DNA of 64,000 nt, from assembly GCF_014202225.1 (NCBI RefSeq), contig NZ_JACHGE010000001.1, positions 229,320 through 293,319 of the forward strand, given 5' to 3'. A program made the translations under genes and the position numbers. Below the pieces are notes generated by a model. It made no database searches, had not been told where the DNA came from, and saw nothing but the letters and a program-made list of their open reading frames with translations. This stretch comes from Algibacter amylolyticus. GTDB lineage: Bacteria; Bacteroidota; Bacteroidia; Flavobacteriales; Flavobacteriaceae. Position 1 is the first letter of the stretch. The number at the start of each line of letters is the position of its first letter. Shown one piece after another: positions 1 through 64,000 of this stretch.

Positions 1-34
1 TTTATGTATTGCTAAATTGATATGTTATAAAAGC

Positions 35-62
35 AAAAAACCTTCTAAATAGAAGGTTTTTT
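35..62 (-). terminator. Intrinsic terminator downstream of the GIN-domain gene
   Basis: A perfect 12 bp stem (AAAAAACCTTCT paired with AGAAGGTTTTTT) with a 4-base loop lies about 30 bases past the stop codon of the minus-strand gene. Because it has A and T tracts on both sides it could work in both directions. Confidence 0.8.
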
Positions 63-93
63 GTATATTTTTTTACTGTGTTTATGTAGTAAA

Positions 94-771
94 TTATTCT
101 TTAGCTTTTGAGATACGCCCACCTAAAATTTTACTTTCTTCAATTTCTTCTGGGTTTCCGTAAATTAAAATTTCGCCACCAGCTCTAACCTTAGCTATTA
201 CTTTTTTAGTTGCATTTACTTGGGCTTCGCCAGCTGCTCTAATTGAAACCTCGGTAACTTTAGTACTTAAATCTTTACCGTTGTAAATACCTCCTGTGTA
301 AATTGAAATATCTTGGTTATTTGATTTACCTGATGCTTTTACAGAGCCTCCAGTAACGGCACGCACATTGGTGTATTTAACAGCGACTTTTACATCGATA
401 CTTGCACCTTCTTGGGCGTTTAAATCTATTTCGAATTGCTCGATAACATCATTGGAGTGTACTTTTGCACCTTCATTAACATCGATAACATCTAAATTGG
501 TGTAATATAATTTTACTTTAGTGTTATTACCATCAAAAGCTTCTTCAAGCTTCATTTTAATTTTTAAAGTACCGTTTTTATTATTTACTAAAACATCGGC
601 AGCGTTTTTTCCGGTAACGGAAACTTTATCGATATCTGATTTGATAAGTTCTACTTCTATTAAATCGTAAACTTTTAATTCGCTAAACTCTCCAACGGTT
701 TTTTCTATTGGGTTTTGTGCTAAACACACCGTTGTTACAAATAGTACAACTACTTTAATTAAGGTTTTCAT
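94..771 (-). CDS. GIN-domain (DUF2807-type) exported protein
   Basis: A 225-residue protein with a Sec signal peptide (residues 1 to about 18, ending CLAQ) followed by one repetitive beta-strand-rich domain. The N-terminal core (VGEFSELKVYDLIEVEL, then VSVTG) and the glycine-rich turns (EGASIDV, TGGSVKASG, AGGEILIYG) match the 'head GIN' domain family PF10988, common in Bacteroidota and predicted to form a beta-helix at the cell surface or in the periplasm. No molecular function is known for the family, so only the domain is called. It appears monocistronic, with a terminator behind it and a possible -7 box upstream. Confidence 0.85.
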   Translation of the reverse strand: MKTLIKVVVLFVTTVCLAQNPIEKTVGEFSELKVYDLIEVELIKSDIDKVSVTGKNAADVLVNNKNGTLKIKMKLEEAFDGNNTKVKLYYTNLDVIDVNEGAKVHSNDVIEQFEIDLNAQEGASIDVKVAVKYTNVRAVTGGSVKASGKSNNQDISIYTGGIYNGKDLSTKVTEVSIRAAGEAQVNATKKVIAKVRAGGEILIYGNPEEIEESKILGGRISKAKE

Positions 772-796
772 GAGTGTTATTGTTTTTTGTTTAACG

Positions 797-804
797 CAAA
801 ACTA
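797..804 (-). promoter_or_regulatory. Candidate -7 box (TAGTTTTG) for the GIN-domain gene
   Basis: On the minus strand this reads TAGTTTTG, matching the Bacteroidota -7 consensus TAnnTTTG, 26 bases ahead of the ATG. No clear TTG -33 element stands at the usual 17-20 base distance, so the call rests on the -7 box alone. Confidence 0.4.
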
Positions 805-856
805 TCAAGATTTATTCCATAAGTTATTTACTTTATGAAAACTTTATAATACGCTG

Positions 857-1150
857 TTATAAAACGTTTACTGCTGTACCTGTAACAGATATAAAATAAT
901 AGGATCCGGCTTCGGTTTCCATATCTAATTGAATGCCTACAACCGCATTGGCTTTTAATTTAGCTGCATTCTCTTTTAAATTTTGAAACGCTTCTTCTTT
1001 TGCTTTATTAATAACCTCTGCAATTAAAGCATTGTTTTTTTCGGTTTTAAATGAAAAGGATGTTTTAATAACACTTGATACACCTGTTACAATACCTAAG
1101 TAATCGTTAATTTTAAAACCTTCTATTGAATGTGTTGTTGTTAATATCAT
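857..1150 (-). CDS. YbjQ-like (UPF0145/DUF74) heavy-metal-binding-domain protein
   Basis: A 97-residue cytoplasmic protein. I place the start at the ATG at 1150 (MILTTTHSIEG); a longer frame to 1237 exists, but its extra 29 residues are encoded by the dispersed repeat at 1180-1279 and look nothing like protein. The core GIVTGVSSV, a middle helix (ALIAEVINKAKEEAFQNL) and AKLKANAVVGIQLD, then VTGTAV, match the YbjQ family, which forms small pentameric beta-barrel-like assemblies and has no firmly proven role despite its 'heavy-metal binding' label. It lies behind RNase R and may be read through from it. Confidence 0.85.
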   Translation of the reverse strand: MILTTTHSIEGFKINDYLGIVTGVSSVIKTSFSFKTEKNNALIAEVINKAKEEAFQNLKENAAKLKANAVVGIQLDMETEAGSYYFISVTGTAVNVL

Positions 1151-1179
1151 GATTTTTATTTTGTTTAAACACGTTGCTC

Positions 1180-1279
1180 GCGTTAGGGATTGAGGCTTTG
1201 TTGAAGCTCTTTTTGTGTTGTTGCACGTATGCAACACAAAAAAGCGACTGCCGAAAGCCCGACCCTTGTGGTAACGCCC
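1180..1279 (-). repeat. Dispersed flavobacterial hairpin repeat, copy A
   Basis: Read on the minus strand it begins GGGCGTTACCACAAGGGTC, continues GGGCTTT, has a variable middle and ends CAATCCCTAACGC. The outer GCGTTA and TAACGC are inverted repeats. The middle of this copy holds a strong hairpin (TTTTTGTGTTG with CAACACAAAAA). It starts about 17 bases beyond the RNase R stop codon. The same ends occur at 13919, 38113, 49879 and 63561. Confidence 0.85.
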
Positions 1280-1296
1280 AAATTGTTATAAATATG

Positions 1297-3495
1297 TTAT
1301 TGCTGCGGTTTTCCTAATAGGTTAAAATCGAGGTGTTTTTTAACTAAATCGGTATTTTTAACTTTTACGACTACCTCGTCGCCTAGTTGATAGACCAAAC
1401 CGTTGTTTTTACCCACCATAGCGTATAGATCTTGATCGAAGGCGTAATGATCGTCCTTCATGTCGCGAACGCTTACCATACCTTCGCATTTGTTGCTTAC
1501 AATTTCTACATAGATTCCCCAATCGGTAACACCTGTTATTACACCCACAAAATCTTCGTCTTTATGATCTTCCATAAAACGAATTTGCATGTATTTAATA
1601 GAATCGCGTTCGGCTCTGGTTGCTAAACCTTCCATATTACTGGAGTGGTTGCATTTCTCTTCGTAAATGGCTTCGCTAGCCGATTTTCCGCCATCTAAAT
1701 AGTGTTGTAACAACCTGTGCGCCATAACATCTGGATAACGACGTATTGGTGATGTAAAGTGGCTATAATAATTGAATGCTAAACCGTAATGCCCAATGTT
1801 ATGGGTGGTATATTCGGCTTTACTCATACTACGAATAGTTAAAGTATCGACTAGATTTTGTTCTTTTTTTCCGTTTACTTCTTTTAATAAATTGTTTAAA
1901 GAAGCGGTTGTGCTCTTACGATCTTTAAAATTAAGTTTGTAACCAAAACGGCCTACTACATTTTGTAATGAGGCTAATTTACTATCGTCTGGCTCGTCGT
2001 GAACACGGTAAACAAAGGTTTTTTTAGGATCTTGTTTACCAACAAATTCCGATACTTTTCGATTAGCTAAAAGCATAAACTCCTCGATAAGTTTATTGGC
2101 ATCTTTACTTGTTTTAAAGAATACCCCTACCGGATTTGCTTGCTCATCTAAATTGAATTTTACTTCTACCTTATCGAAAGATATGGCGCCATCGCGCATA
2201 CGTCTGCCTCTCATAATTTTAGCTAATTCGTCCATTTTTAAGATGGCATCGGCTAATTTTTGATCGGTTTGATATGTTTTTCCTGTTAATGAAACTTCGG
2301 CAGGAATGGTATTTGTTTTAGATTCTATGACTGCTTGAGCTTCCTCGTAAGCATATCGAGCATCGCTATACGTTACTGTTCTACCAAACCATTGGTTTTT
2401 AATTTCGGCTTTATCATTGATTTGAAAAACTGCCGAAAAGGTATATTTCTCCTCATGCGGACGTAATGAACAGGCATTGTTTGATAATACTTCTGGAAGC
2501 ATAGGTACAACACGATCTACTAAATATACAGAGGTTGCACGCTCGTAAGCTTCATCGTCCAGCACAGTGCCTTCTTGTAAATAATGTGATACATCGGCAA
2601 TATGGATTCCTATTTCGTAGAGTCCGTTATCGATAACTTCAAAAGATAAGGCATCATCAAAATCTTTAGCATCTTTAGGATCTATGGTAAAGGTTAAATC
2701 TTTACGCATATCACGACGGTTTGCTATTTCTTTTTCGGTAATTGAAGTATCTATGTTATTTGCAAATTCTTCAACCTCGTGAGGGAATTCTAATGGTAAT
2801 CCGTATTCGGCTAGAATAGCATGAATTTCGGTATTATGTTCACCTGGTTTACCTAATACTTTTAGAATTTTACCGTTTGGAGAATCTGATTTTTCTGGCC
2901 AATCTTCTAGTAATACTAATACTTTATCGCCATCTTCGGCCTTATTAATTTTGTTAATTGGTACAAAAATATCTTTGTACATTTTATTACTATCTACTAC
3001 TACAAAAGCAAAATTCTTTTTTTCGTGAATTTGAATAACGCCCACATACTCTGATTTTGCACGTTTTATTATATTGGTAATTTCGCCTTCCGATTTACCA
3101 CGTTTTTTACGTTTATAAGCGTAGAATTCTACTTCGTCGCCATGTAAAGCTTTATTAATATTATTGGATGCAATAAAGACATCGTCCTCAAAATCATCGG
3201 AAATAACATAACCGTTTCCTTTAGCGCCTAAATCTAGCGTACCAATATGATATTCTGTATTTACTACTGCTTTAAATTTACCGCGTTCTACTTCTTCTAA
3301 CTCTTGTTGAGCCGTAAGTTTAGCCAGTGTTTTTATAATTTGATTTCTGCTACTAGCATCGTTTACACCAAGTTTTGCAGCAATTTGTTTGTAGTTAAAA
3401 CTTTGGTTTCTTTCTTTTTTTAATATACTTAAGATTGTATTTGTAAGGTTGGAAATGCCATTCTTTTTGGACTTTCCTTTTCTTTTTTTACTCAT
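1297..3495 (-). CDS. rnr: Ribonuclease R (RNase II/RNB family 3'-5' exoribonuclease)
   Basis: A 732-residue processive 3'-5' exoribonuclease that degrades structured RNA. A lysine-rich N-terminus and a winged-helix-like region (about 15-75) precede cold-shock-type RNA-binding domains (about 80-230). The RNB catalytic domain carries the acidic magnesium site TIDPKDAKDFDDALS at 270-284 and later HYGLAFNYYSHFTSPIRRYPD. A C-terminal S1 domain (about 640-725, VGVITGVTDWGIYVEI) completes the family layout. Length is usual for Bacteroidota RNase R. Copy A of the dispersed repeat follows directly. Confidence 0.95.
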   Translation of the reverse strand: MSKKRKGKSKKNGISNLTNTILSILKKERNQSFNYKQIAAKLGVNDASSRNQIIKTLAKLTAQQELEEVERGKFKAVVNTEYHIGTLDLGAKGNGYVISDDFEDDVFIASNNINKALHGDEVEFYAYKRKKRGKSEGEITNIIKRAKSEYVGVIQIHEKKNFAFVVVDSNKMYKDIFVPINKINKAEDGDKVLVLLEDWPEKSDSPNGKILKVLGKPGEHNTEIHAILAEYGLPLEFPHEVEEFANNIDTSITEKEIANRRDMRKDLTFTIDPKDAKDFDDALSFEVIDNGLYEIGIHIADVSHYLQEGTVLDDEAYERATSVYLVDRVVPMLPEVLSNNACSLRPHEEKYTFSAVFQINDKAEIKNQWFGRTVTYSDARYAYEEAQAVIESKTNTIPAEVSLTGKTYQTDQKLADAILKMDELAKIMRGRRMRDGAISFDKVEVKFNLDEQANPVGVFFKTSKDANKLIEEFMLLANRKVSEFVGKQDPKKTFVYRVHDEPDDSKLASLQNVVGRFGYKLNFKDRKSTTASLNNLLKEVNGKKEQNLVDTLTIRSMSKAEYTTHNIGHYGLAFNYYSHFTSPIRRYPDVMAHRLLQHYLDGGKSASEAIYEEKCNHSSNMEGLATRAERDSIKYMQIRFMEDHKDEDFVGVITGVTDWGIYVEIVSNKCEGMVSVRDMKDDHYAFDQDLYAMVGKNNGLVYQLGDEVVVKVKNTDLVKKHLDFNLLGKPQQ

Positions 3496-3587
3496 TTAAT
3501 TATTGTAATCATTATTATTTCCTAAGGTATTGGAAATTTTGTTATTAAATAGCATTATTAATGTGAAGAATTTGCTATTTCTTTTTA

Positions 3588-3595
3588 CAAAGCTA
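3588..3595 (-). promoter_or_regulatory. Candidate -7 box (TAGCTTTG) for rnr
   Basis: Minus-strand TAGCTTTG fits TAnnTTTG and would give a leader of roughly 85 bases before the rnr ATG at 3495. No obvious -33 TTG was found at a good spacing. Confidence 0.35.
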
Positions 3596-3638
3596 CGGTT
3601 TTAATATTAAATGGATATTTTATTACTATTAATTTATG

Positions 3639-3672
3639 AAAAAAGGCTCGCAAATTACTGGGAGCCTTTTTT
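3639..3672 (-). terminator. Intrinsic terminator of the LRR/T9SS gene
   Basis: An 11 bp perfect stem (AAAAAAGGCTC with GAGCCTTTTTT) around a 12-base loop, ending 20 bases past the stop codon of the minus-strand LRR gene, with a T-run on the minus-strand side. Confidence 0.8.
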
Positions 3673-3692
3673 AAATATTGAAGAAATTAATA

Positions 3693-5756
3693 TTATTCTA
3701 TAAGTATTTTTTTAGCCGATTTACCTTGATTGGTTTCAACTTGAATAAAATAAATACCCTTGGATAGTTTAGAAACATCCATAGTATTTTGCTTCTCTTG
3801 TTTAATAAGTTCCCCTATATGATTATAAATACTTAGTTTTTTTAGTTCTAAACCATTTTGAAGTTTTATAGTAAACTTTTCTGAAATTGGATTTGGATAC
3901 AACTTAAAACTTAAATTTTTAATATTAGTTATACTTAATAATTCGCATTTTTCGCTAAACTTAGTATACTTATCTATACAAAAATGTTTACTGCCATCAC
4001 TTTTCCAATTCTTATTACTGTAATCTTCATTATCTACCTGGATACACGTTAAATTAGGGTTTCCTGTAGTATTTAAATAGGTTAATTTAGCATTATTACC
4101 ATTTTTTAAGTTTATCGTTTCCAATTGATTTCCAGAACAATTTAAATATGTTAGTGCAGTGTTTAAACTTAAATCTAAGTTAATAAGCTTATTGTTTTGG
4201 CAGTATAATGTTTCTAATGAAGTTAAATATTCAATACCTGTTAAATCTGAGATATTTTTATTACTAATATCTAGTTTTTGTATATTAATTACTTTATCTA
4301 AAAATATATAGTCGTCTAAAATATCATCAAGACCTAAATCAATAAAAAATTGTTCGAAAAAATTATCTGGTAAGTAAACTAATAATGGGTTATAACAACT
4401 ACTACTATAACTGGCAGTATCATCTTTATGTGTCCAATTAGCATTACTATAAGCGGCATCATCTACTTGTATACACGTTAAATCTGGGTTTCCAGTTGCT
4501 TCAAAACCAAGCACGACATCACCATGAAAATTAGTATTATTTCCATTTTTTACATTTAAATAAGTTAATTCATTAACAGCACAACGTAATCTTACAAGAG
4601 CAGGATTTGCACTTACATCCAAACTAGTTAATTGGTTTGTAACGCAGTATAATAATTCTAACTTTGGATTTAAACTAACATTTAATTGCGTTAATTCATT
4701 ACTATCACAATTTAAAGTTTTTAAATTTGGAGTACAAGCAACATTGAGGGATTTTAAATCATTAACATTACAAAACAAAGTTTCCAACAATCCATTAGAA
4801 CTTAAATCTAAACTTGTAATATTGTTATAAGAACAATCTAAACTTACTAAACTTGTAAAATCTTCAATACCAGTTAAATCTATAATACCAAAATCATCAT
4901 TTCCAAATCTACTATTACTCACATCTAAATTTGTAATAGTATTTATATTACCAGATACTACAAAATTGTCTAAAACATCATCATAACCTAAATTTATTAG
5001 TGCTTGTTCAAAATTATCGTCTGGTACATAGGTTAATGATGGTAACAAGCAGTATTCATCGTAACTAGCGGTATCATCTTTAAAAGACCAATTAGCATTA
5101 CTATAGGCAGCATCATCCACTAAAATACAAGACAAATCAGGATTACCACTAGCATCAAAACCTATTACAACATCAGAATCAAAATTATAGTTATTACAAT
5201 TTTTTACATTTAAAAACTCAAGCTTATTATCACCACAACGTAATCTAGTAAGATTAGGATTAGACCTTACATTTAAACTTGTTAATTCGTTAGTTTCACA
5301 AATTAATACTTCTAAAGCTGGATTTGAAGTTACATCTAAACCTATTAAATTATTAGATCTACAAATAAGCCATTTTAAAGCTGTATTAGCACAAACATTA
5401 ATACTAGTTAGGTCGTTAATTTCACAAAACACATATTCTAAAGCAAGATTTGAGCTTAAATCTAAACTTGTTAAACTATTAATACTACAGTTTAAGTCTA
5501 CTAAAGCAGTAAAATCCTCTATACCGGTTAAATCCTGTATACCAAAAATATCATCATCAGAGAATCTAGAATTACTTACATCTAAATTTGTTACACCATT
5601 AATGTTACTTGTTAAAACATAGTTATCTAAAACATTATCATAGCCTAAATTAATTAATGCCTGCTCGAAATTATCGTCAGGAACATAAGTATATTGGGCA
5701 AAAAGCGTTGAGAAATAAAAAAATACGGCAAGAAAAGAGTAAAATGTTTTCATCAT
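3693..5756 (-). CDS. Secreted leucine-rich-repeat protein with T9SS type A sorting domain
   Basis: A 687-residue secreted protein: signal peptide (1 to about 20), then three copies of one module starting at about 22, 241 and 459. Each opens with a YVPDDNFEQALINLG-like segment, continues through short LRRs of the pattern LxCxxNxLTSLDxSxNxxL, and closes with NPDLTCIQVDDxxYSNxNW; the third copy is shorter. The tail (about 615-687) has the type A T9SS signature LYPNP...GIYFIQV...KKILIE. T9SS would export it through the outer membrane. Such Cys-containing LRR proteins are probably surface binding or adhesion proteins; the ligand is unknown. Its N-terminal motif recurs in the gene at 8386. Confidence 0.9.
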   Translation of the reverse strand: MMKTFYSFLAVFFYFSTLFAQYTYVPDDNFEQALINLGYDNVLDNYVLTSNINGVTNLDVSNSRFSDDDIFGIQDLTGIEDFTALVDLNCSINSLTSLDLSSNLALEYVFCEINDLTSINVCANTALKWLICRSNNLIGLDVTSNPALEVLICETNELTSLNVRSNPNLTRLRCGDNKLEFLNVKNCNNYNFDSDVVIGFDASGNPDLSCILVDDAAYSNANWSFKDDTASYDEYCLLPSLTYVPDDNFEQALINLGYDDVLDNFVVSGNINTITNLDVSNSRFGNDDFGIIDLTGIEDFTSLVSLDCSYNNITSLDLSSNGLLETLFCNVNDLKSLNVACTPNLKTLNCDSNELTQLNVSLNPKLELLYCVTNQLTSLDVSANPALVRLRCAVNELTYLNVKNGNNTNFHGDVVLGFEATGNPDLTCIQVDDAAYSNANWTHKDDTASYSSSCYNPLLVYLPDNFFEQFFIDLGLDDILDDYIFLDKVINIQKLDISNKNISDLTGIEYLTSLETLYCQNNKLINLDLSLNTALTYLNCSGNQLETINLKNGNNAKLTYLNTTGNPNLTCIQVDNEDYSNKNWKSDGSKHFCIDKYTKFSEKCELLSITNIKNLSFKLYPNPISEKFTIKLQNGLELKKLSIYNHIGELIKQEKQNTMDVSKLSKGIYFIQVETNQGKSAKKILIE

Positions 5757-6481
5757 ATTAAATTTTAGGTTAATAAATTATTTTGCTAAAATTCTGTGAG
5801 GAAAACTAAAATGCTATTTATTTGTAAGTAAACAATTTACGAAATATTTTCATTTCAATGACAGAAAAATCAAATTTTCTAATTTTTTTTTTAGACTTAT
5901 CCACATATATATATATACTATCATTTTTCTTTTAAAATTTAAAAAAATAAATGGTGGTTATTATAGTGTGTTAATAGCGGTATAACTTTTTTAGTATTTT
6001 CTTTGATAAATATCTTATAGTATTTTGTTGATACGAAATGAACAGTTTTAAAATACTTAAGTCCTTAAATTTAAAGCTATTTATAATTTCTATTAACAAT
6101 TGTTAATAACAACTATTAACAACAATTTTTAATAAGTATTATAAAATTTTTGACTCACAAGTACACAAATAAGACTTATAACTTAACTATAAATTTACAT
6201 TAACTTATTTGCATGTTAACTAAAGGTTACGGATTGTAAAATTTATTGGATATTCAATGTTTTTCTTTTAAAAACTAATTAACAGTTATTAACATGTCGT
6301 GCACATAATAGTACACATTGTTTATAAGTCTAATTAGTACGCCTTAATTTTATAGATTCGGTTTTACACTTTTATATTTATACAAAAATGTAACTTGTTT
6401 ATATAACACAGGTTAAGTAAAAAGGCAATCTAAATCCATAATTTACTACCTTTGTAATTATAAAAATCAATATACATAATA
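5757..6481. other. 725 bp AT-rich intergenic region with TATTAACA repeats and one DnaA-box match
   Basis: No credible gene lies here; it separates divergent genes. I see TTATCCACA at 5897-5905 (identical to a consensus DnaA box), followed directly by a TA-dinucleotide run, a perfect 18 bp palindrome TATTAACAATTGTTAATA at 6091-6108, and further TATTAACA copies at 6114-6121 and 6287-6294. It could be a long double promoter region with an operator. One DnaA box is too little to call an origin. Confidence 0.5.
6447..6454 (+). promoter_or_regulatory. Candidate -7 box (TACCTTTG) for rpiB
   Basis: TACCTTTG fits TAnnTTTG and stands 27 bases ahead of the rpiB ATG. The -33 region shows no TTG, so strength is uncertain. 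Confidence 0.45.
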
Positions 6482-6916
6482 ATGACTATTTCAATAGGAA
6501 ATGACCACGCAGGTACCGATTATAAATTTGCAATAATAGAACTTTTAAAAACTAAAGGTTATAAAGTAATTAACCATGGCACCGATGTTTTTGATAGTGT
6601 AGATTACGCAGATTTTGTACACCCAGTTGCTAACGATGTTGAAACTAATAAAGCAGATTTTGGTATTTTAATTTGTGGCAGTGCAAATGGTGTTGCTATG
6701 ACGGCTAATAAACACCAAAAAATTCGTGCTGGTATTTGCTGGACAAACGAAATAGTAGAATTAATAAGACAACACAATAATGCCAACATATTATGTATTC
6801 CTGCTAGGTTCACTGCTATTCCTCAAACCTTAAAAATGGTAGAAACTTTTTTAAGTACTGAATTTGAAGGCGGCAGACACCAAAACAGAATAGATAAAAT
6901 TCCATTGTCTTGTTAA
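6482..6916 (+). CDS. rpiB: Ribose-5-phosphate isomerase B
   Basis: A 144-residue cytosolic isomerase interconverting ribose 5-phosphate and ribulose 5-phosphate in the non-oxidative pentose phosphate pathway. The N-terminus (GNDHAG, residues 6-11) and the catalytic cysteine C65 in ICGSANGVAMTANK match the RpiB/LacAB family, as does the HNNANIL segment near 98. Length is typical. The stop codon is followed without any gap by the ATG of the metal exporter gene, so the two are translationally linked. Confidence 0.93.
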   Translation: MTISIGNDHAGTDYKFAIIELLKTKGYKVINHGTDVFDSVDYADFVHPVANDVETNKADFGILICGSANGVAMTANKHQKIRAGICWTNEIVELIRQHNNANILCIPARFTAIPQTLKMVETFLSTEFEGGRHQNRIDKIPLSC

Positions 6917-7834
6917 ATGGAGCACCATCATGCTCATAATCACGCGCATGTTCATAGCGACTTAAAAGGTCGTAACCTTCTTATATCTATTTTTTTAAAT
7001 ATTATTATTACGGCAGCTCAGGTTGTTGGTGGTTTAATTTCTGGAAGTTTAGCTTTATTAAGTGATGCATTACATAATTTTAGCGATGTTATTTCTTTAA
7101 TTATTAGTTATGTAGCAAATAATCTAACTAAAAAGAAGGCCTCTTTTCAAAAAACTTTCGGGTATAAACGTGCCGAAATTTTAGCCGCTTTTATTAATGC
7201 AGCCACATTAATTGTAGTAGCTATTTTATTAATTATTGAAGCCGTAAAACGATTTCAAGATCCTCAAAAAATTGATTCTGGTTTAGTAATATGGCTGTCT
7301 TTAGTGGCTATTTTAGGAAACGGTTTTAGTGTGCTTTTACTTAAAAAAGATGCTAATACTAATATGAATATGAAAAGTGCCTACCTTCATTTATTAACAG
7401 ATATGATGGCTAGTGTAGCTGTTTTAATTGGCGGCCTTTTAATGAAGTATTATCAGCTGTTTTGGGTAGATAGTGTATTAACCTTTGCAATAGCAATTTA
7501 TTTAGTTTGGATGGGCTTCGATTTGTTGAAGGATTCAACCAAAGTACTCATGCTATTTACACCAGATACCATTCCTATAAAACAAATTGTTGACGAAATA
7601 AATGCTTTTGAAACTGTTAAAAGTATTCATCATGTACATATTTGGCAACTTAATGAAGACGAAATTCATTTAGAAGCTCATATCGATTTTAATCAAGATA
7701 TTACTCTATCTCAATTTGATACTATTTTACATCAAATTGAAGATTTGGTATTCGATAAATACGACATTAATCATGTTAATATTCAACCGGAATTTGGTAA
7801 AAATGATGCCAAGGATATTATTGTTCAAGATTAA
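6917..7834 (+). CDS. Cation diffusion facilitator (CDF/CzcD-like) metal exporter
   Basis: A 305-residue inner-membrane divalent-cation/proton antiporter, probably for zinc or a similar ion. The first 15 residues are very rich in histidine (MEHHHAHNHAHVHSD), typical of zinc-handling CDF proteins. Six transmembrane helices follow, with the intramembrane metal site H53xxxD57 in helix 2 and H158xxxD162 in helix 5. The soluble C-terminal domain (about 215-300, VKSIHHVHIWQLNEDEIHLEAHID) has the usual metal-binding fold. ATG directly abuts the rpiB stop codon. Confidence 0.92.
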   Translation: MEHHHAHNHAHVHSDLKGRNLLISIFLNIIITAAQVVGGLISGSLALLSDALHNFSDVISLIISYVANNLTKKKASFQKTFGYKRAEILAAFINAATLIVVAILLIIEAVKRFQDPQKIDSGLVIWLSLVAILGNGFSVLLLKKDANTNMNMKSAYLHLLTDMMASVAVLIGGLLMKYYQLFWVDSVLTFAIAIYLVWMGFDLLKDSTKVLMLFTPDTIPIKQIVDEINAFETVKSIHHVHIWQLNEDEIHLEAHIDFNQDITLSQFDTILHQIEDLVFDKYDINHVNIQPEFGKNDAKDIIVQD

Positions 7835-7872
7835 ATTCCATCGAAGGCAGGAATCTTTTTTTTTTTTAATTA
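7835..7872 (+). terminator. Intrinsic terminator after the CDF gene
   Basis: A short hairpin (ATTCC...GGAAT around a loop of about ten bases) one base after the stop codon, followed by C and an uninterrupted run of twelve Ts. The stem resembles the common flavobacterial ATTCCTGCCTTCG-type hairpin. Confidence 0.6.
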
Positions 7873-7937
7873 TAGATTAACCCTCAATTATAATGATTTC
7901 TACGACTTGTTACCAAAGTCTTTAATAACCGATTATC

Positions 7938-8381
7938 ATGCTAAATATTAAAGTAAAATCTTTTAACGAACTTAGTAGACACGAGTTGTATTACTTATTA
8001 CAATTACGAAGTGAAGTATTTGTAGTAGAACAAGATTGCATTTACCAAGATATTGATGGGAAAGACCAAAAATCCCTTCATGTATTGGGTGTTAAAAATG
8101 ATAAAATTGTAGCTTACACAAGAATTTTTAAACCTGGTGATTACTTTGAATTAGCTAGTATTGGTAGGGTAGTGGTTGCTAAAAATGAAAGAGAGCATAT
8201 GTATGGTTACGATATTATGAACGCTTCCGCGGAAGCGATAAAAACTTATTTTAATGAAACCACTATTAAAATATCGGCACAAGTATATTTATTAAAATTC
8301 TATAATAATTTAGGATTTAAAGAAACAGGCGAGGAGTATTTGGAAGACAATATACCTCATATAGCCATGATAAAAGGCTGA
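7938..8381 (+). CDS. elaA: GNAT-family N-acetyltransferase, ElaA-like
   Basis: A 147-residue GNAT-fold protein, acetyl-CoA dependent, substrate unknown. The N-terminal part (YYLLQLRSEVFVVEQDCIYQDIDGKDQ) is the signature stretch of the ElaA subfamily, and IGRVVVAKNEREHMYGYDIM is the acetyl-CoA binding strand and loop, though the usual RGxGxG loop is altered. The C-terminal half ends LKFYNNLGFKETGEEYLEDNIPH, as in ElaA. A perfect 16 bp GC-rich palindrome lies inside the gene at 8222-8237. The stop is four bases from that of the convergent LRR gene. Confidence 0.85.
   Translation: MLNIKVKSFNELSRHELYYLLQLRSEVFVVEQDCIYQDIDGKDQKSLHVLGVKNDKIVAYTRIFKPGDYFELASIGRVVVAKNEREHMYGYDIMNASAEAIKTYFNETTIKISAQVYLLKFYNNLGFKETGEEYLEDNIPHIAMIKG
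8222..8237. repeat. 16 bp palindrome CGCTTCCGCGGAAGCG inside elaA
   Basis: A perfect inverted repeat, far richer in GC than its surroundings. Close relatives occur at 49278-49292 (inside the radical SAM gene) and 56488-56503 (just ahead of the epimerase gene). Confidence 0.65.
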
Positions 8382-8385
8382 TCTT

Positions 8386-9741
8386 CTAGCGTTTTAAAGT
8401 AAAATAGCCGCGTAACACTTCTTTAGAGTTTAATATAATCTCGTACCAATAGCTATCACTATTTAAAATTTGACCGTTATAGGTACCATCCCATCCTGCA
8501 GTTGTATTAGGTAAAAATTTTAATAATTTTCCGTATCGGTTATAAATTGAAATGTTATTAACTAGGTTTAAACGATCGTAAACTTGCCAAACATCGTTTA
8601 TACCATCATTATTGGGTGTAAAGTATTTAGGAATAAAGTAATCTTCATTATTTATAATTACAGAAAAACTAGTTTGATTGCTATAACAAGACGTTTGATT
8701 GTATATAAAAATAGTTTGGGTACTGTTAATAATACTTCCTGCATTTAAGGCTGTTCCCATACCATTAGGCTCGGTAAAGTAATTTCCATTATTTAGTGTT
8801 GGTAAGGTATAACTTGTTCCAAAAACCGTATCTAAACTATCAACAGGAATAAAATCGCTGCAGGCTTCATTAGAATTTACATAATTAGCAAAATTTGATG
8901 GTTGCCAAGTTGTATGGTCGGCATCAGGATTATCTACCACAACACAATTTAAATTTGGATTAAATTCAAAATTAATTGATGTCATGTTTGTGTTATTCCC
9001 GTTATTTAAATTTAAACTGCACAGCGCATTATTACTACAATCTATTTCGGTTAAATTAAAATTTTTAGAAAGATTTAGAGCCGAAATTGTATTTTCAAAA
9101 CATAGTAATGTCGTTAATTTATTGTTATTTTCAACGTTTAAAGTAGTTATATTATTCTGCGGGCACGATAAATACGATAAGTTTGAATTATTACTAACAT
9201 CTAAACTAGTTAAGTTATTACTGCCACATTGCAACCTGCTTAAACCCGTATTATTTGAAACATTTAAAGTCGATAAATTATTACGTTCGCAAATCAATAC
9301 ATTTAAGTTAATATTGTTTAAAGTATCCAAATTTGTTAGCAGATTATCTTCGCAGCGTAAAGAAATTAAATTAGGGTTTTGAGAAACATTAAGATCAGAT
9401 AATTGGTTATTAAAACACCATAAAATCTGTAAATTAGTATTCGAGCTAACATCAATACTTGTTAATTGATTATTTTGTACGAAGAGTTGATTTAAGCTTG
9501 TAAAATCTTCAATACCGGTAAGATTGGAAATATTTAAGCCCGTAGTATCAAAACTTAAATCTAAGCTTGTTACAGTCGTTATATTGGAAGTTGGTACAAA
9601 ATCATCTAAAGGACCAGAATCTAAGCCTAAGTCGATTAAAACTTGTTCAAAATTATCGTCTGGAATGAATGTGTTTTGAGAAAGGCAACAAAAGGAAACC
9701 AAATAGAAACTAATTACAAAAAATTTAGTTTTGGAGCCCAT
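8386..9741 (-). CDS. Secreted leucine-rich-repeat protein with T9SS type B (CHU_C) sorting domain
   Basis: A 451-residue protein with signal peptide (1 to about 21), the N-terminal FIPDDNFEQVLIDLGLDSG segment shared with the LRR protein at 3693, a run of about ten short LRRs (LxCxxNNLTxLDVSNNxxL, about 70-270), a link region, and a gliding-motility CHU_C domain (about 370-451: PKYFTPNNDGINDVW, ISIYNRYGKLL, GWDGTYNG, GYFTLKR). That tail is the type B T9SS signal, usually found on surface proteins. Six bases separate it from the upstream OmpA-domain gene, so both are one transcript and may work together at the cell surface. Confidence 0.9.
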   Translation of the reverse strand: MGSKTKFFVISFYLVSFCCLSQNTFIPDDNFEQVLIDLGLDSGPLDDFVPTSNITTVTSLDLSFDTTGLNISNLTGIEDFTSLNQLFVQNNQLTSIDVSSNTNLQILWCFNNQLSDLNVSQNPNLISLRCEDNLLTNLDTLNNINLNVLICERNNLSTLNVSNNTGLSRLQCGSNNLTSLDVSNNSNLSYLSCPQNNITTLNVENNNKLTTLLCFENTISALNLSKNFNLTEIDCSNNALCSLNLNNGNNTNMTSINFEFNPNLNCVVVDNPDADHTTWQPSNFANYVNSNEACSDFIPVDSLDTVFGTSYTLPTLNNGNYFTEPNGMGTALNAGSIINSTQTIFIYNQTSCYSNQTSFSVIINNEDYFIPKYFTPNNDGINDVWQVYDRLNLVNNISIYNRYGKLLKFLPNTTAGWDGTYNGQILNSDSYWYEIILNSKEVLRGYFTLKR

Positions 9742-9747
9742 TTAAAT

Positions 9748-10611
9748 TTAGTTGGTAGGTTTACTAACGTAGGTAATAAGAATTTCAACGCGTCTATCTA
9801 ATTCTGGATCGCCACCAAGAGGAAATTTTCGTCGTAACCCAATGTGTCGCATACGTTTTTTATCAATACCTTTTTTAGCAAAATAGTCGTAAACGTATTT
9901 TGCACGCGCTGCCGATAAATCTCTTTTTTTAGTTTGTCTATTCACAGCATCTCTACTATACTGTGTACAACATACATGCCCTTGTATGGTAAAGTAAATA
10001 TCTTCGCGTTCTAAAAGTGCTTTAGCAATAGATTCTAATATTTTTTTTGAACTTGGAGTAACTGAAGCATAACCTGTTTTAAATAAAATATTTTTAAATA
10101 AAATTTTATCACCTTTATTACCTTCTTTTATAAGATCTTCAATACCTTTTTCTTTTTTAGGTTTTGGCGTGCTATCCACAACCTTTTTAACCACTGGTTT
10201 TGGTACTTTAGGTTTTACTATAATTTCTACCTTCCGGTTTAATCCTCTTATTTTTAAAAGGTTTTCTTCTTCAATTATTTTTAAAAGTATTTCGCCTTTA
10301 CCATCTACATTCGAAATTAAGTCTTCGCTAATTTCGTTATTTGCAAAAATGGCTTTAATAGCATCTGCACGCTGTTGCGAGAGTAATAAGTTGTAGGTAT
10401 CTGCACCTCTATCATCGCAAAAACCAAATATTGAAATAGATTCTATATCTATATCATTTAAGTTCGATATAAATAATAGTAAACGGTTTTCTTCGGTGTT
10501 TGGAACCTCAAATTTATCCGTATTAAAATATACTTCGTGTGTTAGTTCTTTTTGAGAAAAAGAAAAAACACTACATAAAGTAAAACATATTAATACAAAT
10601 AATTTAGTCAT
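9748..10611 (-). CDS. Periplasmic/outer-membrane protein with two OmpA-like domains
   Basis: A 287-residue protein with signal peptide (1-19) and no membrane barrel. Two OmpA_C-like peptidoglycan-binding regions are visible: one at about 26-110 (EVYFNTDKF, FCDDRGADTYNLLLSQQRADAI) and one at about 165-283 (ILFKTGYASVTPSSKKIL, GHVCCTQYSRDAVN, LSAARAKYVYDYF, LDRRVEI). A lysine/proline linker joins them. The doubled CC in the second domain is unusual. It precedes the type B LRR gene in one operon and could link that surface protein to the cell wall, which is inference. Confidence 0.85.
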   Translation of the reverse strand: MTKLFVLICFTLCSVFSFSQKELTHEVYFNTDKFEVPNTEENRLLLFISNLNDIDIESISIFGFCDDRGADTYNLLLSQQRADAIKAIFANNEISEDLISNVDGKGEILLKIIEEENLLKIRGLNRKVEIIVKPKVPKPVVKKVVDSTPKPKKEKGIEDLIKEGNKGDKILFKNILFKTGYASVTPSSKKILESIAKALLEREDIYFTIQGHVCCTQYSRDAVNRQTKKRDLSAARAKYVYDYFAKKGIDKKRMRHIGLRRKFPLGGDPELDRRVEILITYVSKPTN

Positions 10612-10710
10612 ATAGGGGTTTTAAATAGGAGATAAATATACTGTTTTTAATCTAAAACCATGCCAGAAGTCAACATGTATGCGGTTTTTCGTAAATACTC
10701 ACTTTGCTTT

Positions 10711-12345
10711 TTATTTTAAATAACCTTGATATGTTGTTGGGGTAGCCAGTATATTTGTAGCTTTTTTTATTTCGTTATCATGGATTTCTAAATATTCATA
10801 CAAGCCTTCTCTGTACACATATTGTTTAACAATATCTTTAGTTAATAACTCTAATAAATAGTCTTTATTCTCATCAATAATATTGGTTTTTGATGTGTTT
10901 AAATTAGAAATTAATGTGTTGTAATCGCGGTCAATATTATCGTTTAATTCTTCTTTTTGCGCTATTTCATAGGCCTTTTTAAGGGCTTTTTCGGTATCGG
11001 TTTCAAACGTAAAATTATTAGTTTTTAAATAGTTTTTAAAATCTGAAAAATCGGCATCGCTAAGTTTTAAACTATTAATATCGCTAATATTATGACTGTA
11101 ATGGTATTTTGTAGCATAGTCAAAAATTAAATTGTTATTAACAATGGCAGTTGTAATTGGCGATATTTTATACGATCCAACTTGGGCATCAGGAAAAACA
11201 CCACCACCATCAAATACTTGTCTGCCATTTTTAGTTTTAAAGGCATTATAGTTTTCTTGTTTTACTTTTACGGCTTCACCTTTTTCATTTCTATTCCAAT
11301 AATCTAGAGCTTGAATACAACGTCCAGAAGGTGTGTAATACCTTGAAATGGTGATTTTAACTTGTGTACCATACGTTAATATTTTAGGGCGTTGTACTAA
11401 ACCTTTTCCAAAACTGCGTGATCCAACAATAACCGCTCTGTCTAAATCTTGAAGCGCTCCAGATACAATTTCGCTAGCTGATGCACTTTTACCATCAATT
11501 AAAATAACAAGCGGAATTTCGGTATCTATAGGTTCGTCGGTTGTAAGATAGGTACGATTGTATTTTTTTACTTTTGATTTTGTTGTTACTACCAATTGAT
11601 TTTTTGGCACAAAAAGGTTTACAATTTTTATAGCTTCTCTTAGTAATCCACCAGGGTTACCACGTAAATCTAAAACGATATTTTCGGCACCTTGAGCTTT
11701 TAAATCACGTAAAGCATAATTAGTTTCGGCATGCGCTTTTTTATTGAATTTACTTAAAACGATATAACCTGTTTTATCGTTAATCATAGAGAAGTGAGGT
11801 ACAGCTTTTATCTCAACTTCGGCTCGTTTTATAGTTGCTGTTTGAGTTTTTCCTTGGCGTTTAAAAACCACTTCGACTGAGGAATCTGGAGCACCTTTAA
11901 GTAAATCGCCAGGGTAATCCTCATAACCTTCAATTAATGTATTACCAACTTTAATAATTTCGTCTCCAGCTTTTAAACCCGCTTTATCTGCTGGGTAACC
12001 TTTGTAGGGCTCAATTATAATTAGTTTATCTTTTTTAGTTTGTATTTTGGCACCAATACCTGTATAATCGCCGGTATTGTTAATTCTAGCGGCCTCAACA
12101 TCTTGCTCGTTCATAAAATTAGTATACGGATCTAAATCTGCAAGCATACTTTTTATGGCGGTATCCATTAAATCGCCAGGGTTAGTTTCGTCCACGTAAT
12201 TCATATTTAATTCCTTAAATAATGTGGTGAAAATCTCTATTTGTTTGGCGATTTCAAAAAAATCGTTTTTAAAAGCAGTAGTTGAAATAAACAGAACACC
12301 TGCTAGTATGGGAATTATAATTCTCTTTTTAAAAATGTTTTTCAT
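10711..12345 (-). CDS. S41-family C-terminal processing protease (CtpA/Prc-like)
   Basis: A 544-residue periplasmic serine protease with an N-terminal membrane anchor or signal (1-24), a PDZ domain (about 85-175, GIGAKIQ, AGLKAGDEI) and an S41 catalytic core: the Ser of SASASE at about 287-292 and the general-base Lys314 in SRSFGKGLVQ. The GNPGG motif (about 229-233) and TPSGRCIQ are standard. The extended C-terminal tail is family-typical for Bacteroidota. It begins six bases after rnpA and is probably cotranscribed with it. Confidence 0.92.
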   Translation of the reverse strand: MKNIFKKRIIIPILAGVLFISTTAFKNDFFEIAKQIEIFTTLFKELNMNYVDETNPGDLMDTAIKSMLADLDPYTNFMNEQDVEAARINNTGDYTGIGAKIQTKKDKLIIIEPYKGYPADKAGLKAGDEIIKVGNTLIEGYEDYPGDLLKGAPDSSVEVVFKRQGKTQTATIKRAEVEIKAVPHFSMINDKTGYIVLSKFNKKAHAETNYALRDLKAQGAENIVLDLRGNPGGLLREAIKIVNLFVPKNQLVVTTKSKVKKYNRTYLTTDEPIDTEIPLVILIDGKSASASEIVSGALQDLDRAVIVGSRSFGKGLVQRPKILTYGTQVKITISRYYTPSGRCIQALDYWNRNEKGEAVKVKQENYNAFKTKNGRQVFDGGGVFPDAQVGSYKISPITTAIVNNNLIFDYATKYHYSHNISDINSLKLSDADFSDFKNYLKTNNFTFETDTEKALKKAYEIAQKEELNDNIDRDYNTLISNLNTSKTNIIDENKDYLLELLTKDIVKQYVYREGLYEYLEIHDNEIKKATNILATPTTYQGYLK

Positions 12346-12351
12346 GTTCGA

Positions 12352-12729
12352 TTATTTTTCTGAAATTTTGCTTGAAAACTTCTCAAATAAAATTTTCATT
12401 TTAGTTTCAACGAAATCTAAAGTAGGCTTATCTTTTCCAATATACAAAATCATAAACGCATGCTGCGTTGTTAAATTGTTAAAAAAGATTGATTTATTAA
12501 GTCGGTAAGCTTCTCTTAACAAACGTTTTATTCTATTTCTGTCTACTGCAGTTTTAAAGTTACGCTTACTAACCGAGACACCTGTTTTAGCTATTATATC
12601 CTCCTTAAAAGTAGTTCCTAAATACACCAAACGCAATGGGTAGGCCGAAACCGATTTTCCTTCAGTAAATAACTGGTCAATCAATTTTTTACTTTTAAGC
12701 TTTTCTTTATTACCGTAAGTGTAGTTCAA
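12352..12729 (-). CDS. rnpA: Ribonuclease P protein component
   Basis: Basic protein subunit of RNase P, which trims the 5' leader of tRNA precursors. The RNR signature DRNRIKRLLREAYR is present, and the start MNYTYGNKEKLKSKKLI resembles other flavobacterial RnpA. The longest frame begins with TTG at 12750, but that TTG is part of a -7 promoter box (TACCTTTG), so I chose the in-frame TTG at 12729, giving 125 residues. Unlike many bacteria, rnpA is not beside rpmH or oriC here; its partner is the S41 protease gene. Confidence 0.88.
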   Translation of the reverse strand: MNYTYGNKEKLKSKKLIDQLFTEGKSVSAYPLRLVYLGTTFKEDIIAKTGVSVSKRNFKTAVDRNRIKRLLREAYRLNKSIFFNNLTTQHAFMILYIGKDKPTLDFVETKMKILFEKFSSKISEK

Positions 12730-12747
12730 TAGGTTTATTTTATTTGC

Positions 12748-12755
12748 CAAAGGTA
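12748..12755 (-). promoter_or_regulatory. -7 box (TACCTTTG) for rnpA and the S41 protease
   Basis: Minus-strand TACCTTTG matches TAnnTTTG and overlaps the apparent first codon of the longest rnpA frame. Transcription would begin near 12741, giving a short leader before the TTG at 12729. A terminator stands just upstream, as expected at an operon boundary. Confidence 0.5.
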
Positions 12756-12764
12756 ATAAAATAT

Positions 12765-12793
12765 AAAAACCACTTAGTAACTAAGTGGTTTTT
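12765..12793 (-). terminator. Terminator behind the 12819 lipoprotein gene
   Basis: Near-perfect 14 bp inverted repeat (AAAAACCACTTAGT / ACTAAGTGGTTTTT) with almost no loop, so the real loop must open a few pairs. It sits between the lipoprotein stop codon and the rnpA promoter and is symmetric. Confidence 0.8.
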
Positions 12794-12818
12794 GAAAATT
12801 ATATTTTTTGTGAAAGGT

Positions 12819-13724
12819 TTACTCGATAAGAACAGCGCCATTTGGCATATCGAAATAATCGTTTTCAAGCTCTGGTTTAAATGAAATATTATCTACCGTT
12901 ATGGTTGTAATATGTGCTCCGGCTGTTTCATTTTTTGTTAACCAATGGGTATGATATGCCGTTGGAAACTCGATACCACTAACCGTTTGATAGCCTTGTA
13001 TTTCCATAAATTTTTCTGGAGAATGTTTCATTTTACCGTTTTTAAAATATTCTGGGTAAGAAACGATGTAGCGTATAACCGCTAATTTATGTGTTGTTTT
13101 ACTAAAATAAAGGATATAATAGTCGTCTGGAGCATCGCCTGTACCTGGAGAAAATGTGACTTTAACGGTATTAAAAGTTTCATTTTTATGGGTTTTATCT
13201 TCTAGTTTTTTAAAGTTTACACCTTCGCCATCAAAAACGAAAGGTTGCGATAAAAAGTAATGTGGTGTTAAGGCCCAGAAACGCATATCGAAAGGAAATG
13301 CTAAAGAGTCTTTTGTTTTTTTCCATGCTTTTTCACCGGTCCATCCAAACTCATCTGTTGAGTCTGTAAGGCTTTGGTGGCGCGCTTTGTTACTCCAAGT
13401 ATCGATGGTTTGATGGGTATTACGACGTGTTTTACCATCTAAAGGTAAATAATCGAAATGAAATGATACTGGTCCATTACTGTACCAGTTTTTAAGGCCA
13501 CCATGAGCTTCCATGGCTTGCCAAATAATGTTTCCAGCTTCGGTACTTTGTAATTTTGTTTTTGCTTTTTCTACACGAGCATTAATCCAAGATTCTGGTT
13601 TTAAAGCTAAATCTTTTGTAGCAGTTTCAACGGTTGTTGATTCGGTTTTGGCTTCTGTATTGTTTTTACAACTTGTGGCAAATATAGATGCGCCTAAGGT
13701 TAAAGTTAGTAGTATGTTTTTCAT
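12819..13724 (-). CDS. Lipoprotein, probably DUF6503-like
   Basis: A 301-residue protein with a lipoprotein signal (MKNILLTLTLGASIFATSC, lipid-carrying Cys at about residue 19) followed by a Thr/Glu-rich linker. The mature part has IWQAMEAHGGLKNWYSNGPVSFHFDYLP, then DPF-free beta-rich stretches and TVDNISFKPELENDYFDMP near the end. The layout resembles the uncharacterised outer-membrane lipoprotein families of Flavobacteriaceae grouped as DUF6503; I recognise the overall pattern but not a function. It seems to be transcribed alone, with a terminator on each side. Confidence 0.75.
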   Translation of the reverse strand: MKNILLTLTLGASIFATSCKNNTEAKTESTTVETATKDLALKPESWINARVEKAKTKLQSTEAGNIIWQAMEAHGGLKNWYSNGPVSFHFDYLPLDGKTRRNTHQTIDTWSNKARHQSLTDSTDEFGWTGEKAWKKTKDSLAFPFDMRFWALTPHYFLSQPFVFDGEGVNFKKLEDKTHKNETFNTVKVTFSPGTGDAPDDYYILYFSKTTHKLAVIRYIVSYPEYFKNGKMKHSPEKFMEIQGYQTVSGIEFPTAYHTHWLTKNETAGAHITTITVDNISFKPELENDYFDMPNGAVLIE

Positions 13725-13832
13725 GATGTTTTCTTTTTGCGAAGTAACTATATTAATTTTTAAATTATGTTAATATAGTTTTAAATGCGGTGTACCGATT
13801 TCTTAAAGTTTTTAAACATTATCCATAAAAAA

Positions 13833-13859
13833 ACCACCTTACTTAAAAAATAAAGTGGT
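13833..13859 (-). terminator. Terminator behind the M1 peptidase gene and repeat copy B
   Basis: Imperfect 9 bp stem (ACCACCTTA with TAAAGTGGT, one mismatch). On the minus strand it is followed by a run of seven Ts. Copy B of the dispersed repeat lies between it and the M1 stop codon, so the repeat is likely transcribed. Confidence 0.6.
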
Positions 13860-13918
13860 CTTTTTATGGTTTGGATACTAACAGCCTTTTAGGCTTAAAA
13901 CTTTGCTAGCAAATAAGT

Positions 13919-14014
13919 GCGCTAGGGATTGCAGTGGAAAGCCCACAGCGCCCGAGTTTGTTTTTGAGGGCGTGAGGACTTGTAGCGAAAAGCCCGACCC
14001 TTGTGGTAGCGCCC
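13919..14014 (-). repeat. Dispersed flavobacterial hairpin repeat, copy B
   Basis: On the minus strand it starts GGGCGCTACCACAAGGGTC and ends CAATCCCTAGCGC. Compared with copy A both ends carry a compensating change (GCGTTA/TAACGC becomes GCGCTA/TAGCGC), so the terminal pairing is preserved. It begins 11 bases beyond the M1 peptidase stop codon; the flank AATTT before GGGC is also shared with copy A. Its middle resembles that of copy E (ACAAGTCCTC, GCTGTGGGCTTTCC). Confidence 0.88.
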
Positions 14015-14025
14015 AAATTATTCGT

Positions 14026-15837
14026 TTATTTTTTATTATTCTCCTTATCTATATCTGCCATTAATGCTTTTGGGTCTATTTGTACAGATTTTACTGGTTT
14101 TGATGTTTGTAAGGTGTATGTTGGATACGCCCACGCCCAGTCTTTAGCAATGGTAGCCGTGGTTGGTTTTTCGCCACGCATTATTTGTAAAGGAATGTAA
14201 AAATCTTCGGTTTTACCGTCGGTGTAAGTAACAGTAAGGTCTAAAGGCATTGGCATAACCCCTATACGCTCTAGGGTAATGGCGTTACCATCGATACTTT
14301 TAACGCCATAATCTATGGTGTTTGTTGTTTGTGCAAAATCTGTTAAATACCAATCGAGTTCTAAACCAGAAACTTTTTCGGCAGTTCTAATAATATCTAA
14401 AGGCTTTGGGTGTTTAAAAGCAAAGTCTGTGAAATATTTTTTAATGGTTTTTTTAAGGTTATCGTCGCCTATTACATAACCTAATTGCGACATAAACACG
14501 GCACCTTTACTGTAAGCAGAAATACCATAGGATTGATTGTATGTGTAACGATCTGCATGTGTGGTAAGCGGTTGTTCTTTACCAGAGGTTGCTAAATATA
14601 TATAGCCTTTATAAGCGTTTTCGACTGGGTTTGCTTTGCCTTCGTTAAAGATATCATTCATGGCCCAGTTACTTATATAGGTTGTAAAACCTTCGTCCAT
14701 CCACTCGTGTTTAGCTTCGTTTGATGCTAACAGGAACTGAAACCATGTATGTGCCAACTCATGGGCTGTAACACCTGCTAAACTGCCAAAACTGCGTTGC
14801 CCAGTAATTAAAGTACACATAGCATATTCCATTCCGCCATCGCCACCTTGAATTACCGAATATTGGTCGTAAGGATAGTTACCAATATGCTCTGAGAAAT
14901 ACTGCATCATTTCGACCGTTTTTGATTGTAATTTTTTCCAGTTTTGCTTGTGCTCTGAACTTAGTGTGTTTTTGTAATAGAAATTTAGAAGCGGACCATT
15001 AGGCACTTGCTTAGTATCATGAATGTAATCTGGATCTGCGGCCCAAGTAAAATCGTGTACGTTTGCTGCTTTAAAATGAAGTGTTTTTTTACTGCCTTCA
15101 ACTTTTGGTTCTCCTTGTAAATAACCTGTTCCGCCTACAACGTAGTCTTTATTGATGGTTAATTTTACATCGTAATCGCCCCAAACGCCAATAAATTCGC
15201 GACCTATATAAGGATCGGCGTGCCAGCCTTCAAAATCGTATTCGGCTAATTTAGGGTACCATTGTGTCATTGAAAGTGCTACACCTTCTTTACTGTTTCT
15301 ACCAGAACGACGAATTTGAACTGGTACTTGAGCATCAAAAAGCATATTAAAAGTTACACTTTCTCCGGGTTGAATAGGTTTTGCTAAAGCGACTTCTAAA
15401 ACAGTACCAACGGTTTGGTGTTTTAAATCAACACCATTTTGTTTTAATGCGTTTACTTTAATATAACCAATTTCATTTGGACTTAACTTGCTAATTCTGT
15501 CGCCAACTCTAGAGTCTGGATCTGCAATGGTTCTAGAACGTACATCCATTTCGCTTCCTGGTTGAAACGCATTAAAATATAAATGATAGAACACTTTATC
15601 TAAAACATCTGGAGAGTTGTTTGTGTAAACTAACTCTTGTTTTCCTTTGTATTGATAGTTGTTTACATCCATATCAATATCCATACTGTAGTCTACATGT
15701 TGTTGCCAATAACAAGATGTTGAGGCAGCAGGAGGCGTTGGTGCTGGTGGCGGAGATACAGCCATGGTTTTTTGACTACTACAAGACAGTAATAATACGA
15801 TACTTAGTGCGGAAAGGATATAACGATTCATAGACAT
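14026..15837 (-). CDS. M1-family zinc metallopeptidase, lipoprotein
   Basis: A 603-residue aminopeptidase-type protein with a lipoprotein signal (lipobox LLSC, Cys at 19) and a proline-rich linker. The zinc site is HELAH at 359-363 with the third ligand E382, exactly 18 residues later. GGMEYAM (about 334-340) corresponds to the substrate-anchoring GxMEN motif of the family. A Y near 434 or later may be the catalytic tyrosine. It is probably anchored in the periplasm or on the surface and takes part in peptide breakdown. It is shorter than classical PepN, as is usual for the Bacteroidota group. Confidence 0.92.
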   Translation of the reverse strand: MSMNRYILSALSIVLLLSCSSQKTMAVSPPPAPTPPAASTSCYWQQHVDYSMDIDMDVNNYQYKGKQELVYTNNSPDVLDKVFYHLYFNAFQPGSEMDVRSRTIADPDSRVGDRISKLSPNEIGYIKVNALKQNGVDLKHQTVGTVLEVALAKPIQPGESVTFNMLFDAQVPVQIRRSGRNSKEGVALSMTQWYPKLAEYDFEGWHADPYIGREFIGVWGDYDVKLTINKDYVVGGTGYLQGEPKVEGSKKTLHFKAANVHDFTWAADPDYIHDTKQVPNGPLLNFYYKNTLSSEHKQNWKKLQSKTVEMMQYFSEHIGNYPYDQYSVIQGGDGGMEYAMCTLITGQRSFGSLAGVTAHELAHTWFQFLLASNEAKHEWMDEGFTTYISNWAMNDIFNEGKANPVENAYKGYIYLATSGKEQPLTTHADRYTYNQSYGISAYSKGAVFMSQLGYVIGDDNLKKTIKKYFTDFAFKHPKPLDIIRTAEKVSGLELDWYLTDFAQTTNTIDYGVKSIDGNAITLERIGVMPMPLDLTVTYTDGKTEDFYIPLQIMRGEKPTTATIAKDWAWAYPTYTLQTSKPVKSVQIDPKALMADIDKENNKK

Positions 15838-15847
15838 GTGTATTAAA

Positions 15848-15889
15848 AAAGGTTGTTAAATGATGCTTTAACATCACAGAACAACCTTT
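15848..15889 (-). terminator. Terminator of the S8 peptidase gene / M1 gene boundary
   Basis: AAAGGTTGTT pairs with AACAACCTTT, and the inner bases TGATG/CATCA extend the hairpin. On the minus strand it lies upstream of the S8 stop codon's neighbour gene boundary: it follows the M1 start region and precedes nothing coding, so by position (between 15837 and 15905) it belongs to the S8 gene only if read in the opposite sense. The placement upstream of the M1 start and just after the S8 gene's 3' end on the minus strand does not fit simple termination of M1; it fits S8 poorly too, because the S8 stop is at 15905 and its transcript runs toward this hairpin. I therefore read it as the S8 terminator, followed directly by the M1 transcription unit. 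Confidence 0.6.
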
Positions 15890-15904
15890 ATAATTTATAA
15901 TTTT

Positions 15905-17512
15905 TTATTTAGCTAATTTGGCTGCCATAATTAATGCATTATAGGCATTTACCATTTTAGCAGATTTACTTAAATTGGCAAACGGACGAATATCTTCTGA
16001 GTTTCCTCCAACAATAACTTTAGAGTTAATGGCTAAACCAGAATCCATAATAATTTGTTTTACTTGAGCAGCGCTTAAGCTAGGGTATTGCGAACGAATT
16101 AATGCCGCTACACCAGCTACACCAGGAGCAGCCATTGATGTTCCTCCTTTAGTTTGGTAATCGTTTTCTGGAGTTGTAGAGTACACGCTTGCTCCAGGAG
16201 CAAAAACATCTACATTTTGTTTTCCGTAGTTAGAAAAACCAGCTACCATTGACGATCCGTATTTTGGAGCCAAAGCACCAACTCTAATATAAGTATTTGA
16301 AATCTCGTTATAGTTTACATTATCATCTGGAAAATTTGGTTCTGTATCTACATCTTTACTGTCATTTCCGGCAGCATGAACAAAAATTACGTCTTTTTCT
16401 GAGGCGTAAGTTATAGCATCGCGTACCCAATCGCTATGTGTTGAAAAGCTTTTACCAAAACTACCATTAATAATAGAAGCACCATTATCTACAGCGTAAC
16501 GAATAGCTAAGGCTACATCTTTATCGTACTCATCGCCGTTTGGTACAGCTCTAATACTCATAATCTCTACATTATTTGCAACACCATTTGCACCTTTACC
16601 ATTGTTACGTTCGGCAGCAATAATACCTGCTACGTGTGTACCATGGCTTTCAGTTATTTTAACAGGCTTTACATTACCATTGCCGTAAAATTTAGTAGAC
16701 ATATCGTCTGGATTATCTCCGTTAACACGACCTTTAAAATCTTTATTTAAGTTGTAGTTTAAACGCTCGTTAATACTTTCTAACCCATTTTCAATTTCTT
16801 TTACCGCATCAGTCATAGAATCCATACCGTTATTTAGCATGTAATTTGCTATTTGTTGTGCTTGTGCTAAACTTTCATTTTCAGTTTTAATAGCGGCAAC
16901 TTCTTTTTTTGTATAATCTTTTTTGCCAAAATGTTTTGTTAATGCTGCATCGGCTGTTTGAAGTTGTTGATAAATTTGCTCGTATTGTGTTTTTCTACCT
17001 AGCCATTTTTGATATTCGCTATCGTATTCTGCCTTAGCAGCAGCATAATCAGGGTTACTGGTATCTCCACTAGCTAAAATTCTAACAAATTCTAATTGCT
17101 CGTTGTAGCCTTCACCTAAAAAGTTCCATCCGTGTACATCATCAACATATCCATTGTTGTCGTCGTCTTTTCCGTTGTTTGGTATTTCATCTTTGTTAGT
17201 CCAAATAACATCGTTTAAATCTTCATGATCGATATCTATTCCAGAATCTATTACAGCAACTATTACTTTTTTACCTTTTTTGTTTTTTATGATTTCAGCG
17301 TAAGCTTTATCAACACTCATTCCAGGAATGGTATCTTTTACCAAATCCAAGTGTCCCCAATTGTGTGCTTCAGCATCAGTAAGTTCAGAAACTTTTAGTG
17401 GCGATGAATCGATGTTTTCAACAGGGGTTGATAATACAGGAGCGACTCCGCCACAACCTGAAATTAAAACTGCTAGGAATGCAGATTTTGCTATTAAATT
17501 AATTGTTTTCAT
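15905..17512 (-). CDS. S8-family subtilisin-like serine protease, lipoprotein
   Basis: A 535-residue subtilase with lipoprotein signal (lipobox LISGC, Cys20). The triad is visible: D89 in VIDSGIDIDHEDL, H290 in ESHGTHVAGIIA and S459 in GGTSMAAPGVAG, with the oxyanion Asn383 in AAGND. The spacing between Asp and His is about 200 residues instead of the 30-60 of plain subtilisins, owing to an inserted segment at about 130-285 that is rich in Glu, Gln and Lys and probably helical. GKDDDNNGYVDDVHGWNF before the insertion is typical of Bacteroidota S8 lipoproteins. It is likely a periplasmic or surface protease. Confidence 0.92.
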   Translation of the reverse strand: MKTINLIAKSAFLAVLISGCGGVAPVLSTPVENIDSSPLKVSELTDAEAHNWGHLDLVKDTIPGMSVDKAYAEIIKNKKGKKVIVAVIDSGIDIDHEDLNDVIWTNKDEIPNNGKDDDNNGYVDDVHGWNFLGEGYNEQLEFVRILASGDTSNPDYAAAKAEYDSEYQKWLGRKTQYEQIYQQLQTADAALTKHFGKKDYTKKEVAAIKTENESLAQAQQIANYMLNNGMDSMTDAVKEIENGLESINERLNYNLNKDFKGRVNGDNPDDMSTKFYGNGNVKPVKITESHGTHVAGIIAAERNNGKGANGVANNVEIMSIRAVPNGDEYDKDVALAIRYAVDNGASIINGSFGKSFSTHSDWVRDAITYASEKDVIFVHAAGNDSKDVDTEPNFPDDNVNYNEISNTYIRVGALAPKYGSSMVAGFSNYGKQNVDVFAPGASVYSTTPENDYQTKGGTSMAAPGVAGVAALIRSQYPSLSAAQVKQIIMDSGLAINSKVIVGGNSEDIRPFANLSKSAKMVNAYNALIMAAKLAK

Positions 17513-17540
17513 TGTAATGTATTGAATTAGTCATTTTGTT

Positions 17541-18401
17541 TTAATTAAAGATCTCCTCGCAGGTATGAAGTCCTTTTAAGCGTACACCATTTTCTGTATT
17601 ATGTACGGTTATTATTTCGTGATGGGCGTCATGCTCTAAAAATAAATAGAAATTTTGTTCTGCCGCTATGTTTAAAAAGTTTTCTTTTTCGTTTAGCGTT
17701 AATAGTGGTCTAGTATCATAACCCATAACATAGGGTAGTGGTAAATGACCAATTGTTGGTAATAAATCGGCCATAAAAGCAATGGTTTTATCCTTATACT
17801 TTATAAGTGGAATCATTTGCTTATCGGTATGTCCATCGGCAAAAAAGATATCGAAACCTAGTGCTGAGTTTTTAAGTAAATTATCTTCGGGAAGTGCTGT
17901 GAATTTTAATTGTCCACTTTCTTCCATAGGCATAATATTTTCTTTTAAAAACGAAGCACTTTCTCGTCTATTAGGCTCGGTTGCCCATTTCCAATGGTCT
18001 TTATTACTCCAAAAATGCGCATTTTTAAAAGCGGGTTCGTAGCCCGTTTTGTCTTTGTTCCATTGAATACTACCACCACAATGATCAAAATGTAAATGCG
18101 TCATAAACACATCGGTAATATCATCGCGATTAAAACCAGCGGCTTTCAACGAGGCATCTAAACTATAATCGCCCCAAGGATGGTAGTAACTGTAAAATTT
18201 ATCAGATTGCTTATCGCCCATACCATTATCAATCAAAATAAGGCGATTGCCATCTTCAATTAATAAACAGCGCGTCGCAATATCTATCATGTTATTGGCA
18301 TCTGCAGGGTTTGATCTGTTCCATAATACTTTAGGCACAACACCAAACATGGCACCACCATCAAGCTTTAGGTTTCCGGCATTAATAGGATGTAATTTCA
18401 T
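17541..18401 (-). CDS. Metallo-beta-lactamase-fold hydrolase
   Basis: A 286-residue cytoplasmic MBL-fold enzyme without a signal peptide. The metal-binding motif H102xH104xD106H107 (THLHFDHCGG) is intact, with the downstream histidine in FFADGHTDKQM and the final one near HDAHHEI. The overall form (IDNGMGDK at 58-65, ATRCLLIEDGNRL) is that of the lactonase-like group that includes AHL lactonases, but substrate specificity cannot be read from sequence. It is 28 bases behind the S8 gene start and faces the same way. Confidence 0.88.
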   Translation of the reverse strand: MKLHPINAGNLKLDGGAMFGVVPKVLWNRSNPADANNMIDIATRCLLIEDGNRLILIDNGMGDKQSDKFYSYYHPWGDYSLDASLKAAGFNRDDITDVFMTHLHFDHCGGSIQWNKDKTGYEPAFKNAHFWSNKDHWKWATEPNRRESASFLKENIMPMEESGQLKFTALPEDNLLKNSALGFDIFFADGHTDKQMIPLIKYKDKTIAFMADLLPTIGHLPLPYVMGYDTRPLLTLNEKENFLNIAAEQNFYLFLEHDAHHEIITVHNTENGVRLKGLHTCEEIFN

Positions 18402-18473
18402 AGGAATGTAAAATTAAGAAATCTATATTAAACGCTTTTAAAGGTTAAGAGTTTATTAAGATTTTTTTTACGG

Positions 18474-20696
18474 TTAAACGTCTATTGTTTGTGCTTTGGA
18501 AATAACTTGCCTTAATCTCTTACCAAAATCATATAAAGCCTTAATTTCTTTAATGCTGGCTAAACGTTCTTTTCCAAAAATTAAAAGGGCGTTTCCGTTT
18601 GATTCAACATGGTAGTAAGGGTTGCTTTCAAAGAAATGGGTAACATCATCATTAAAAAACTTTGCTATTTCTACTCGATTATCACCCAATAAATAAAAGC
18701 GGTTAGAGAAATCGTCATGATTATCAATGTCGATATCTTTAAACCCAGCAAAGGCTGAAACCTTTTCTAAAAATCCTTCTTTATCTAAAGTAAATTTTGG
18801 AATAGTATCATCTAAATCGATATGAAGCATCGTTTTCCTACCCACTTCTTTAGCTATAAATTCACCTTCAGAAAACTCGATATCAAAAATAGAAATTGAA
18901 CAGTTATTATCGTTTAATTTATTGTAAATGTGGTTAATATGTTTTGTGTTAAAAAACGAAAAGTTATTTAAAAAGGATACCTTTTTTTTCCTTTTAGGGT
19001 GGTATGTTAAACTATAATTTTCAGCTAAAGTCTCCATACTTGTTTGGCGTCTTGTTAAGCTGTTTTTTATAATATTTGGTACAGGTAATAAACGTCTAGA
19101 TGCAAAAGGGTGTTTAGTTTCTGTATCGTGCATATCTAAACCAACAACATCAAAATGGCCACCACGTTTATCGAATAATTCTTGGTAATTACTAATGTTC
19201 TCCAAAACGGTATCATCAACAAAATGGCATAATGAAAAATCAACGATAACATCTTTATTTTCTGGGATAGCGTCTAAATGTTTTTTTAACCTAAAGTAAT
19301 TTAAAAAGCTACAAAAATGTTTTACACTAACATAATAGTTGTTTTTCTTGCCTTGCTCCATGTACATTAAAACATTAGGCTTTGCCAAGTTTCGTACTAT
19401 TAAACCATAACCTAAATGCTTGTTGATAACCACATGAATAATAAAAGTAGCAATTACGCCGGCAAGAATGCCTGTAATTAAGCCAATTTTTAAAGTAACA
19501 ATTAGCGTTACAAAAAAGATAATAAGTTGCTCTTTACCTATGGAAAACATTTTGGTGATAACCTTTGGCGATGCTAATTTATAACCTGTATAGACTAAAA
19601 TAGCCATTAATGCAGGAAGCGGAATTCGAGTAAGCTGTGTGCTAAAAAACGCTATAAATAGGACAAGAAATAGAGCGTGGAAAAAATTTGAAGATCGGTT
19701 GGTACCACCTTGGTTTACGTTTACCGAACTTCTAGCTATAACAGTTACCACGTTTAAACCTCCTAACAGCCCGCTACCAACGGTTGCCAAACCTAGTGCT
19801 TTTAAATCTCTATTAACATTCGAGCGTCGCTTTTCTGGATCCAGTTTATCAACCGCTTTAATACTTAAAAGGGATTCTATACTAGATATTAAGGTTAAAG
19901 CTAAAACACTGCCCCAAAACGAAAAACTCCAAATACCAATAAAATTAGGTGTTGGTATATCTGCAATAATTTCTTGAATACTAGGAATACCAGAAACCAT
20001 ATACTGTGGCGCAATAGGGTTGGGTTCGTGTAAACCAAACTCAAAATAATAGCTAAAGGCTATAGATAATATAACAATCCACATTGGTGCCGGAATAAGC
20101 TGTAGATATTTATTTCTAATTTTCGAATAAAACAGCATTATAGTTAAACTTAAAATACCTGCTAAGGCAGCAAATATTAACCCTTTGTTTTCGTAATGAA
20201 CAGCATCGTTTATAGTAAATGGAATTTCTACTAAATAATCAATAGTATCGGCTCTTTTAATCTTATGAGCCATCATAATATGAAATTGTTTTCCGAGAAT
20301 AATTAAACCAATAGCTGCGAGCATACCTTGTATTGCTGCCGAAGGGAAAAAATCGGCTAAAGCTCCCATTCTAAAAAAACCTAAGAGTAAAAGTAAAATA
20401 CCCGAGCATACAATGGCTATATATGCACTTTCTAAACCCAACGTGGTTATAGCTACCAAAAGCACACCAACCAACCCGTTTCCTGGGCCCACAATAGTAA
20501 CGTGACTGCCACCTAAAATAGATACCATTACACCTCCAATAACTGCGGCAATAATACCTGCAATTGGTGGTGCATCACTGGCCATAGCAAGCCCTAAACC
20601 TAGAGGTAATGCAATAAGACTTACTACAAAACCAGAAAATATGTTTTTAGGTAAGGCTTTAAAAAAGGCGCTTATGTTATTCGTTTTTGGACTCAT
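18474..20696 (-). CDS. SulP-family inorganic anion transporter with STAS domain
   Basis: A 740-residue inner-membrane protein. About ten or more hydrophobic helices fill residues 15-430 (GFVVSLIALPLGLGLAMASDAPPIAGIIAA is the SulP hallmark near the N-terminus), then a STAS domain (about 445-545, VIVDFSLCHFVDDTVLENI). A further extension of nearly 200 residues has no family I recognise. Substrate could be bicarbonate or sulfate; in marine bacteria such SulP proteins paired with stress proteins are often proposed as bicarbonate importers, which is inference. Its first codon overlaps the last bases of the universal stress protein gene by four bases. Confidence 0.88.
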   Translation of the reverse strand: MSPKTNNISAFFKALPKNIFSGFVVSLIALPLGLGLAMASDAPPIAGIIAAVIGGVMVSILGGSHVTIVGPGNGLVGVLLVAITTLGLESAYIAIVCSGILLLLLGFFRMGALADFFPSAAIQGMLAAIGLIILGKQFHIMMAHKIKRADTIDYLVEIPFTINDAVHYENKGLIFAALAGILSLTIMLFYSKIRNKYLQLIPAPMWIVILSIAFSYYFEFGLHEPNPIAPQYMVSGIPSIQEIIADIPTPNFIGIWSFSFWGSVLALTLISSIESLLSIKAVDKLDPEKRRSNVNRDLKALGLATVGSGLLGGLNVVTVIARSSVNVNQGGTNRSSNFFHALFLVLFIAFFSTQLTRIPLPALMAILVYTGYKLASPKVITKMFSIGKEQLIIFFVTLIVTLKIGLITGILAGVIATFIIHVVINKHLGYGLIVRNLAKPNVLMYMEQGKKNNYYVSVKHFCSFLNYFRLKKHLDAIPENKDVIVDFSLCHFVDDTVLENISNYQELFDKRGGHFDVVGLDMHDTETKHPFASRRLLPVPNIIKNSLTRRQTSMETLAENYSLTYHPKRKKKVSFLNNFSFFNTKHINHIYNKLNDNNCSISIFDIEFSEGEFIAKEVGRKTMLHIDLDDTIPKFTLDKEGFLEKVSAFAGFKDIDIDNHDDFSNRFYLLGDNRVEIAKFFNDDVTHFFESNPYYHVESNGNALLIFGKERLASIKEIKALYDFGKRLRQVISKAQTIDV

Positions 20697-21541
20697 TGAA
20701 GGATTAGCACATCGGTTGGTAATTCGGTTAAAATATGTTCTATATCATGTGGAAATAAACGGTCCCAAAACGTCATTTTACTTGGGCTATTCATAATTAA
20801 TAAATCGGCTCTCGAAATTTGCGCATAATGCCCAATCGAATAGCCGCGTTTACCAAAAATGGGCTGTAACTTTATGGTTTTATTCTTTGTATATTCTTCC
20901 GGAATGTGTTTTATAATCTCGTTTACCCTAGAGTTTTCTCTAAGTTTAATTCGTTCTTTAACAATGTTGGCACGTCTTAACGATTTATCGTCTTCAACTT
21001 TTACATGAATTTCTTCTTGATCAATTTCTTCAACAATCGTTATTTTTTCAGAATTAACATGGTTGGCAACATAAAAAGCGGCAGTAATTGTTTGTTCCGT
21101 TTTAGGATCTTTTAAACCATTTACAACAATATGTTTACACGGATTACTTTCAACCGAAGGTTTTATAAGTAATAAAATAGAACATTTAGCTTGTCGCGTA
21201 ATTTTTCTAGCAATAGAACCCACATAATATTTTACTACCTTTTCGCGCTTTACTGCACCTAGAATTAACAAGTCTATTTTTTTTTCTTCGGAAGTTGAAA
21301 GGATTACATTAACAGGATCACCTGGTTTAAAAACAACTTCATAGTCTAGATTGTCTTTTTCGAAGCTTTTTAAACAAGTGCTTAGTACATTTGTTTTTTC
21401 TTCTGATGCTTCACCAACATGAATTAAGACTAATTTGGCTTTGAAAAATACAGATAACCTTGCGGCTTCAAAGAGGTTAGCTTTTAAGTTTGGAGAAAAT
21501 GCGACTCCAATTCCAATACTTTTAAAAGGCTTTAAATACAA
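20693..21541 (-). CDS. Universal stress protein with two Usp domains
   Basis: A 282-residue cytoplasmic protein of two tandem UspA folds (about 1-145 and 150-282). The first carries VAFSPNLKANLFEAARL and LILGAVKREKVVKYYVGSIARKI, a degenerate form of the ATP-binding GxxGx9GS loop; the second ends with the ISRADLLIMNSP region. No ATG is available; the frame opens with TTG at 21541, and an exact start is uncertain. Overlap with the SulP gene by four bases implies translational coupling and suggests it regulates or senses for that transporter. Confidence 0.85.
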   Translation of the reverse strand: MYLKPFKSIGIGVAFSPNLKANLFEAARLSVFFKAKLVLIHVGEASEEKTNVLSTCLKSFEKDNLDYEVVFKPGDPVNVILSTSEEKKIDLLILGAVKREKVVKYYVGSIARKITRQAKCSILLLIKPSVESNPCKHIVVNGLKDPKTEQTITAAFYVANHVNSEKITIVEEIDQEEIHVKVEDDKSLRRANIVKERIKLRENSRVNEIIKHIPEEYTKNKTIKLQPIFGKRGYSIGHYAQISRADLLIMNSPSKMTFWDRLFPHDIEHILTELPTDVLILQ

Positions 21542-21645
21542 AGGTTTTATTAAAATTTAATGTAAAAGTTGAAAGATAACATTTTTTAAAAACTTTAAAT
21601 GATGTGTTTTACTTAAATTAGTATTTTTAAAAAAACAAAGAGCCT

Positions 21646-23514
21646 ATGTTAGAACTTGCAGGAATTATTATTTTAGGAATATTAGCACAATGGGTAGCTT
21701 GGAAATTTAAAATACCCGCTATCTTACCTTTAATTTTAATTGGTTTATTAGTTGGCCCAATTGCTGCAGCGTTTTTAAGCGAAGATGGAAGTAAGTGGAT
21801 AGAGCCCATTTGGAATGGCGAAAAAGGACTATTTCCTGGCGAAGGGTTGTATTATTTTGTTTCGTTAGCTATTAGCATTATTTTGTTTGAAGGTGGTTTA
21901 ACCTTAAAACGATCTGAAATTAAAAATGTAGGTCCCGTAATTACTAAGCTTATTACCTTAGGGTCTGCAGTTACTTTTTTTGGTGCTGGAATATTAGCGC
22001 ATTATATTTTTAACTTAAGTTGGCAATTATCATTCCTGTTTTCTGGTTTAATAATTGTTACCGGACCAACAGTAATAACGCCTATTTTAAGAAACATTCC
22101 ACTTAAAAAGGATATTTCTACGGTTTTAAAATGGGAAGGCATTTTAATAGACCCTATTGGAGCTTTGGTTGCCGTTTTGGTTTTTGAATTTATTAGTGTG
22201 GAAGGCGATAGTGGTTTTACAAAAACAGCTTTAATAGAGTTTGGTAAAATTATTTTATTCGGTACTACTTTCGGGTTTACGTTTGCCCACGCCTTAGCGT
22301 TTGCCATAAACAAGAAGTTTATTCCGCATTATTTATTAAATGTAGTGTCCTTATCTACTGTATTATTGGTTTTTGTAGAATCTGAAATTTTTGCTCACGA
22401 ATCGGGTTTATTAGCTGTGGTTGTAATGGGAATGGTTTTAGGAAATGGAAAACTAGAAAACATAAAAGAATTGCTTTATTTTAAAGAGTCGCTAAGCGTT
22501 CTTTTAATTTCTATATTATTTATTCTTTTAGCAGCCAATATTAATATTGAAGACATGATGTTGCTCTACACCTGGGATACAGCCATTTTATTTTCGGCTG
22601 TCGTATTTATAATTAGACCAATAGCTGTGTTTTTAAGCACCATGGGTTCCAAATTAAAAACCAACGAAAAGGTGTTTATTAGTTGGGTAGGACCAAGAGG
22701 TATTGTGGCGGCAGGTATTGCTTCGTTATTTGGAAGTAAGTTGTTAAAACAAGGTGTTGAAGGTGCCGAATATATTACCCCTTTGGTTTTTATGATTGTG
22801 TTAGGAACCGTTTTATTAAACGCTACAACAGCGCGTTTATTTGCCAAATTAGTAGGTGTTTTTCTTAAAAAATCTGATGGTATTTTAATAGTAGGAGCAT
22901 CAAAAGTTTCAAGGTTATTAGGCCATTATCTTTTAACAAATGGCAGACACGTGGTTTTAATTGATAGTAATGAAGGTAATATTAGAAAAGCTAAAGAACT
23001 AGGTTTAGAAGCTATTAGCACTAATATTTATTCTGAAACATTAGCCGATAATATTGAACTTAATGATGTTGGTTATTTAATGGCTTTAACAGGAAATCCA
23101 GATATAAATAAGTATGCTATTAATAAGTTAAGTAATCAATTTGGCGAAAATGGTGCTTATAGATTGGTTACAACTCAAGAAATGCTCGATGACACCAATA
23201 ACCCTAAGGAAGGGTTGTTTTCTCATAGAGATGATTACAGTGCGCTTTTAGAGTTAACAAGAGCATATCCATCAATACAAGAAATAGATTTGGAAGATAA
23301 GGCTCATTATGAAAAGCTTATTAAAATATCTAACGAGGATATGGAAATTATTCCATTATTTGTTAAGGATAACGAAGGTGAATTCCATATTATTTCTTCT
23401 CATAATTTAGAATTTGAAGATATTGAACCTGGTTACCAACTTGTGTATTTAGGGAAACCTTTTGATGTAGATGAGGTGCCTACCGCTGAAACTTTAACAA
23501 CCAAGGATGATTAA
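21646..23514 (+). CDS. CPA-type cation:proton antiporter with C-terminal TrkA-N (RCK) domain
   Basis: A 622-residue inner-membrane antiporter. Residues 1 to about 395 form the Na_H_exchanger domain with about twelve helices (ILFEGGLTLKRSEIK, WEGILIDPIGALVAV, SWVGPRGIVAAGIASL), and about 405-520 an NAD-binding RCK fold (GILIVGASKVSRLLG, VVLIDSNEGNIRKAKELGLEAI). A TrkA-C-like end follows. This design controls potassium or sodium exchange by nucleotide binding. It is divergent from the SulP/Usp pair, 104 bases away, so shared control of pH and ion balance is plausible. Confidence 0.9.
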   Translation: MLELAGIIILGILAQWVAWKFKIPAILPLILIGLLVGPIAAAFLSEDGSKWIEPIWNGEKGLFPGEGLYYFVSLAISIILFEGGLTLKRSEIKNVGPVITKLITLGSAVTFFGAGILAHYIFNLSWQLSFLFSGLIIVTGPTVITPILRNIPLKKDISTVLKWEGILIDPIGALVAVLVFEFISVEGDSGFTKTALIEFGKIILFGTTFGFTFAHALAFAINKKFIPHYLLNVVSLSTVLLVFVESEIFAHESGLLAVVVMGMVLGNGKLENIKELLYFKESLSVLLISILFILLAANINIEDMMLLYTWDTAILFSAVVFIIRPIAVFLSTMGSKLKTNEKVFISWVGPRGIVAAGIASLFGSKLLKQGVEGAEYITPLVFMIVLGTVLLNATTARLFAKLVGVFLKKSDGILIVGASKVSRLLGHYLLTNGRHVVLIDSNEGNIRKAKELGLEAISTNIYSETLADNIELNDVGYLMALTGNPDINKYAINKLSNQFGENGAYRLVTTQEMLDDTNNPKEGLFSHRDDYSALLELTRAYPSIQEIDLEDKAHYEKLIKISNEDMEIIPLFVKDNEGEFHIISSHNLEFEDIEPGYQLVYLGKPFDVDEVPTAETLTTKDD

Positions 23515-23547
23515 CAATTATTTTGTTTTTATTAATTTTTGAGGATA

Positions 23548-23565
23548 TTCAGTTGAAAAACTGAA
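23548..23565. terminator. Weak hairpin between convergent genes
   Basis: TTCAGTT and AACTGAA pair around a GAAA loop between the antiporter stop codon and the convergent membrane-protein gene. There is no strong T-run, so termination is only possible. Confidence 0.35.
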
Positions 23566-23575
23566 AATATAATGC

Positions 23576-23983
23576 TTATGCTCGATATTTTAAATCGGAT
23601 TTAATTCTATCTTCGGTAGGGTGAAGTAGGGCAAGATAAAGAATTATTAAAATTCCGAAGAGTATAAAATCTTTACTCATTACCAAAATTATAAAAGCAG
23701 AACCTTCAAGTATAGCCCACCTTATTATGGATGCCGTTTGATACACAGCCATATTGTCTTCAAGCTTTTGTTTGTTGTTGGCATTTTTTAACTGTGTTTT
23801 ATACATAAAATTACTAAACACATAGGCAATTACAGGGATAAGCACAAAAAGGATGTTAGATTGACTTATTTCAGGCATATTTAAGTTTATAGACGCAAGA
23901 TCTCCTATAAAAATATAAGCCATAATTAAGCCTGCACATAAGGCAATATGAATCATTTTAATAACTTTTAGTTTCTCTTGCAT
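23576..23983 (-). CDS. Small four-helix membrane protein, function unknown
   Basis: A 135-residue protein with four hydrophobic segments (about 8-28, 42-62, 84-102 and 104-122), separated by a charged loop (KTQLKNANNKQKLEDN) after the second. The second half of the last loop (LHPTEDRIKSDLKY) is typical of small flavobacterial inner-membrane proteins of unknown role. I do not recognise a family. It sits between the antiporter and the glucan cluster and is transcribed toward the antiporter. Confidence 0.75.
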   Translation of the reverse strand: MQEKLKVIKMIHIALCAGLIMAYIFIGDLASINLNMPEISQSNILFVLIPVIAYVFSNFMYKTQLKNANNKQKLEDNMAVYQTASIIRWAILEGSAFIILVMSKDFILFGILIILYLALLHPTEDRIKSDLKYRA

Positions 23984-24049
23984 GTCCTATTAGGTTGTTA
24001 GTTGTTAGCAAATTTAATGATATTTATTTACTAGAAAATAGAATAAAAA

Positions 24050-24078
24050 AAGCCTCTCCTTCTTTAAAAGAGAGGCTT
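24050..24078 (-). terminator. Terminator of the glucan cluster (behind GH31)
   Basis: AAGCCTCTC pairs with GAGAGGCTT in nine bases around an 11-base loop, and on the minus strand a T-run follows. It closes the GH31 gene 26 bases past its stop codon. Confidence 0.85.
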
Positions 24079-24103
24079 AGTGTTTTAATTTAAAAGGTTT
24101 TTA

Positions 24104-26506
24104 TTACCCTATAATATGAAGTTCTGTAAACTCTTTAGTAAGTGTTAACGTGTTACTGCTATCAAGTTTAAGGTCTTCAAAAGGAATGATAACATTATCA
24201 ACCTCTACTTTAGAAATTTTGAATGGTAAACCATGTAAACTTACTTTAAACGTTTTATACGTGGTTGTAAACTTACCAGATTTATGTTGTTGAATTATTA
24301 ATTCGTTTTTCTTACCAGACAATTTAAAGTCTCTTAAGCTGTATCTTCCTTTAATATAATCGTAACCATCGGTAGCATCTTCGTAAACTTGCGATGTTTC
24401 TTTACCTTCAGTGTAATACACGTCTAAAGAAAGCTCATCAATAGTTTTTTCGCCTACATACTGTTGTATAGGATATTTAGGTATAATAGCACCTTCTTTT
24501 ACAAAAATTGGCATACTATCTAAATCGGCATCTACCCATTGTTCTGTACCACCTTCAACAACTTCGTCTGTCCAGAAATTATACCATTTACCAAGAGGGA
24601 AGTACATACGTCTACCTTTTTGATTTGGTCCTGTTATTGGACAAGCTAATATTTTTTCACCAAAAACAAACTCATCATTTCTGTAATGCGTTTGTGGATC
24701 ATGCTGATCGTATAATACTAACGATTTTAAAATTGGAACACCCTCTTCGGCATATCTCCAAAACGCTGTATATAAGTATGGTAATAATTGATATCTTAAT
24801 TCAATAAATTTTCTTACTACATCTGTAATAGTTGTTCCGAAAGCCCAAGGTTCTTGATCGCCGTGGTCTCCAGAAGAGTGTGTTCTACAGAATGGGTGAA
24901 AAATTCCTAATTGAATCCAACGTGCATAAAGCTCGCCATTAGGTTGTTCTGCAAATCCTCCAATATCAGATCCTATAAACGAGAATCCAGACATACACAT
25001 ACGTTGTGCTTGTAGGTTTGCTATAGTTAAATGATCCCAGGTTGCAATATTATCTCCAGTCCAACTAGAAGTATAACGTTGTGTACCTGAATATGCTGCT
25101 CTGGTAATAACAAAAGGTCTTTTTGGATAAGAAAATTTCTTTAAGCCATGGTAAGTTGCACGTGCCATTTGCATACCGTAAACGTTATGCGCTTTTTTAT
25201 GGCTACAATGGTTTCCGTCGTAATCGTGTCTTACATCATCAGGAAATGTTTTTCCAGGAACATCCATTACAGCTGGCTCATTCATATCGTTCCAAACACC
25301 TTTAACACCTATATCTTCAACAAGTTCTTTAAATAAATTTGACCACCAGTCTCTAACCTCAGGGTTAGTGAAATCTGGGAAATAACACTCCCCCGGCCAA
25401 ACTTTACCTTTCATGTATGGACCATCGGCACGTTTACAGAAATAATCTTTTTCTAAACCTTCTCTAAACACAGAATAATCCATGTCTATTTTAATTCCTG
25501 GATCAATAATAACAATAGTTTTAAAACCATCGTCTGCTAGTTCCTTAACCATACGTTTAGGGTTTGGAAAATACTCCTCACTCCAAGTGAAGCATCTAAA
25601 CCCTTCCATATAATCGATGTCTAGATAAATAGCATCGCAAGGAATTTTTAAATCTCTAAATTTAGCGGTAATTTCTTTTACGTTCGATTCTGGGTAATAA
25701 CTCCATTTACATTGGTGATAACCTAAAGTCCAAAGCGCAGGCAATTCGTGTGGCTTACCTGTTAAATCCGTGTAATTAACTACTACATCGGACATTTCTG
25801 GACCGTAAATAAAGTAGTAATTCATTTCGCCTCCTTGCGCCCAAAAACTTGTAATGTTTCGGCGTTCGTTACAAAAATCAAAAAACGATCTGAAGGTATT
25901 ATCGAAAAATATACCGTAAGATTTTTTGTTGTGTAATGCTGTATAAAAAGGGATGGTTTTGTAGATAGGATCTGTATCTCTGCCATAAGCATAAGAATCT
26001 GTTACCCAGTTTTCAAAACGTTTTCCTTTTAGGTTGTTGTCTACAGGCTTATCTCCTAAACCATAATAACTTTCTCCTGGTTGAGCGGTTTTAGACATTT
26101 TTACAATATCGCCACCAAGTTCGTAACTTTCTTCCCAGTGAAAACCAAGTTCATCTTCGCAAATTAAAGAGTTATCCTTAGCATCATACATAGATGTTCT
26201 TAAGTCTAACTTTGAAATTTTACAGATAAGTTTTGATGTAGTAATGATGTAATTAGCATCATCTTCAGTAACCTCTAAGTGATTGTAACCTCTACTTGCA
26301 TATTTAGTAATGGCATAAGAAAAATCATTATCAAAAATGCCTGTTGTTGTAAATCTGAAACGAAGAATACTATCTCGACGTACTGTAACTTCTAAAATAA
26401 CGCCATTTGCAGTTGTAAAAGAAAGTACATTAAGATTCTTCTCGTAAGAAATTATTTTTGAAGGAAATAAATTCCCTTTATATTCTAATTCTGTATTTAA
26501 TATCAT
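24104..26506 (-). CDS. Glycoside hydrolase family 31 alpha-glucosidase
   Basis: An 800-residue enzyme without signal peptide, so cytoplasmic. An N-terminal galactose-mutarotase-like domain leads into the GH31 barrel, with the nucleophile D407 in GVWNDMNEPAVM and the acid/base Asp in WTGDNIATWDHL (about 481). YGLGDKP and SDIGGF are family signatures. It should release alpha-linked glucose from oligosaccharides or glycogen-like glucan. It is 300 bases behind glgB in the same direction and has a possible promoter of its own, because a strong hairpin follows glgB. Confidence 0.93.
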   Translation of the reverse strand: MILNTELEYKGNLFPSKIISYEKNLNVLSFTTANGVILEVTVRRDSILRFRFTTTGIFDNDFSYAITKYASRGYNHLEVTEDDANYIITTSKLICKISKLDLRTSMYDAKDNSLICEDELGFHWEESYELGGDIVKMSKTAQPGESYYGLGDKPVDNNLKGKRFENWVTDSYAYGRDTDPIYKTIPFYTALHNKKSYGIFFDNTFRSFFDFCNERRNITSFWAQGGEMNYYFIYGPEMSDVVVNYTDLTGKPHELPALWTLGYHQCKWSYYPESNVKEITAKFRDLKIPCDAIYLDIDYMEGFRCFTWSEEYFPNPKRMVKELADDGFKTIVIIDPGIKIDMDYSVFREGLEKDYFCKRADGPYMKGKVWPGECYFPDFTNPEVRDWWSNLFKELVEDIGVKGVWNDMNEPAVMDVPGKTFPDDVRHDYDGNHCSHKKAHNVYGMQMARATYHGLKKFSYPKRPFVITRAAYSGTQRYTSSWTGDNIATWDHLTIANLQAQRMCMSGFSFIGSDIGGFAEQPNGELYARWIQLGIFHPFCRTHSSGDHGDQEPWAFGTTITDVVRKFIELRYQLLPYLYTAFWRYAEEGVPILKSLVLYDQHDPQTHYRNDEFVFGEKILACPITGPNQKGRRMYFPLGKWYNFWTDEVVEGGTEQWVDADLDSMPIFVKEGAIIPKYPIQQYVGEKTIDELSLDVYYTEGKETSQVYEDATDGYDYIKGRYSLRDFKLSGKKNELIIQQHKSGKFTTTYKTFKVSLHGLPFKISKVEVDNVIIPFEDLKLDSSNTLTLTKEFTELHIIG

Positions 26507-26806
26507 ATTAAATAATGTATTAATTATAATTGACGAATTTACTAAATTTATAAGACCTTAATTGGTTCTTTTTATTAAAAAAAAGCTTACAGTATTGTAT
26601 AATAGCTAAATTTTTACTTATTAAATTATGGATAGCATAACATTTAGCTAATACGTTGTTTTTTGTATCGCTTCTTTCTTAATATATTAAGTTAAAACCT
26701 TGATGTAAAGAATTATGCCTTAATTATGTTATTACGCTAAAGGAAGTGAAGATTAAAAGCTTTCATTTAGCAATTAGTATTAATTGCTAAATGAAATTGT
26801 GCTTAT
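26507..26806. other. 300 bp intergenic region between glgB and the GH31 gene
   Basis: Besides the glgB terminator hairpin at 26761-26796 I see only AT-rich sequence, no gene, and no clear -7 box. It probably contains the promoter of the GH31 gene. Confidence 0.5.
26761..26796 (-). terminator. Long AT-rich hairpin behind glgB
   Basis: Perfect 16 bp stem (TTTCATTTAGCAATTA with TAATTGCTAAATGAAA) with a four-base loop, 10 bases past the glgB stop codon. On the minus strand GCTTTT follows. It could be a partial terminator or a 3' end stabiliser within the cluster. Confidence 0.6.
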
Positions 26807-28714
26807 TTATTTAAATTTAAAAATGGTAACTGCTAGAGGAGGTAAAGTAATTTCTACCGAATACTCTTTACCATTCCATGGTGCTTTTTTAATGGTTATT
26901 TCTTTTTTATTTTTTATACCACTGCCGCCAAAAGCTTTATCATCACTATTAAAAATCTCAACTAGTTTACCTTTTGCTGTAACTCCAATTTTATATTTTT
27001 CTCTAACAGTTGGTGTTAAGTTGCAAACCACTACTACATTTCCTTCTTCTTTATAACCTTTTCTTATATAAGAGATTACGCAGTTTTCATGGTCGTCGTG
27101 ACTAATCCACTCAAAACCTTCGCCACTAAATGCTTTTTCGTAGAGTGCAGGTGTGTTTTTATAAACCGCATTAAGCGATTTATAATAGTTTAGCATGTCT
27201 TGATGGGGTTTAAACTCTAGCAAATTCCAATCTAAACTTTCTTGGAAATTCCACTCGTTATATTGACCAAATTCACTACCCATAAACAATAGTTTTGTTC
27301 CTGGATGTGTAAACATGTAGCCATATAATAAACGTAGGTTAGCAAAGCGTTGCCACTCATCACCAGGCATTCTTCCTAGAATAGAGTTTTTACCATAAAC
27401 GACTTCATCATGCGATAGTGGAAGCATAAAGTTTTCGGTAAAGGCATAGGCCAAACTGAAGGTGATTTCGTTATGATGGTGTTTTCTGTAAATCGGATCT
27501 TTAGCAAAATACTCTAAGGTATCGTGCATCCAGCCCATCATCCATTTCATTCCAAAACCTAAACCACCAACAAATGTAGGTTTAGAGACCATTGGAAATG
27601 CTGTAGATTCCTCTGCAATAGTTTGTACATCTGGAAAGGATGCATATATTTCTTCATTCAATTCTTTTAAGAAGCTTATAACGGCTAGGTTTTCTCTTCC
27701 TCCATATATGTTTGGTTCCCATTCGCCATCTTCTCTAGAGTAATCTAAAAACAACATGGACGCCACGGCATCTACACGTAAACCATCAGCATGGTATTGA
27801 TCCATCCAAAAAACAGCATTACTTATTAAAAATGAGCGTACTTCGTTACGTTCATAATTAAAAATTAAACTTTTCCAATCTTGATGATAACCTTTGCGTT
27901 TATCTGGGTGTTCGTATAAATGTGAGCCATCAAAGAATCCTAAACCGTGCGCATCTTCTGGAAAGTGCGATGGTACCCAATCTAGAATAATTCCTATTCC
28001 AGCTTGGTGTAATTTATCGACTAAATATTTAAATTCTTCAGGGTAACCAAAACGCGATGTAGGCGCAAAATAGCCTGTTATTTGATAACCCCATGAAGGA
28101 TCGTATGGAAATTCCATGATAGGCATGAGCTCAACGTGCGTAAAATTCATGTCGCTAACGTATTTTACTAAATCGTCTGCTAGTTCGAAATACGACAGAA
28201 AACGATCTTCTTCGGCATGTCTTTTCCAAGAGCCTAAATGGACTTCGTAAACAGAATAGGGCGCATCTAAGGCATTATTCTTTTTACGGGTTTTCATCCA
28301 GTCTTTATCTTTCCACTTATAATTATCATCCCAAACTATTGATGCTGTATTTGGGTTATGTTCAAAGCGTCTAGCGTAAGGATCGGCTTTTTCTGTTTTA
28401 ATATCGTTATTATGGCTTTGTATTTTATATTTGTAAGTAGCACCTTTTTCAACTAAAGGAATAAAACCTTCCCAAATACCACTAGAATCCCAACGAACAT
28501 TTAATTGGTGTTCGCCTTCCATCCAATAGTTAAAGTCGCCAATTACAGAAACTTGTTTTGCTGTTGGTGCCCAAACTGCAAAATACACACCGTCAATCCC
28601 ATCAACAGTTACAAGGTGAGATCCAAATTTTTCATATAATCTAAAATGCTTTCCAGCTTTAAACAGGTTAATATCAAACTCGGTAAATAAACTGTGAACT
28701 TTTACTTGTGCCAT
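26807..28714 (-). CDS. glgB: 1,4-alpha-glucan branching enzyme
   Basis: A 635-residue GH13 enzyme that makes alpha-1,6 branches in glycogen. Residues 25-115 form a CBM48 domain (GVYFAVWAPTAKQVSVIGDFNYW), then the catalytic barrel with nucleophile D315 (ADGLRVDAVASML), acid/base Glu about 368 (TIAEEST) and the LSHDEVVYGK segment. The C-terminal all-beta domain is present. It is slightly shorter than E. coli GlgB because one N-terminal module is missing, the usual short form. Its start is 39 bases after the glgE stop codon. Confidence 0.95.
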   Translation of the reverse strand: MAQVKVHSLFTEFDINLFKAGKHFRLYEKFGSHLVTVDGIDGVYFAVWAPTAKQVSVIGDFNYWMEGEHQLNVRWDSSGIWEGFIPLVEKGATYKYKIQSHNNDIKTEKADPYARRFEHNPNTASIVWDDNYKWKDKDWMKTRKKNNALDAPYSVYEVHLGSWKRHAEEDRFLSYFELADDLVKYVSDMNFTHVELMPIMEFPYDPSWGYQITGYFAPTSRFGYPEEFKYLVDKLHQAGIGIILDWVPSHFPEDAHGLGFFDGSHLYEHPDKRKGYHQDWKSLIFNYERNEVRSFLISNAVFWMDQYHADGLRVDAVASMLFLDYSREDGEWEPNIYGGRENLAVISFLKELNEEIYASFPDVQTIAEESTAFPMVSKPTFVGGLGFGMKWMMGWMHDTLEYFAKDPIYRKHHHNEITFSLAYAFTENFMLPLSHDEVVYGKNSILGRMPGDEWQRFANLRLLYGYMFTHPGTKLLFMGSEFGQYNEWNFQESLDWNLLEFKPHQDMLNYYKSLNAVYKNTPALYEKAFSGEGFEWISHDDHENCVISYIRKGYKEEGNVVVVCNLTPTVREKYKIGVTAKGKLVEIFNSDDKAFGGSGIKNKKEITIKKAPWNGKEYSVEITLPPLAVTIFKFK

Positions 28715-28753
28715 GTTATGTTGTTTATGGTTTTTAGCAATTAAGTGCTAATG

Positions 28754-30691
28754 TTATTTATTAATTTTAAATATGTGAAAAGGCATAGTAGGATGCAGCT
28801 CTACGTAACACCATTCGCTATTCCAATTATAGCGACTATCGGTTATTAAATCGTGCATTTCAAGGTTATGTCCATGATGAACACCAATTTCGTGCAAAGG
28901 AACTTGCACAGTCCCTTGTTGCGAGTTGTGAGCATCTAAGCTAATAATTACAAATATTTGGCTGGTTCTGTCGTCATTCCATTTGTAAAACGCCAAAAGG
29001 TTATCGTTATCTATATGGCAGAATTTAATATTATTGGTTTGCTGAAGCGCGGGATTGTTATGCCTTATGTAATTAATTTTAGCGATTATTGTTATTAGCT
29101 TATTCTTAATATCCCAATCGTAATGTGTGATTTGGAATTTTTCTGAATTTAAATATTCTTCTTTACCAAGAAGTGATTCTGATAACATATATTCAAACAC
29201 AGGACCGTAAATACCAATACTAGAACTTAAAGTTGCAGCAAGCGCATAACGCTGTATGTGTTTAGATTCGTTGGCGCCTTGTAAATGATGCGGGTTAATA
29301 TCTGGTGTATTTGGCCAGAAATTAGGTTGCATATATTCTTTTAATTCTGAAGTTGTTAATTCTGTAACATACTCTATAATCTCATGCTTATTTTCGCGCC
29401 ATGTAAAGTAAGTATAAGATTGTGTATAGCCATGTTTTGCTAGTTGTTTCATGACTTTTGGTGCTGTAAATGCTTCCGCTAGAAAGATAACATCTGGATG
29501 CTTTGCTTTTACATTAGAAATAATCCAATTCCAGAAATAGAATGGTTTTGTATGCGGATTATCAACTCTAAATATATTAATACCACAATCTATCCAATAC
29601 ATTAAAATATCTAAACACTCATTCCACAGATTTTTATAATCTTCACTTTCCCAATAAATCGGAAGTATATCTTGATATTTTTTAGGTGGATTTTCTGCAT
29701 ATTGTACCGTACCATCTGGTCGCCATTTAAACCACGATGGATGGTCTTTTACCCAAGGATGATCTGGTGCAGCTTGTAGTGCATAATCCATGGCGATTTC
29801 AAGATTATTCTCTTTGGCCTTTTGGATTAGTGATTTAAAATCATCTAAAGATCCTAATTGTGGGTGAATATCTTTATGTCCGCCGTATTGAGAACCAACG
29901 CCCCAAGTAGAACCAACATCGCCTTCTTTAGCTTCGGTGGTATTGTTTTTCCCTTTTCTATTTACTTCTCCAATAGGATGAATTGGTGGTAAATATACCA
30001 CATCGAACCCCATATTTTTAACTCTAGGAAGTAAACGTTCGCAGTCTTTAAAAGTACCATGAACTCCCGGATGCTCTGATGCAGAACGCGGAAAAAACTC
30101 GTACCAAGTACTAAATCTAGCCTTTTTTCTATCTACATATACTTGATATTCTTTTGTAGTATTATCAAGTATTTTTACAGGGTTGTTATAGAAAATCTGG
30201 TATAACCTATCGTTTGTAGCTTCTGTTATAGCTTCGCCATAACTGTCTTCATTTTTAAATAGTTTGTGAAGATGTTTTAAATAGGCTTTATCATCGGCAG
30301 GTACTTTATTTAAAATAGCTTCAATAAACTCGGCACCTTCAAGTAATTCAGAAGACACATGTTGCCCATCGTTAATTTTTCTAATTAAGCCATAGCGCCA
30401 ATTTAAGGCATAATCCACCCAAGCTTGTACTTTATATGAATAAAATCCTTGAGTATCGACAGTAAAAGCTGCTTTCCACTCATCATTAGAGGTTAGCGTC
30501 ATTCTAGTTTCTCTCCAAGCTTTTTCTTTTTCTGGTTTATATAGAATAGATGCGCCTAATACATCATGACCATCGGCCATAATATGTGCATCTATATTAA
30601 CAATTTCATTTATAACACGTTTAATATAAAACTCGCCACAATTTACACTAGGTGAAACGTGGTCTATAACAACTCTTCTTTGGTCTTGCAT
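28754..30691 (-). CDS. glgE: Alpha-1,4-glucan:maltose-1-phosphate maltosyltransferase (GlgE)
   Basis: A 645-residue GH13_3 enzyme that moves maltose from alpha-maltose-1-phosphate onto a growing alpha-1,4-glucan. The N-terminus (RRVVIDHVSPSVNCGEFYIKR) and the insert with PRSASEHPGVHGTFKDCERLLPRV are GlgE signatures. The nucleophile is D377 (IFRVDNPHTKPFYFWNW) and the acid/base E406 (FLAEAFTAP). It sits between glgC and glgB, with gaps of 35 and 39 bases, so coexpression is expected. No TreS or maltokinase gene is in this window; the maltose-1-phosphate is expected to come from the GlgM-like enzyme upstream. Confidence 0.95.
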   Translation of the reverse strand: MQDQRRVVIDHVSPSVNCGEFYIKRVINEIVNIDAHIMADGHDVLGASILYKPEKEKAWRETRMTLTSNDEWKAAFTVDTQGFYSYKVQAWVDYALNWRYGLIRKINDGQHVSSELLEGAEFIEAILNKVPADDKAYLKHLHKLFKNEDSYGEAITEATNDRLYQIFYNNPVKILDNTTKEYQVYVDRKKARFSTWYEFFPRSASEHPGVHGTFKDCERLLPRVKNMGFDVVYLPPIHPIGEVNRKGKNNTTEAKEGDVGSTWGVGSQYGGHKDIHPQLGSLDDFKSLIQKAKENNLEIAMDYALQAAPDHPWVKDHPSWFKWRPDGTVQYAENPPKKYQDILPIYWESEDYKNLWNECLDILMYWIDCGINIFRVDNPHTKPFYFWNWIISNVKAKHPDVIFLAEAFTAPKVMKQLAKHGYTQSYTYFTWRENKHEIIEYVTELTTSELKEYMQPNFWPNTPDINPHHLQGANESKHIQRYALAATLSSSIGIYGPVFEYMLSESLLGKEEYLNSEKFQITHYDWDIKNKLITIIAKINYIRHNNPALQQTNNIKFCHIDNDNLLAFYKWNDDRTSQIFVIISLDAHNSQQGTVQVPLHEIGVHHGHNLEMHDLITDSRYNWNSEWCYVELHPTMPFHIFKINK

Positions 30692-30726
30692 TTTGATTAA
30701 TTATAATAAGAAAAATAAAAGGTTAT

Positions 30727-31992
30727 TTATATTACAGTACCTTTTGGTATGGTTACGCCATGTTTAATAACAACAATGCCATCTCTAATACAATACGTGT
30801 CGGTTTCTGTATCTTCTAAATGTTTACCTCCATTTATTCTAACATCGTCTCCAATACGGCAATTTTTATCGAGGATACAGTTTTTTATAAAGCAACGCTC
30901 GCCAATACCCATTAAATTTTCAATTTTATTGCTTTGCATATCAGCAAGCGATTCGTAATAATCTGCACCCATCATATATGTATTTATAATGGTCGATTCT
31001 TTACCAATTCTAGAACGGATGCCTATAACCGATTTTTCAATTTTTGCAGCACCAATAATACAACCTTCCGATACTACAGCCTTGTCCAATGCTGTACCGG
31101 CAATTTTTGTTGTAGGTAGCATTCTGGCGTGTGTATATATACGTTTGTCTCTATTATATAAATCAAACTTAGGGATATCATCTGTTAATCCTAAATTAGC
31201 TTCAAAAAAGGATTCTATAGTTCCAATATCGGTCCAATACCCTTCGTATTGATAGCTTAATGTTTTATGTTTATCAATAGCCTGTGGTATAATTTCTTTC
31301 CCGAAATCGTTAGTATCTGGGTTTTTCATTAAATCTACTAACAAATCTCTATTAAATACATAAATACCCATTGAAGCAAGATAATTACGCCCTTGCGATT
31401 TCATATCGTTACTAACTTCCGATGTCCAATCTGGTAATAAACTTGCGTCTGGTTTTTCAATAAAAGATGTGATTGTACTCTCGTCATTCGCCTTAAGAAT
31501 TCCAAATCCTGTAGCGTCTTTAGCAGTGACAGGAATGGTTGCGATAGAAATTTCGGCTCCACTTTTTTCATGAGCTTCAATCATTTTATCATAATCCATT
31601 TGGTATAATTGATCGCCAGACAGTATTAAAGCATATTCAAAATCGTGTTGTAAAAAATGATGCATACTTTGTCTTACGGCATCAGCAGTTCCTTGAAACC
31701 ACGTTTTACTTTCTGGTGTTTGTTCTGCAGCAAGTACATCAACAAAGGCGCTACTAAAAAAACTAAAATGATAGGTGTTTTTGATATGTTTATTTAATCC
31801 GGCAGAATTAAATTGTGTTAAAACAAAAATACGTTTGATATCTGCATTAATACAGTTAGAAATAGGAATATCTACTAATCTGTATTTACCAGCTATTGAT
31901 ACTGCTGGTTTTGATCGTCGGTCTGTTAGAGGATATAGTCTAGAACCTTGTCCACCGCCCAGTACAATGGATAAAACTTTGTTGTTAATCAT
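30727..31992 (-). CDS. glgC: Glucose-1-phosphate adenylyltransferase
   Basis: A 421-residue enzyme producing ADP-glucose from ATP and glucose 1-phosphate, the committed step of bacterial glucan synthesis. The nucleotide-binding N-terminus (LGGGQGSRLYPLTDRRSKPAV) and YRLVDIPISNC are exact family motifs; GFGILKANDESTITSFIEKP corresponds to the substrate region. A left-handed beta-helix domain fills the C-terminal third (CIIGAAKIEKSVIGIRSRIGKESTI). It is 35 bases past the glgM-like gene and is normally an allosteric control point. Confidence 0.96.
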   Translation of the reverse strand: MINNKVLSIVLGGGQGSRLYPLTDRRSKPAVSIAGKYRLVDIPISNCINADIKRIFVLTQFNSAGLNKHIKNTYHFSFFSSAFVDVLAAEQTPESKTWFQGTADAVRQSMHHFLQHDFEYALILSGDQLYQMDYDKMIEAHEKSGAEISIATIPVTAKDATGFGILKANDESTITSFIEKPDASLLPDWTSEVSNDMKSQGRNYLASMGIYVFNRDLLVDLMKNPDTNDFGKEIIPQAIDKHKTLSYQYEGYWTDIGTIESFFEANLGLTDDIPKFDLYNRDKRIYTHARMLPTTKIAGTALDKAVVSEGCIIGAAKIEKSVIGIRSRIGKESTIINTYMMGADYYESLADMQSNKIENLMGIGERCFIKNCILDKNCRIGDDVRINGGKHLEDTETDTYCIRDGIVVIKHGVTIPKGTVI

Positions 31993-32027
31993 ATCTTTTG
32001 GTTTTTATAGTTTGTTTGTTAATTTGT

Positions 32028-33230
32028 TTATATTATTGATTTATATAGCGATTCAACTTGTTTTGCAATGGCTATCCAGTCGAAATAATCTTCAACACGT
32101 TTTCGGCCATTTTTCGCCATAGTTTCTCTTAGGGATTTATCATTAATAACTTTATTAACACCGTTGGCTAAGTCTCTCGAAAATTTATCTGGATCTATAG
32201 GTTCAAAAGGCGCTTCGGTTTGTTGTTCTAACGGAATAAGTAATCCAGTTTCTCCATGTACAACAACTTCTTTTATACCACCAACAGCACTAGCAACAAC
32301 TGCCGTGTTACATGCCATGGCTTCAATATTTATAATACCGAAAGGTTCGTATATGGAAGGACAGCAAAATACATCGGCATGCGAGTATAATTGAATAATT
32401 TCTTCTTTAGTTACCATTTTATCAATCCAAATAACATTTTTACGTGTTTTTTGAACTTCGTTAACGGCATCTTGCATTTCCTTTCCTATTTCTGGAGTGT
32501 CTGGGGCACCAGCGCAAAGTACTATTTGCGTGTTTGGATCAATATATTTTATAGCATTTACTAAATGAATAATTCCTTTTTGGCGGGTAATTCTACCCAC
32601 AAAAAGCACGTAAGGTTTAGTTTTATCTACACCATATTCATCTAAGGTAGAGGTTTCTGGTGTGGTTATATACTGTTGCAAGTTTATACCATTGTATATA
32701 ACATGTACTTTACTTTCATCAACATCAAAATGTTTTAAAACATCTTCTTTAGTTTCTTCGGAAACCGCAATAAGGGCATCGGCCATTTCAATGGCTGTTT
32801 TTTCTACCCACGATGAGGCATCATAACCTCTACCTAATTGCTCGCGTTTCCATGGGCGCAAAGGCTCTAATGAGTGCGTTGTAATTACCAATGGCGTGCC
32901 GTAACACAGTTTTGCAACAATACCTGCAAAGTGAGCGTACCAAGTATGGCAATGCACCACGTCGGCATCAATAGGCTCTGCATTCATTTGAATACAGGTG
33001 CTTAAAGTTTTAAAAACAGACTTTAGTTTATCATCGGCACCATCAAAAACAGGGTTTTCAAAAGGGTAACCTTTAACCGTTAAGTTGCTTGATGCAACAT
33101 CTTGATCTCCAAAACACCTTACATCCATTTCAATTAATTTAGCCAATTCTTCAGCTAAATATTCAACATGTACGCCTGCGCCACCATAAACATATGGCGG
33201 AAATTCTCTTGTGTAAAAAAGTGCTTTCAT
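32028..33230 (-). CDS. glgM: GT4-family alpha-maltose-1-phosphate synthase (GlgM / actinobacterial-type GlgA)
   Basis: A 400-residue retaining GT4 glycosyltransferase with two Rossmann domains: acceptor side at about 1-185 (YTREFPPYVYGGAGVHVEYLA) and donor side at about 205-400 (VLFVGRITRQKGI, PSIYEPFGIINIEAMA with the EX7E motif). Length and motifs match the group represented by mycobacterial Rv1212c, which joins ADP-glucose to glucose-1-phosphate to give maltose-1-phosphate, rather than the longer GT5 glycogen synthase. The linked glgC and glgE supply substrate and consume product, supporting this reading. Classical glycogen synthase activity cannot be excluded. Confidence 0.85.
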   Translation of the reverse strand: MKALFYTREFPPYVYGGAGVHVEYLAEELAKLIEMDVRCFGDQDVASSNLTVKGYPFENPVFDGADDKLKSVFKTLSTCIQMNAEPIDADVVHCHTWYAHFAGIVAKLCYGTPLVITTHSLEPLRPWKREQLGRGYDASSWVEKTAIEMADALIAVSEETKEDVLKHFDVDESKVHVIYNGINLQQYITTPETSTLDEYGVDKTKPYVLFVGRITRQKGIIHLVNAIKYIDPNTQIVLCAGAPDTPEIGKEMQDAVNEVQKTRKNVIWIDKMVTKEEIIQLYSHADVFCCPSIYEPFGIINIEAMACNTAVVASAVGGIKEVVVHGETGLLIPLEQQTEAPFEPIDPDKFSRDLANGVNKVINDKSLRETMAKNGRKRVEDYFDWIAIAKQVESLYKSII

Positions 33231-33942
33231 AGTAAGAAAAAATGTAAAAAAAAGTATTTAATTCATACAAAAAAATGAATTATGATATTTAGAAATAACT
33301 TTTCAATATGATTAATTTAAAAAATTACCAAAACTATTTTTTAAAGGATAGTTTATTGTAAATCAAGCAAAAGTCGTTTAAAAAAATACTAATTTGTTAA
33401 TAACAATTATTGCGAAAAAACGCAAAAAGAACATAATTTGAAAATTTGGCAAATAGCGATTATTAAAGTGTTTATCGCACGTTTAATACTTAATCCTATT
33501 TACTTTGTTATAAACATACAAAATATTTATTAACATTTTTTGAGATGTTTTATTTTTATGAAAAAAAAGGTGTTTCTATAATTAAAAGAGATTATCAATA
33601 AAAAAAATATAGAAAATAGCTTATTTGGTTTTAATCATTCAACTAAAAACAGGAATATGGTTATTAATGTCATTGAAGATAATCTATTTTAATAAATTAT
33701 GATTGTCAATTTTATAAAAATTACTTCTGTAAATGTCAATCTTCTAATAACGGCTCGTCATTATATATTGTTAAGTTACCTTTACTCTGCAAGTCTACCT
33801 CGTTTTTTTAGTTTTACCACTGTTAACCTTTGTCATTATAAAAAGGAATATTCAACCTTTTTTTAACCCGATTCGGCAGAAATGATTTCAAATTACTAGA
33901 TAATGGTTATAGGTTTGTCTCATCAATTTAAAACAAACAGTT
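33231..33942. other. 712 bp AT-rich intergenic region between divergent glgM and receptor genes
   Basis: I see no gene, tRNA or repeat. A TTGTTAATAACAA stretch near 33394-33406 also occurs at 6100-6112, and TTGCGAAAAAACGCAA follows at about 33410, a weak hairpin. Its length suggests regulatory DNA for two divergent units, or a small RNA that I cannot recognise. Confidence 0.4.
33910..33917 (+). promoter_or_regulatory. Candidate -7 box (TAGGTTTG) for the receptor-LytS-LytTR unit
   Basis: TAGGTTTG fits TAnnTTTG, 25 bases before the ATG at 33943. No TTG at the ideal -33 position is obvious. Confidence 0.45.
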
Positions 33943-36297
33943 ATGAATGTGCTCATCAAAATCATTTTAATTTTTCTTTTAAGTAATTTTTCGTTAAGTG
34001 CTCAAAATCAAATTTCAGGTTTAATTTCGGAAAGCAACCAACCTTTAGAGTTCGCAAATGTTATTTTGTATGATAGTTTATCTAAGGAAGTTATAACGGG
34101 TGTTATTTCCAACGAAAGTGGAAATTATCTTTTTACAGATATAGAAAACGGTACCTATTATATTAGCGTTTCTATGTTAGGCTTTAAAACTAAAAAATCA
34201 GAGCCATTTGAGCTTTTAGCTAATAAAACATTGGACTTTAATCTTATTGAAGAAAATGAAAGTTTAGATGAAGTTGTTATTAAAAGTAAACGCCCCGTAA
34301 TAAGGCAAACAGCAGAAAAGCTTATTGTAGATTTAGAAAAGTCTGAGATGATTAACGCCAACCTGCAAGATGTTATGAAAGGCGTTCCTGGAATTTTAGT
34401 AACCAACAACGGTATTAGTTACGCTGGACAAAGTAATATTAGAATCCTTATAAATGGAAGAACTACCGATTATATGGATATGGACACCTTATTACGCGAT
34501 ATGCCAGCAGATAATATTGCTAAGGTAGAATTGGTGGAGCAACCGGGAGCAGAGTTTGATGCCGAAGGCTCCGGACCTATTATTAATATTATTTTAAAGA
34601 AAAACGTTAAACTAGGCACCCATGGTAGTGTTACAACTTGGTTTGGTGAAGATGAAGGTTTCGAGTATGGAACTAGCGCCTCTATTGCCAGTTATAAAAA
34701 TAAACTAAATTGGCAAGCAAACGCTGGGTATTCCGCACCAACATGGCGAGAAGATTTATTTCTTAAAAGAAGTATTGGTGAGGAAACCTATAACCAAGCT
34801 ACAATTGAGCCTTACGATCCTAAAAGTTTAAGAGCCAGTGCAAGTATCGATTATTATTTAAATGATGCGCACTCGGTAGGTATATCGGTTAGGAAAACCA
34901 ATACCAATTCAGATAGAGATTCTCGAAGCACTAATACGATTACCACACCAAGTACAACCGATTTATTACTGTCTAAAAACAGTTTTAACCGCGACCAAGA
35001 GGTTTTTAATGTAAACCCTTATTATGAGTTTAAAAATGACGCGCATAAGCTTACAGCCGATTTTAATTTTGTGGATTATAAAAACGATAATATTAATACC
35101 ATTTCGTCGCTTCCAGAAAGTACTATCGAGTATACAAACCAACAATATTTACAAGATGCTAAATACCAAATAAAGACCTATAAAGCGGATTATTCTAGAC
35201 TGTTTTCCGATGATTTTAAATTAAGCTTTGGGCTTAAAAATTCGCAAGTAAATACCGATAGCGATTTAAAATCTTTTAATGAAAACACTAATGGTGAGTT
35301 CGATTTTGATGCCAATGCAAGTAATCGCTTTTTTGTAAACGAGCATATATTTGCGCTGTACACCAAATTAAATGTAACCCAAGGCGCATGGTCGTTTTCT
35401 GGAGGACTACGATTTGAAGATAGTAACACGCAAGGCATCTCTAGCAGTAATAATGAAACCCGCGAGCGTAAAATCTCCAAACTTTTTCCTAGCGCTTCAA
35501 TAAGCAGAAAATTAAACGACAATTTAGGAGCTAACTTAGCATATAGTTACCGTATTCGTCGTCCTAGTTACAACACACTAAATTCTTTTGTAACGTTTTA
35601 CGATCCCTTATCGTCCGAGGTTGGAAACGAAAATTTAAAACCGTCTTTTACCAACAGATATCAATTTAATTTAACATTCGATGGCCAACCATTCTTTACC
35701 ATTGGTTATAGCGAAACTAAAGATGCCATGTTTCAGTTTGTTTCGCAAGACAACGAAACCGCACAAATAGAGCGTAAAACCATTAACTTAAACGATAGCA
35801 AAAACTGGAATTTTAGGTTATTCGCGCCACTAAGTATTATAAAAGGACTAGAAGGTTATACAGGTTTTATTGTTAATTATAATAAATTTGAGTCTAATCC
35901 AAACAATTTAAATTTACAGAAATGGAGTTTAATGTGGTTTACACAAGCTAATTATGAGCTGCCTTGGGAAATTAATGCAGAATTAAACGGAAACTACGGC
36001 ACAGGAGCTTTAGAAGGCGGTATAGATGCCGAATGGTTTGCCGATATTGGATTTTCGTTTAGTAAAAAGTTTATGGACGAAAAACTAAAGGTAAACCTAG
36101 GAATTAATAAAGTGCTAAACAGAGGGTTTGTTGGCGTTATAGATTATAATAACTTATATGCCGAAGTAGAAAGTAACCAATCTAGACAAAACGTGCAATT
36201 GCGTTTATCTTATAGTTTTGGCTCTAAATTTGGCAAAAAGAAAGCCCGTAAAAATGCCTCGCAAGAAGAGGAAAATAGAATTAACGATAATAATTAA
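33943..36297 (+). CDS. Outer-membrane TonB-receptor-like beta-barrel protein
   Basis: A 784-residue protein with signal peptide (1-20), a carboxypeptidase-regulatory-like domain (about 22-105, ISGLISESNQPLEFANVILYDS), a plug domain (about 125-215, DVMKGVPGILVTNNGISYAGQSNIRILINGR) and a long beta-barrel to the C-terminus (OMP_b-brl_3 type). No clear TonB box is visible; the ligand is unknown. The barrel ends with a charged KKARKNASQEEENRINDNN tail, not the usual aromatic residue. An LytS/LytTR pair follows in the same direction, 17 bases away, so it could take part in signalling or be its target. Confidence 0.88.
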   Translation: MNVLIKIILIFLLSNFSLSAQNQISGLISESNQPLEFANVILYDSLSKEVITGVISNESGNYLFTDIENGTYYISVSMLGFKTKKSEPFELLANKTLDFNLIEENESLDEVVIKSKRPVIRQTAEKLIVDLEKSEMINANLQDVMKGVPGILVTNNGISYAGQSNIRILINGRTTDYMDMDTLLRDMPADNIAKVELVEQPGAEFDAEGSGPIINIILKKNVKLGTHGSVTTWFGEDEGFEYGTSASIASYKNKLNWQANAGYSAPTWREDLFLKRSIGEETYNQATIEPYDPKSLRASASIDYYLNDAHSVGISVRKTNTNSDRDSRSTNTITTPSTTDLLLSKNSFNRDQEVFNVNPYYEFKNDAHKLTADFNFVDYKNDNINTISSLPESTIEYTNQQYLQDAKYQIKTYKADYSRLFSDDFKLSFGLKNSQVNTDSDLKSFNENTNGEFDFDANASNRFFVNEHIFALYTKLNVTQGAWSFSGGLRFEDSNTQGISSSNNETRERKISKLFPSASISRKLNDNLGANLAYSYRIRRPSYNTLNSFVTFYDPLSSEVGNENLKPSFTNRYQFNLTFDGQPFFTIGYSETKDAMFQFVSQDNETAQIERKTINLNDSKNWNFRLFAPLSIIKGLEGYTGFIVNYNKFESNPNNLNLQKWSLMWFTQANYELPWEINAELNGNYGTGALEGGIDAEWFADIGFSFSKKFMDEKLKVNLGINKVLNRGFVGVIDYNNLYAEVESNQSRQNVQLRLSYSFGSKFGKKKARKNASQEEENRINDNN

Positions 36298-36314
36298 ACA
36301 GGTTTGTATAAACA

Positions 36315-37325
36315 ATGAATACCAAGCTTAACATATCAGATTTTATAATATTAGGCATCTACTTTAGTATTTCTTTTATTATTCAAGGTATAGATTATTA
36401 TGATAGAGGCGCCTTATTGCGAGAGTATTTTTTCGATTTCACTATCGAGTTAATTTGCGTTTGTAGCTTAATTCTTTTATTTATCTATTGGCTAATTCCA
36501 AAGTTCGTAATGCAAAAAAAATATGTTTTGTTTTTTGCTTTGGCTATAATGCTAATGGTTTCTATTTCGGCAGTAGATTATACTATTGGCTTTTGGTCTG
36601 GAGATAACGACTGGAATAAATACCCTAAAGGCCTAAGTTTTGTTTTATTAATGATTAATATAAGTTCGCAACAAATGGCTTTTCCTTTCGCCTTATTACT
36701 AACCAAAAAGTTTTACGAAGGACAAAACGAATTTTTAAAAATTGAAAAACAGCAAAACGAAACCGAGCTTAAATTATTGCGTTCTCAAATAGATCCACAT
36801 TTTTTATTCAATAATCTAAATACGCTCGATTCTTTAATAGATAGCAATACCGATAAAGCTAAAGAGTACATTAACAGACTATCCTTAATTTATCGCTATT
36901 TAATAAAAACAAAAGATGCTGAGGTTATGGAACTATCGGAAGAGCTACAACTTGCCGAAAACTACATGTTTTTAATAAAAACACGCTTCCAAGACGATTA
37001 CGATTTTAAAATAGATATCCAAACCAGTATTCAAGATAAGTTTATACCAACAGGCGCCATACAAACCCTATTAGAAAATGTGGTAAAACATAATAAACCG
37101 CTTAACGGAAAAGCCATAAAAACCGTTATTTCTATAGGCGAAAACGAGCTAAATATTTGTAATACAAAATCGAATATTCAATCTAAAATCGAATCTTTTG
37201 GCACCGGATTAGAAAACTTAAAAGCCCGTTATAAATTACTATCAGATAAAGAAGTAGTTATAAAAAACACCAATATGGAGTTTAAAATAGCTATTCCAAT
37301 TATTAAATTAATCGAAGAAAGTTAA
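36315..37325 (+). CDS. LytS-type sensor histidine kinase
   Basis: A 336-residue membrane sensor with four hydrophobic helices (about 8-130), then a His_kinase domain (PF06580) with the phosphoacceptor H162 in SQIDPHFLFNNLN and an ATPase part of reduced form (LLENVVKHN; GTGLENLKARYKLL). It has no periplasmic sensor domain, so the signal is probably sensed in the membrane. It belongs with the response regulator that starts 15 bases later and with the outer-membrane protein before it. Confidence 0.9.
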   Translation: MNTKLNISDFIILGIYFSISFIIQGIDYYDRGALLREYFFDFTIELICVCSLILLFIYWLIPKFVMQKKYVLFFALAIMLMVSISAVDYTIGFWSGDNDWNKYPKGLSFVLLMINISSQQMAFPFALLLTKKFYEGQNEFLKIEKQQNETELKLLRSQIDPHFLFNNLNTLDSLIDSNTDKAKEYINRLSLIYRYLIKTKDAEVMELSEELQLAENYMFLIKTRFQDDYDFKIDIQTSIQDKFIPTGAIQTLLENVVKHNKPLNGKAIKTVISIGENELNICNTKSNIQSKIESFGTGLENLKARYKLLSDKEVVIKNTNMEFKIAIPIIKLIEES

Positions 37326-37340
37326 ATCTAAAATAACATC

Positions 37341-38105
37341 ATGAGAATTTTAATTTTAGAAGACGAAATTCCAGCATATCAAAAACTAGTATCCTTTATA
37401 AAGGACTATTTTCAGGACGATATTCCACACGATTGGGCGCGTTCCAATTCCGAAGGCAAACTATATCTGCAAAAAAACACCTATTCCTTTATATTATCGG
37501 ATATTCAATTGCTAGACGGTTTATCTTTCGATTTGTATAACGAAATAAGCATACAAGTACCAATTATTTTCTGTTCTGCACACGACGAGTATTTGTTTCA
37601 AGCCTTTAACACCAATGGTATTGCTTATATTTTAAAACCATACACGCAAACGGATTTTAAAAAAGCCATAGAAAAGTACCAAGCCTTATTTCAAAAAGGT
37701 ACGTATAATATATTAAACAAGAGCACAATTAGCGAGCTTAAATCGGCTTTAAAAGAGGAACATGCTAACTATAAAAAGCGATTTGTAATTAAAAAAGCAA
37801 AAGGTATTCAGCTTTTAAATGTTTCAGAGATTAGTAAAATAGAAGCAAATGGCGATTTTTGTATAGCCACAGATTTAAAAGGAAAACGACATACAATTTC
37901 TCAAAACTTAGGCAGTATTCATCAGCAATTACAACCTAATAAATTCTTTAAGATTAACCGAAGCGAAATCATTTGTATCGATGCCATCGAACAAATAGAA
38001 AGTCATTTTAAAAACCGCTTACTAATCACCTTAACGAGTATTAAAGACAAGGCTATGACCAGCTCATCCACAACATCTGATTTTAGAAAATGGTTGGAAG
38101 AATAA
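37341..38105 (+). CDS. LytTR-family response regulator
   Basis: A 254-residue regulator: receiver domain (1 to about 125) with the acceptor Asp54 (FILSDIQLLDGLSF), and a LytTR DNA-binding domain (about 145-250, FVIKKAKGIQLLNVSEISKIEANGDF, FFKINRSEIICIDAIEQIE). It should bind direct-repeat sites near target promoters. Partner of the LytS kinase immediately before it. Copy C of the dispersed repeat starts eight bases after its stop codon. Confidence 0.92.
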   Translation: MRILILEDEIPAYQKLVSFIKDYFQDDIPHDWARSNSEGKLYLQKNTYSFILSDIQLLDGLSFDLYNEISIQVPIIFCSAHDEYLFQAFNTNGIAYILKPYTQTDFKKAIEKYQALFQKGTYNILNKSTISELKSALKEEHANYKKRFVIKKAKGIQLLNVSEISKIEANGDFCIATDLKGKRHTISQNLGSIHQQLQPNKFFKINRSEIICIDAIEQIESHFKNRLLITLTSIKDKAMTSSSTTSDFRKWLEE

Positions 38106-38112
38106 TTTTTTT

Positions 38113-38223
38113 GGCGTTACCACACCCTTCGTCTATGCTCAGGGCAGGCGGTCGGGCTTTACGCTGTATCTTTTTTTGCCATTTATGGCAGCAAAAAAAG
38201 GATGCCACTTCAATCCCTAACGC
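38113..38223 (+). repeat. Dispersed flavobacterial hairpin repeat, copy C
   Basis: Starts GGCGTTACCACA and ends CAATCCCTAACGC. The conserved AAGGGTCGGG is broken by an inserted stretch CCCTTCGTCTATGCTCAGGG, itself with CCCT/AGGG ends. The middle holds a strong poly-T/poly-A hairpin (TTTTTTTGCC ... GGCAGCAAAAAAA), also found in the degenerate copy F at 53645-53720. Orientation: left end directly behind a gene's stop codon, as in copies A and B. Confidence 0.85.
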
Positions 38224-38245
38224 AAGTTATCCGTTAGTTAAGTCG

Positions 38246-40042
38246 TTAATCATTTAGCTTCAAAACAGCCATAAACGCTTGCTGTGGTATTTCTACATTA
38301 CCAACTTGACGCATACGTTTTTTACCTTTTTTCTGTTTTTCAAGAAGTTTACGCTTACGCGAAATATCACCACCATAACATTTAGCGGTAACATCTTTAC
38401 GAAGAGCTTTAATCGTTTCTCTCGAAATAATTTTGGCACCAACAGCTGCCTGAATTGGAATATCGAATTGCTGACGTGGAATTAGTTCTTTAAGCTTCTC
38501 ACACATCTTTTTACCAATGTTTTGAGCATTATCAGCATGTATTAAGGCAGAAAGTGCATCAACCGTTTGTGCATTCAGTAAAATATCTAAACGTACAAGT
38601 TTTGATACTTTCATACCAATTGGATGATAATCAAAAGAAGCATACCCTTTAGAAACCGTTTTTAATCTATCGTAAAAATCAAATACAATTTCAGCTAAAG
38701 GCATTTCAAAAGTTAATTCAACACGCTCGGTAGTTAAATACGTTTGGTTCATTATAAGTCCACGCTTTTCAATACAAAGCGACATCACGTTACCAACAAA
38801 ATCGGCTTTAGTAATTATAGTGGCTTTAATAAAAGGCTCTTCAACACGGTTTACAGACGATGGTTCTGGTAAATCGGAAGGGTTGTTTACAATAAAGGCC
38901 TCATCAGGGTTTTTATTCGTGTAAGCATGGTAAGATACATTGGGAACCGTTGTAATAACCGTCATATCAAACTCACGCTCCAAACGCTCCTGGATAATTT
39001 CCATGTGTAACATACCTAAAAATCCACAACGGAAACCAAAACCTAATGCCGCAGAACTTTCTGGTTGAAAGACTAACGATGCATCGTTAAGTTGAAGTTT
39101 TTCCATAGAGTTTCTAAGCTCTTCGTAATCTTCAGTATCAACTGGGTAAATACCAGCAAACACCATAGGTTTTACATCTTCAAAACCTTCAACAATATTG
39201 GTTGTTGGATTAGCAAAATCGGTAATGGTATCACCAACTTTTACCTCTTTAGCGGTTTTAATACCCGTTATTAAGTAACCAACATCACCAGCTTTTACGC
39301 TTTGTTTTGCAACCTGAGTTAGTTTTAAAGTACCAACTTCGTCGGCAAAATATTCTTTATCTGTAGCAACAAATTTAATTTTTTGTCCTTTTTTAATTTC
39401 ACCATTAAAGACTCTAAAATACGTTTCAATACCTCTAAAAGTATTGTAAACAGAATCGAAAATTAAGGCTTGAAGCGGTTCATCTACATTCCCTTTTGGC
39501 GCCGGAATACGATCTATAATAGCCGCTAATATATTATCTACACCAAAACCTGTTTTCCCACTGGCATGTATCACTTCCGATGGGTCGCAACCTAATAAAT
39601 CAACAATATCATCGGTTACTTCTTCTGGATTGGCACTTGGTAAATCTACCTTGTTTAAAACAGGAATAATTTCCAAGTCGTTTTCTAAGGCTAAATATAA
39701 ATTAGAAATAGTTTGTGCTTGTATACTTTGTGCTGCATCAACAATAAGTAAGGCGCCTTCGCAAGCAGCGATAGATCGAGATACTTCGTATGAGAAATCT
39801 ACGTGACCAGGTGTGTCAATTAAATTCAAAACATATTTTTCACCATTAAGCTCATAATCCATTTGTATAGCGTGCGACTTTATGGTTATACCGCGTTCGC
39901 GTTCCAAGTCCATACTATCTAGTAATTGCGCTTGTTGCTCTCTAGCAGTTACCGAGCCTGTAAAATCTAATAAACGGTCTGCAAGTGTGCTTTTACCGTG
40001 ATCTATATGTGCAATGATGCAAAAATTTCTAATGTTTTTCAT
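38246..40042 (-). CDS. lepA: Elongation factor 4 (LepA), ribosome back-translocase GTPase
   Basis: A 598-residue translational GTPase that rescues or back-translocates stalled ribosomes. The G domain has [15 protein letters not shown] (G1), [12 protein letters not shown] (G3) and NKVDLP (G4); the C-terminal LepA-specific domain ends near AVLKLND. An in-frame TTG three codons upstream (40051) is less likely than the ATG at 40042 ([14 protein letters not shown]). A -7 box lies 29 bases ahead. Copy C of the repeat sits behind it, on the 3' side. Confidence 0.97.
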
Positions 40043-40070
40043 AGTCAACAATCTTCATAAAAAGATTCTG

Positions 40071-40078
40071 CAAATATA
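40071..40078 (-). promoter_or_regulatory. Candidate -7 box (TATATTTG) for lepA
   Basis: Minus-strand TATATTTG fits TAnnTTTG, 29 bases ahead of the lepA ATG. No well-placed -33 TTG was seen. Confidence 0.45.
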
Positions 40079-40292
40079 GATGTTTTAAATGAGGCTTTAA
40101 TATGCAATACATGGAAATTGTAAGATGTCGCTTTTTTCAGCGTTTAAAAGGGGTTAAAAGCAATTACATAATTTGTTTTAATACAACTTTAAAAGTTTCA
40201 ATATGTTAAACAGACAAAAATATCATGTAAGAATTAAACTATTAGTCGCTTTTCAAGTCTTAAGTATTGATACACACAAGCTAAATTAAAAC

Positions 40293-42752
40293 ATGTTAAA
40301 CCAACCGCCCAAAATTACATCGACTATAGTACGCTGTGTTTTTCTTTTAATTTTAAGTTTTAATTTTTCGTTTTCTCAACAAACACCCACGTCTACACCC
40401 CCAAAGGAAGGGATTCCAGATATAGAAAAAGTGTACCTTCATACCGATAGATCCAACTACGTTGTAGGTGAAGATTTATGGTATAAAGCTTATTTGGTGT
40501 ACGCGTTTAATAATTTACTTTTCGACCACAGCAATGTTTTATACGTAGAACTTATTGCGGCAAACTCTAAAATAATTGCGCGCAATAAAACAAGGTTAGA
40601 TGATGGTTTAGGTTATGGCGATTTTAAACTAACCGATTCTTTAGGCGTAAAACCAGGAAAATATCAAATTCGAGCCTATACAAATTGGATGCGGAATTTT
40701 GATGACGATTTTGTTTTTACTAAAGAAATAGAGGTCTTTGATGTGTTCGATAAAAGTAATAAAAACGCTAAAAACACTGCGTTGCAAAACACAGAACCCA
40801 GTAATATAGCTGCAGCAACTAAAAGTGATATTAACCTGCAGTTTTTTCCGGAAGGCGGATCGCTAATTGAAGATGTTTTAAGTGTTGTGGCTTTTAAAGC
40901 TGTTGATAGTTATGGCAATCCTGTAAAGGTAAAAGGTGAAGTTTTTGATGATAATGGGAACTTAGTTACCTTATTAGGGAGTTTGCATGATGGTATGGGT
41001 AAGTTTATTATAACGCCTAAAAAAGGGGAAAGGTATTACGCGAAAATCACCAACTCAAATGGAGAGGAAATTTTAGAGGTTAAGCTTCCAAAAGCTAAAG
41101 ATCAAGGCTATTTATTAAGTGCAGTTAGTGTTAGAGGAAAGAACATGATAAGCATTAAAACGAATGCGGTAACTATAGCCAATTATCAAAGTGCACCCGT
41201 TAAAATAGTGTGTTCATCACGAGGGATTTCGTATTTTGAAGGATCTCAACCTTTAAGCCAAACCAGTATTACTTTTGAGCTGCCTAAAACAAACCTACTA
41301 GAAGGTGTTTTACAAATAACCTTGTATGATGCACTTGCACGACCACAAAGCGAACGCTTAATTTATATAGAAAAGAAAAAAGACGTTAATGTTACTTTAA
41401 AAACCGTAAAAGAGGTTTATAAACCTAATGAAAAAGTAACCTTATACATTTCGTCCAAAACAGCAGAAGACAAAGCTGTACCAGCTAGTTTCTCGTTAAG
41501 TAGTGTAGATGTTAATGGTATGCAGGGTTCAAAAGATTTTGGCACAAATATTTGTTCTTATTTTTTATTGGAGTCGGATATTAGAGGAAAGGTACACAAC
41601 CCTAGTTTTTATTTTGATAAGGCCAACCCTAGACGGTTAGCGTATTTAGATGTTTTATTATTAACCCAAGGTTGGAGGGATTTTTTATGGAAAGAAATGC
41701 CTAAAATTAACCCGTATAACGAACCCTACGTTGCCGAAAAAGGAATTACCATTTCTGGCACCGTAAAGCAAATTGAAGCCGATATTCCTAAACCAAATAA
41801 CACGGTGCTTTTAAACATGTTTAATAAAGGGAAAATGAGATCTCTTACCGGATTAACAGACGCTAATGGGAGGTTTAAATTTGAAAACTTAGTTTTTATG
41901 GGGCCAACGACCATGATGCTAAACACCCAAGATGATAAAAGGAAAGAGCGAGGTATGTTTGAGTTAGATTCGCTTCTTTTACCGCCTTTAGCCTCTAACT
42001 TTACAGCAGATAGCACTGTGTTTTCGTCAAAAAGCTTAACCATAAAAAATAATATTTACAGAAAAAATATAACCTTTGGTATTACTGGAGAAACTGTTTT
42101 AGATGCTGTAGAAATTAATGGAAAGGGCAAAAGTAACGTACCTAAAAGCTTATATGGCACACCAGACCATAGTTATATTATTGATGAAGACACACCGCAT
42201 TTTTCAAGTATTTATTTACTACTTCAGTTTAAAATACCAGGAATACAAGTTAGCGGTACTTCAATTAAATTTTTTGGTAATTCTGGAACAGCACAAATAA
42301 GAATTGATGGCGTGCCTTTTGAGGGCGATATAGGCTTTATTTATCCAGACGATGTTGCTAAAGTAGAATCTATGAACGGACCAAGTGCTTCTGTATTTGG
42401 ATTGGATGGCGCAAATGGCGTAATATTAATTTATTTAAAAGAAGGCGCACTTAATAAACGCAGTAAAACAAAATTAAAACCACACTCTATAACAAAGCAA
42501 ATTGATGGTCTCTATGATGCGCGTGTTTTTTACTCGCCAAAGCCCGAAGAGCTTGCTTTTAAAATGGACAATAGCGATGCTATAAGAAATACGTTGTATT
42601 GGAATGCCTTTGTTCATCCAGACGAAACAGGAAACACACAAGTAAGTTATTATAATACCAACGTGGAAACCGACGTGAAAGTTACTTTAGAGGGCTTAAC
42701 ATCAACCGGGATACCTATTGTAGTTAAAACCCACTATGCCATTAAGAAATAA
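40293..42752 (+). CDS. MG2-like / TonB-plug protein (outer-membrane-associated), first of a tandem pair
   Basis: An 819-residue exported protein with an N-terminal signal (1 to about 28). It begins with an MG2-like beta domain (DIEKVYLHTDRSNYVVGEDLWYKAYLVY, about 43-130) of the alpha-2-macroglobulin type, continues through further beta domains, and carries a TonB-receptor plug-like fold near 640-715 (IRIDGVPFEGDIGFIYPDDVAKVESMNG, ASVFGLDGANGVILIYL). It lacks a beta-barrel, so it is not a receptor itself. Role unknown. The next gene is a close paralog in almost all segments. Confidence 0.85.
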   Translation: MLNQPPKITSTIVRCVFLLILSFNFSFSQQTPTSTPPKEGIPDIEKVYLHTDRSNYVVGEDLWYKAYLVYAFNNLLFDHSNVLYVELIAANSKIIARNKTRLDDGLGYGDFKLTDSLGVKPGKYQIRAYTNWMRNFDDDFVFTKEIEVFDVFDKSNKNAKNTALQNTEPSNIAAATKSDINLQFFPEGGSLIEDVLSVVAFKAVDSYGNPVKVKGEVFDDNGNLVTLLGSLHDGMGKFIITPKKGERYYAKITNSNGEEILEVKLPKAKDQGYLLSAVSVRGKNMISIKTNAVTIANYQSAPVKIVCSSRGISYFEGSQPLSQTSITFELPKTNLLEGVLQITLYDALARPQSERLIYIEKKKDVNVTLKTVKEVYKPNEKVTLYISSKTAEDKAVPASFSLSSVDVNGMQGSKDFGTNICSYFLLESDIRGKVHNPSFYFDKANPRRLAYLDVLLLTQGWRDFLWKEMPKINPYNEPYVAEKGITISGTVKQIEADIPKPNNTVLLNMFNKGKMRSLTGLTDANGRFKFENLVFMGPTTMMLNTQDDKRKERGMFELDSLLLPPLASNFTADSTVFSSKSLTIKNNIYRKNITFGITGETVLDAVEINGKGKSNVPKSLYGTPDHSYIIDEDTPHFSSIYLLLQFKIPGIQVSGTSIKFFGNSGTAQIRIDGVPFEGDIGFIYPDDVAKVESMNGPSASVFGLDGANGVILIYLKEGALNKRSKTKLKPHSITKQIDGLYDARVFYSPKPEELAFKMDNSDAIRNTLYWNAFVHPDETGNTQVSYYNTNVETDVKVTLEGLTSTGIPIVVKTHYAIKK

Positions 42753-42816
42753 CACGGTTTTTCTTTTTTGTATCGCGTTTTAAAGCATCATAAACAATCC
42801 AACTAAAACTATATAA

Positions 42817-45309
42817 ATGCAACATTTATTAAGCCAAAAATTAAAACATAAAACGCTATTTTTTTTAATTTTAATGGTGGTCTCCCTACCGTTGTGTTCT
42901 CAAGAAAAACCATCCATTCCAGATATTGAAAAAGTATATCTGCATACCGATAGAACCACTTATGTAGCAGGAGAATCTATATGGTACAAGGCGTATTTGG
43001 TTTATGCTTATAACCACTTATTGTTTGATAATAGTGGTATTTTGTATGTCGAGTTAGTGTCGCCAGACTCTAGAGTTGTAGCCCGTAATAATACCAAATT
43101 AGTGGGTGGATTAGGTCATGGTGATTTTGAACTTACAAAATCTAACGAGATAAATAAGTTGGGTATATATCAAATTCGAGCGTATACCAATTGGTCTAGA
43201 AACTTTGGAGCAGATTTTGTATTTAAAAAAGAAATTGAAATTATAGATGTTTTTGAATCTCAAAAGCGAGCCCATAGTGCAGCGGCAATTACTACGTTGG
43301 ATGCTAACAATCAAAACGAAAATAAAACATTAATTACTAAAGCCAATTTAGATATACAGTTTTTTCCCGAAGGCGGATCTTTGCTAGATAATGTTGCTAG
43401 TGTTGTAGCATTTAAGACTACCGATAAAAACGGGAATCCGGTAAACATACAAGGGCAAATTCTTGATACTAATAACGAAGTAGTAACCATGTTTGCTAGC
43501 GTTCATGATGGTATGGGCAAATTTGTACTTAAACCTGGTACAGGCAATACATACCATGCTAAAATAACGTTAGCTAATAACACCGAAATGGAGGTGCCGC
43601 TTCCAAAAGTAACCCAAGAAGGTTATATTTTAAGTGCAAGAAAAATAAAGGACACCGATATTTTGAGCATAAAAACGAATGCCCAAACCGTTTTAAAACA
43701 TCCAAATGCTAATTTAACCATACGATATGCCTCAAGAGGAGTTCCGTACTTTGAAGAAAAGCTTACGTTAACAAAAGGTAGTTTGTCTATTGAATTACCA
43801 AAGGATAATCTACCAGAGGGCATTGCTCAAATCACCTTGTTTGATGAAGCATTGCGACCACAAAGTGAACGCTTAGTTTATGTTAATAAAAATCAAGATG
43901 TAAATGTTGTTTTAGGTACCGATAAAACCACCTATAGTCCGCGAGAAAAAGTAGTTTTAAAGCTGTCTTCTACAAACAGTTTAGGAGATGCGATTCCTGC
44001 AAGTTTCTCTATAGCAAGTACCGATCTTAATGGTGTTAAAGACGAGAAAGACTATGGTGCCAACATTAGTTCTTATTTTTTAATGGAATCGGATATACGA
44101 GGAAAAATACACAACGCTGGCTATTATTTTGATGCTAATAACGTTAACCGATTTAGGTTTTTAGACTTGTTGCTTCTAACACAAGGGTGGAGAGATTTTT
44201 TATGGAAACAATTGCCGGTGGTAAAAGAAAACCCGACTTATAATCTTGAAAAAGGTATTAATATTAGTGGTCGTGTGAAGCAATTATTTGGTAATAAGCC
44301 TGCTGCTGGTAATACCATTTCCTTGGCTGTTTTTAATAAATCGATAGAATCATTTACTAAAATTACAGACCATGATGGTAAATTTAGTTTTAACGATTTA
44401 GCAATTACGGGTAAAGCACGTATTATGCTAAATTCAAAAAACAAAAAAGGGAAAAACAACGGCATGTTTGTTTTAGATTCCATTTTTAATGGGCCAATAG
44501 CTGTCGATTATAAGGCTGTTGAAGACCGCTCTAACTTTTCATCTGAAATGAGCATATTGTCGAACAACATTTATAAAAAACACATTCAATTTGATGTGTT
44601 GCCAGAAAATATTCTGGATGAGGTTGTCTTAACAGGTAAAAAGAAAGAGGCTTCCATGAAAACTATGTATAGCAATTTAGGAAACAGTTATACTATTAAA
44701 ACAGATACATCGCCCTTTACAGATATATTTCAGTTACTAACTGAAGCGGTACCGTTACTAGAAATTGTAAACAACGAGTTAATTAAGTTTAGTAGAAACA
44801 GTGGTGGAGCACTTATAATAATAAACGACACCACTATTTTAGACCCGAGTATTGACGAATCTGAGCCGTTAAACATTTATAATTTTTTAAGCAGCTTTCA
44901 GCCCGACGATATTTTAAAAATAGACTCAGATAATAGTGCTGTAGCTTCTATGATGTTTGGTAGTGCAGGTCAAAACGGTGTTATCATGATTTACACAAAA
45001 TCGAATAAAGATTATACTTCAGGTCCAAGAAAAAAGGATTTGCAGTCTATTAAAAAACAGATGGTTGGCTACCATGAACCCCGTGTTTTTTATTCTCCAG
45101 ATTTAGAAAAAACCACCGAAAAAAGCAGAAATGCGGCCATTCGTAACACCCTATACTGGAACCCGTATATTCACCCAGATACCACAGGAAATGCGCAGGT
45201 AGAGTATTATAACACAGCCGTAGAAACAGAGGTTAAAGTTACTTTACAAGGCATAACTGCTGCAGGTATTCCTGTTGTGGTTAAAACGAAGTATAGTATT
45301 GAGAAATAG
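42817..45309 (+). CDS. MG2-like / TonB-plug protein, second of a tandem pair
   Basis: An 830-residue paralog of the preceding protein, starting IPDIEKVYLHTDRTTYVAGESIWYKAYLVYAYNHLLFDNSG, with matching blocks throughout (SDIRGKIHNAGYYFDANNVNRFRFLDLLLLTQGWRDFLWKQ, AAIRNTLYWNPYIHPDTTGNAQVEYYNTAVETEVKVTLQG). The plug-like region is weaker (LIIINDTTILDPSIDESE...). It probably arose by duplication; the gene gap is 64 bases and carries no terminator. The pair is followed by a LytS/LytTR pair on the same strand. Confidence 0.85.
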   Translation: MQHLLSQKLKHKTLFFLILMVVSLPLCSQEKPSIPDIEKVYLHTDRTTYVAGESIWYKAYLVYAYNHLLFDNSGILYVELVSPDSRVVARNNTKLVGGLGHGDFELTKSNEINKLGIYQIRAYTNWSRNFGADFVFKKEIEIIDVFESQKRAHSAAAITTLDANNQNENKTLITKANLDIQFFPEGGSLLDNVASVVAFKTTDKNGNPVNIQGQILDTNNEVVTMFASVHDGMGKFVLKPGTGNTYHAKITLANNTEMEVPLPKVTQEGYILSARKIKDTDILSIKTNAQTVLKHPNANLTIRYASRGVPYFEEKLTLTKGSLSIELPKDNLPEGIAQITLFDEALRPQSERLVYVNKNQDVNVVLGTDKTTYSPREKVVLKLSSTNSLGDAIPASFSIASTDLNGVKDEKDYGANISSYFLMESDIRGKIHNAGYYFDANNVNRFRFLDLLLLTQGWRDFLWKQLPVVKENPTYNLEKGINISGRVKQLFGNKPAAGNTISLAVFNKSIESFTKITDHDGKFSFNDLAITGKARIMLNSKNKKGKNNGMFVLDSIFNGPIAVDYKAVEDRSNFSSEMSILSNNIYKKHIQFDVLPENILDEVVLTGKKKEASMKTMYSNLGNSYTIKTDTSPFTDIFQLLTEAVPLLEIVNNELIKFSRNSGGALIIINDTTILDPSIDESEPLNIYNFLSSFQPDDILKIDSDNSAVASMMFGSAGQNGVIMIYTKSNKDYTSGPRKKDLQSIKKQMVGYHEPRVFYSPDLEKTTEKSRNAAIRNTLYWNPYIHPDTTGNAQVEYYNTAVETEVKVTLQGITAAGIPVVVKTKYSIEK

Positions 45310-45429
45310 TAACTGTTATTATCGTGTAAAATGCAACTTACAAGCCTGTTGTGCATTTTACAAAAAAAGTGTTTTTTAATATACACTATTAAAGTTTTTT
45401 TGTGGTATAAATATTTAAATTTACCACAG

Positions 45430-47277
45430 ATGAAGATATTGTCTTTTTTATTCGTATTTCTATTTTTAGGAATGTATTGTTATGCTCAAGATGTTGAGGA
45501 ATTACCAGCCCAACCTTGGGAGGAGTTGGTTGAAATGCATTCAATTAAAAAAAATCCGATTCGTAAATGGGGAGATTCTATTAACATAAGTATTGAAGGA
45601 CTTTATAAAGCTTCTGATTCTTTAACTATTGCTAGAATAATCAAGAAATTAGATAGTCTAACAGAAACTACAACGGTTAGTTTTTCAAATACAAATAAGT
45701 CTAATTTTAAAATTAAGTTTTTAGATAAATATGTTAAAGATGAATACAACCAAAATCGCAACATTAATTCAAAAAATTGGTATAATAGCAATAAAGTACT
45801 TTATGGCTCCGACCTTTATATTTATACTTTCAAAAAAACGGATTTAGAGGTTAAAAATAGATTAGAAAACCAAATTTCAAGAATATTGGTTGACGGTTGG
45901 TTTGCCTATGCTAGAGCATTTGAAAAAAGACAAAGTATTTTCAATCCATCACTAGGTTCTTTATTAGCAGGAACTTTAAATTCCGGAGATATTTCTATTA
46001 TTAAAGAAGTCTATAAAAAGGGTTTTGAGAAACGTTTGCTACAAGCAGAACAACAATTTTCTTATGTTTTAGATAAGTTAGAAAATGATAAGATTAAAAG
46101 CAGAGATAGATCATTGTGGTGGGTAAAAAACCCCATAGCAGTCATTTTTTTACCAACTTTAGTTTTAGTACTATTTTTTATATTTCTTATCAGTAAAATT
46201 AAGCGTGCAATACAAATTAAAAAAGAACTGCTTCGGTTTGCTATTTTATCATTTGTAATATTATTATTTGCAAGTTTTGTTATTGTGTTTTGTGTGTCTT
46301 TTTTTGATTTTTTAACCATACCAGATGATTATACAAAGGTTCCAATTGTGAGAAAAGATACCATTGTATCTACAATAGCAGCATTGGTACCTTTATTTCC
46401 ATTGCTTTTTTTATTCAGGTTTATAGAATTAAAAATCCAAAAAAGCTCCCAAAACATTTTTATTAAGACCGTACTTGTTTTTCTGTCAACTGGGATATTG
46501 CCTTTTTTGTGTATTGTAATAGGCTTCTTGTTCGCTTTAAAAAGGAAAGGTGATTTACAAGGTGGATTGTTTTTTATGTCGAAAGTATTTTTGGTTTTAA
46601 TGAGTTTAGCTTCGTTAAGGGCCCTAATAAGTTATTTCATTTTTAAAGAACGTAGTTTAATTATAGAAAACGAAACCAAACTTTCTCATTTAAGAGAACT
46701 AAAATCTAAAGCAGAATTAAAATCTTTACAATCCCAAATCAATCCACATTTCCTATACAATGCTTTAAATTCCATAGCCAGTTTAGCACCAATAAATGCC
46801 AATAAAACTCAAAAAATGGTACATTCTTTATCCGATTTGTTTAAGTATTCTATAAACCGAAAAGGCAAAAAAATGAGTACTGTTAAAGACGAAATAGAGA
46901 TGGTAACATCATATTTAAATATTGAAAAAATACGTTTTGGCAACCGTTTACAATTTGATATTGAAGTTGATGAAACCTTAATGAATAATGAAATTCCTTT
47001 ATTTTTAATTCAACCCCTAGTAGAAAACGCTGTAAAGCATGGTATTTCTCAAAATGAAGGCGAAGGAACAATTCGTTTAAAAATTGAAAAAGTGGACAAT
47101 CAATTAGTAATTTCGGTAAAGGATAATGGACCAGATTTCCCAGAAGGTTTAGTAAGTGGTCATGGTTTGCAAACCGTTTATGATTTGTTGCGCTTAAGCT
47201 ATGGCAATAACGCCACTTTAAATTGGACAAACACCCCAGAAAAAACAATCACTATTACCATACCCGAAACTGTTTAA
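45430..47277 (+). CDS. LytS-type sensor histidine kinase with exported sensor region
   Basis: A 615-residue protein from the ATG at 45430 (MKILSFLFVFLFLGMYCYAQ, a clear signal peptide); the longer frame to 45331 would put 33 residues in front of it and is unlikely. After an N-terminal exported segment of about 200 residues, five or more hydrophobic helices (about 200-410) lead into a His_kinase domain with H440 in QSQINPHFLYNALNSI and an ATPase part (LIQPLVENAVKHG, DNGPDFPEGLVSGHGLQ). It is followed one base later by its response regulator. Confidence 0.9.
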   Translation: MKILSFLFVFLFLGMYCYAQDVEELPAQPWEELVEMHSIKKNPIRKWGDSINISIEGLYKASDSLTIARIIKKLDSLTETTTVSFSNTNKSNFKIKFLDKYVKDEYNQNRNINSKNWYNSNKVLYGSDLYIYTFKKTDLEVKNRLENQISRILVDGWFAYARAFEKRQSIFNPSLGSLLAGTLNSGDISIIKEVYKKGFEKRLLQAEQQFSYVLDKLENDKIKSRDRSLWWVKNPIAVIFLPTLVLVLFFIFLISKIKRAIQIKKELLRFAILSFVILLFASFVIVFCVSFFDFLTIPDDYTKVPIVRKDTIVSTIAALVPLFPLLFLFRFIELKIQKSSQNIFIKTVLVFLSTGILPFLCIVIGFLFALKRKGDLQGGLFFMSKVFLVLMSLASLRALISYFIFKERSLIIENETKLSHLRELKSKAELKSLQSQINPHFLYNALNSIASLAPINANKTQKMVHSLSDLFKYSINRKGKKMSTVKDEIEMVTSYLNIEKIRFGNRLQFDIEVDETLMNNEIPLFLIQPLVENAVKHGISQNEGEGTIRLKIEKVDNQLVISVKDNGPDFPEGLVSGHGLQTVYDLLRLSYGNNATLNWTNTPEKTITITIPETV

Positions 47278-47278
47278 A

Positions 47279-48040
47279 ATGAATAAAGCATATACCACCA
47301 TTATTATAGACGATGAAGCCCCTGCAAGATTGGGTTTAGAAAACATGCTTAAGGCATTCCCTGAAACCTTTAAGGTGATTGATACAGCGCAAAATGTAAC
47401 CGAAGCTAAAGCAAAAATAGAACAGCAACATCCAGACATTATTTTTTTGGATATAGAAATGCCAGGGCAAACAGGTTTCGATTTATTGGCACAATTAAAA
47501 ACAATTCCTATTGTGGTATTTTGCACTGCTTACGATCAATATGCTTTAGAAGCTTTTGATACCAATAGCATCGATTATTTAGTAAAACCTGTAAAAGTAG
47601 AACGTCTAAAAAAAACAGTAGAAAAGCTAAAAACGTTTAGTAAACATAAATCATCGGAAGAGATACTGACTGTTTTAAAAGAAATTTCGAACAATAAAGT
47701 GGTGAAGAAAATGACCTCAATAACTGTTAAAAAGAACGATAAACTTATTTTTATAAAATTAGAAGATATCGCTTTTTTTGAGGCCAATAATAATTATACG
47801 ACTATAGATAGTACCTCTGGGAACCAACTAAGTACCGAATCGATAGCTGCTTTAGAAAACAAATTACCTGATAATTTTATACGTATTCACAGAGGCATTA
47901 TTATTAATAAGGATTATGTTAATAACATTCAAAAATATTTTAATAGCCGACATATTATTACGCTAAACAATAAAAAACAATCGCGTTTAACATCAGGTAG
48001 AAGTTATAACAATGCTATTAAAGCGTGGATGGATTTGTAG
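47279..48040 (+). CDS. LytTR-family response regulator
   Basis: A 253-residue regulator with acceptor Asp58 (DIIFLDIEMPGQTGFD) in its receiver domain (1 to about 120) and a LytTR DNA-binding domain at about 145-250 (ITVKKNDKLIFIKLEDIAFFEANNNYTTI, FIRIHRGIIINKDYVNNIQKYFNSRHII). ATG follows the stop of the LytS gene after a single base, so they are translationally linked. The stop is six bases from that of the convergent small membrane gene. Confidence 0.95.
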   Translation: MNKAYTTIIIDDEAPARLGLENMLKAFPETFKVIDTAQNVTEAKAKIEQQHPDIIFLDIEMPGQTGFDLLAQLKTIPIVVFCTAYDQYALEAFDTNSIDYLVKPVKVERLKKTVEKLKTFSKHKSSEEILTVLKEISNNKVVKKMTSITVKKNDKLIFIKLEDIAFFEANNNYTTIDSTSGNQLSTESIAALENKLPDNFIRIHRGIIINKDYVNNIQKYFNSRHIITLNNKKQSRLTSGRSYNNAIKAWMDL

Positions 48041-48046
48041 TTTAAA

Positions 48047-48250
48047 TTAAACCATCATACTACCACAAATACCTAAACTAACAATAACATAAATAGCAGC
48101 TAAAATAAATAAAACTTTTGCTGCTTTTTTATTCTTTTTAAGTACGACAAAACCAATAATAGTAAGTAAAATAGCGGGACCAAACATAATAGCAAGGATT
48201 AAATAAATTAAACCATCTAAATTCATATTCGGACTTAATAAATGTATCAT
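48047..48250 (-). CDS. Small two-helix membrane protein, paralog of the next
   Basis: A 67-residue protein with two hydrophobic helices (about 12-36 and 46-65) separated by a short basic loop (VLKKNKKAAK). The end YVIVSLGICGSMMV closely matches that of its neighbour (YAIIGLGICGSLMF), so they are tandem paralogs. No family is recognised. It is the last gene of the unit that begins with the Lgt-like gene and includes the radical SAM gene, so a role with a membrane lipid enzyme is possible. Confidence 0.75.
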   Translation of the reverse strand: MIHLLSPNMNLDGLIYLILAIMFGPAILLTIIGFVVLKKNKKAAKVLFILAAIYVIVSLGICGSMMV

Positions 48251-48260
48251 TTTTGAAAAT

Positions 48261-48464
48261 TTAAAACATTAAACTACCGCAAATACCTAGACCAATAATA
48301 GCATAAACTGCTGTTATAATTAGTAAGACGTTAGAAGTATTTTTCTTTTTTTGTCTTATAGCTATACTAACTATTAAAAGAATAGTTGGTAGACCAAAAA
48401 CTAAAAATATAAGTAAAATTATATACCAACCTAAAGCGGCACTTTCTAATAATATATTATTCAT
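48261..48464 (-). CDS. Small two-helix membrane protein, tandem paralog
   Basis: A 67-residue protein with helices at about 12-35 and 46-64 and a basic loop (AIRQKKKNTSN) between them. Its ATG overlaps the stop codon of the radical SAM gene by one base (TAATG), which ties its translation to that enzyme. The downstream paralog follows after 10 bases. Function unknown; it might be a membrane partner or anchor. Confidence 0.78.
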   Translation of the reverse strand: MNNILLESAALGWYIILLIFLVFGLPTILLIVSIAIRQKKKNTSNVLLIITAVYAIIGLGICGSLMF

Positions 48465-49855
48465 TATACTTCATTCCTTAATTCTTCTAAACGCGCTTTC
48501 TTATCATCCCTATAAAACAAATTCATGGTTTCAAACGGGATAATTTTATTGTCTTTATCTACAATATGCACACACGATTTTTTAATAGCACGCACATCAA
48601 AGTTGTAAGCATCAATAAATTGCATGATAATAATACGGAATAAATTATCGTAACCCAAGTTTGGTGCATCAATATTAGGTAAGCAACACATAATGCTTTT
48701 TAGGTTTTCTTCAGCCACTTCAACCGAGTTCCCTGTGCTAAACAACTCAATCATTTTATCTTGTAACTGCGAGTCTTGCTCGTAAATAATTGTGTTTTTA
48801 CTGTTATCCAATAAATCGTTAGGGTTAATATAGCGCGTTAATGGGAATACTTCATTATCAAGTTTTAAGGCGTAACCCATAACCAAAGCATCGGGATTAC
48901 AAGGTACAGGAAGCAAATCGTCTGGATTAAAAATAGTGGTTTGTTCCATAATTTTTCTGCGTACTTCGGTAAGTGTCATTCTATCCGTTTCGGGGTTAAA
49001 ATTATCTAAACGGCCCGCAATTTGCGTGGGTTGTAGCGTAACACCTCGCACGCACTTTTGCTTTAAAGCATGATCTATAATTTTTCCAATTTCGCCATCA
49101 TTCAGCCCTTTTTGTAAAGTAACCACTAAGGTGGTCGATAGGTTTACAGCATTCAAATTTTTAATAGCTTGTTTACGTATATGGTTTAAATCGGCGCCAC
49201 GAAGTTCTCGTAATACGCTATTTTTAAAAGAGTCGAACTGTAAATAAATTTCAAAATCTGGAGCATAGGTTTTTAGTCTTTCCGCGAAAGCGATATCCTT
49301 TGCAATTTTAATCCCGTTAGTATTCAGCATTAAATGTCTAATGGGTAGGGATTTTGCATAATCCATAATTTCCCAAAACTGCGGGTGTATGGTAGGTTCG
49401 CCTCCCGAGATTTGTACCACATCGGGCTCTTTCTCGTTCCTAACAATGGTGTCTAACATGGCTTTTACCTCCTCTAAAGTACGATGTCTGCCATAGGTTG
49501 GCGACGAGCCCGCGTAACAGGTTGGGCAAGTTAAATTACACCTATCGGTAACCTCTACAACTGTTAGGCAACTGTGTTGTTCATGATCCGGACACAAGCC
49601 ACAATCGTAAGGGCAACCATAGTGGGTTTGTGTATTAAATTTATAGGGTGTTTCGCTAGGTTTATTGTAGTTTCTAATGTTTTTGTAATATTCAATATCG
49701 TCTGCAATAAGCACTTTACTATTTCCGTGCTCGTTACAACGCTTAAGCATATAAACATTACCGTTTTCAAACACAATTTTAGCATCAACACGCTTTAAAC
49801 ATTCGGGGCAAAGGCTTAAGGTAAAATCGTAATAGGTGTAATTTCTAACGGGCAT
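48464..49855 (-). CDS. Radical SAM protein resembling tetraether lipid synthase (Tes/MJ0619 group)
   Basis: A 463-residue enzyme. A rubredoxin-like N-terminus carries C16xxC19 and C40xxH43; then C81, C85, C88 and C96 (GCPYDCGLCPDHEQHSC) precede the SAM cluster C106xxxC110xxC113 in VTDRCNLTCPTCYAG and the ISGGEPT motif (149-155). The end (LFRIIIMQFIDAYNFDVRAIKKSCVHI ... IIPFETMNLFYRD) has the layout of the archaeal Tes family that couples lipid chains. Family placement is my reading of the motifs; the substrate is unknown. Operon with an Lgt-like gene before it and two small membrane proteins after it. Confidence 0.8.
   Translation of the reverse strand: MPVRNYTYYDFTLSLCPECLKRVDAKIVFENGNVYMLKRCNEHGNSKVLIADDIEYYKNIRNYNKPSETPYKFNTQTHYGCPYDCGLCPDHEQHSCLTVVEVTDRCNLTCPTCYAGSSPTYGRHRTLEEVKAMLDTIVRNEKEPDVVQISGGEPTIHPQFWEIMDYAKSLPIRHLMLNTNGIKIAKDIAFAERLKTYAPDFEIYLQFDSFKNSVLRELRGADLNHIRKQAIKNLNAVNLSTTLVVTLQKGLNDGEIGKIIDHALKQKCVRGVTLQPTQIAGRLDNFNPETDRMTLTEVRRKIMEQTTIFNPDDLLPVPCNPDALVMGYALKLDNEVFPLTRYINPNDLLDNSKNTIIYEQDSQLQDKMIELFSTGNSVEVAEENLKSIMCCLPNIDAPNLGYDNLFRIIIMQFIDAYNFDVRAIKKSCVHIVDKDNKIIPFETMNLFYRDDKKARLEELRNEV
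49278..49292. repeat. GC-rich near-palindrome CTTTCCGCGAAAGCG inside the radical SAM gene
   Basis: On the minus strand CGCTTTCGCGGAAAG, nearly the same as the elements at 8222 and 56488. It stays in frame with the coding sequence. Confidence 0.6.
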
Positions 49856-49878
49856 AGTTTAGTTTTTTTATGTTTTGT

Positions 49879-49953
49879 GCGTTACCACAAGGGTCGGGCT
49901 TTCACTACTCGCTCTCTGCGAGGAGCTCAAACAAACCGTTCAATCCCTAACGC
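49879..49953 (+). repeat. Dispersed flavobacterial hairpin repeat, copy D (shortest)
   Basis: GCGTTACCACAAGGGTC... at the left and CAATCCCTAACGC at the right with a short middle (75 bases in all) holding a small CTCGC/GCGAG hairpin. It lies between the Lgt-like stop codon and the radical SAM start, and is oriented against the transcription of both, unlike copies A, B and C. Confidence 0.85.
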
Positions 49954-49961
49954 TGTGTCTC

Positions 49962-50699
49962 TCAGCTAAATTTAGCTTTAACGATGGTATTCCTGTAATA
50001 CAGCAAACAAATTATGCATAATATTTGAATTACACTTAATCCAAATACATAGAACACATTGGGTTTTAAAAACTCAATAAAAAACCTAAATGAGAAATAT
50101 AGAATCATAAACCATTTAAAAAGGTCGCCATTTTTTAGTTTTTCTGTTTTTTGTACATGTTTTAAGCTAATAAATAATACGACTAAAAACACAAGTTCGT
50201 ATAAAGAAGTAGGATGCCTAAGCAAGCCGTCGCCTAAATCCATTCCTAAAAATGTAGTTGTTTGTTTGCCATAAGTAAACTCATTTATTCCAGATAGAAA
50301 ACAGCCAACTCTACCAATAAAAATGCCTAGAATAACGGGAAACGTAAACAAATCGCCCGACGATTCCGTTTCGCCAATTCGCTTTTTAGCAAACTCAACA
50401 CCCAACAAACCACCAAACAAACCGCCCATTATGGTTTTAGTGTTTAATAACTGTATTATATTTTCTTGCGAAAATTCAATCATTGGGTTTTCTAAAAAAC
50501 CAACCAGTCGCGAGCCAATTAAAGCTCCTAAAGCAGCGCCAAGTATAATAGACAACCTATTGTTACTCGAAATTACATCGGTACTTTTTCGTCTTAAAAA
50601 CACATAATACCTAAACGCTATAAAAAAAGCGAGGTATTCTAAAACCAAATGTACATTTATGTTATAACCAAACAGTTGTGGCTCGAAAGGGATTTCCAA
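49962..50699 (-). CDS. Divergent Lgt-like (prolipoprotein diacylglyceryl transferase family) membrane protein
   Basis: A 245-residue polytopic protein of the Lgt fold. It retains the R of GRVGCFLSGINEF (E. coli R143 position), RHPTSLYE and the FRFFIEFLKP segment. The catalytic His of E. coli Lgt (H103, in SFHGG) is replaced by Phe (GGLFGGLLGV), and the N of GNF by Cys. It is probably not the general lipoprotein enzyme, which should be encoded elsewhere. Transferred lipid or acceptor is unknown. First gene of the unit with the radical SAM enzyme; the frame opens with TTG at 50699. Confidence 0.75.
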   Translation of the reverse strand: MEIPFEPQLFGYNINVHLVLEYLAFFIAFRYYVFLRRKSTDVISSNNRLSIILGAALGALIGSRLVGFLENPMIEFSQENIIQLLNTKTIMGGLFGGLLGVEFAKKRIGETESSGDLFTFPVILGIFIGRVGCFLSGINEFTYGKQTTTFLGMDLGDGLLRHPTSLYELVFLVVLFISLKHVQKTEKLKNGDLFKWFMILYFSFRFFIEFLKPNVFYVFGLSVIQILCIICLLYYRNTIVKAKFS

Positions 50700-50735
50700 A
50701 AGCTTAATTTTTTATAAATATATGCGATTTTATGG

Positions 50736-50743
50736 TACATTTG
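50736..50743 (+). promoter_or_regulatory. -7 box (TACATTTG) for the T9SS gene at 50759
   Basis: TACATTTG fits TAnnTTTG and lies inside the longer open frame (from 50732), showing that the frame's first codon is not used. Transcription would begin about 50750, nine bases before the chosen ATG. Confidence 0.55.
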
Positions 50744-50758
50744 GAACTTTTAAGACCT

Positions 50759-51892
50759 ATGAAAGCTATAATTTTAATACCCTTTATTATTTTAAACGTT
50801 TTTGGAGCTTTTGCGCAAATAAGCAATGTTCAAGAAGAATTTTTGTTACCTGCTAGTTTATCTGAATCTTCGGGTATTATCTATTTTAACAATAAATTAA
50901 TTACGCATAACGATTCTGGTGGCGAAAACAAGCTTTACGAAGTAGATGTTAATACCCAGCAAATTAGCAGAACGGTTACCATAAGTAACGCTACAAATAT
51001 AGACTGGGAAGATATAACCCAAGACGATACATCCATTTTTATTGGCGACATAGGTAATAACAACGGCAACCGAACCAATTTAAAAATTTATAAAATTAGT
51101 AAAGCAGATTATACCGCTTCTACAACGGTTACTGCCGAAATTATAGCATATAGCTATGCCGATCAAACCGATTTTACAGCAAACCCTAATAACAATATTT
51201 GGGATGCCGAAGCATTGGTATCTTACAACGCCGATAATTTAATGCTGTTTACAAAAAATTGGGTAGATGGCGTTACCAAGGCATATGTAATACCTAAGCT
51301 CCCGGGTTCGCATTCGGTAAGTCCACAAGCTACAACCTTAAATAGTAACGGCCTTATTACCGGAGGAACTTATAACGAAGCTACAGGAAAACTATATTTA
51401 GTAGGTTATACCGAAATATTACAGCCTTTTATTTGGGACTGCGAAGGTTTTAGCGCTGGAAGTGTTTTTTCAGGAACCAACACCCAAACACAGTTATCAA
51501 GCTTAGTTCAAGAACAGGCTGAGGCTATCACGTTTATAGATGAAAACAGTTATTATTTAACTTCGGAGTCTTTTTCTCAATCTTTTGGAGGTTTTACGTT
51601 TACAGACGATGCTAAACTCATTTCATTTTCAACTAACGACGAGGTGTTATCAAACACAAAAACTAAAACACCCAACATGCTGGCATTATACCCTAATCCA
51701 GCAACAAATGTTTTAAATCTTAAAAGTAGCGACGCTTTTTTGTCGGTCGAAATTTTCAACTCGCAATTCAAAAAACTTTATCAAGGGCAAGAAGCGGTAA
51801 TTAACGTAGCCGCATTTAGTCCAGGTCTTTATTTTGTAAAAGTGCAATTAAACACCAATTTGTTTGTGGTTAAAAAGTTTGTAAAACAATAG
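50759..51892 (+). CDS. Secreted protein with T9SS type A sorting domain
   Basis: A 377-residue protein starting at the ATG at 50759 (MKAIILIPFIILNVFGAFAQ, a signal peptide). The body contains a repetitive beta-propeller-like sequence (SESSGIIYFNNKLITHNDSGGENKLYEVD, IDWEDITQDDTSIFIGDIGNN), reminiscent of SdiA-regulated/esterase-like propellers, without enzyme motifs I trust. The tail (about 305-377) has LYPNPATNVLNLKS...SPGLYFVKVQLN...VKKFVKQ, the type A T9SS signal. It would be secreted or surface-attached. Its substrate is unknown. Confidence 0.85.
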   Translation: MKAIILIPFIILNVFGAFAQISNVQEEFLLPASLSESSGIIYFNNKLITHNDSGGENKLYEVDVNTQQISRTVTISNATNIDWEDITQDDTSIFIGDIGNNNGNRTNLKIYKISKADYTASTTVTAEIIAYSYADQTDFTANPNNNIWDAEALVSYNADNLMLFTKNWVDGVTKAYVIPKLPGSHSVSPQATTLNSNGLITGGTYNEATGKLYLVGYTEILQPFIWDCEGFSAGSVFSGTNTQTQLSSLVQEQAEAITFIDENSYYLTSESFSQSFGGFTFTDDAKLISFSTNDEVLSNTKTKTPNMLALYPNPATNVLNLKSSDAFLSVEIFNSQFKKLYQGQEAVINVAAFSPGLYFVKVQLNTNLFVVKKFVKQ

Positions 51893-51905
51893 GTAATTGC
51901 CTTGG

Positions 51906-51937
51906 TTGTGTTGTTTTAATACTTCATTGTATATTTG
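51906..51937 (+). promoter_or_regulatory. Promoter of the coiled-coil lipoprotein gene
   Basis: TATATTTG (51930-51937) fits TAnnTTTG; TTG at 51911-51913 or 51906-51908 gives 16 or 21 bases spacing. Both fit a Bacteroidota promoter. The ATG at 51963 is 25 bases downstream. Confidence 0.6.
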
Positions 51938-51962
51938 TGCCCAATTAATATATTTAAAAGTT

Positions 51963-52613
51963 ATGTTTAAAAAATCCCTTGCACTCCTTTTGGTGCTTTT
52001 TGTAATGAGTTCTTGTTGGAAAGATAAAAGTCCAGAAGATTTAATTCGTTTAAAAGACAAGTTTAAATCGCAAGTATCAACATTCGAGAGTAAAAAGGAA
52101 GTTGCTAATAAAAATGTAACTAAAGGGTTAACATCGTTAGGAGCCTTAAAAGCAGCTTTAGAAGATGCAAAAAACGAAGACAGAGAGTTTGCAAAAGTTT
52201 ATGGCGATTGGGAAAAAGTAAACAAACGCGTAAATAACTTAAACAAGGAGTATGAGGACTTAAAAACCAAAGCAGCAAACCTTTTTACTGCCATGGAAAC
52301 TCAAACCAATAGTTTAAGCGACCAAAAAAGCAGAACCACACTTTTAAAAGCCATAAACAAAGCAAAAACAAAGTATAACGGTACATTGGCAAATACTGCC
52401 GATGCTATTGGTAAACTACGACTTTTACATAACGATGCTGTCGAGGTTGTAAAAGCGCTTGAGGTTGCTGCGGCTTTAAATTCGTTCGATTCTATAAACG
52501 GACAAATGAAAAGCATTGAAGACCGTGTAGATGGTATTATGCAAGAGCTTAACGTAGCTGTTGTAGAAAGTAAAAAGCTTTACGAGAAAAAAATAACAGA
52601 ATTAGGCGAATAA
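51963..52613 (+). CDS. Coiled-coil lipoprotein, function unknown
   Basis: A 216-residue protein from the ATG at 51963 (MFKKSLALLLVLFVMSSCWK, lipobox with Cys18). The longer frame from 51897 is unlikely because it lies across the promoter. The mature part is highly charged and helical (about 30-210, SPEDLIRLKDKFKSQV..., VNNLNKEYEDLKTKAA..., ALEVAAALNSFDSINGQ), most likely a coiled coil in the periplasm. No family is recognised. It is followed four bases after its stop by dusB. Confidence 0.8.
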   Translation: MFKKSLALLLVLFVMSSCWKDKSPEDLIRLKDKFKSQVSTFESKKEVANKNVTKGLTSLGALKAALEDAKNEDREFAKVYGDWEKVNKRVNNLNKEYEDLKTKAANLFTAMETQTNSLSDQKSRTTLLKAINKAKTKYNGTLANTADAIGKLRLLHNDAVEVVKALEVAAALNSFDSINGQMKSIEDRVDGIMQELNVAVVESKKLYEKKITELGE

Positions 52614-52617
52614 TATT

Positions 52618-53613
52618 TTGGTAAAAATAGACAACATAGAACTTCCAGATTTTCCATTGCTTTTAGCGCCCATGGAAGATGTTAGCGACCCACCATTTCG
52701 TGCATTGTGCAAAGAGCAAGGTGCCGATGTGGTGTATACCGAGTTTGTATCTAGCGAAGGCTTAATACGTAACGCAGCAAAAAGCGTTATGAAACTCGAT
52801 ATTTACGAAAAAGAGCGTCCGGTAGGCATCCAAATTTTTGGAGCCAACCTAGATAGCATGTTGCAAACCATCGATATTGTTGCCGAGTCTAAACCAGATA
52901 TTATCGATATTAATTTTGGCTGTCCCGTTAAAAAGGTAGTAAGTAAAGGCGCAGGCGCGGGCATTTTAAAAGATGTCTGTTTAATGGAGCAACTAACTGC
53001 CGAAATGGTAAAACGTACCAACATTCCAATAACCGTAAAAACCCGGTTAGGTTGGGACGATAACTCTATACGCATTGTCGAAGTTGCAGAGCGCTTGCAA
53101 GATGTAGGCTGTAAAGCCATAGCCATACATGGCAGGACGCGTGCACAAATGTATAAAGGCGATGCCAACTGGAAACCCATAGCACAAGTAAAAAACAATC
53201 CACGCATGCACATTCCAGTGTTTGGAAATGGCGATGTTACAAGTCCGGAGCGCGCCATGGAAATGCGAGACGATTACGGGTTAGATGGCTGTATGATTGG
53301 GAGAGCAACTATTGGAAACCCTTGGTTTTTTAAGCAAGTAAAACACTTTTTTAAAACAGGCGAGCATTTAGCACCCATTTCATTAGAAGAACGCGTAGAG
53401 GCGGCTCGTCGACATTTGCAAATGTCTATCGACTGGAAAGGCGAAGTTTTAGGCGTTTTCGAAACCCGACGCCACTACACCAACTACTTTAAAGGCATAC
53501 CACATTTTAAGGAATACCGCATGAAAATGGTAACTTCCGATCATTCCGAAGATGTTTTTGCAGCCTTCGATGAGGTTCTAGAAAAATTTGCAGGCCACCA
53601 ATTTACGGAGTAG
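52618..53613 (+). CDS. dusB: tRNA-dihydrouridine synthase B
   Basis: A 331-residue FMN-dependent enzyme reducing uridine to dihydrouridine in tRNA. The TIM barrel carries LLAPMEDVSDPPFRALCKEQGAD, the catalytic Cys102 in INFGCPVKKVVSKGAGAGIL, KTRLGWDD, and GNGDVTSPERA; the C-terminal helical domain ends in the usual way. TTG is the first codon (52618), 4 bases after the preceding stop; no better start is visible, as the next ATG falls inside the LLAPMED motif. Confidence 0.93.
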   Translation: MVKIDNIELPDFPLLLAPMEDVSDPPFRALCKEQGADVVYTEFVSSEGLIRNAAKSVMKLDIYEKERPVGIQIFGANLDSMLQTIDIVAESKPDIIDINFGCPVKKVVSKGAGAGILKDVCLMEQLTAEMVKRTNIPITVKTRLGWDDNSIRIVEVAERLQDVGCKAIAIHGRTRAQMYKGDANWKPIAQVKNNPRMHIPVFGNGDVTSPERAMEMRDDYGLDGCMIGRATIGNPWFFKQVKHFFKTGEHLAPISLEERVEAARRHLQMSIDWKGEVLGVFETRRHYTNYFKGIPHFKEYRMKMVTSDHSEDVFAAFDEVLEKFAGHQFTE

Positions 53614-53644
53614 TTTGTTTCTATTTATAGCAAATGGCAAGCCA

Positions 53645-53720
53645 CCGCGCTATACCTGCCTGCCGGCAGGCAGGTCTTTTTTGCCATTTATGACAGCAAA
53701 AAAAGGATGCCGCTACTATC
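53645..53720. repeat. Degenerate repeat, copy F, with a perfect 20 bp palindrome
   Basis: Its centre (TTTTTTGCCATTTATGACAGC, next AAAAAAAGGATGCC) matches the middle of copy C, but both ends are altered (left GCGCTATACC, right ACTATCGC). It contains CCTGCCTGCC followed by GGCAGGCAGG at 53655-53674, a perfect palindrome in which copy C has only CAGGGCAGGCGG. It follows dusB on the 3' side and lies before the convergent SDR gene. Confidence 0.6.
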
Positions 53721-53749
53721 GCTTTTGCACCAATCTGCTAAAGTAGTTT

Positions 53750-54484
53750 TTAAACCAAAGCGCCGTTTGCACCAATAACCTGTCCAGAAATCCATTTCGA
53801 TTCATCACTGGCTAAAAACACAACCACATTAGCAATATCAATAGGTTTTGCAAGCCTATTAAAAGCATTCATGCTACTTAGCCTATCAATAAATTCATCC
53901 GATTTCCCTTTTAAAAACAATTCCGTTTCTGTAGCGCCCGGAGCAATAGCATTTACCGAAATACCACGGCCAATTTCCTTAGAGAATACACGTGTCATTT
54001 GCTCCACAGCAGCTTTAGTTGCAGAGTAAATACCATACGTAGGAAACATTAATTTTGTAGTACTCGACGAGACATTTATAATATTCCCGTTATCTGCCAA
54101 TTTACTATCAGCCTCTTGTAAGGCATTAAAAACACCACGTACATTTACATCAAATTGGTTTGTAAAATCGTCTTGAGAACTATCTTTAATTAATTTAGAT
54201 ATCATTATGCCAGCATTATTAACCAATACATCAACCTTTCCATAGGTTTCAATAGCTTTATCAAATAAATGAGTAACATCTGCCTTAATACTAACATCTG
54301 CTTTAATGGCAACAGCTGTACCACCATTTTTTATTATGGTATTTACGGTGTTTTGGGCTTCGGTATCACTATCAGAATAGTTAACTATTACCTTAGCTCC
54401 GTTTTTCGCTAATTGAATAGCAATCTCTTTACCAATACCTTTCGATGCTCCTGTAACAATAATTGCTTTATTATTTAAGCTCAT
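53750..54484 (-). CDS. Short-chain dehydrogenase/reductase (FabG-like SDR)
   Basis: A 244-residue classical SDR. Cofactor motif TGASKGIG (11-18), NNAG (89-92), and the catalytic residues Ser about 140 (NVSSS), Y153 and K157 (YSATKAAVE) are all present. NAD(P)H binding near 34-38 (VNYSDSD) is compatible with NADPH. It is a general oxidoreductase related to 3-oxoacyl-ACP reductase; it has no fatty-acid genes beside it, so the substrate is open. Convergent with dusB, with copy F of the repeat between them. Confidence 0.9.
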   Translation of the reverse strand: MSLNNKAIIVTGASKGIGKEIAIQLAKNGAKVIVNYSDSDTEAQNTVNTIIKNGGTAVAIKADVSIKADVTHLFDKAIETYGKVDVLVNNAGIMISKLIKDSSQDDFTNQFDVNVRGVFNALQEADSKLADNGNIINVSSSTTKLMFPTYGIYSATKAAVEQMTRVFSKEIGRGISVNAIAPGATETELFLKGKSDEFIDRLSSMNAFNRLAKPIDIANVVVFLASDESKWISGQVIGANGALV

Positions 54485-54643
54485 AAGTTTTTGTGTTTGA
54501 GGTTGAAAATATCATTTTGGTTTCGTGTATTTAAATTATAAAAAAAACACCAAACACAATACTTTTTTAGTTGATTTAACTCTTTTTTAATAGTATGATT
54601 AAAGCTATTAGAGATTATAGGAAGACTCGTGTAAGTTTAGCTA

Positions 54644-55849
54644 TTAAAAACCCTTAACAAGGCTTTTTGTTATTCGCGCAGATGCAATTTTTGAGGCTAC
54701 CACACCTAAAACAGAAATGGTTAGAAACACTAAAATAATGTTTTCAAACTTTATGGTAACAGGGTAAGCTAGGGTTGGGGTAATCATAACTAAACTAAAT
54801 GCTTTTTGTAAACCAGTAATTATAAGCGCTAAAATTAAACCAATTATACCACCTACAATACTCATTAAACTACCTTGATAAAAGAATATTTTCTTAATAT
54901 CTTTAACTGTGGCGCCTATGTTAAACAAGGTGTTTAAGCTCCGTTTTTTGTCCAGCATCATCATAATTAAGGACCCAATTACGTTAAAAAAGGCAATTAT
55001 CAATACAAGTGTAAAAATGAGGTAAACGGCTAAATTTTCGGTGTTTAACATTTTATATAAGGCGTCGTTTAATTGGGCTCTGTTTTTTAAAATAACTTTG
55101 TCGCCTAAAATTGCTTTTATGTTTGCTTTGGCTTGGGTTTCATCTACACCATTGTTTAGCTTAAACTCTAATGCTGTAAATTGATTGGGTTTATAATTTA
55201 GTAAGTTTCTAGCTAAATCTATTGGCGCATAAACGTAAGCGTCGTTTAACTGTTCGTTAATATTAAACACACCCACGCTAATAGCTTTTACGGTATTAAA
55301 TGCATTTTTGGTAGGTGTTATTTGCGATTTTCCGGGTTTAGGAACATAAACCGAAATTGGTTTGCTAAAATCTAAAACTCCTAATGATAAACTGTTTGAA
55401 ATGCCCCAGCCCAAAACAAGCTGATTCGATTTTTGCTCAAACCAACTGCCATGATCCAACGTCGAATCGATAGCCACAACGTGTTGAAAATGTTCATCGA
55501 CACCTTTAATAACAGCAAAGCTATTTTTATCATCGACCGCTAAAAAAACGCGTTCTTCTATAATTTTCGAGTAGCTGGCAATATCTCTTAAAGCGTCGAG
55601 TTTTAGGGTTTCTTCTTCTGTTAAAACAAATGATTTTCCTAGTGTGGTTTCAGCTTTTAAATCTGGATCCACTTGGCTAGTAAATTGTAGTGTAAAATCT
55701 TTTAAGCCTGCAAATCCGGAAAGCACAACAAATAACGATGCCGACCCCAAAATAACGCCAATAATAGCAATATAAGTTATAAAGTTTATAGCGTTGTTAG
55801 AACTCTTAGAGCGGAGGTAGCGTTTTGCTATGTACAGAGAAACATTCAT
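54644..55849 (-). CDS. ABC transporter permease of the FtsX/LolC-LolE type
   Basis: A 401-residue inner-membrane protein with four helices, one at about 22-45 (FITYIAIIGVILGSASLFVVLSGFAGLKDF) and three near the C-terminus (about 270-395), and a large periplasmic MacB-like domain between. The layout corresponds to LolC/LolE, which pull lipoproteins from the inner membrane, or other MacB-type permeases. No partner ATPase is in this window. It is 71 bases behind rbfA and is probably cotranscribed. Confidence 0.88.
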   Translation of the reverse strand: MNVSLYIAKRYLRSKSSNNAINFITYIAIIGVILGSASLFVVLSGFAGLKDFTLQFTSQVDPDLKAETTLGKSFVLTEEETLKLDALRDIASYSKIIEERVFLAVDDKNSFAVIKGVDEHFQHVVAIDSTLDHGSWFEQKSNQLVLGWGISNSLSLGVLDFSKPISVYVPKPGKSQITPTKNAFNTVKAISVGVFNINEQLNDAYVYAPIDLARNLLNYKPNQFTALEFKLNNGVDETQAKANIKAILGDKVILKNRAQLNDALYKMLNTENLAVYLIFTLVLIIAFFNVIGSLIMMMLDKKRSLNTLFNIGATVKDIKKIFFYQGSLMSIVGGIIGLILALIITGLQKAFSLVMITPTLAYPVTIKFENIILVFLTISVLGVVASKIASARITKSLVKGF

Positions 55850-55920
55850 AATTGTAATATTATGAATTTATAATTACAAAATGAATGTTAAAACAAACCA
55901 TTAAAAAGGTAATGTAAGAC

Positions 55921-56325
55921 TTAATGTTTTTTTCTTTTATCTAATATAGAAGGATCCTTTATTGGGTTTTCTTTTCCTTTTAAAGATTTTTCTATTTGGT
56001 CTATATATTCTAAAGAGTCGTCAATAAAAAATTCTAAATTAGGCATACGGCGCAGTTGGTGTCTGGTACGTTGCGCTAACTCATGACGAATTGCAGGTGT
56101 GTTAAACTTAATACCTTCTAGTAATTCTTTAGCTTTATTATTAGGGAAAATGCTTAAATAAACTTTTGCAACGCCCAAATCTACAGTAACTTTTACTTTA
56201 GAAACAGATATTAAAACACCACGCATACCGCCTTCTGTGGCAGCTCTTTGTAATACATCAACTAAGTCGGTTTGTAATACAGATCCTATTTTCTTTTGTC
56301 TTTGACTTTCTTCTATGTCGCTCAT
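55921..56325 (-). CDS. rbfA: Ribosome-binding factor A
   Basis: A 134-residue KH-type ribosome-maturation protein for the 30S subunit and 16S rRNA 5' end. Core segments SQRQKKIGSVLQTDLVDVLQR, VSVSKVKVTVDLGVAKVYLSIFPN and RHELAQRTRHQLRRMPNLEFFIDDSLEY are family-typical. Upstream gene of the FtsX-type permease. A -7 box lies 30 bases ahead of the ATG. Confidence 0.95.
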   Translation of the reverse strand: MSDIEESQRQKKIGSVLQTDLVDVLQRAATEGGMRGVLISVSKVKVTVDLGVAKVYLSIFPNNKAKELLEGIKFNTPAIRHELAQRTRHQLRRMPNLEFFIDDSLEYIDQIEKSLKGKENPIKDPSILDKRKKH

Positions 56326-56354
56326 TATTTAATACCCATTAAAGGTTTAGATTG

Positions 56355-56362
56355 CAAAAATA
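56355..56362 (-). promoter_or_regulatory. Candidate -7 box (TATTTTTG) for rbfA
   Basis: Minus-strand TATTTTTG matches TAnnTTTG, 30 bases ahead of the rbfA start. No clear -33 TTG. Confidence 0.4.
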
Positions 56363-56487
56363 ACGGTTATTTAAAGATTATGTTACTTTTAGTGCGCTAT
56401 TTTCGTATTTTGATATGGATTTTAGTTTGAATTTAGAGATTTCCCTTTTTAAAGTGAATGACAAAAAGACTGTTTTTAAAAGGTTTT

Positions 56488-56503
56488 CGCCTTCGCGGAA
56501 ATG
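56488..56503. repeat. GC-rich near-palindrome CGCCTTCGCGGAAATG before the epimerase gene
   Basis: Related to the elements at 8222 and 49278 (shared core TTCGCGGAA). It lies 18 bases before the chosen epimerase start. Confidence 0.5.
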
Positions 56504-56520
56504 AAGAAAATCAATTAACG

Positions 56521-56925
56521 ATGAATAAAATAGAACATATAGGAATAGCCGTAAAAAACCTTAAAGATTCGAATGATTTGTTTTCGAAACTATTTGGAAA
56601 AGCTCATTATAAAACCGAAGAAGTAAAAAGTGAAGGTGTAAACACATCTTTTTTTAAGGTTGGCGAAAATAAAATTGAATTATTAGAGGCTACTAAAAAA
56701 GACAGCCCTATTGCAAAATTTATAGAAAAAAAAGGCGAAGGCATCCATCATATTGCTTTCGATGTTGATGATATAGTGTCTGAGATTAAGCGACTTAAAG
56801 CAGAGGGTTTTATTGTATTAAACGAAACACCAAAGCGTGGTGCCGATAATAAGTTGGTTGCTTTTTTGCATCCAAAAACAGCAAACGGGGTGTTAATTGA
56901 ATTGTGTCAAGAGATAAAGCAATAA
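56521..56925 (+). CDS. Methylmalonyl-CoA epimerase
   Basis: A 134-residue vicinal-oxygen-chelate enzyme converting (S)- to (R)-methylmalonyl-CoA in propionate or branched-chain breakdown. The metal-ligand histidine in KIEHIGIAV, the second in EGIHHIAFDVDD and the Glu in NGVLIELCQ are in place. The start at 56521 gives the normal length; the open frame from 56458 adds 21 residues across the GC-rich near-palindrome and is unlikely. It has no mutase gene in the window. Confidence 0.92.
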   Translation: MNKIEHIGIAVKNLKDSNDLFSKLFGKAHYKTEEVKSEGVNTSFFKVGENKIELLEATKKDSPIAKFIEKKGEGIHHIAFDVDDIVSEIKRLKAEGFIVLNETPKRGADNKLVAFLHPKTANGVLIELCQEIKQ

Positions 56926-56931
56926 TTTTTC

Positions 56932-56962
56932 TTGCTAACAATTAAAATAAGTAGTAATATTG
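56932..56962 (+). promoter_or_regulatory. Promoter of tRNA-CAT
   Basis: TTG (56932-56934), then 20 bases, then TAATATTG (56955-56962), one base off TAnnTTTG. The tRNA begins 13 bases later, fitting a tRNA promoter. Confidence 0.6.
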
Positions 56963-56974
56963 CACTCCAATTTC

Positions 56975-57048
56975 GGTCCTATAGCTCAGTTGGTTAGAGC
57001 ACCTGACTCATAATCAGGTGGTCCATGGTTCGAGTCCATGTGGGACCA
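56975..57048 (+). tRNA. tRNA with CAT anticodon (Met or lysidine-modified Ile2)
   Basis: A 74-base cloverleaf: acceptor GGTCCTA paired to TGGGACC, D-arm GCTCAGTTGGTTAGAGC, anticodon stem CCTGA/TCAGG with loop CTCATAA (anticodon CAT at 57009-57011), and T-arm GGTTCGAGTCC. No CCA is encoded. The CAT anticodon may be elongator Met or Ile2 (AUA) with a lysidine; sequence by eye does not settle it. Confidence 0.95.
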
Positions 57049-57060
57049 CTTAGAAATTGT

Positions 57061-57092
57061 AAAGCCTTTCATGTATTTGAAAGGCTTTTTTT
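57061..57092 (+). terminator. Terminator of tRNA-CAT
   Basis: AAAGCCTTTCA pairs with TGAAAGGCTTT (11 bp) with a 6-base loop, followed by a T-run, 12 bases past the tRNA. Confidence 0.85.
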
Positions 57093-57548
57093 GTATTACT
57101 TGTAAACATTAAGTTTTCTCTGCTTTAGATAGGCTTTATTTTTTTATCTACGGTTTCATCATTTTCCATATCCTTCTTATTATATAATTTATCTGTTAAT
57201 GCTTTTCATCTTTTATCAATAGAGCGGTCGTTTAAAATATTTCTACTTTTTAAGCGTTAAAAATAGTAGTGAAACAGTTTAGTCGGACTATCATGTTGTT
57301 TTTGGCGTACCAAAATGTAAAGAGCATCATCCTATATGTAATGTTTTAATTAGTAAGGGTGTAATATTCTTTTTGGTTTACGTTAAAATACATATATTTA
57401 CGCTGTAAATAAAAAGTGAGAGAAACTATTTATTTAATATGTTTTCGATGTTCTTACAGAATGTTAATGAAAAGACTGAGAAAATAAGCATTTCATCGAT
57501 GTTTTTGGTGTTTTCATGGATGTTTTTAAGTCAATTCAAAGAAATATA
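57093..57548. other. About 450 bp intergenic region with a 21 bp tandem repeat
   Basis: I see no gene with credible start and family pattern. Near its right end are two copies of TTTCAT(C/G)GATGTTTTT (57491-57506 and 57512-57527), offset by 21 bases, and a partial third (TTTTCGATGTTCTTA near 57442). They sit close before the PID-CTERM-like gene's promoter and may be an operator. Confidence 0.45.
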
Positions 57549-57579
57549 TTTTGCTAGCTCGCTTTTTTTTATACATTTG
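57549..57579 (+). promoter_or_regulatory. Bacteroidota promoter (TTTTG-N18-TACATTTG) of the PID-CTERM-like gene
   Basis: TTTTG at 57549-57553 and TACATTTG at 57572-57579 are separated by 18 bases: a complete -33/-7 pair. Transcription would start near 57585-57587, at or beside the ATG, so the mRNA could be almost leaderless. The promoter also overlaps the first codons of the longer open frame and so fixes the ATG at 57587. Confidence 0.7.
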
Positions 57580-57586
57580 CAACCCA

Positions 57587-57793
57587 ATGATAATACAAAA
57601 TAAAAGAATTTTTGCCTCAATCTTATTTGTATTAATAAGTTTTGTCTGTGCAGCTCAGTCCGTTCCAGCGCCTCCTGTTCCAGGACCGCCACCACCACCA
57701 GGTCTTCCTATTGACGGAGGAATCTTAGTAGGTGTTGTTTTTGCCATGATATATGGTGGTAAAAAGCTTTTGTCTTCAAACAAACATGGCTAA
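57587..57793 (+). CDS. PID-CTERM-like small surface protein
   Basis: A 68-residue protein with signal peptide (about 1-21, ending CAAQ), a proline run (VPAPPVPGPPPPPG) and a short C-terminal LPIDGG motif leading into a single hydrophobic helix (ILVGVVFAMIYGG) and a basic end (KKLLSSNKHG). The proline/PID/helix/basic order is that of the PID-CTERM sorting tail of Bacteroidota proteins. Here almost nothing else is left, as is usual for these small family members. Role unknown. The ATG at 57587 follows directly from the promoter. Confidence 0.8.
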   Translation: MIIQNKRIFASILFVLISFVCAAQSVPAPPVPGPPPPPGLPIDGGILVGVVFAMIYGGKKLLSSNKHG

Positions 57794-57797
57794 CAAA

Positions 57798-58388
57798 CTA
57801 TTTGTTTAAGTTAACAAGTTTTGCAACGTATTTCCCTAAAACATCAAACTCTAAATTTACAAGTGTGCCAATTTTAAAAGTGTTAAAATTTGTGTGATTA
57901 TAAGTGAATGGTATAATAGCTACGCTAAAGGTATCTTTTTTAGAGTTTACTACCGTTAAACTTGTACCGTTAACTGTTATCGATCCTTTTTCAATAGTAA
58001 TATTGTTCAACGTACTATCATATTTAAATGTAAATACCCAACTGCCGTTTTCTTCTTTAATATCTATACATTCGGCTGTTTGGTCTACATGGCCTTGCAC
58101 TATATGACCATCTAATCTATCGCCAAGTTTCATGGCGCGTTCAAGGTTTACTTTATCATTTACTTTAAGTGTTCCAATACTTGTTTTGTCAAGCGTTTCT
58201 TTTATTGCCGTTACTGTGTATTCGTCGTTATTTGTTTTAACTACGGTTAAGCAAACGCCGTTATGTGCTACACTTTGGTCTATTTTAAGTTCAGGAGTAA
58301 TGGTGCTTTTAATAGTTATATGAAGGTTTTCTAATTCGGTTTTCAAATCTGAAACCACACCAATATTTTCAATAATTCCCGTAAACAT
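57798..58388 (-). CDS. ribE: Riboflavin synthase, alpha subunit
   Basis: A 196-residue enzyme that dismutates two 6,7-dimethyl-8-ribityllumazines to riboflavin. Two lumazine-binding repeats are visible: 1 to about 96 (MFTGIIENIGVV, GVCLTVV) and about 97-190 (DGHIVQGHVDQTA, GSITVNGTSLTVV). The stop codon is four bases from that of the PID-CTERM-like gene, and the start is divergent from pdxA. Confidence 0.96.
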   Translation of the reverse strand: MFTGIIENIGVVSDLKTELENLHITIKSTITPELKIDQSVAHNGVCLTVVKTNNDEYTVTAIKETLDKTSIGTLKVNDKVNLERAMKLGDRLDGHIVQGHVDQTAECIDIKEENGSWVFTFKYDSTLNNITIEKGSITVNGTSLTVVNSKKDTFSVAIIPFTYNHTNFNTFKIGTLVNLEFDVLGKYVAKLVNLNK

Positions 58389-58464
58389 AGTATTGTTTGT
58401 TTATTTGGTTAAATTTGCGCTAGTATAAGAGTTTCAAAATTACGAACAAAAGTTGTCATTTCTA

Positions 58465-59517
58465 ATGAACGAAGAAGAAAATATAATTGTAGGTATATCT
58501 ATAGGTGACTTAAATGGAATTGGGGGAGAAATTATTTTAAAAACTTTTGAAGACCCAAGGTTTTTAGATTTTTGCACACCTGTGATTTTTGCGTCGGCAA
58601 AAGCCATGACTTTTTTTAAAACGCATTTTAAGTCGGAAATTAATTTCAACATAATAAATAATATAAGTCAGATTGTTAATAATAAGGTGAATGTGCTTAA
58701 TTGTTGGAATGAGCCTGTTAAAATTGAATTTGGAAAAGAAGATGTTAAAATTGGAAATTTTGCGATTAAATCTTTAGAAGCTGCTACTAAGGCATTAAAG
58801 GAAAATGAAATTCATGTTTTAGTAACTGCGCCTATTAATAAGCATAATATTCAGTCGGAAGATTTTAAATTCCCTGGACATACTGATTATTTAGCGCAAG
58901 AACTAGAAGGCGAAAGTTTAATGTTTATGATTACAGATACACTTAGGGTTGGTTTATTAACCGATCATGTACCTGTTAAAGATGTAGCGACTCATATAAC
59001 TCCAGAATTAATTGAGCAAAAAATAGGCACGGTTTACAACTCGCTTAAAAAAGATTTTAAAATAGAAAGACCAAAAATTGCTGTTTTAGGTATAAATCCG
59101 CACACCGGAGATAATGGTGTAATAGGTACTGAAGATGACGATGTATTAAGACCAACACTTAAAAAAATAAAGGATACAGGTAAATTAGTTTACGGTCCTT
59201 ACGCCGCCGATAGTTTTTTTGGATCTAATAATTATAAGAATTTCGATGCCATTATAGCATCGTATCACGATCAAGGTTTAATACCTTTTAAAACGCTGTC
59301 TTTTGGTCAAGGTGTTAACTACACTGCGGGATTAAACAAAGTAAGAACATCGCCAGATCACGGTACAGCTTACGAGATAGCAGGTAAAGGGGTTGCCGAC
59401 GAAAATTCATTTAAGGAAGCAGTATTTAGCGCTATTAGTATTTATAGAAACAGGATGAGTTATGAACAACTCACTGCAAATCCATTAAAGAAAGCGCCTA
59501 GAAAAGTGCATCGTTAA
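58465..59517 (+). CDS. pdxA: 4-hydroxythreonine-4-phosphate dehydrogenase
   Basis: A 350-residue NAD-dependent enzyme of pyridoxal 5'-phosphate synthesis. GISIGDLNGIGGEIILKTF opens the fold, and the metal-ligand histidines are in FPGHTDYLAQ, VASYHDQGLIPFKT (preceded by DAII) and SPDHGTAYEIAG. I start at the ATG (MNEEENIIVG) at 58465 rather than an in-frame TTG four codons earlier. It faces away from ribE, so both vitamin genes share the short region between. Confidence 0.94.
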   Translation: MNEEENIIVGISIGDLNGIGGEIILKTFEDPRFLDFCTPVIFASAKAMTFFKTHFKSEINFNIINNISQIVNNKVNVLNCWNEPVKIEFGKEDVKIGNFAIKSLEAATKALKENEIHVLVTAPINKHNIQSEDFKFPGHTDYLAQELEGESLMFMITDTLRVGLLTDHVPVKDVATHITPELIEQKIGTVYNSLKKDFKIERPKIAVLGINPHTGDNGVIGTEDDDVLRPTLKKIKDTGKLVYGPYAADSFFGSNNYKNFDAIIASYHDQGLIPFKTLSFGQGVNYTAGLNKVRTSPDHGTAYEIAGKGVADENSFKEAVFSAISIYRNRMSYEQLTANPLKKAPRKVHR

Positions 59518-59612
59518 TTGGTTGATTATTAGTTAAAAAGTTAATAAAAACAAGCCTGTAAAAACATAATTAAAAAAATGTTGATAACTCGTGCTAGGTA
59601 AATAAAAATTTA

Positions 59613-59620
59613 TATATTTG
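59613..59620 (+). promoter_or_regulatory. -7 box (TATATTTG) of the DUF177-rpmF unit
   Basis: TATATTTG fits TAnnTTTG and lies 22 bases ahead of the DUF177 gene's ATG. A TTG at 59581 is too far upstream for a standard spacing. Confidence 0.5.
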
Positions 59621-59642
59621 CAGGCTCAAAATAGATGCGGTT

Positions 59643-60182
59643 ATGAAGCTATTAAAAGAGTTTACAATCCCATTTGTGGGATTAAAAGTAGGTAAACATC
59701 ATTTTGAGTACAAAGTTGAGCAAGCGTTCTTTGAACATTTTGAGTATGAAGATTTTAATGACGTAAACATTAATGTTGATCTGGAGTTAGATAAAAAATC
59801 AACATTATTAGCGTTACATTTTAAAATTTCTGGATGGGTTAATATAAACTGCGATTTAACAAATGAGCCGTTTAACCAATCTGTAGAAAATGAATTTGAC
59901 TTGGTTGTTAAGTTTGGCGATGAGTATAATGATGAAAATATTGATATTTTAATTTTACCTCATGGCACTTACGAAGTTAGCATTCAGCAGTATATTTATG
60001 AGTTAATTATACTTGCTGTACCAATTAAAAGGATTCACCCAGGAGTTGAAGATGGTACATTGGATTCAGAGATACTTGAAAAATTAGAAGAATTAAGCCC
60101 AAAGCTTAAAGATAAGAAAGACAAAGAAGAGGAAACAGATCCTCGTTGGAATACATTAAAGAAATTATTAACGGATAAATAA
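59643..60182 (+). CDS. DUF177/YceD-family protein (ribosome/L32-linked)
   Basis: A 179-residue acidic cytoplasmic protein: a beta-rich core at about 1-130 (EFTIPFVGLKVGKHHFEYKVEQAFFEHF, VNINCDLTNEPFNQ) and a charged tail (LEELSPKLKDKKDKEEETDPRW). The family normally precedes rpmF, and in plants its relative is needed for 23S rRNA accumulation. Ten bases separate it from rpmF, so they are one operon. The cysteine motif of some YceD proteins is reduced to one Cys. Confidence 0.9.
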   Translation: MKLLKEFTIPFVGLKVGKHHFEYKVEQAFFEHFEYEDFNDVNINVDLELDKKSTLLALHFKISGWVNINCDLTNEPFNQSVENEFDLVVKFGDEYNDENIDILILPHGTYEVSIQQYIYELIILAVPIKRIHPGVEDGTLDSEILEKLEELSPKLKDKKDKEEETDPRWNTLKKLLTDK

Positions 60183-60191
60183 ACATATAAA

Positions 60192-60395
60192 ATGGCACAT
60201 CCTAAAAGAAAAATCTCGAAAACAAGAAGAGATAAAAGAAGAACACATTACAAAGCAACTGCGCCACAGATTGCTACATGCCCTACAACAGGTGAGGCTC
60301 ATTTATATCACAGAGCGCACTGGCATGAAGGAAAATTATACTACAGAGGTCAAGTATTAATTGACAATTCTGAAGAAGTAGAAAACGTAGCATAA
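60192..60395 (+). CDS. rpmF: 50S ribosomal protein L32
   Basis: A 67-residue basic protein with the classical [22 protein letters not shown] start. The middle [17 protein letters not shown] has a single Cys where zinc-binding L32 carries a CxxC pair and a second pair later, so this is the zinc-free form. Follows the DUF177 gene, and a terminator separates it from fabH. Unlike in many bacteria, plsX is not between rpmF and fabH. Confidence 0.97.
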
Positions 60396-60416
60396 TTATA
60401 TTATGCATGCATATAT

Positions 60417-60446
60417 AAAACGCTCATTTATGAGCGTTTTTTTTAT
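60417..60446 (+). terminator. Terminator of the DUF177-rpmF unit
   Basis: AAAACGCTCAT pairs with ATGAGCGTTTT around a two-base (functionally larger) loop, followed by a T-run, 21 bases after the rpmF stop codon. Confidence 0.88.
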
Positions 60447-60576
60447 GAAATACTTTTTCTAAATCACAAAAACGCGTAATTTGTATATTATTAGGCCAAA
60501 ATTTAGTAGTTTTCCTAAAATATTGGATGTTTTTGTCCAATTTTAACGATTTTTTGGTCAAACAAACTTAAAAGGT

Positions 60577-61575
60577 ATGAGTAAAATCTCAGCAGCCATT
60601 ACAGCTGTAGGCGCTTATGTGCCAGAATATGTATTAACCAATCAAATTCTTGAAACGATGGTTGATACAAACGATGAATGGATTACCTCTAGAACAGGGA
60701 TCAAAGAACGTCGCATTCTTAAAGATGACGGAAAAGGAACATCGTACCTAGCTATTAAGGCAGCACAAGATTTAATAAACAAAAAAGGGATTGACCCAAA
60801 AGAAATCGAGCTTGTTATCGTTGCCACTGCAACTCCAGATATGAAAGCCGCTTCAACAGCATCATACACAGCATCAGAAATTGGAGCAACTAATGCTTTT
60901 TCTTTTGATATGGATGCCGCATGTTCAAGTTTTTTATTCGGAATGTCTGTAGCTGCAAGTTATATTGAATCAGGTCGATATAAAAACGTATTGCTTATCG
61001 GAGCCGATAAAATGTCGTCTATTATTAATTATAAAGATAGAGCAACATGTATTATTTTTGGCGATGGTGCAGGAGCTGTTTTATTCGAAGCTAACGACGA
61101 AAACTTAGGATTGCAAGATGAGTATTTAAGAAGTGATGGTACTGGTAGAGAGTTTTTACAGGCCACTTACGGAGGATCATCTCACAAACTAACTGCAGAG
61201 ATTTTAGAAAATGGCGGGCAATATGCTTTTCAAGAAGGAAGAACAGTATTTAAAAATGCTGTGTTTAATATGGCTGATGCTGCTGTTAAAATTTTAGAGC
61301 GTAACAACTTAACAAAAGATACTGTAGATTGGTTGGCTGCGCATCAAGCAAATAAACGTATTATTGATGCCACCGCGCAACGTATTGAACTAGATGATAG
61401 TAAGGTTATGATGAATATTCAAAAGTATGGAAATACTACATCTGCAACCTTACCTTTACTTATAAATGATTACGAATCGCAACTTAAAAAAGGAGATAAT
61501 GTTATATTTGCAGCCTTTGGAGGAGGATTCAATTGGGGAGCCATTTATTTAAAATGGGCCTATAATTCAAAATAA
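60577..61575 (+). CDS. fabH: 3-oxoacyl-ACP synthase III (KAS III)
   Basis: A 332-residue enzyme starting fatty-acid chains from acyl-CoA and malonyl-ACP. The triad is C116 (DAACSSF), H256 (AAHQANKRI) and N286 (GNTTSAT); the GDGAGAVLFE motif is present. Starts a group with accB and accC, 25 bases before accB. Confidence 0.96.
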   Translation: MSKISAAITAVGAYVPEYVLTNQILETMVDTNDEWITSRTGIKERRILKDDGKGTSYLAIKAAQDLINKKGIDPKEIELVIVATATPDMKAASTASYTASEIGATNAFSFDMDAACSSFLFGMSVAASYIESGRYKNVLLIGADKMSSIINYKDRATCIIFGDGAGAVLFEANDENLGLQDEYLRSDGTGREFLQATYGGSSHKLTAEILENGGQYAFQEGRTVFKNAVFNMADAAVKILERNNLTKDTVDWLAAHQANKRIIDATAQRIELDDSKVMMNIQKYGNTTSATLPLLINDYESQLKKGDNVIFAAFGGGFNWGAIYLKWAYNSK

Positions 61576-61600
61576 TAACCACTAACTAATTAGTAATAAT

Positions 61601-62083
61601 ATGGATATTAAAGAGATTCAAAACTTAATTAAGTTTGTAGCCAAATCTGGTGCAAGTGAGGTTAAATTAGAAATGGACGATATAAAAATCACCATTAGAA
61701 CAGGATCAGATTCAGACACTACAATAGTGCATCAGGTTCCTGCTACTCAATTACAACCACAACCAGTTATTTCTGCAGCACCAGTTGCCGAAGCTCACGC
61801 ACCAGTTGCAGCCGCAGCAGCTCCAGCTTCAGAAGATTCAAAATATATTACAATCAAATCACCTATAATTGGTACTTTTTATAGAAAACCAGCTCCAGAT
61901 AAACCTTTATTTGTTGAGGTAGGTCAAACTATTGGCGAAGGTGATGTACTTTGTGTTATTGAAGCCATGAAACTTTTCAATGAAATTGAATCTGAAGTTT
62001 CAGGAAAAATAGTTAAAATTTTAGTAGACGATTCTTCTCCGGTAGAATTCGATCAACCATTATTTTTAGTAGACCCATCATAA
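61601..62083 (+). CDS. accB: Biotin carboxyl carrier protein of acetyl-CoA carboxylase
   Basis: A 160-residue protein with N-terminal AccB dimerisation part, an Ala/Pro-rich hinge (about 50-80, [22 protein letters not shown]) and a C-terminal biotinyl domain with the biotin-accepting Lys124 in [13 protein letters not shown]. It carries the carboxyl group from AccC to the transferase. The gap to accC holds a repeat-like sequence. Confidence 0.97.
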
Positions 62084-62087
62084 CCTA

Positions 62088-62157
62088 TTAAAAATTCCAA
62101 TAAACAAATCTCGAAATCCAATATTTGGAATTTGGCGGTTGGAATTTGTAATTTTTA
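62088..62157. repeat. Inverted-repeat-rich spacer between accB and accC
   Basis: An 85-base spacer between two otherwise linked genes, containing AAAATTCCAA near its left and TTGGAATTTG twice (about 62122 and 62142). The AATTCCAA-type arms can fold back on each other. Similar AATTCCAA spacers are common in Flavobacteriaceae, which I know from general experience, not from this window. Confidence 0.4.
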
Positions 62158-62168
62158 ATTTTAAAGGT

Positions 62169-63521
62169 ATGTTTAAAAAAATATTAATTGCCAATAGAGG
62201 AGAAATAGCACTTCGTGTTATTAGAACCTGTAAAGAAATGGGCATTAAAACGGTGGCGGTATACTCTACTGCCGACGAATCGAGTCTGCATGTTAAGTTT
62301 GCCGATGAGGCCGTTTGTATAGGACCACCAGCAAGTAGTGAGTCGTATTTAAAAATGTCTAATATTATATCTGCAGCAGAAATTACTAATGCAGATGCCA
62401 TTCATCCAGGTTACGGATTCCTGTCAGAAAACGCTAAATTTTCAAAAATTTGTGAAGAGCACGGTATAAAATTTATCGGAGCATCTCCAGAAATGATTGA
62501 TAGAATGGGAGATAAGGCAAACGCCAAAGAAACCATGAAAGCTGCCGGAGTACCATGTGTACCAGGTAGTGAAGGTGTAATAAAAGATTTTGAGGAATGT
62601 AAAAAATTAGCCGAAGAAACCGGCTATCCTGTTATGCTTAAAGCTTCTGCCGGTGGTGGAGGTAAAGGTATGCGTGGTGTTTTCAAACCAGAAAATCTTA
62701 AAGATGCTTGGGATTCTGCAAGACAAGAATCTAAAGCAGCCTTTGGAAACGACGATATGTATATGGAAAAGCTTATTGAAGAGCCAAGACATATCGAAAT
62801 TCAAATTGTAGGCGATTCTAACGGAAAAGCCTGTCATTTATCAGAAAGAGATTGCTCGATACAACGTCGTCACCAAAAATTAACCGAAGAGGTACCGTCT
62901 CCATTCATGACAACCGCACTTCGTAAAAAAATGGGAGAGGCAGCAGTAAAAGCAGCAGAATATATTAAATACGAAGGCGCAGGAACCATTGAGTTTTTGG
63001 TAGATAAGCATCGTAATTTCTACTTCATGGAAATGAATACGCGTATTCAGGTAGAGCACCCTATTACAGAGCAAGTAATTGATTTCGATTTAATTCGCGA
63101 GCAAATTCTTGTAGCAGCAGGCGTGCCAATTTCAGGTAAAAATTATACCCCAAAATTACATTCTATCGAATGTAGAATTAACGCCGAAGATCCGTATAAT
63201 GATTTCAGACCTTCACCAGGAATGATTACAACATTACACGCTCCAGGAGGGCATGGTGTACGTTTAGATACGCATGTTTACGCAGGTTATGCCATTCCGC
63301 CTAACTACGACTCTATGATTGCTAAGTTAATTACAACGGCGCAAACCAGAGAAGAAGCCATTAATAAAATGAAACGTGCCTTAGACGAGTTCGTTATAGA
63401 AGGCATAAAAACTACCATTCCATTCCATAGGCAACTTATGGATCATCCAGATTATTTAGCAGGTAATTATACCACTAAATTTATGGAAGACTTTAAAATG
63501 GAAAAACAAGTAGAAGAATAA
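62169..63521 (+). CDS. accC: Biotin carboxylase subunit of acetyl-CoA carboxylase
   Basis: A 450-residue ATP-grasp enzyme. The ATG at 62169 ([25 protein letters not shown]) fits all AccC; a longer frame from 62139 is not credible. ATP-binding [10 protein letters not shown], catalytic [12 protein letters not shown] and [14 protein letters not shown] are intact. With accB it fills biotin with carbonate-derived carboxyl. A terminator follows. Confidence 0.97.
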
Positions 63522-63527
63522 ATAAAT

Positions 63528-63558
63528 AAAACTCCGGAAGCAATTTCGGAGTTTTTTT
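63528..63558 (+). terminator. Terminator of the fabH-accB-accC unit
   Basis: AAAACTCCG pairs with CGGAGTTTT around a 10-base loop, followed by a T-run, seven bases past the accC stop codon. Confidence 0.85.
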
Positions 63559-63560
63559 AT

Positions 63561-63648
63561 GGCGTTACCACAAGGGTCGGGCTTTCCATTACAAGTCCTC
63601 GCACCTCCATTCGTCGGGCTGTGGGCTTTCCTCTGCAATCCCTAACGC
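63561..63648 (+). repeat. Dispersed flavobacterial hairpin repeat, copy E
   Basis: GGCGTTACCACAAGGGTC at left, then CGGGCTTTCC; ends CAATCCCTAACGC. The middle is close to that of copy B (ACAAGTCCTC, then CGGGCTGTGGGCTTTCC). It lies directly behind the accC terminator. Confidence 0.88.
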
Positions 63649-63822
63649 GGGCCAGTCCGCTGTTTTCAGTCATCAGTGCGCAGTCACTCTTAATCTATTC
63701 AAATCCATTACAATTTTCCTTCAAATAAGTTAGGGGTAAGCAAGGTGTTAAGTAAACTTTCTTAAATTTTCAAAAGGCATAGCGTAGACTCAAACTTCAA
63801 TTAAAAATTATAACTTAGCTTC

Positions 63823-64000
63823 ATGAACCTTTCATATTGGGAAATAAAATCATGGCTCTCAAATATCGATTACTGCATAGTTGGTAGTGGTATTGTAGGT
63901 CTTAACTGTGCCTTACAATTAAAAGCTAAGTTTCCAAAAGCCAAAATTCTAATCCTCGAAAAAGGAACCTTGCCACAAGGTGCCAGTACCAAAAACGCAG
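63823..64000 (+). CDS. FAD-dependent oxidoreductase (DAO family), 5' part only
   Basis: Starts ATGAACCTTTC; the first 59 residues read MNLSYWEIKSWLSNIDYC, then IVGSGIVGLNCALQL, a Rossmann GxGxxG FAD site, and LEKGTLPQGAST, the second cofactor stretch. It resembles the glycine/D-amino-acid oxidase superfamily. The rest lies outside the window, so substrate and full length are not known. Confidence 0.8.
   Translation, partial: MNLSYWEIKSWLSNIDYCIVGSGIVGLNCALQLKAKFPKAKILILEKGTLPQGASTKNA

Follow-up and report, generated by a model that had tools for sequence, protein, structure and literature searches.

A putative module of Lgt-like, Tes-related radical SAM and small membrane proteins at an Algibacter amylolyticus locus and in other bacterial phyla

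The four-gene locus

The window analysed here, 64,000 nucleotides of Algibacter amylolyticus, contains four minus-strand open reading frames at positions 48047-50699, whose coordinates confirm both the gene arrangement and the one-base overlap described in the initial annotation. The Lgt-like membrane protein gene (49962..50699, minus strand, TTG start) encodes 245 amino acids and the gene for the Tes-related radical SAM protein (48464..49855, minus strand) encodes 463 amino acids. The spacer between the two (49863..49961, minus strand) is mostly filled by a repeat, about 80 bases long and dispersed through the genome with 41 matches, its own copy counted. The stop codon of the radical SAM gene and the ATG of the next gene share base 48464 in the sequence TAATG. 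This gene (SM1; 48261..48464, minus strand) encodes a 67 amino acid protein with two transmembrane (TM) segments and a lipobox-like RQKKKNTSNVLLIITAVYAIIGLGIC, and its paralogue (SM2; 48047..48250, minus strand) encodes another two-TM protein of 67 amino acids with a lipobox-like KKNKKAAKVLFILAAIYVIVSLGIC; SM1 and SM2 are 36% identical. A gene of about 600 amino acids recurs downstream in flavobacteria through local synteny only and appears, by eye from its sequence, to encode a LepA-like translation GTPase.

A radical SAM protein related to Tes and set apart from it

The radical SAM protein matches the Pfam families Zn_ribbon_HMPTM at its N-terminus (1e-19) and Radical_SAM (5e-24). It carries a rubredoxin-like motif (C16-x2-C19-x20-C40-x2-H43), an N-terminal cluster C81/C85/C88 (Cx3Cx2C), the SAM cluster C106x3C110x2C113 and a C-terminal cysteine set C319/C390/C391/C428. 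The archaeal tetraether lipid synthase Tes (GDGT-MAS, MJ0619; PDB 7tol, 7tom) is described with the rubredoxin motif C9x2C12x20C33x2H36 and the N-terminal cluster C73/C77/C80 (PMC9433317); the spacings of these two motifs and of the SAM cluster are identical in both proteins, as are the domain order and overall fold, which bears out the rubredoxin-like N-terminus and cluster order first noted by reading. GDGT-MAS/Tes is also the nearest solved structure, by sequence (6e-69, PDB search) and by predicted fold (2e-37, 30% identity), and the proposed relationship to Tes is upheld by both comparisons. The fold matches ranked after Tes are the peptide-modifying SkfB (1e-10) and SuiB, and SkfB reaches 7e-5 in the sequence search; the better match to a peptide- or RNA-modifying family named in advance as an argument against the initial annotation did not appear. 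Likeness to Viperin (PADLOC) was rejected as generic radical SAM similarity: it reaches 7e-13, and the match to Tes in the PDB search 6e-69.

By equivalog cut-off, C-terminal cysteines and tree position the radical SAM protein is not a Tes. Its NCBIfam score is 286.1 bits on the Tes family NF045702 (cut-off 450) and 329.8 bits on the TrsS family NF045646 (cut-off 490); both cut-offs are missed and the higher score goes to TrsS. A protein of a different genome of the phylum (L112) scores 493.7 bits for Tes, over the cut-off. In the C-terminal region C338, C455 and C470 of MJ0619 are replaced by A, S and E and Y459 by I, and C456, equivalent to C428, is the sole survivor of four cysteines which the alignment suggests as cluster ligands; the window protein has C319, C390 and C391 instead, which together with C428 are candidate alternative ligands of a cluster. 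The matching C-terminal segment seen at first thus holds as a sequence match and not in three of its four cysteines, and with these replaced the C-C chemistry of Tes may not hold. In a quick, midpoint-rooted tree with long branches, an 81-row clade, hereafter the Lgt-linked clade, is separate (SH-aLRT 96) from a 14-row sister clade with MJ0619, and the window protein falls outside the Tes/TrsS branch. An Lgt-like gene was seen in 71 of the 81 Lgt-linked rows and in one of the 14 sister rows; the other 13, unlike the window protein, have none nearby in the stretch read.

Cysteines of the C319 and C390 type are shared with the sister-branch rows, which bears on TrsS. The only sister-branch protein over the TrsS cut-off (L142) comes from a genome without the Lgt-like gene, and the sole methyltransferase-linked sister protein scored (L126) reaches 375 of 490 bits. 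We know of no function for TrsS.

A true Tes, joining the acyl tails of phospholipids into membrane-spanning lipids of the diabolic acid type beside incidental neighbours, is improbable. It would agree with the sequence and fold likeness to GDGT-MAS and with the equivalent of Met439, the labile methionine of Tes (PMC9433317); the window protein has M411 at this position, which does not vary among 20 Bacteroidota sequences and is methionine in 25 of 36 rows from the main part of the Lgt-linked clade. Against it stand the loss of this methionine in the aligned remaining parts of that clade, the scores, replaced residues and tree position given above, and the co-occurrence of the gene with those for the Lgt-like and small proteins.

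The Lgt-like family and its linkage to the radical SAM gene

The Lgt fold proposed for the neighbouring protein was borne out: it scores 97.6 bits on Pfam PF01790 (LGT; cut-off 24.9), and its predicted model (pLDDT 91.8) has a sole significant fold match, Lgt 5azb (3.5e-6, TM 0.66 by query; next E 0.23). On TIGR00544, canonical Lgt, it gives 52.3 bits and misses the equivalog cut-off of 118.9, and a canonical Lgt with a better score is present elsewhere in the same genome. The residues described as essential in Lgt are Y26, H103, R143, N146, G154 and R239 (PMC13251419), of which R143 and R239 of the E. coli enzyme sit at the donor lipid (PMC4728403). The window protein keeps these two arginines (R130 and R205) and has H17 in place of Y26, M91 in place of H103 and C133 in place of N146. 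In the alignment of 40 Lgt-like sequences the equivalents of R143, R239, P197, E202 and G154 are present in 40/40, the Y26 position is H in 35 and Y in four, H103 is kept in none, and N146 is C in 39 and N in one. Compared with E. coli Lgt (PDB 5azb, 5azc) the family thus keeps R143/R239, Y235, E243 (as E or D) and the signature glycines, whereas H103 is lost, N146 is changed to C and Y26 to H. As judged from this alignment the Lgt-like protein is a member of a separate, dedicated paralogue family with altered catalytic residues, in which lipid-transfer activity is not assured because the essential H103 and N146 are absent. The changes Y26H and N146C are also found in MSMEG_5408, the second Lgt homologue of M. 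smegmatis, treated in print only as a presumed low-activity Lgt (PMC13251419). In the open-licence literature its gene was found mentioned once, in a single paper. The module described below supplies paralogues of this type with a partner and a candidate substrate.

In the family sample of 60 genomes, the 12 with the radical SAM gene are also the 12 with the Lgt-like gene (Fisher 7e-13), and the small proteins are present in these 12 and in G003, which is 80% complete (Fisher 9e-12); among 295 genomes of the class the Lgt-like gene is present in 18/18 with the radical SAM gene and in 1/277 without it (7e-28), all of these tests ignoring relatedness of the genomes. Of 80 homologues collected across phyla by a motif drawn mainly from Lgt-linked members, a sample with motif and GC bias, 63 have an adjoining Lgt-like gene on the same strand, and four further linked loci (L302-L305) were recovered once the missing flank was added. 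Gene order varies (Lgt-like, radical SAM, small in 45; small, Lgt-like, radical SAM in six; radical SAM, Lgt-like, small in six; Lgt-like, small, radical SAM in five). Loci with the enzyme pair come from Bacteroidota, Actinomycetota, Pseudomonadota, Acidobacteriota, Planctomycetota, Bacillota, Chloroflexota and Elusimicrobiota, and named carriers include Arenibacter algicola and A. troitsensis. Within the family sample the small proteins track the pair strictly; in other phyla they do so by motif.

Co-occurrence across genomes places the gene set beyond chance, and on sequence evidence these four genes exemplify a widespread module of an Lgt-like protein, a Tes-related radical SAM protein and one or more small multi-TM proteins. 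The conservation of neighbours named as a check for related genomes extends far beyond the family, and the pair reaches beyond the flavobacteria considered at first into many phyla. Some flanking genes, such as that for the LepA-like GTPase, do recur by local synteny alone, as chance neighbours would; as an account of the module chance is refuted by co-occurrence across phyla and by linkage despite the varying gene order, and we give it practically no credence. The gene pair was not found in titles among the matches listed for the open-licence literature.

The small proteins and a putative lipid-attachment system

Both SM1 and SM2 have a lipobox-like element, TM-G-x-Cys, with Cys62 as its cysteine in SM2, and pass a written rule ([GAS]-x-C ending a hydrophobic stretch, preceded by net positive charge) set down after the motif had been noticed by eye. 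At the loci of first sighting the motif was found in 27/66 ORFs (22/44 loci). At held-out loci, partly seen beforehand (small ORFs of L067, L069, L072, L074, L075, L168 and L169) and with many ORFs being flavobacterial relatives of SM1 and SM2, it was found in 62 of 139 near same-strand TM ORFs (44/71 loci), against 8/450 far ORFs and 2/96 near ORFs on the opposite strand. When ORFs were merged by BLAST one group took in 123 near ORFs, and the contrast between groups is weak (5/76 against 8/409, p = 0.04). Small multi-TM proteins with the lipobox-like cysteine, one or more at each locus, are present at most, not all, searchable module loci, the strict rule holding in 66 of 115 only. In G379 and G584, two genomes with the genes on separate contigs, no motif-bearing small ORF was found beside either gene (L293, L294, L115, L117). 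At L295-L298, L300 and L301 none was found adjoining the Lgt-like gene on its own strand, barring ORFs overlapping it.

With the -2 condition removed, G occupies this position in 77/107 near and 3/22 far cases. Signal peptidase II sites have a small residue at -1. In SM1 and SM2 this residue is I, at odds with such a site, and among near cases it is I, V or L in 63/107 and G, A or S in 26/107. The conserved residues lie within the TM helix in alignment A5 (22 of 28 motif-passing sequences), in which the cysteine is invariant partly by selection, as only sequences satisfying the rule were admitted. Two family assignments were rejected: NF058595 ('lipo-invert'), matched weakly by SM2 and two relatives but giving matches below its cut-off in 11 of 14 control genomes as well, and DUF4064, below cut-off where shown (E <= 0.01 in 10 of 22 members).

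The lipobox-like cysteine points to protein lipidation and not to free membrane lipids alone. We tentatively propose, with a probability of about 0.4, that the module is a putative dedicated system attaching a lipid, possibly tail-modified, to small membrane proteins. The radical SAM enzyme would abstract hydrogen from a lipid alkyl chain and alter the chain, most likely by joining chain ends through a C-C bond in the manner of Tes, or possibly by another change; GDGT-MAS is reported with bound bacterial phospholipids (PMC9433317). Before or after this step the Lgt-like protein, with its altered donor-site surroundings, would move the diacylglyceryl part onto the cysteine thiol at the periplasmic end of the TM helix of the small protein. 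This would yield a small membrane protein anchored by an unusual, covalently bound lipid and probably left uncut, because a bulky residue usually precedes the cysteine, in contrast to sites of signal peptidase II. The radical SAM enzyme is presumably cytosolic whereas Lgt acts from the periplasmic side, which counts against this reading. The open-licence literature yielded no biochemistry for any part of the module. The bolder form of the proposal, a second, independent bacterial pathway of protein lipidation in which an Lgt paralogue hangs a lipid with a rebuilt tail on an uncleaved microprotein, is rather doubtful; if true, an archaeal-style lipid would staple a protein into the membrane or through it.

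Maturation of a RiPP-like peptide, with the small TM protein itself as substrate of the radical SAM protein and the Lgt-like protein adding the lipid, would account for small-protein genes adjoining the enzyme gene, at times as several paralogues (four at L059), and for the rank of SkfB and SuiB next after Tes. It is distinctly unlikely, since the fold search puts Tes 26 orders of magnitude ahead of SkfB, the sequence search also favours Tes by a wide margin, and the conserved residues of the small proteins lie inside the TM helix. Lipidated RiPPs are known: the DAG-RiPPs, like the module, have a small gene-encoded product that is lipidated at a lipobox cysteine and also altered by an iron enzyme; unlike it, they are described with the general Lgt, signal peptidase II and MNIO enzymes, with no radical SAM enzyme and with the N-terminal signal cleaved (PMC12636315).

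A pathway for free lipids comes close to the idea of the initial annotation. The radical SAM and Lgt-like proteins would make a tail-modified or membrane-spanning free lipid on small TM scaffolds, the Lgt-like protein passing diacylglyceryl to a small-molecule acceptor or merely presenting PG, and the small-protein cysteine having a structural or redox role. The Tes fold and a relative that binds lipid would suit such a pathway, and the altered catalytic residues of the Lgt-like protein fit an altered acceptor. We consider it unlikely, if less so than peptide maturation, as it offers no explanation for the position-specific G-x-Cys in the small proteins; many carrier genera are usually cultured as aerobes, and to our knowledge none of these is reported to produce membrane-spanning lipids. 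Taken together, the initial lipid-modification reading stands in the relation to Tes, the Lgt fold and the conserved neighbours, and falls in the identity with Tes; lipid cross-linking as then stated is unsupported.

Membrane-spanning lipids are made by Bacillota, which favours a free-lipid pathway; they are credited to another synthase, Mss, which couples the tails of PG-type lipids and whose printed model superposes on Tes; its likeness to the module is by description only, and the accessible text mentions no Lgt partner (PMC13274423). No test for diabolic acid was found in the accessible part of lipid work on soil Bacteroidetes (PMC10025309).

For the putative attachment system, the description of the module makes an unannotated gene set addressable by deletion and mass spectrometry. 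Branched tetraether lipids (brGDGTs) serve as climate proxies and bacterial Tes homologues have been proposed, as a hypothesis, as their sources (PMC8941075, PMC11868695), a proposal that also speaks for a free-lipid pathway. If many of these homologues belong to the Lgt-linked clade, a BLAST match to Tes does not amount to tetraether synthesis. One Lgt-linked member (L149) is from Paracidobacterium (Acidobacteriaceae), a near relative of Edaphobacter. A Tes homologue of Edaphobacter has been put forward in print.

Operon layout and the radical SAM protein

The four-gene operon of the initial annotation (48047-50699, minus strand) is present in the window as described and is composed of genes for an Lgt-like protein (49962-50699, 245 aa, start codon TTG), a radical SAM protein (48464-49855, 463 aa) and two paralogous small membrane proteins of 67 aa each, SM1 (48261-48464) and SM2 (48047-48250). 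The one-base overlap is likewise real: one base belongs both to the stop codon of the radical SAM gene and to the start codon of SM1. Between the first two genes lies a dispersed repeat of about 80 bases (49863-49961), with 41 matches in the genome, its own copy counted, and this single one within the window. On both sides the operon borders genes of the opposite strand: 47279-48040 encodes a LytTR response regulator, and at 50732-51892 lies the gene of a protein that carries a Por secretion tail. The response regulator and a protein which by eye has a sensor histidine kinase-like C-terminus (together 45331-48040) are convergent with the operon and are possibly its regulators.

The radical SAM protein carries the Pfam domains Radical_SAM and Zn_ribbon_HMPTM. 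Its NCBIfam scores are 329.8 bits for TrsS (cut-off 490) and 286.1 bits for Tes (cut-off 450), followed by MoaA with 56 bits. In the PDB, the sequence matches 7tol, the archaeal GDGT-MAS/Tes MJ0619, at 6e-69 and the next chain at 7e-5. An AlphaFold2 model from 46 sequences (pLDDT 84.6; residues 352-398 poor) gave fold matches to 7tol (2e-37) and 7tom (5e-37), with TM 0.81 by query, and third to SkfB (1e-10).

In a quick IQ-TREE tree of 95 rows, rooted at midpoint, the main split (SH-aLRT 96) separates a clade of 71 Lgt-linked and 10 other rows from one containing MJ0619, two Tes-like proteins of the phylum Bacteroidota, a TrsS, methyltransferase-linked proteins and a single Lgt-linked row (L165); the placement of single rows is unsure, since long branches are present. 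Two loci of the same phylum as the window, L112 (genome G404) and L114 (G614), are Tes-type by tree position, and L112, the one scored, reaches 493.7 bits for NCBIfam Tes, above the 450 cut-off. These genomes are possible makers of tetraether-type lipids.

Set against the GDGT-MAS description (PMC9433317), the window protein has identical motif spacing in its rubredoxin-like site, N-terminal cluster and SAM cluster, but differs from MJ0619 in the C-terminal region. In the alignment, MJ0619 C338, C455 and C470 correspond to A323, S427 and E442, C456 to C428, Tyr459 to I431 and Met439 to M411; the Met439 column holds M in 25 of 36 rows of the main part and other residues in the remaining Lgt-linked clade. 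C319, C390 and C391 are kept in 36/36 and 15/15 rows of the two clade parts closest to the window, and C319 in 81/81 rows of the whole clade. We infer that C319, C390, C391 and C428 may be cluster ligands; C390 and C391 fall within the poorly modelled residues.

A separate Lgt-like family

A second Lgt elsewhere in the genome scores higher than the Lgt-like protein of the window (193.7 vs 97 bits), whose family is separate from canonical Lgt. Against a 32-sequence profile of this family, a Mycobacterium branderi homologue reached 2.1e-67 and the canonical Lgt of the window's genome 2.8e-13. With a further profile, A3, canonical-type matches lie near 1e-27 and Lgt-linked ones below 1e-60, the gap being blurred in some genomes (1e-34 to 1e-45 in G704, G709, G614 and the second copy of G584). 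The model (pLDDT 91.8) matched the fold of 5azb only (3.5e-6; next 0.23).

According to PMC4728403 and PMC13251419, the donor site of E. coli Lgt holds R143 and R239, and Y26, H103 and N146 are needed. Among 40 aligned Lgt-like members, with the columns verified against the E. coli chain, R143, R239, G142, G154, P197 and E202 are each kept in 40, Y235 is kept in 39, and 39 members have E or D at E243. At the Y26 position 35 members carry H, at N146 39 carry C, and none has H at H103. PMC13251419 also reports some Lgt proteins with another residue at H103 and distant ones with C in place of N146, and loss of transfer activity can therefore not be concluded for the Lgt-like family.

Co-occurrence and linkage of the genes

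The genes form a conserved module. Among 60 genomes of the family, the window's own included, the radical SAM protein (full length, E <1e-250) and the Lgt-like protein (E <1e-25) occur in the identical 12, and the small protein is found in these and additionally in G003, an assembly 80% complete. Among 295 genomes of the class, 18 have the radical SAM protein and 19 the Lgt-like protein, common to all 18; G135 (L295) is the sole genome with the Lgt-like protein (7e-79) and without its partner. In each of the 28 Bacteroidota stretches retrieved for these hits (27 parsed, G112 placed from hit coordinates), the Lgt-like gene precedes the radical SAM gene on the same strand; four of the stretches (L051, L072, L076, L077) have an extra ORF between the two genes. 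In the wider phylum sample, G379 and G584 carry both genes on different contigs.

Plasmid records gave 10 radical SAM homologues, 8 of which were fetched. An Lgt-like gene is nearby in Persicobacter, two Mycobacterium and Nonomuraea; in Mycolicibacterium vanbaalenii and three haloarchaea a methyltransferase adjoins and the Lgt-like gene is absent from the fetched plasmid stretch. A pattern scan of the species-genome collection matched at least 117 stretches, 80 of them listed; as the pattern came mainly from Lgt-linked sequences with TGC codons fixed, it is biased to that clade and to GC-rich genomes and yields no rate across all Tes homologues. Among the matches listed, 63/80 have a same-strand Lgt-like gene (55 upstream or overlapping, 8 downstream) and 17/80 have none within the block (<=8 kb). 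Of these 17, L159, L182, L194 and L199 proved linked when the genome was read; the genomes of L122, L168, L169 and L192 contain a strong Lgt-like gene (3e-64 to 6e-96); L126, L139, L162 and L187 have matches of 8e-27 to 3e-31 only; the matches for L135 and L145 are 3e-8 and 6e-34; and a profile search found no Lgt-like protein in the genomes of three archaea (L124, L142, L185). Gene orders, with L for Lgt-like, R for radical SAM and S for small protein, are LRS (45), SLR (6), RLS (6) and LSR (5), a constant set in varied order, which is the pattern that components of a single process would show.

A methyltransferase-type gene lies downstream of the sister-branch radical SAM gene in L103, L105, L108, L121, L126, L139, L162 and L187, and the haloarchaeal and Mycolicibacterium plasmids carry the same second conserved pair. 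The radical SAM gene is split across two frames in L139, L154 and L188 and has a single in-frame stop in L039, through either decay or sequencing error.

Small proteins as candidate lipid acceptors

SM1 and SM2 have two TMs, with a positive loop (KKNKKAAK, RQKKKNTSN), a helix ending in G-x-Cys and five further residues. By the positive-inside rule, the Cys would lie on the periplasmic side, where Lgt works. The element was first recognised visually, in small TM ORFs from 43 loci of several phyla, and a written rule (positive charge, hydrophobic stretch, [GAS]-x-C at its end) was tested afterwards. The motif is present in 27/66 near same-strand TM ORFs (22/44 loci) of the loci already inspected, window included, and in 62/139 (44/71 loci) of the other 71 loci, a set that is not entirely blind, as ORFs of seven loci had been viewed earlier, and that has many flavobacterial SM1/SM2 relatives; in all, 66/115 loci have at least one motif ORF. 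Controls gave 8/450 far ORFs (either strand, all loci, unfiltered for coding) and 2/96 near opposite-strand ORFs, and the motif was found in 0/10 near TM ORFs of 13 set-aside Tes/TrsS/methyltransferase-type loci. On merged groups the contrast has p = 0.04 only, many motif ORFs being interrelated. With the -2 condition removed, G precedes the Cys at -2 in 77/107 near and 3/22 far cases; position -1 is occupied by I, V or L in 63/107 near cases and by G, A or S in 26/107. An alignment of motif ORFs from flavobacteria and relatives (22 of 28 used) shows no variation at I49, Y54, G60 and C62; since all its members had passed the motif rule, the constancy of C62 results from selection, and G60 was restricted to G/A/S.

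The chemistry of the module is inferred from these parts: the small protein would be lipidated with a modified lipid. Lipidation is the simplest way of joining a dedicated Lgt whose pocket is altered, a radical enzyme of lipid tails and a conserved thiol on the membrane face that Lgt can reach. The module would then be a new variant of lipoprotein-type lipidation; should the radical step build the anchor, the pathway itself would be of a new kind. The consulted portions of PMC8941075 and PMC11868695 do not call the bacterial Tes homologues Lgt-linked, and a search of open-licence literature found no paper on the Lgt-like/radical SAM gene pair, which is no proof of absence. In L059, four tandem small G-x-Cys proteins (6560-7423) are encoded downstream of a single radical SAM gene, an array which looks like a copy-number expansion of the putative acceptor.
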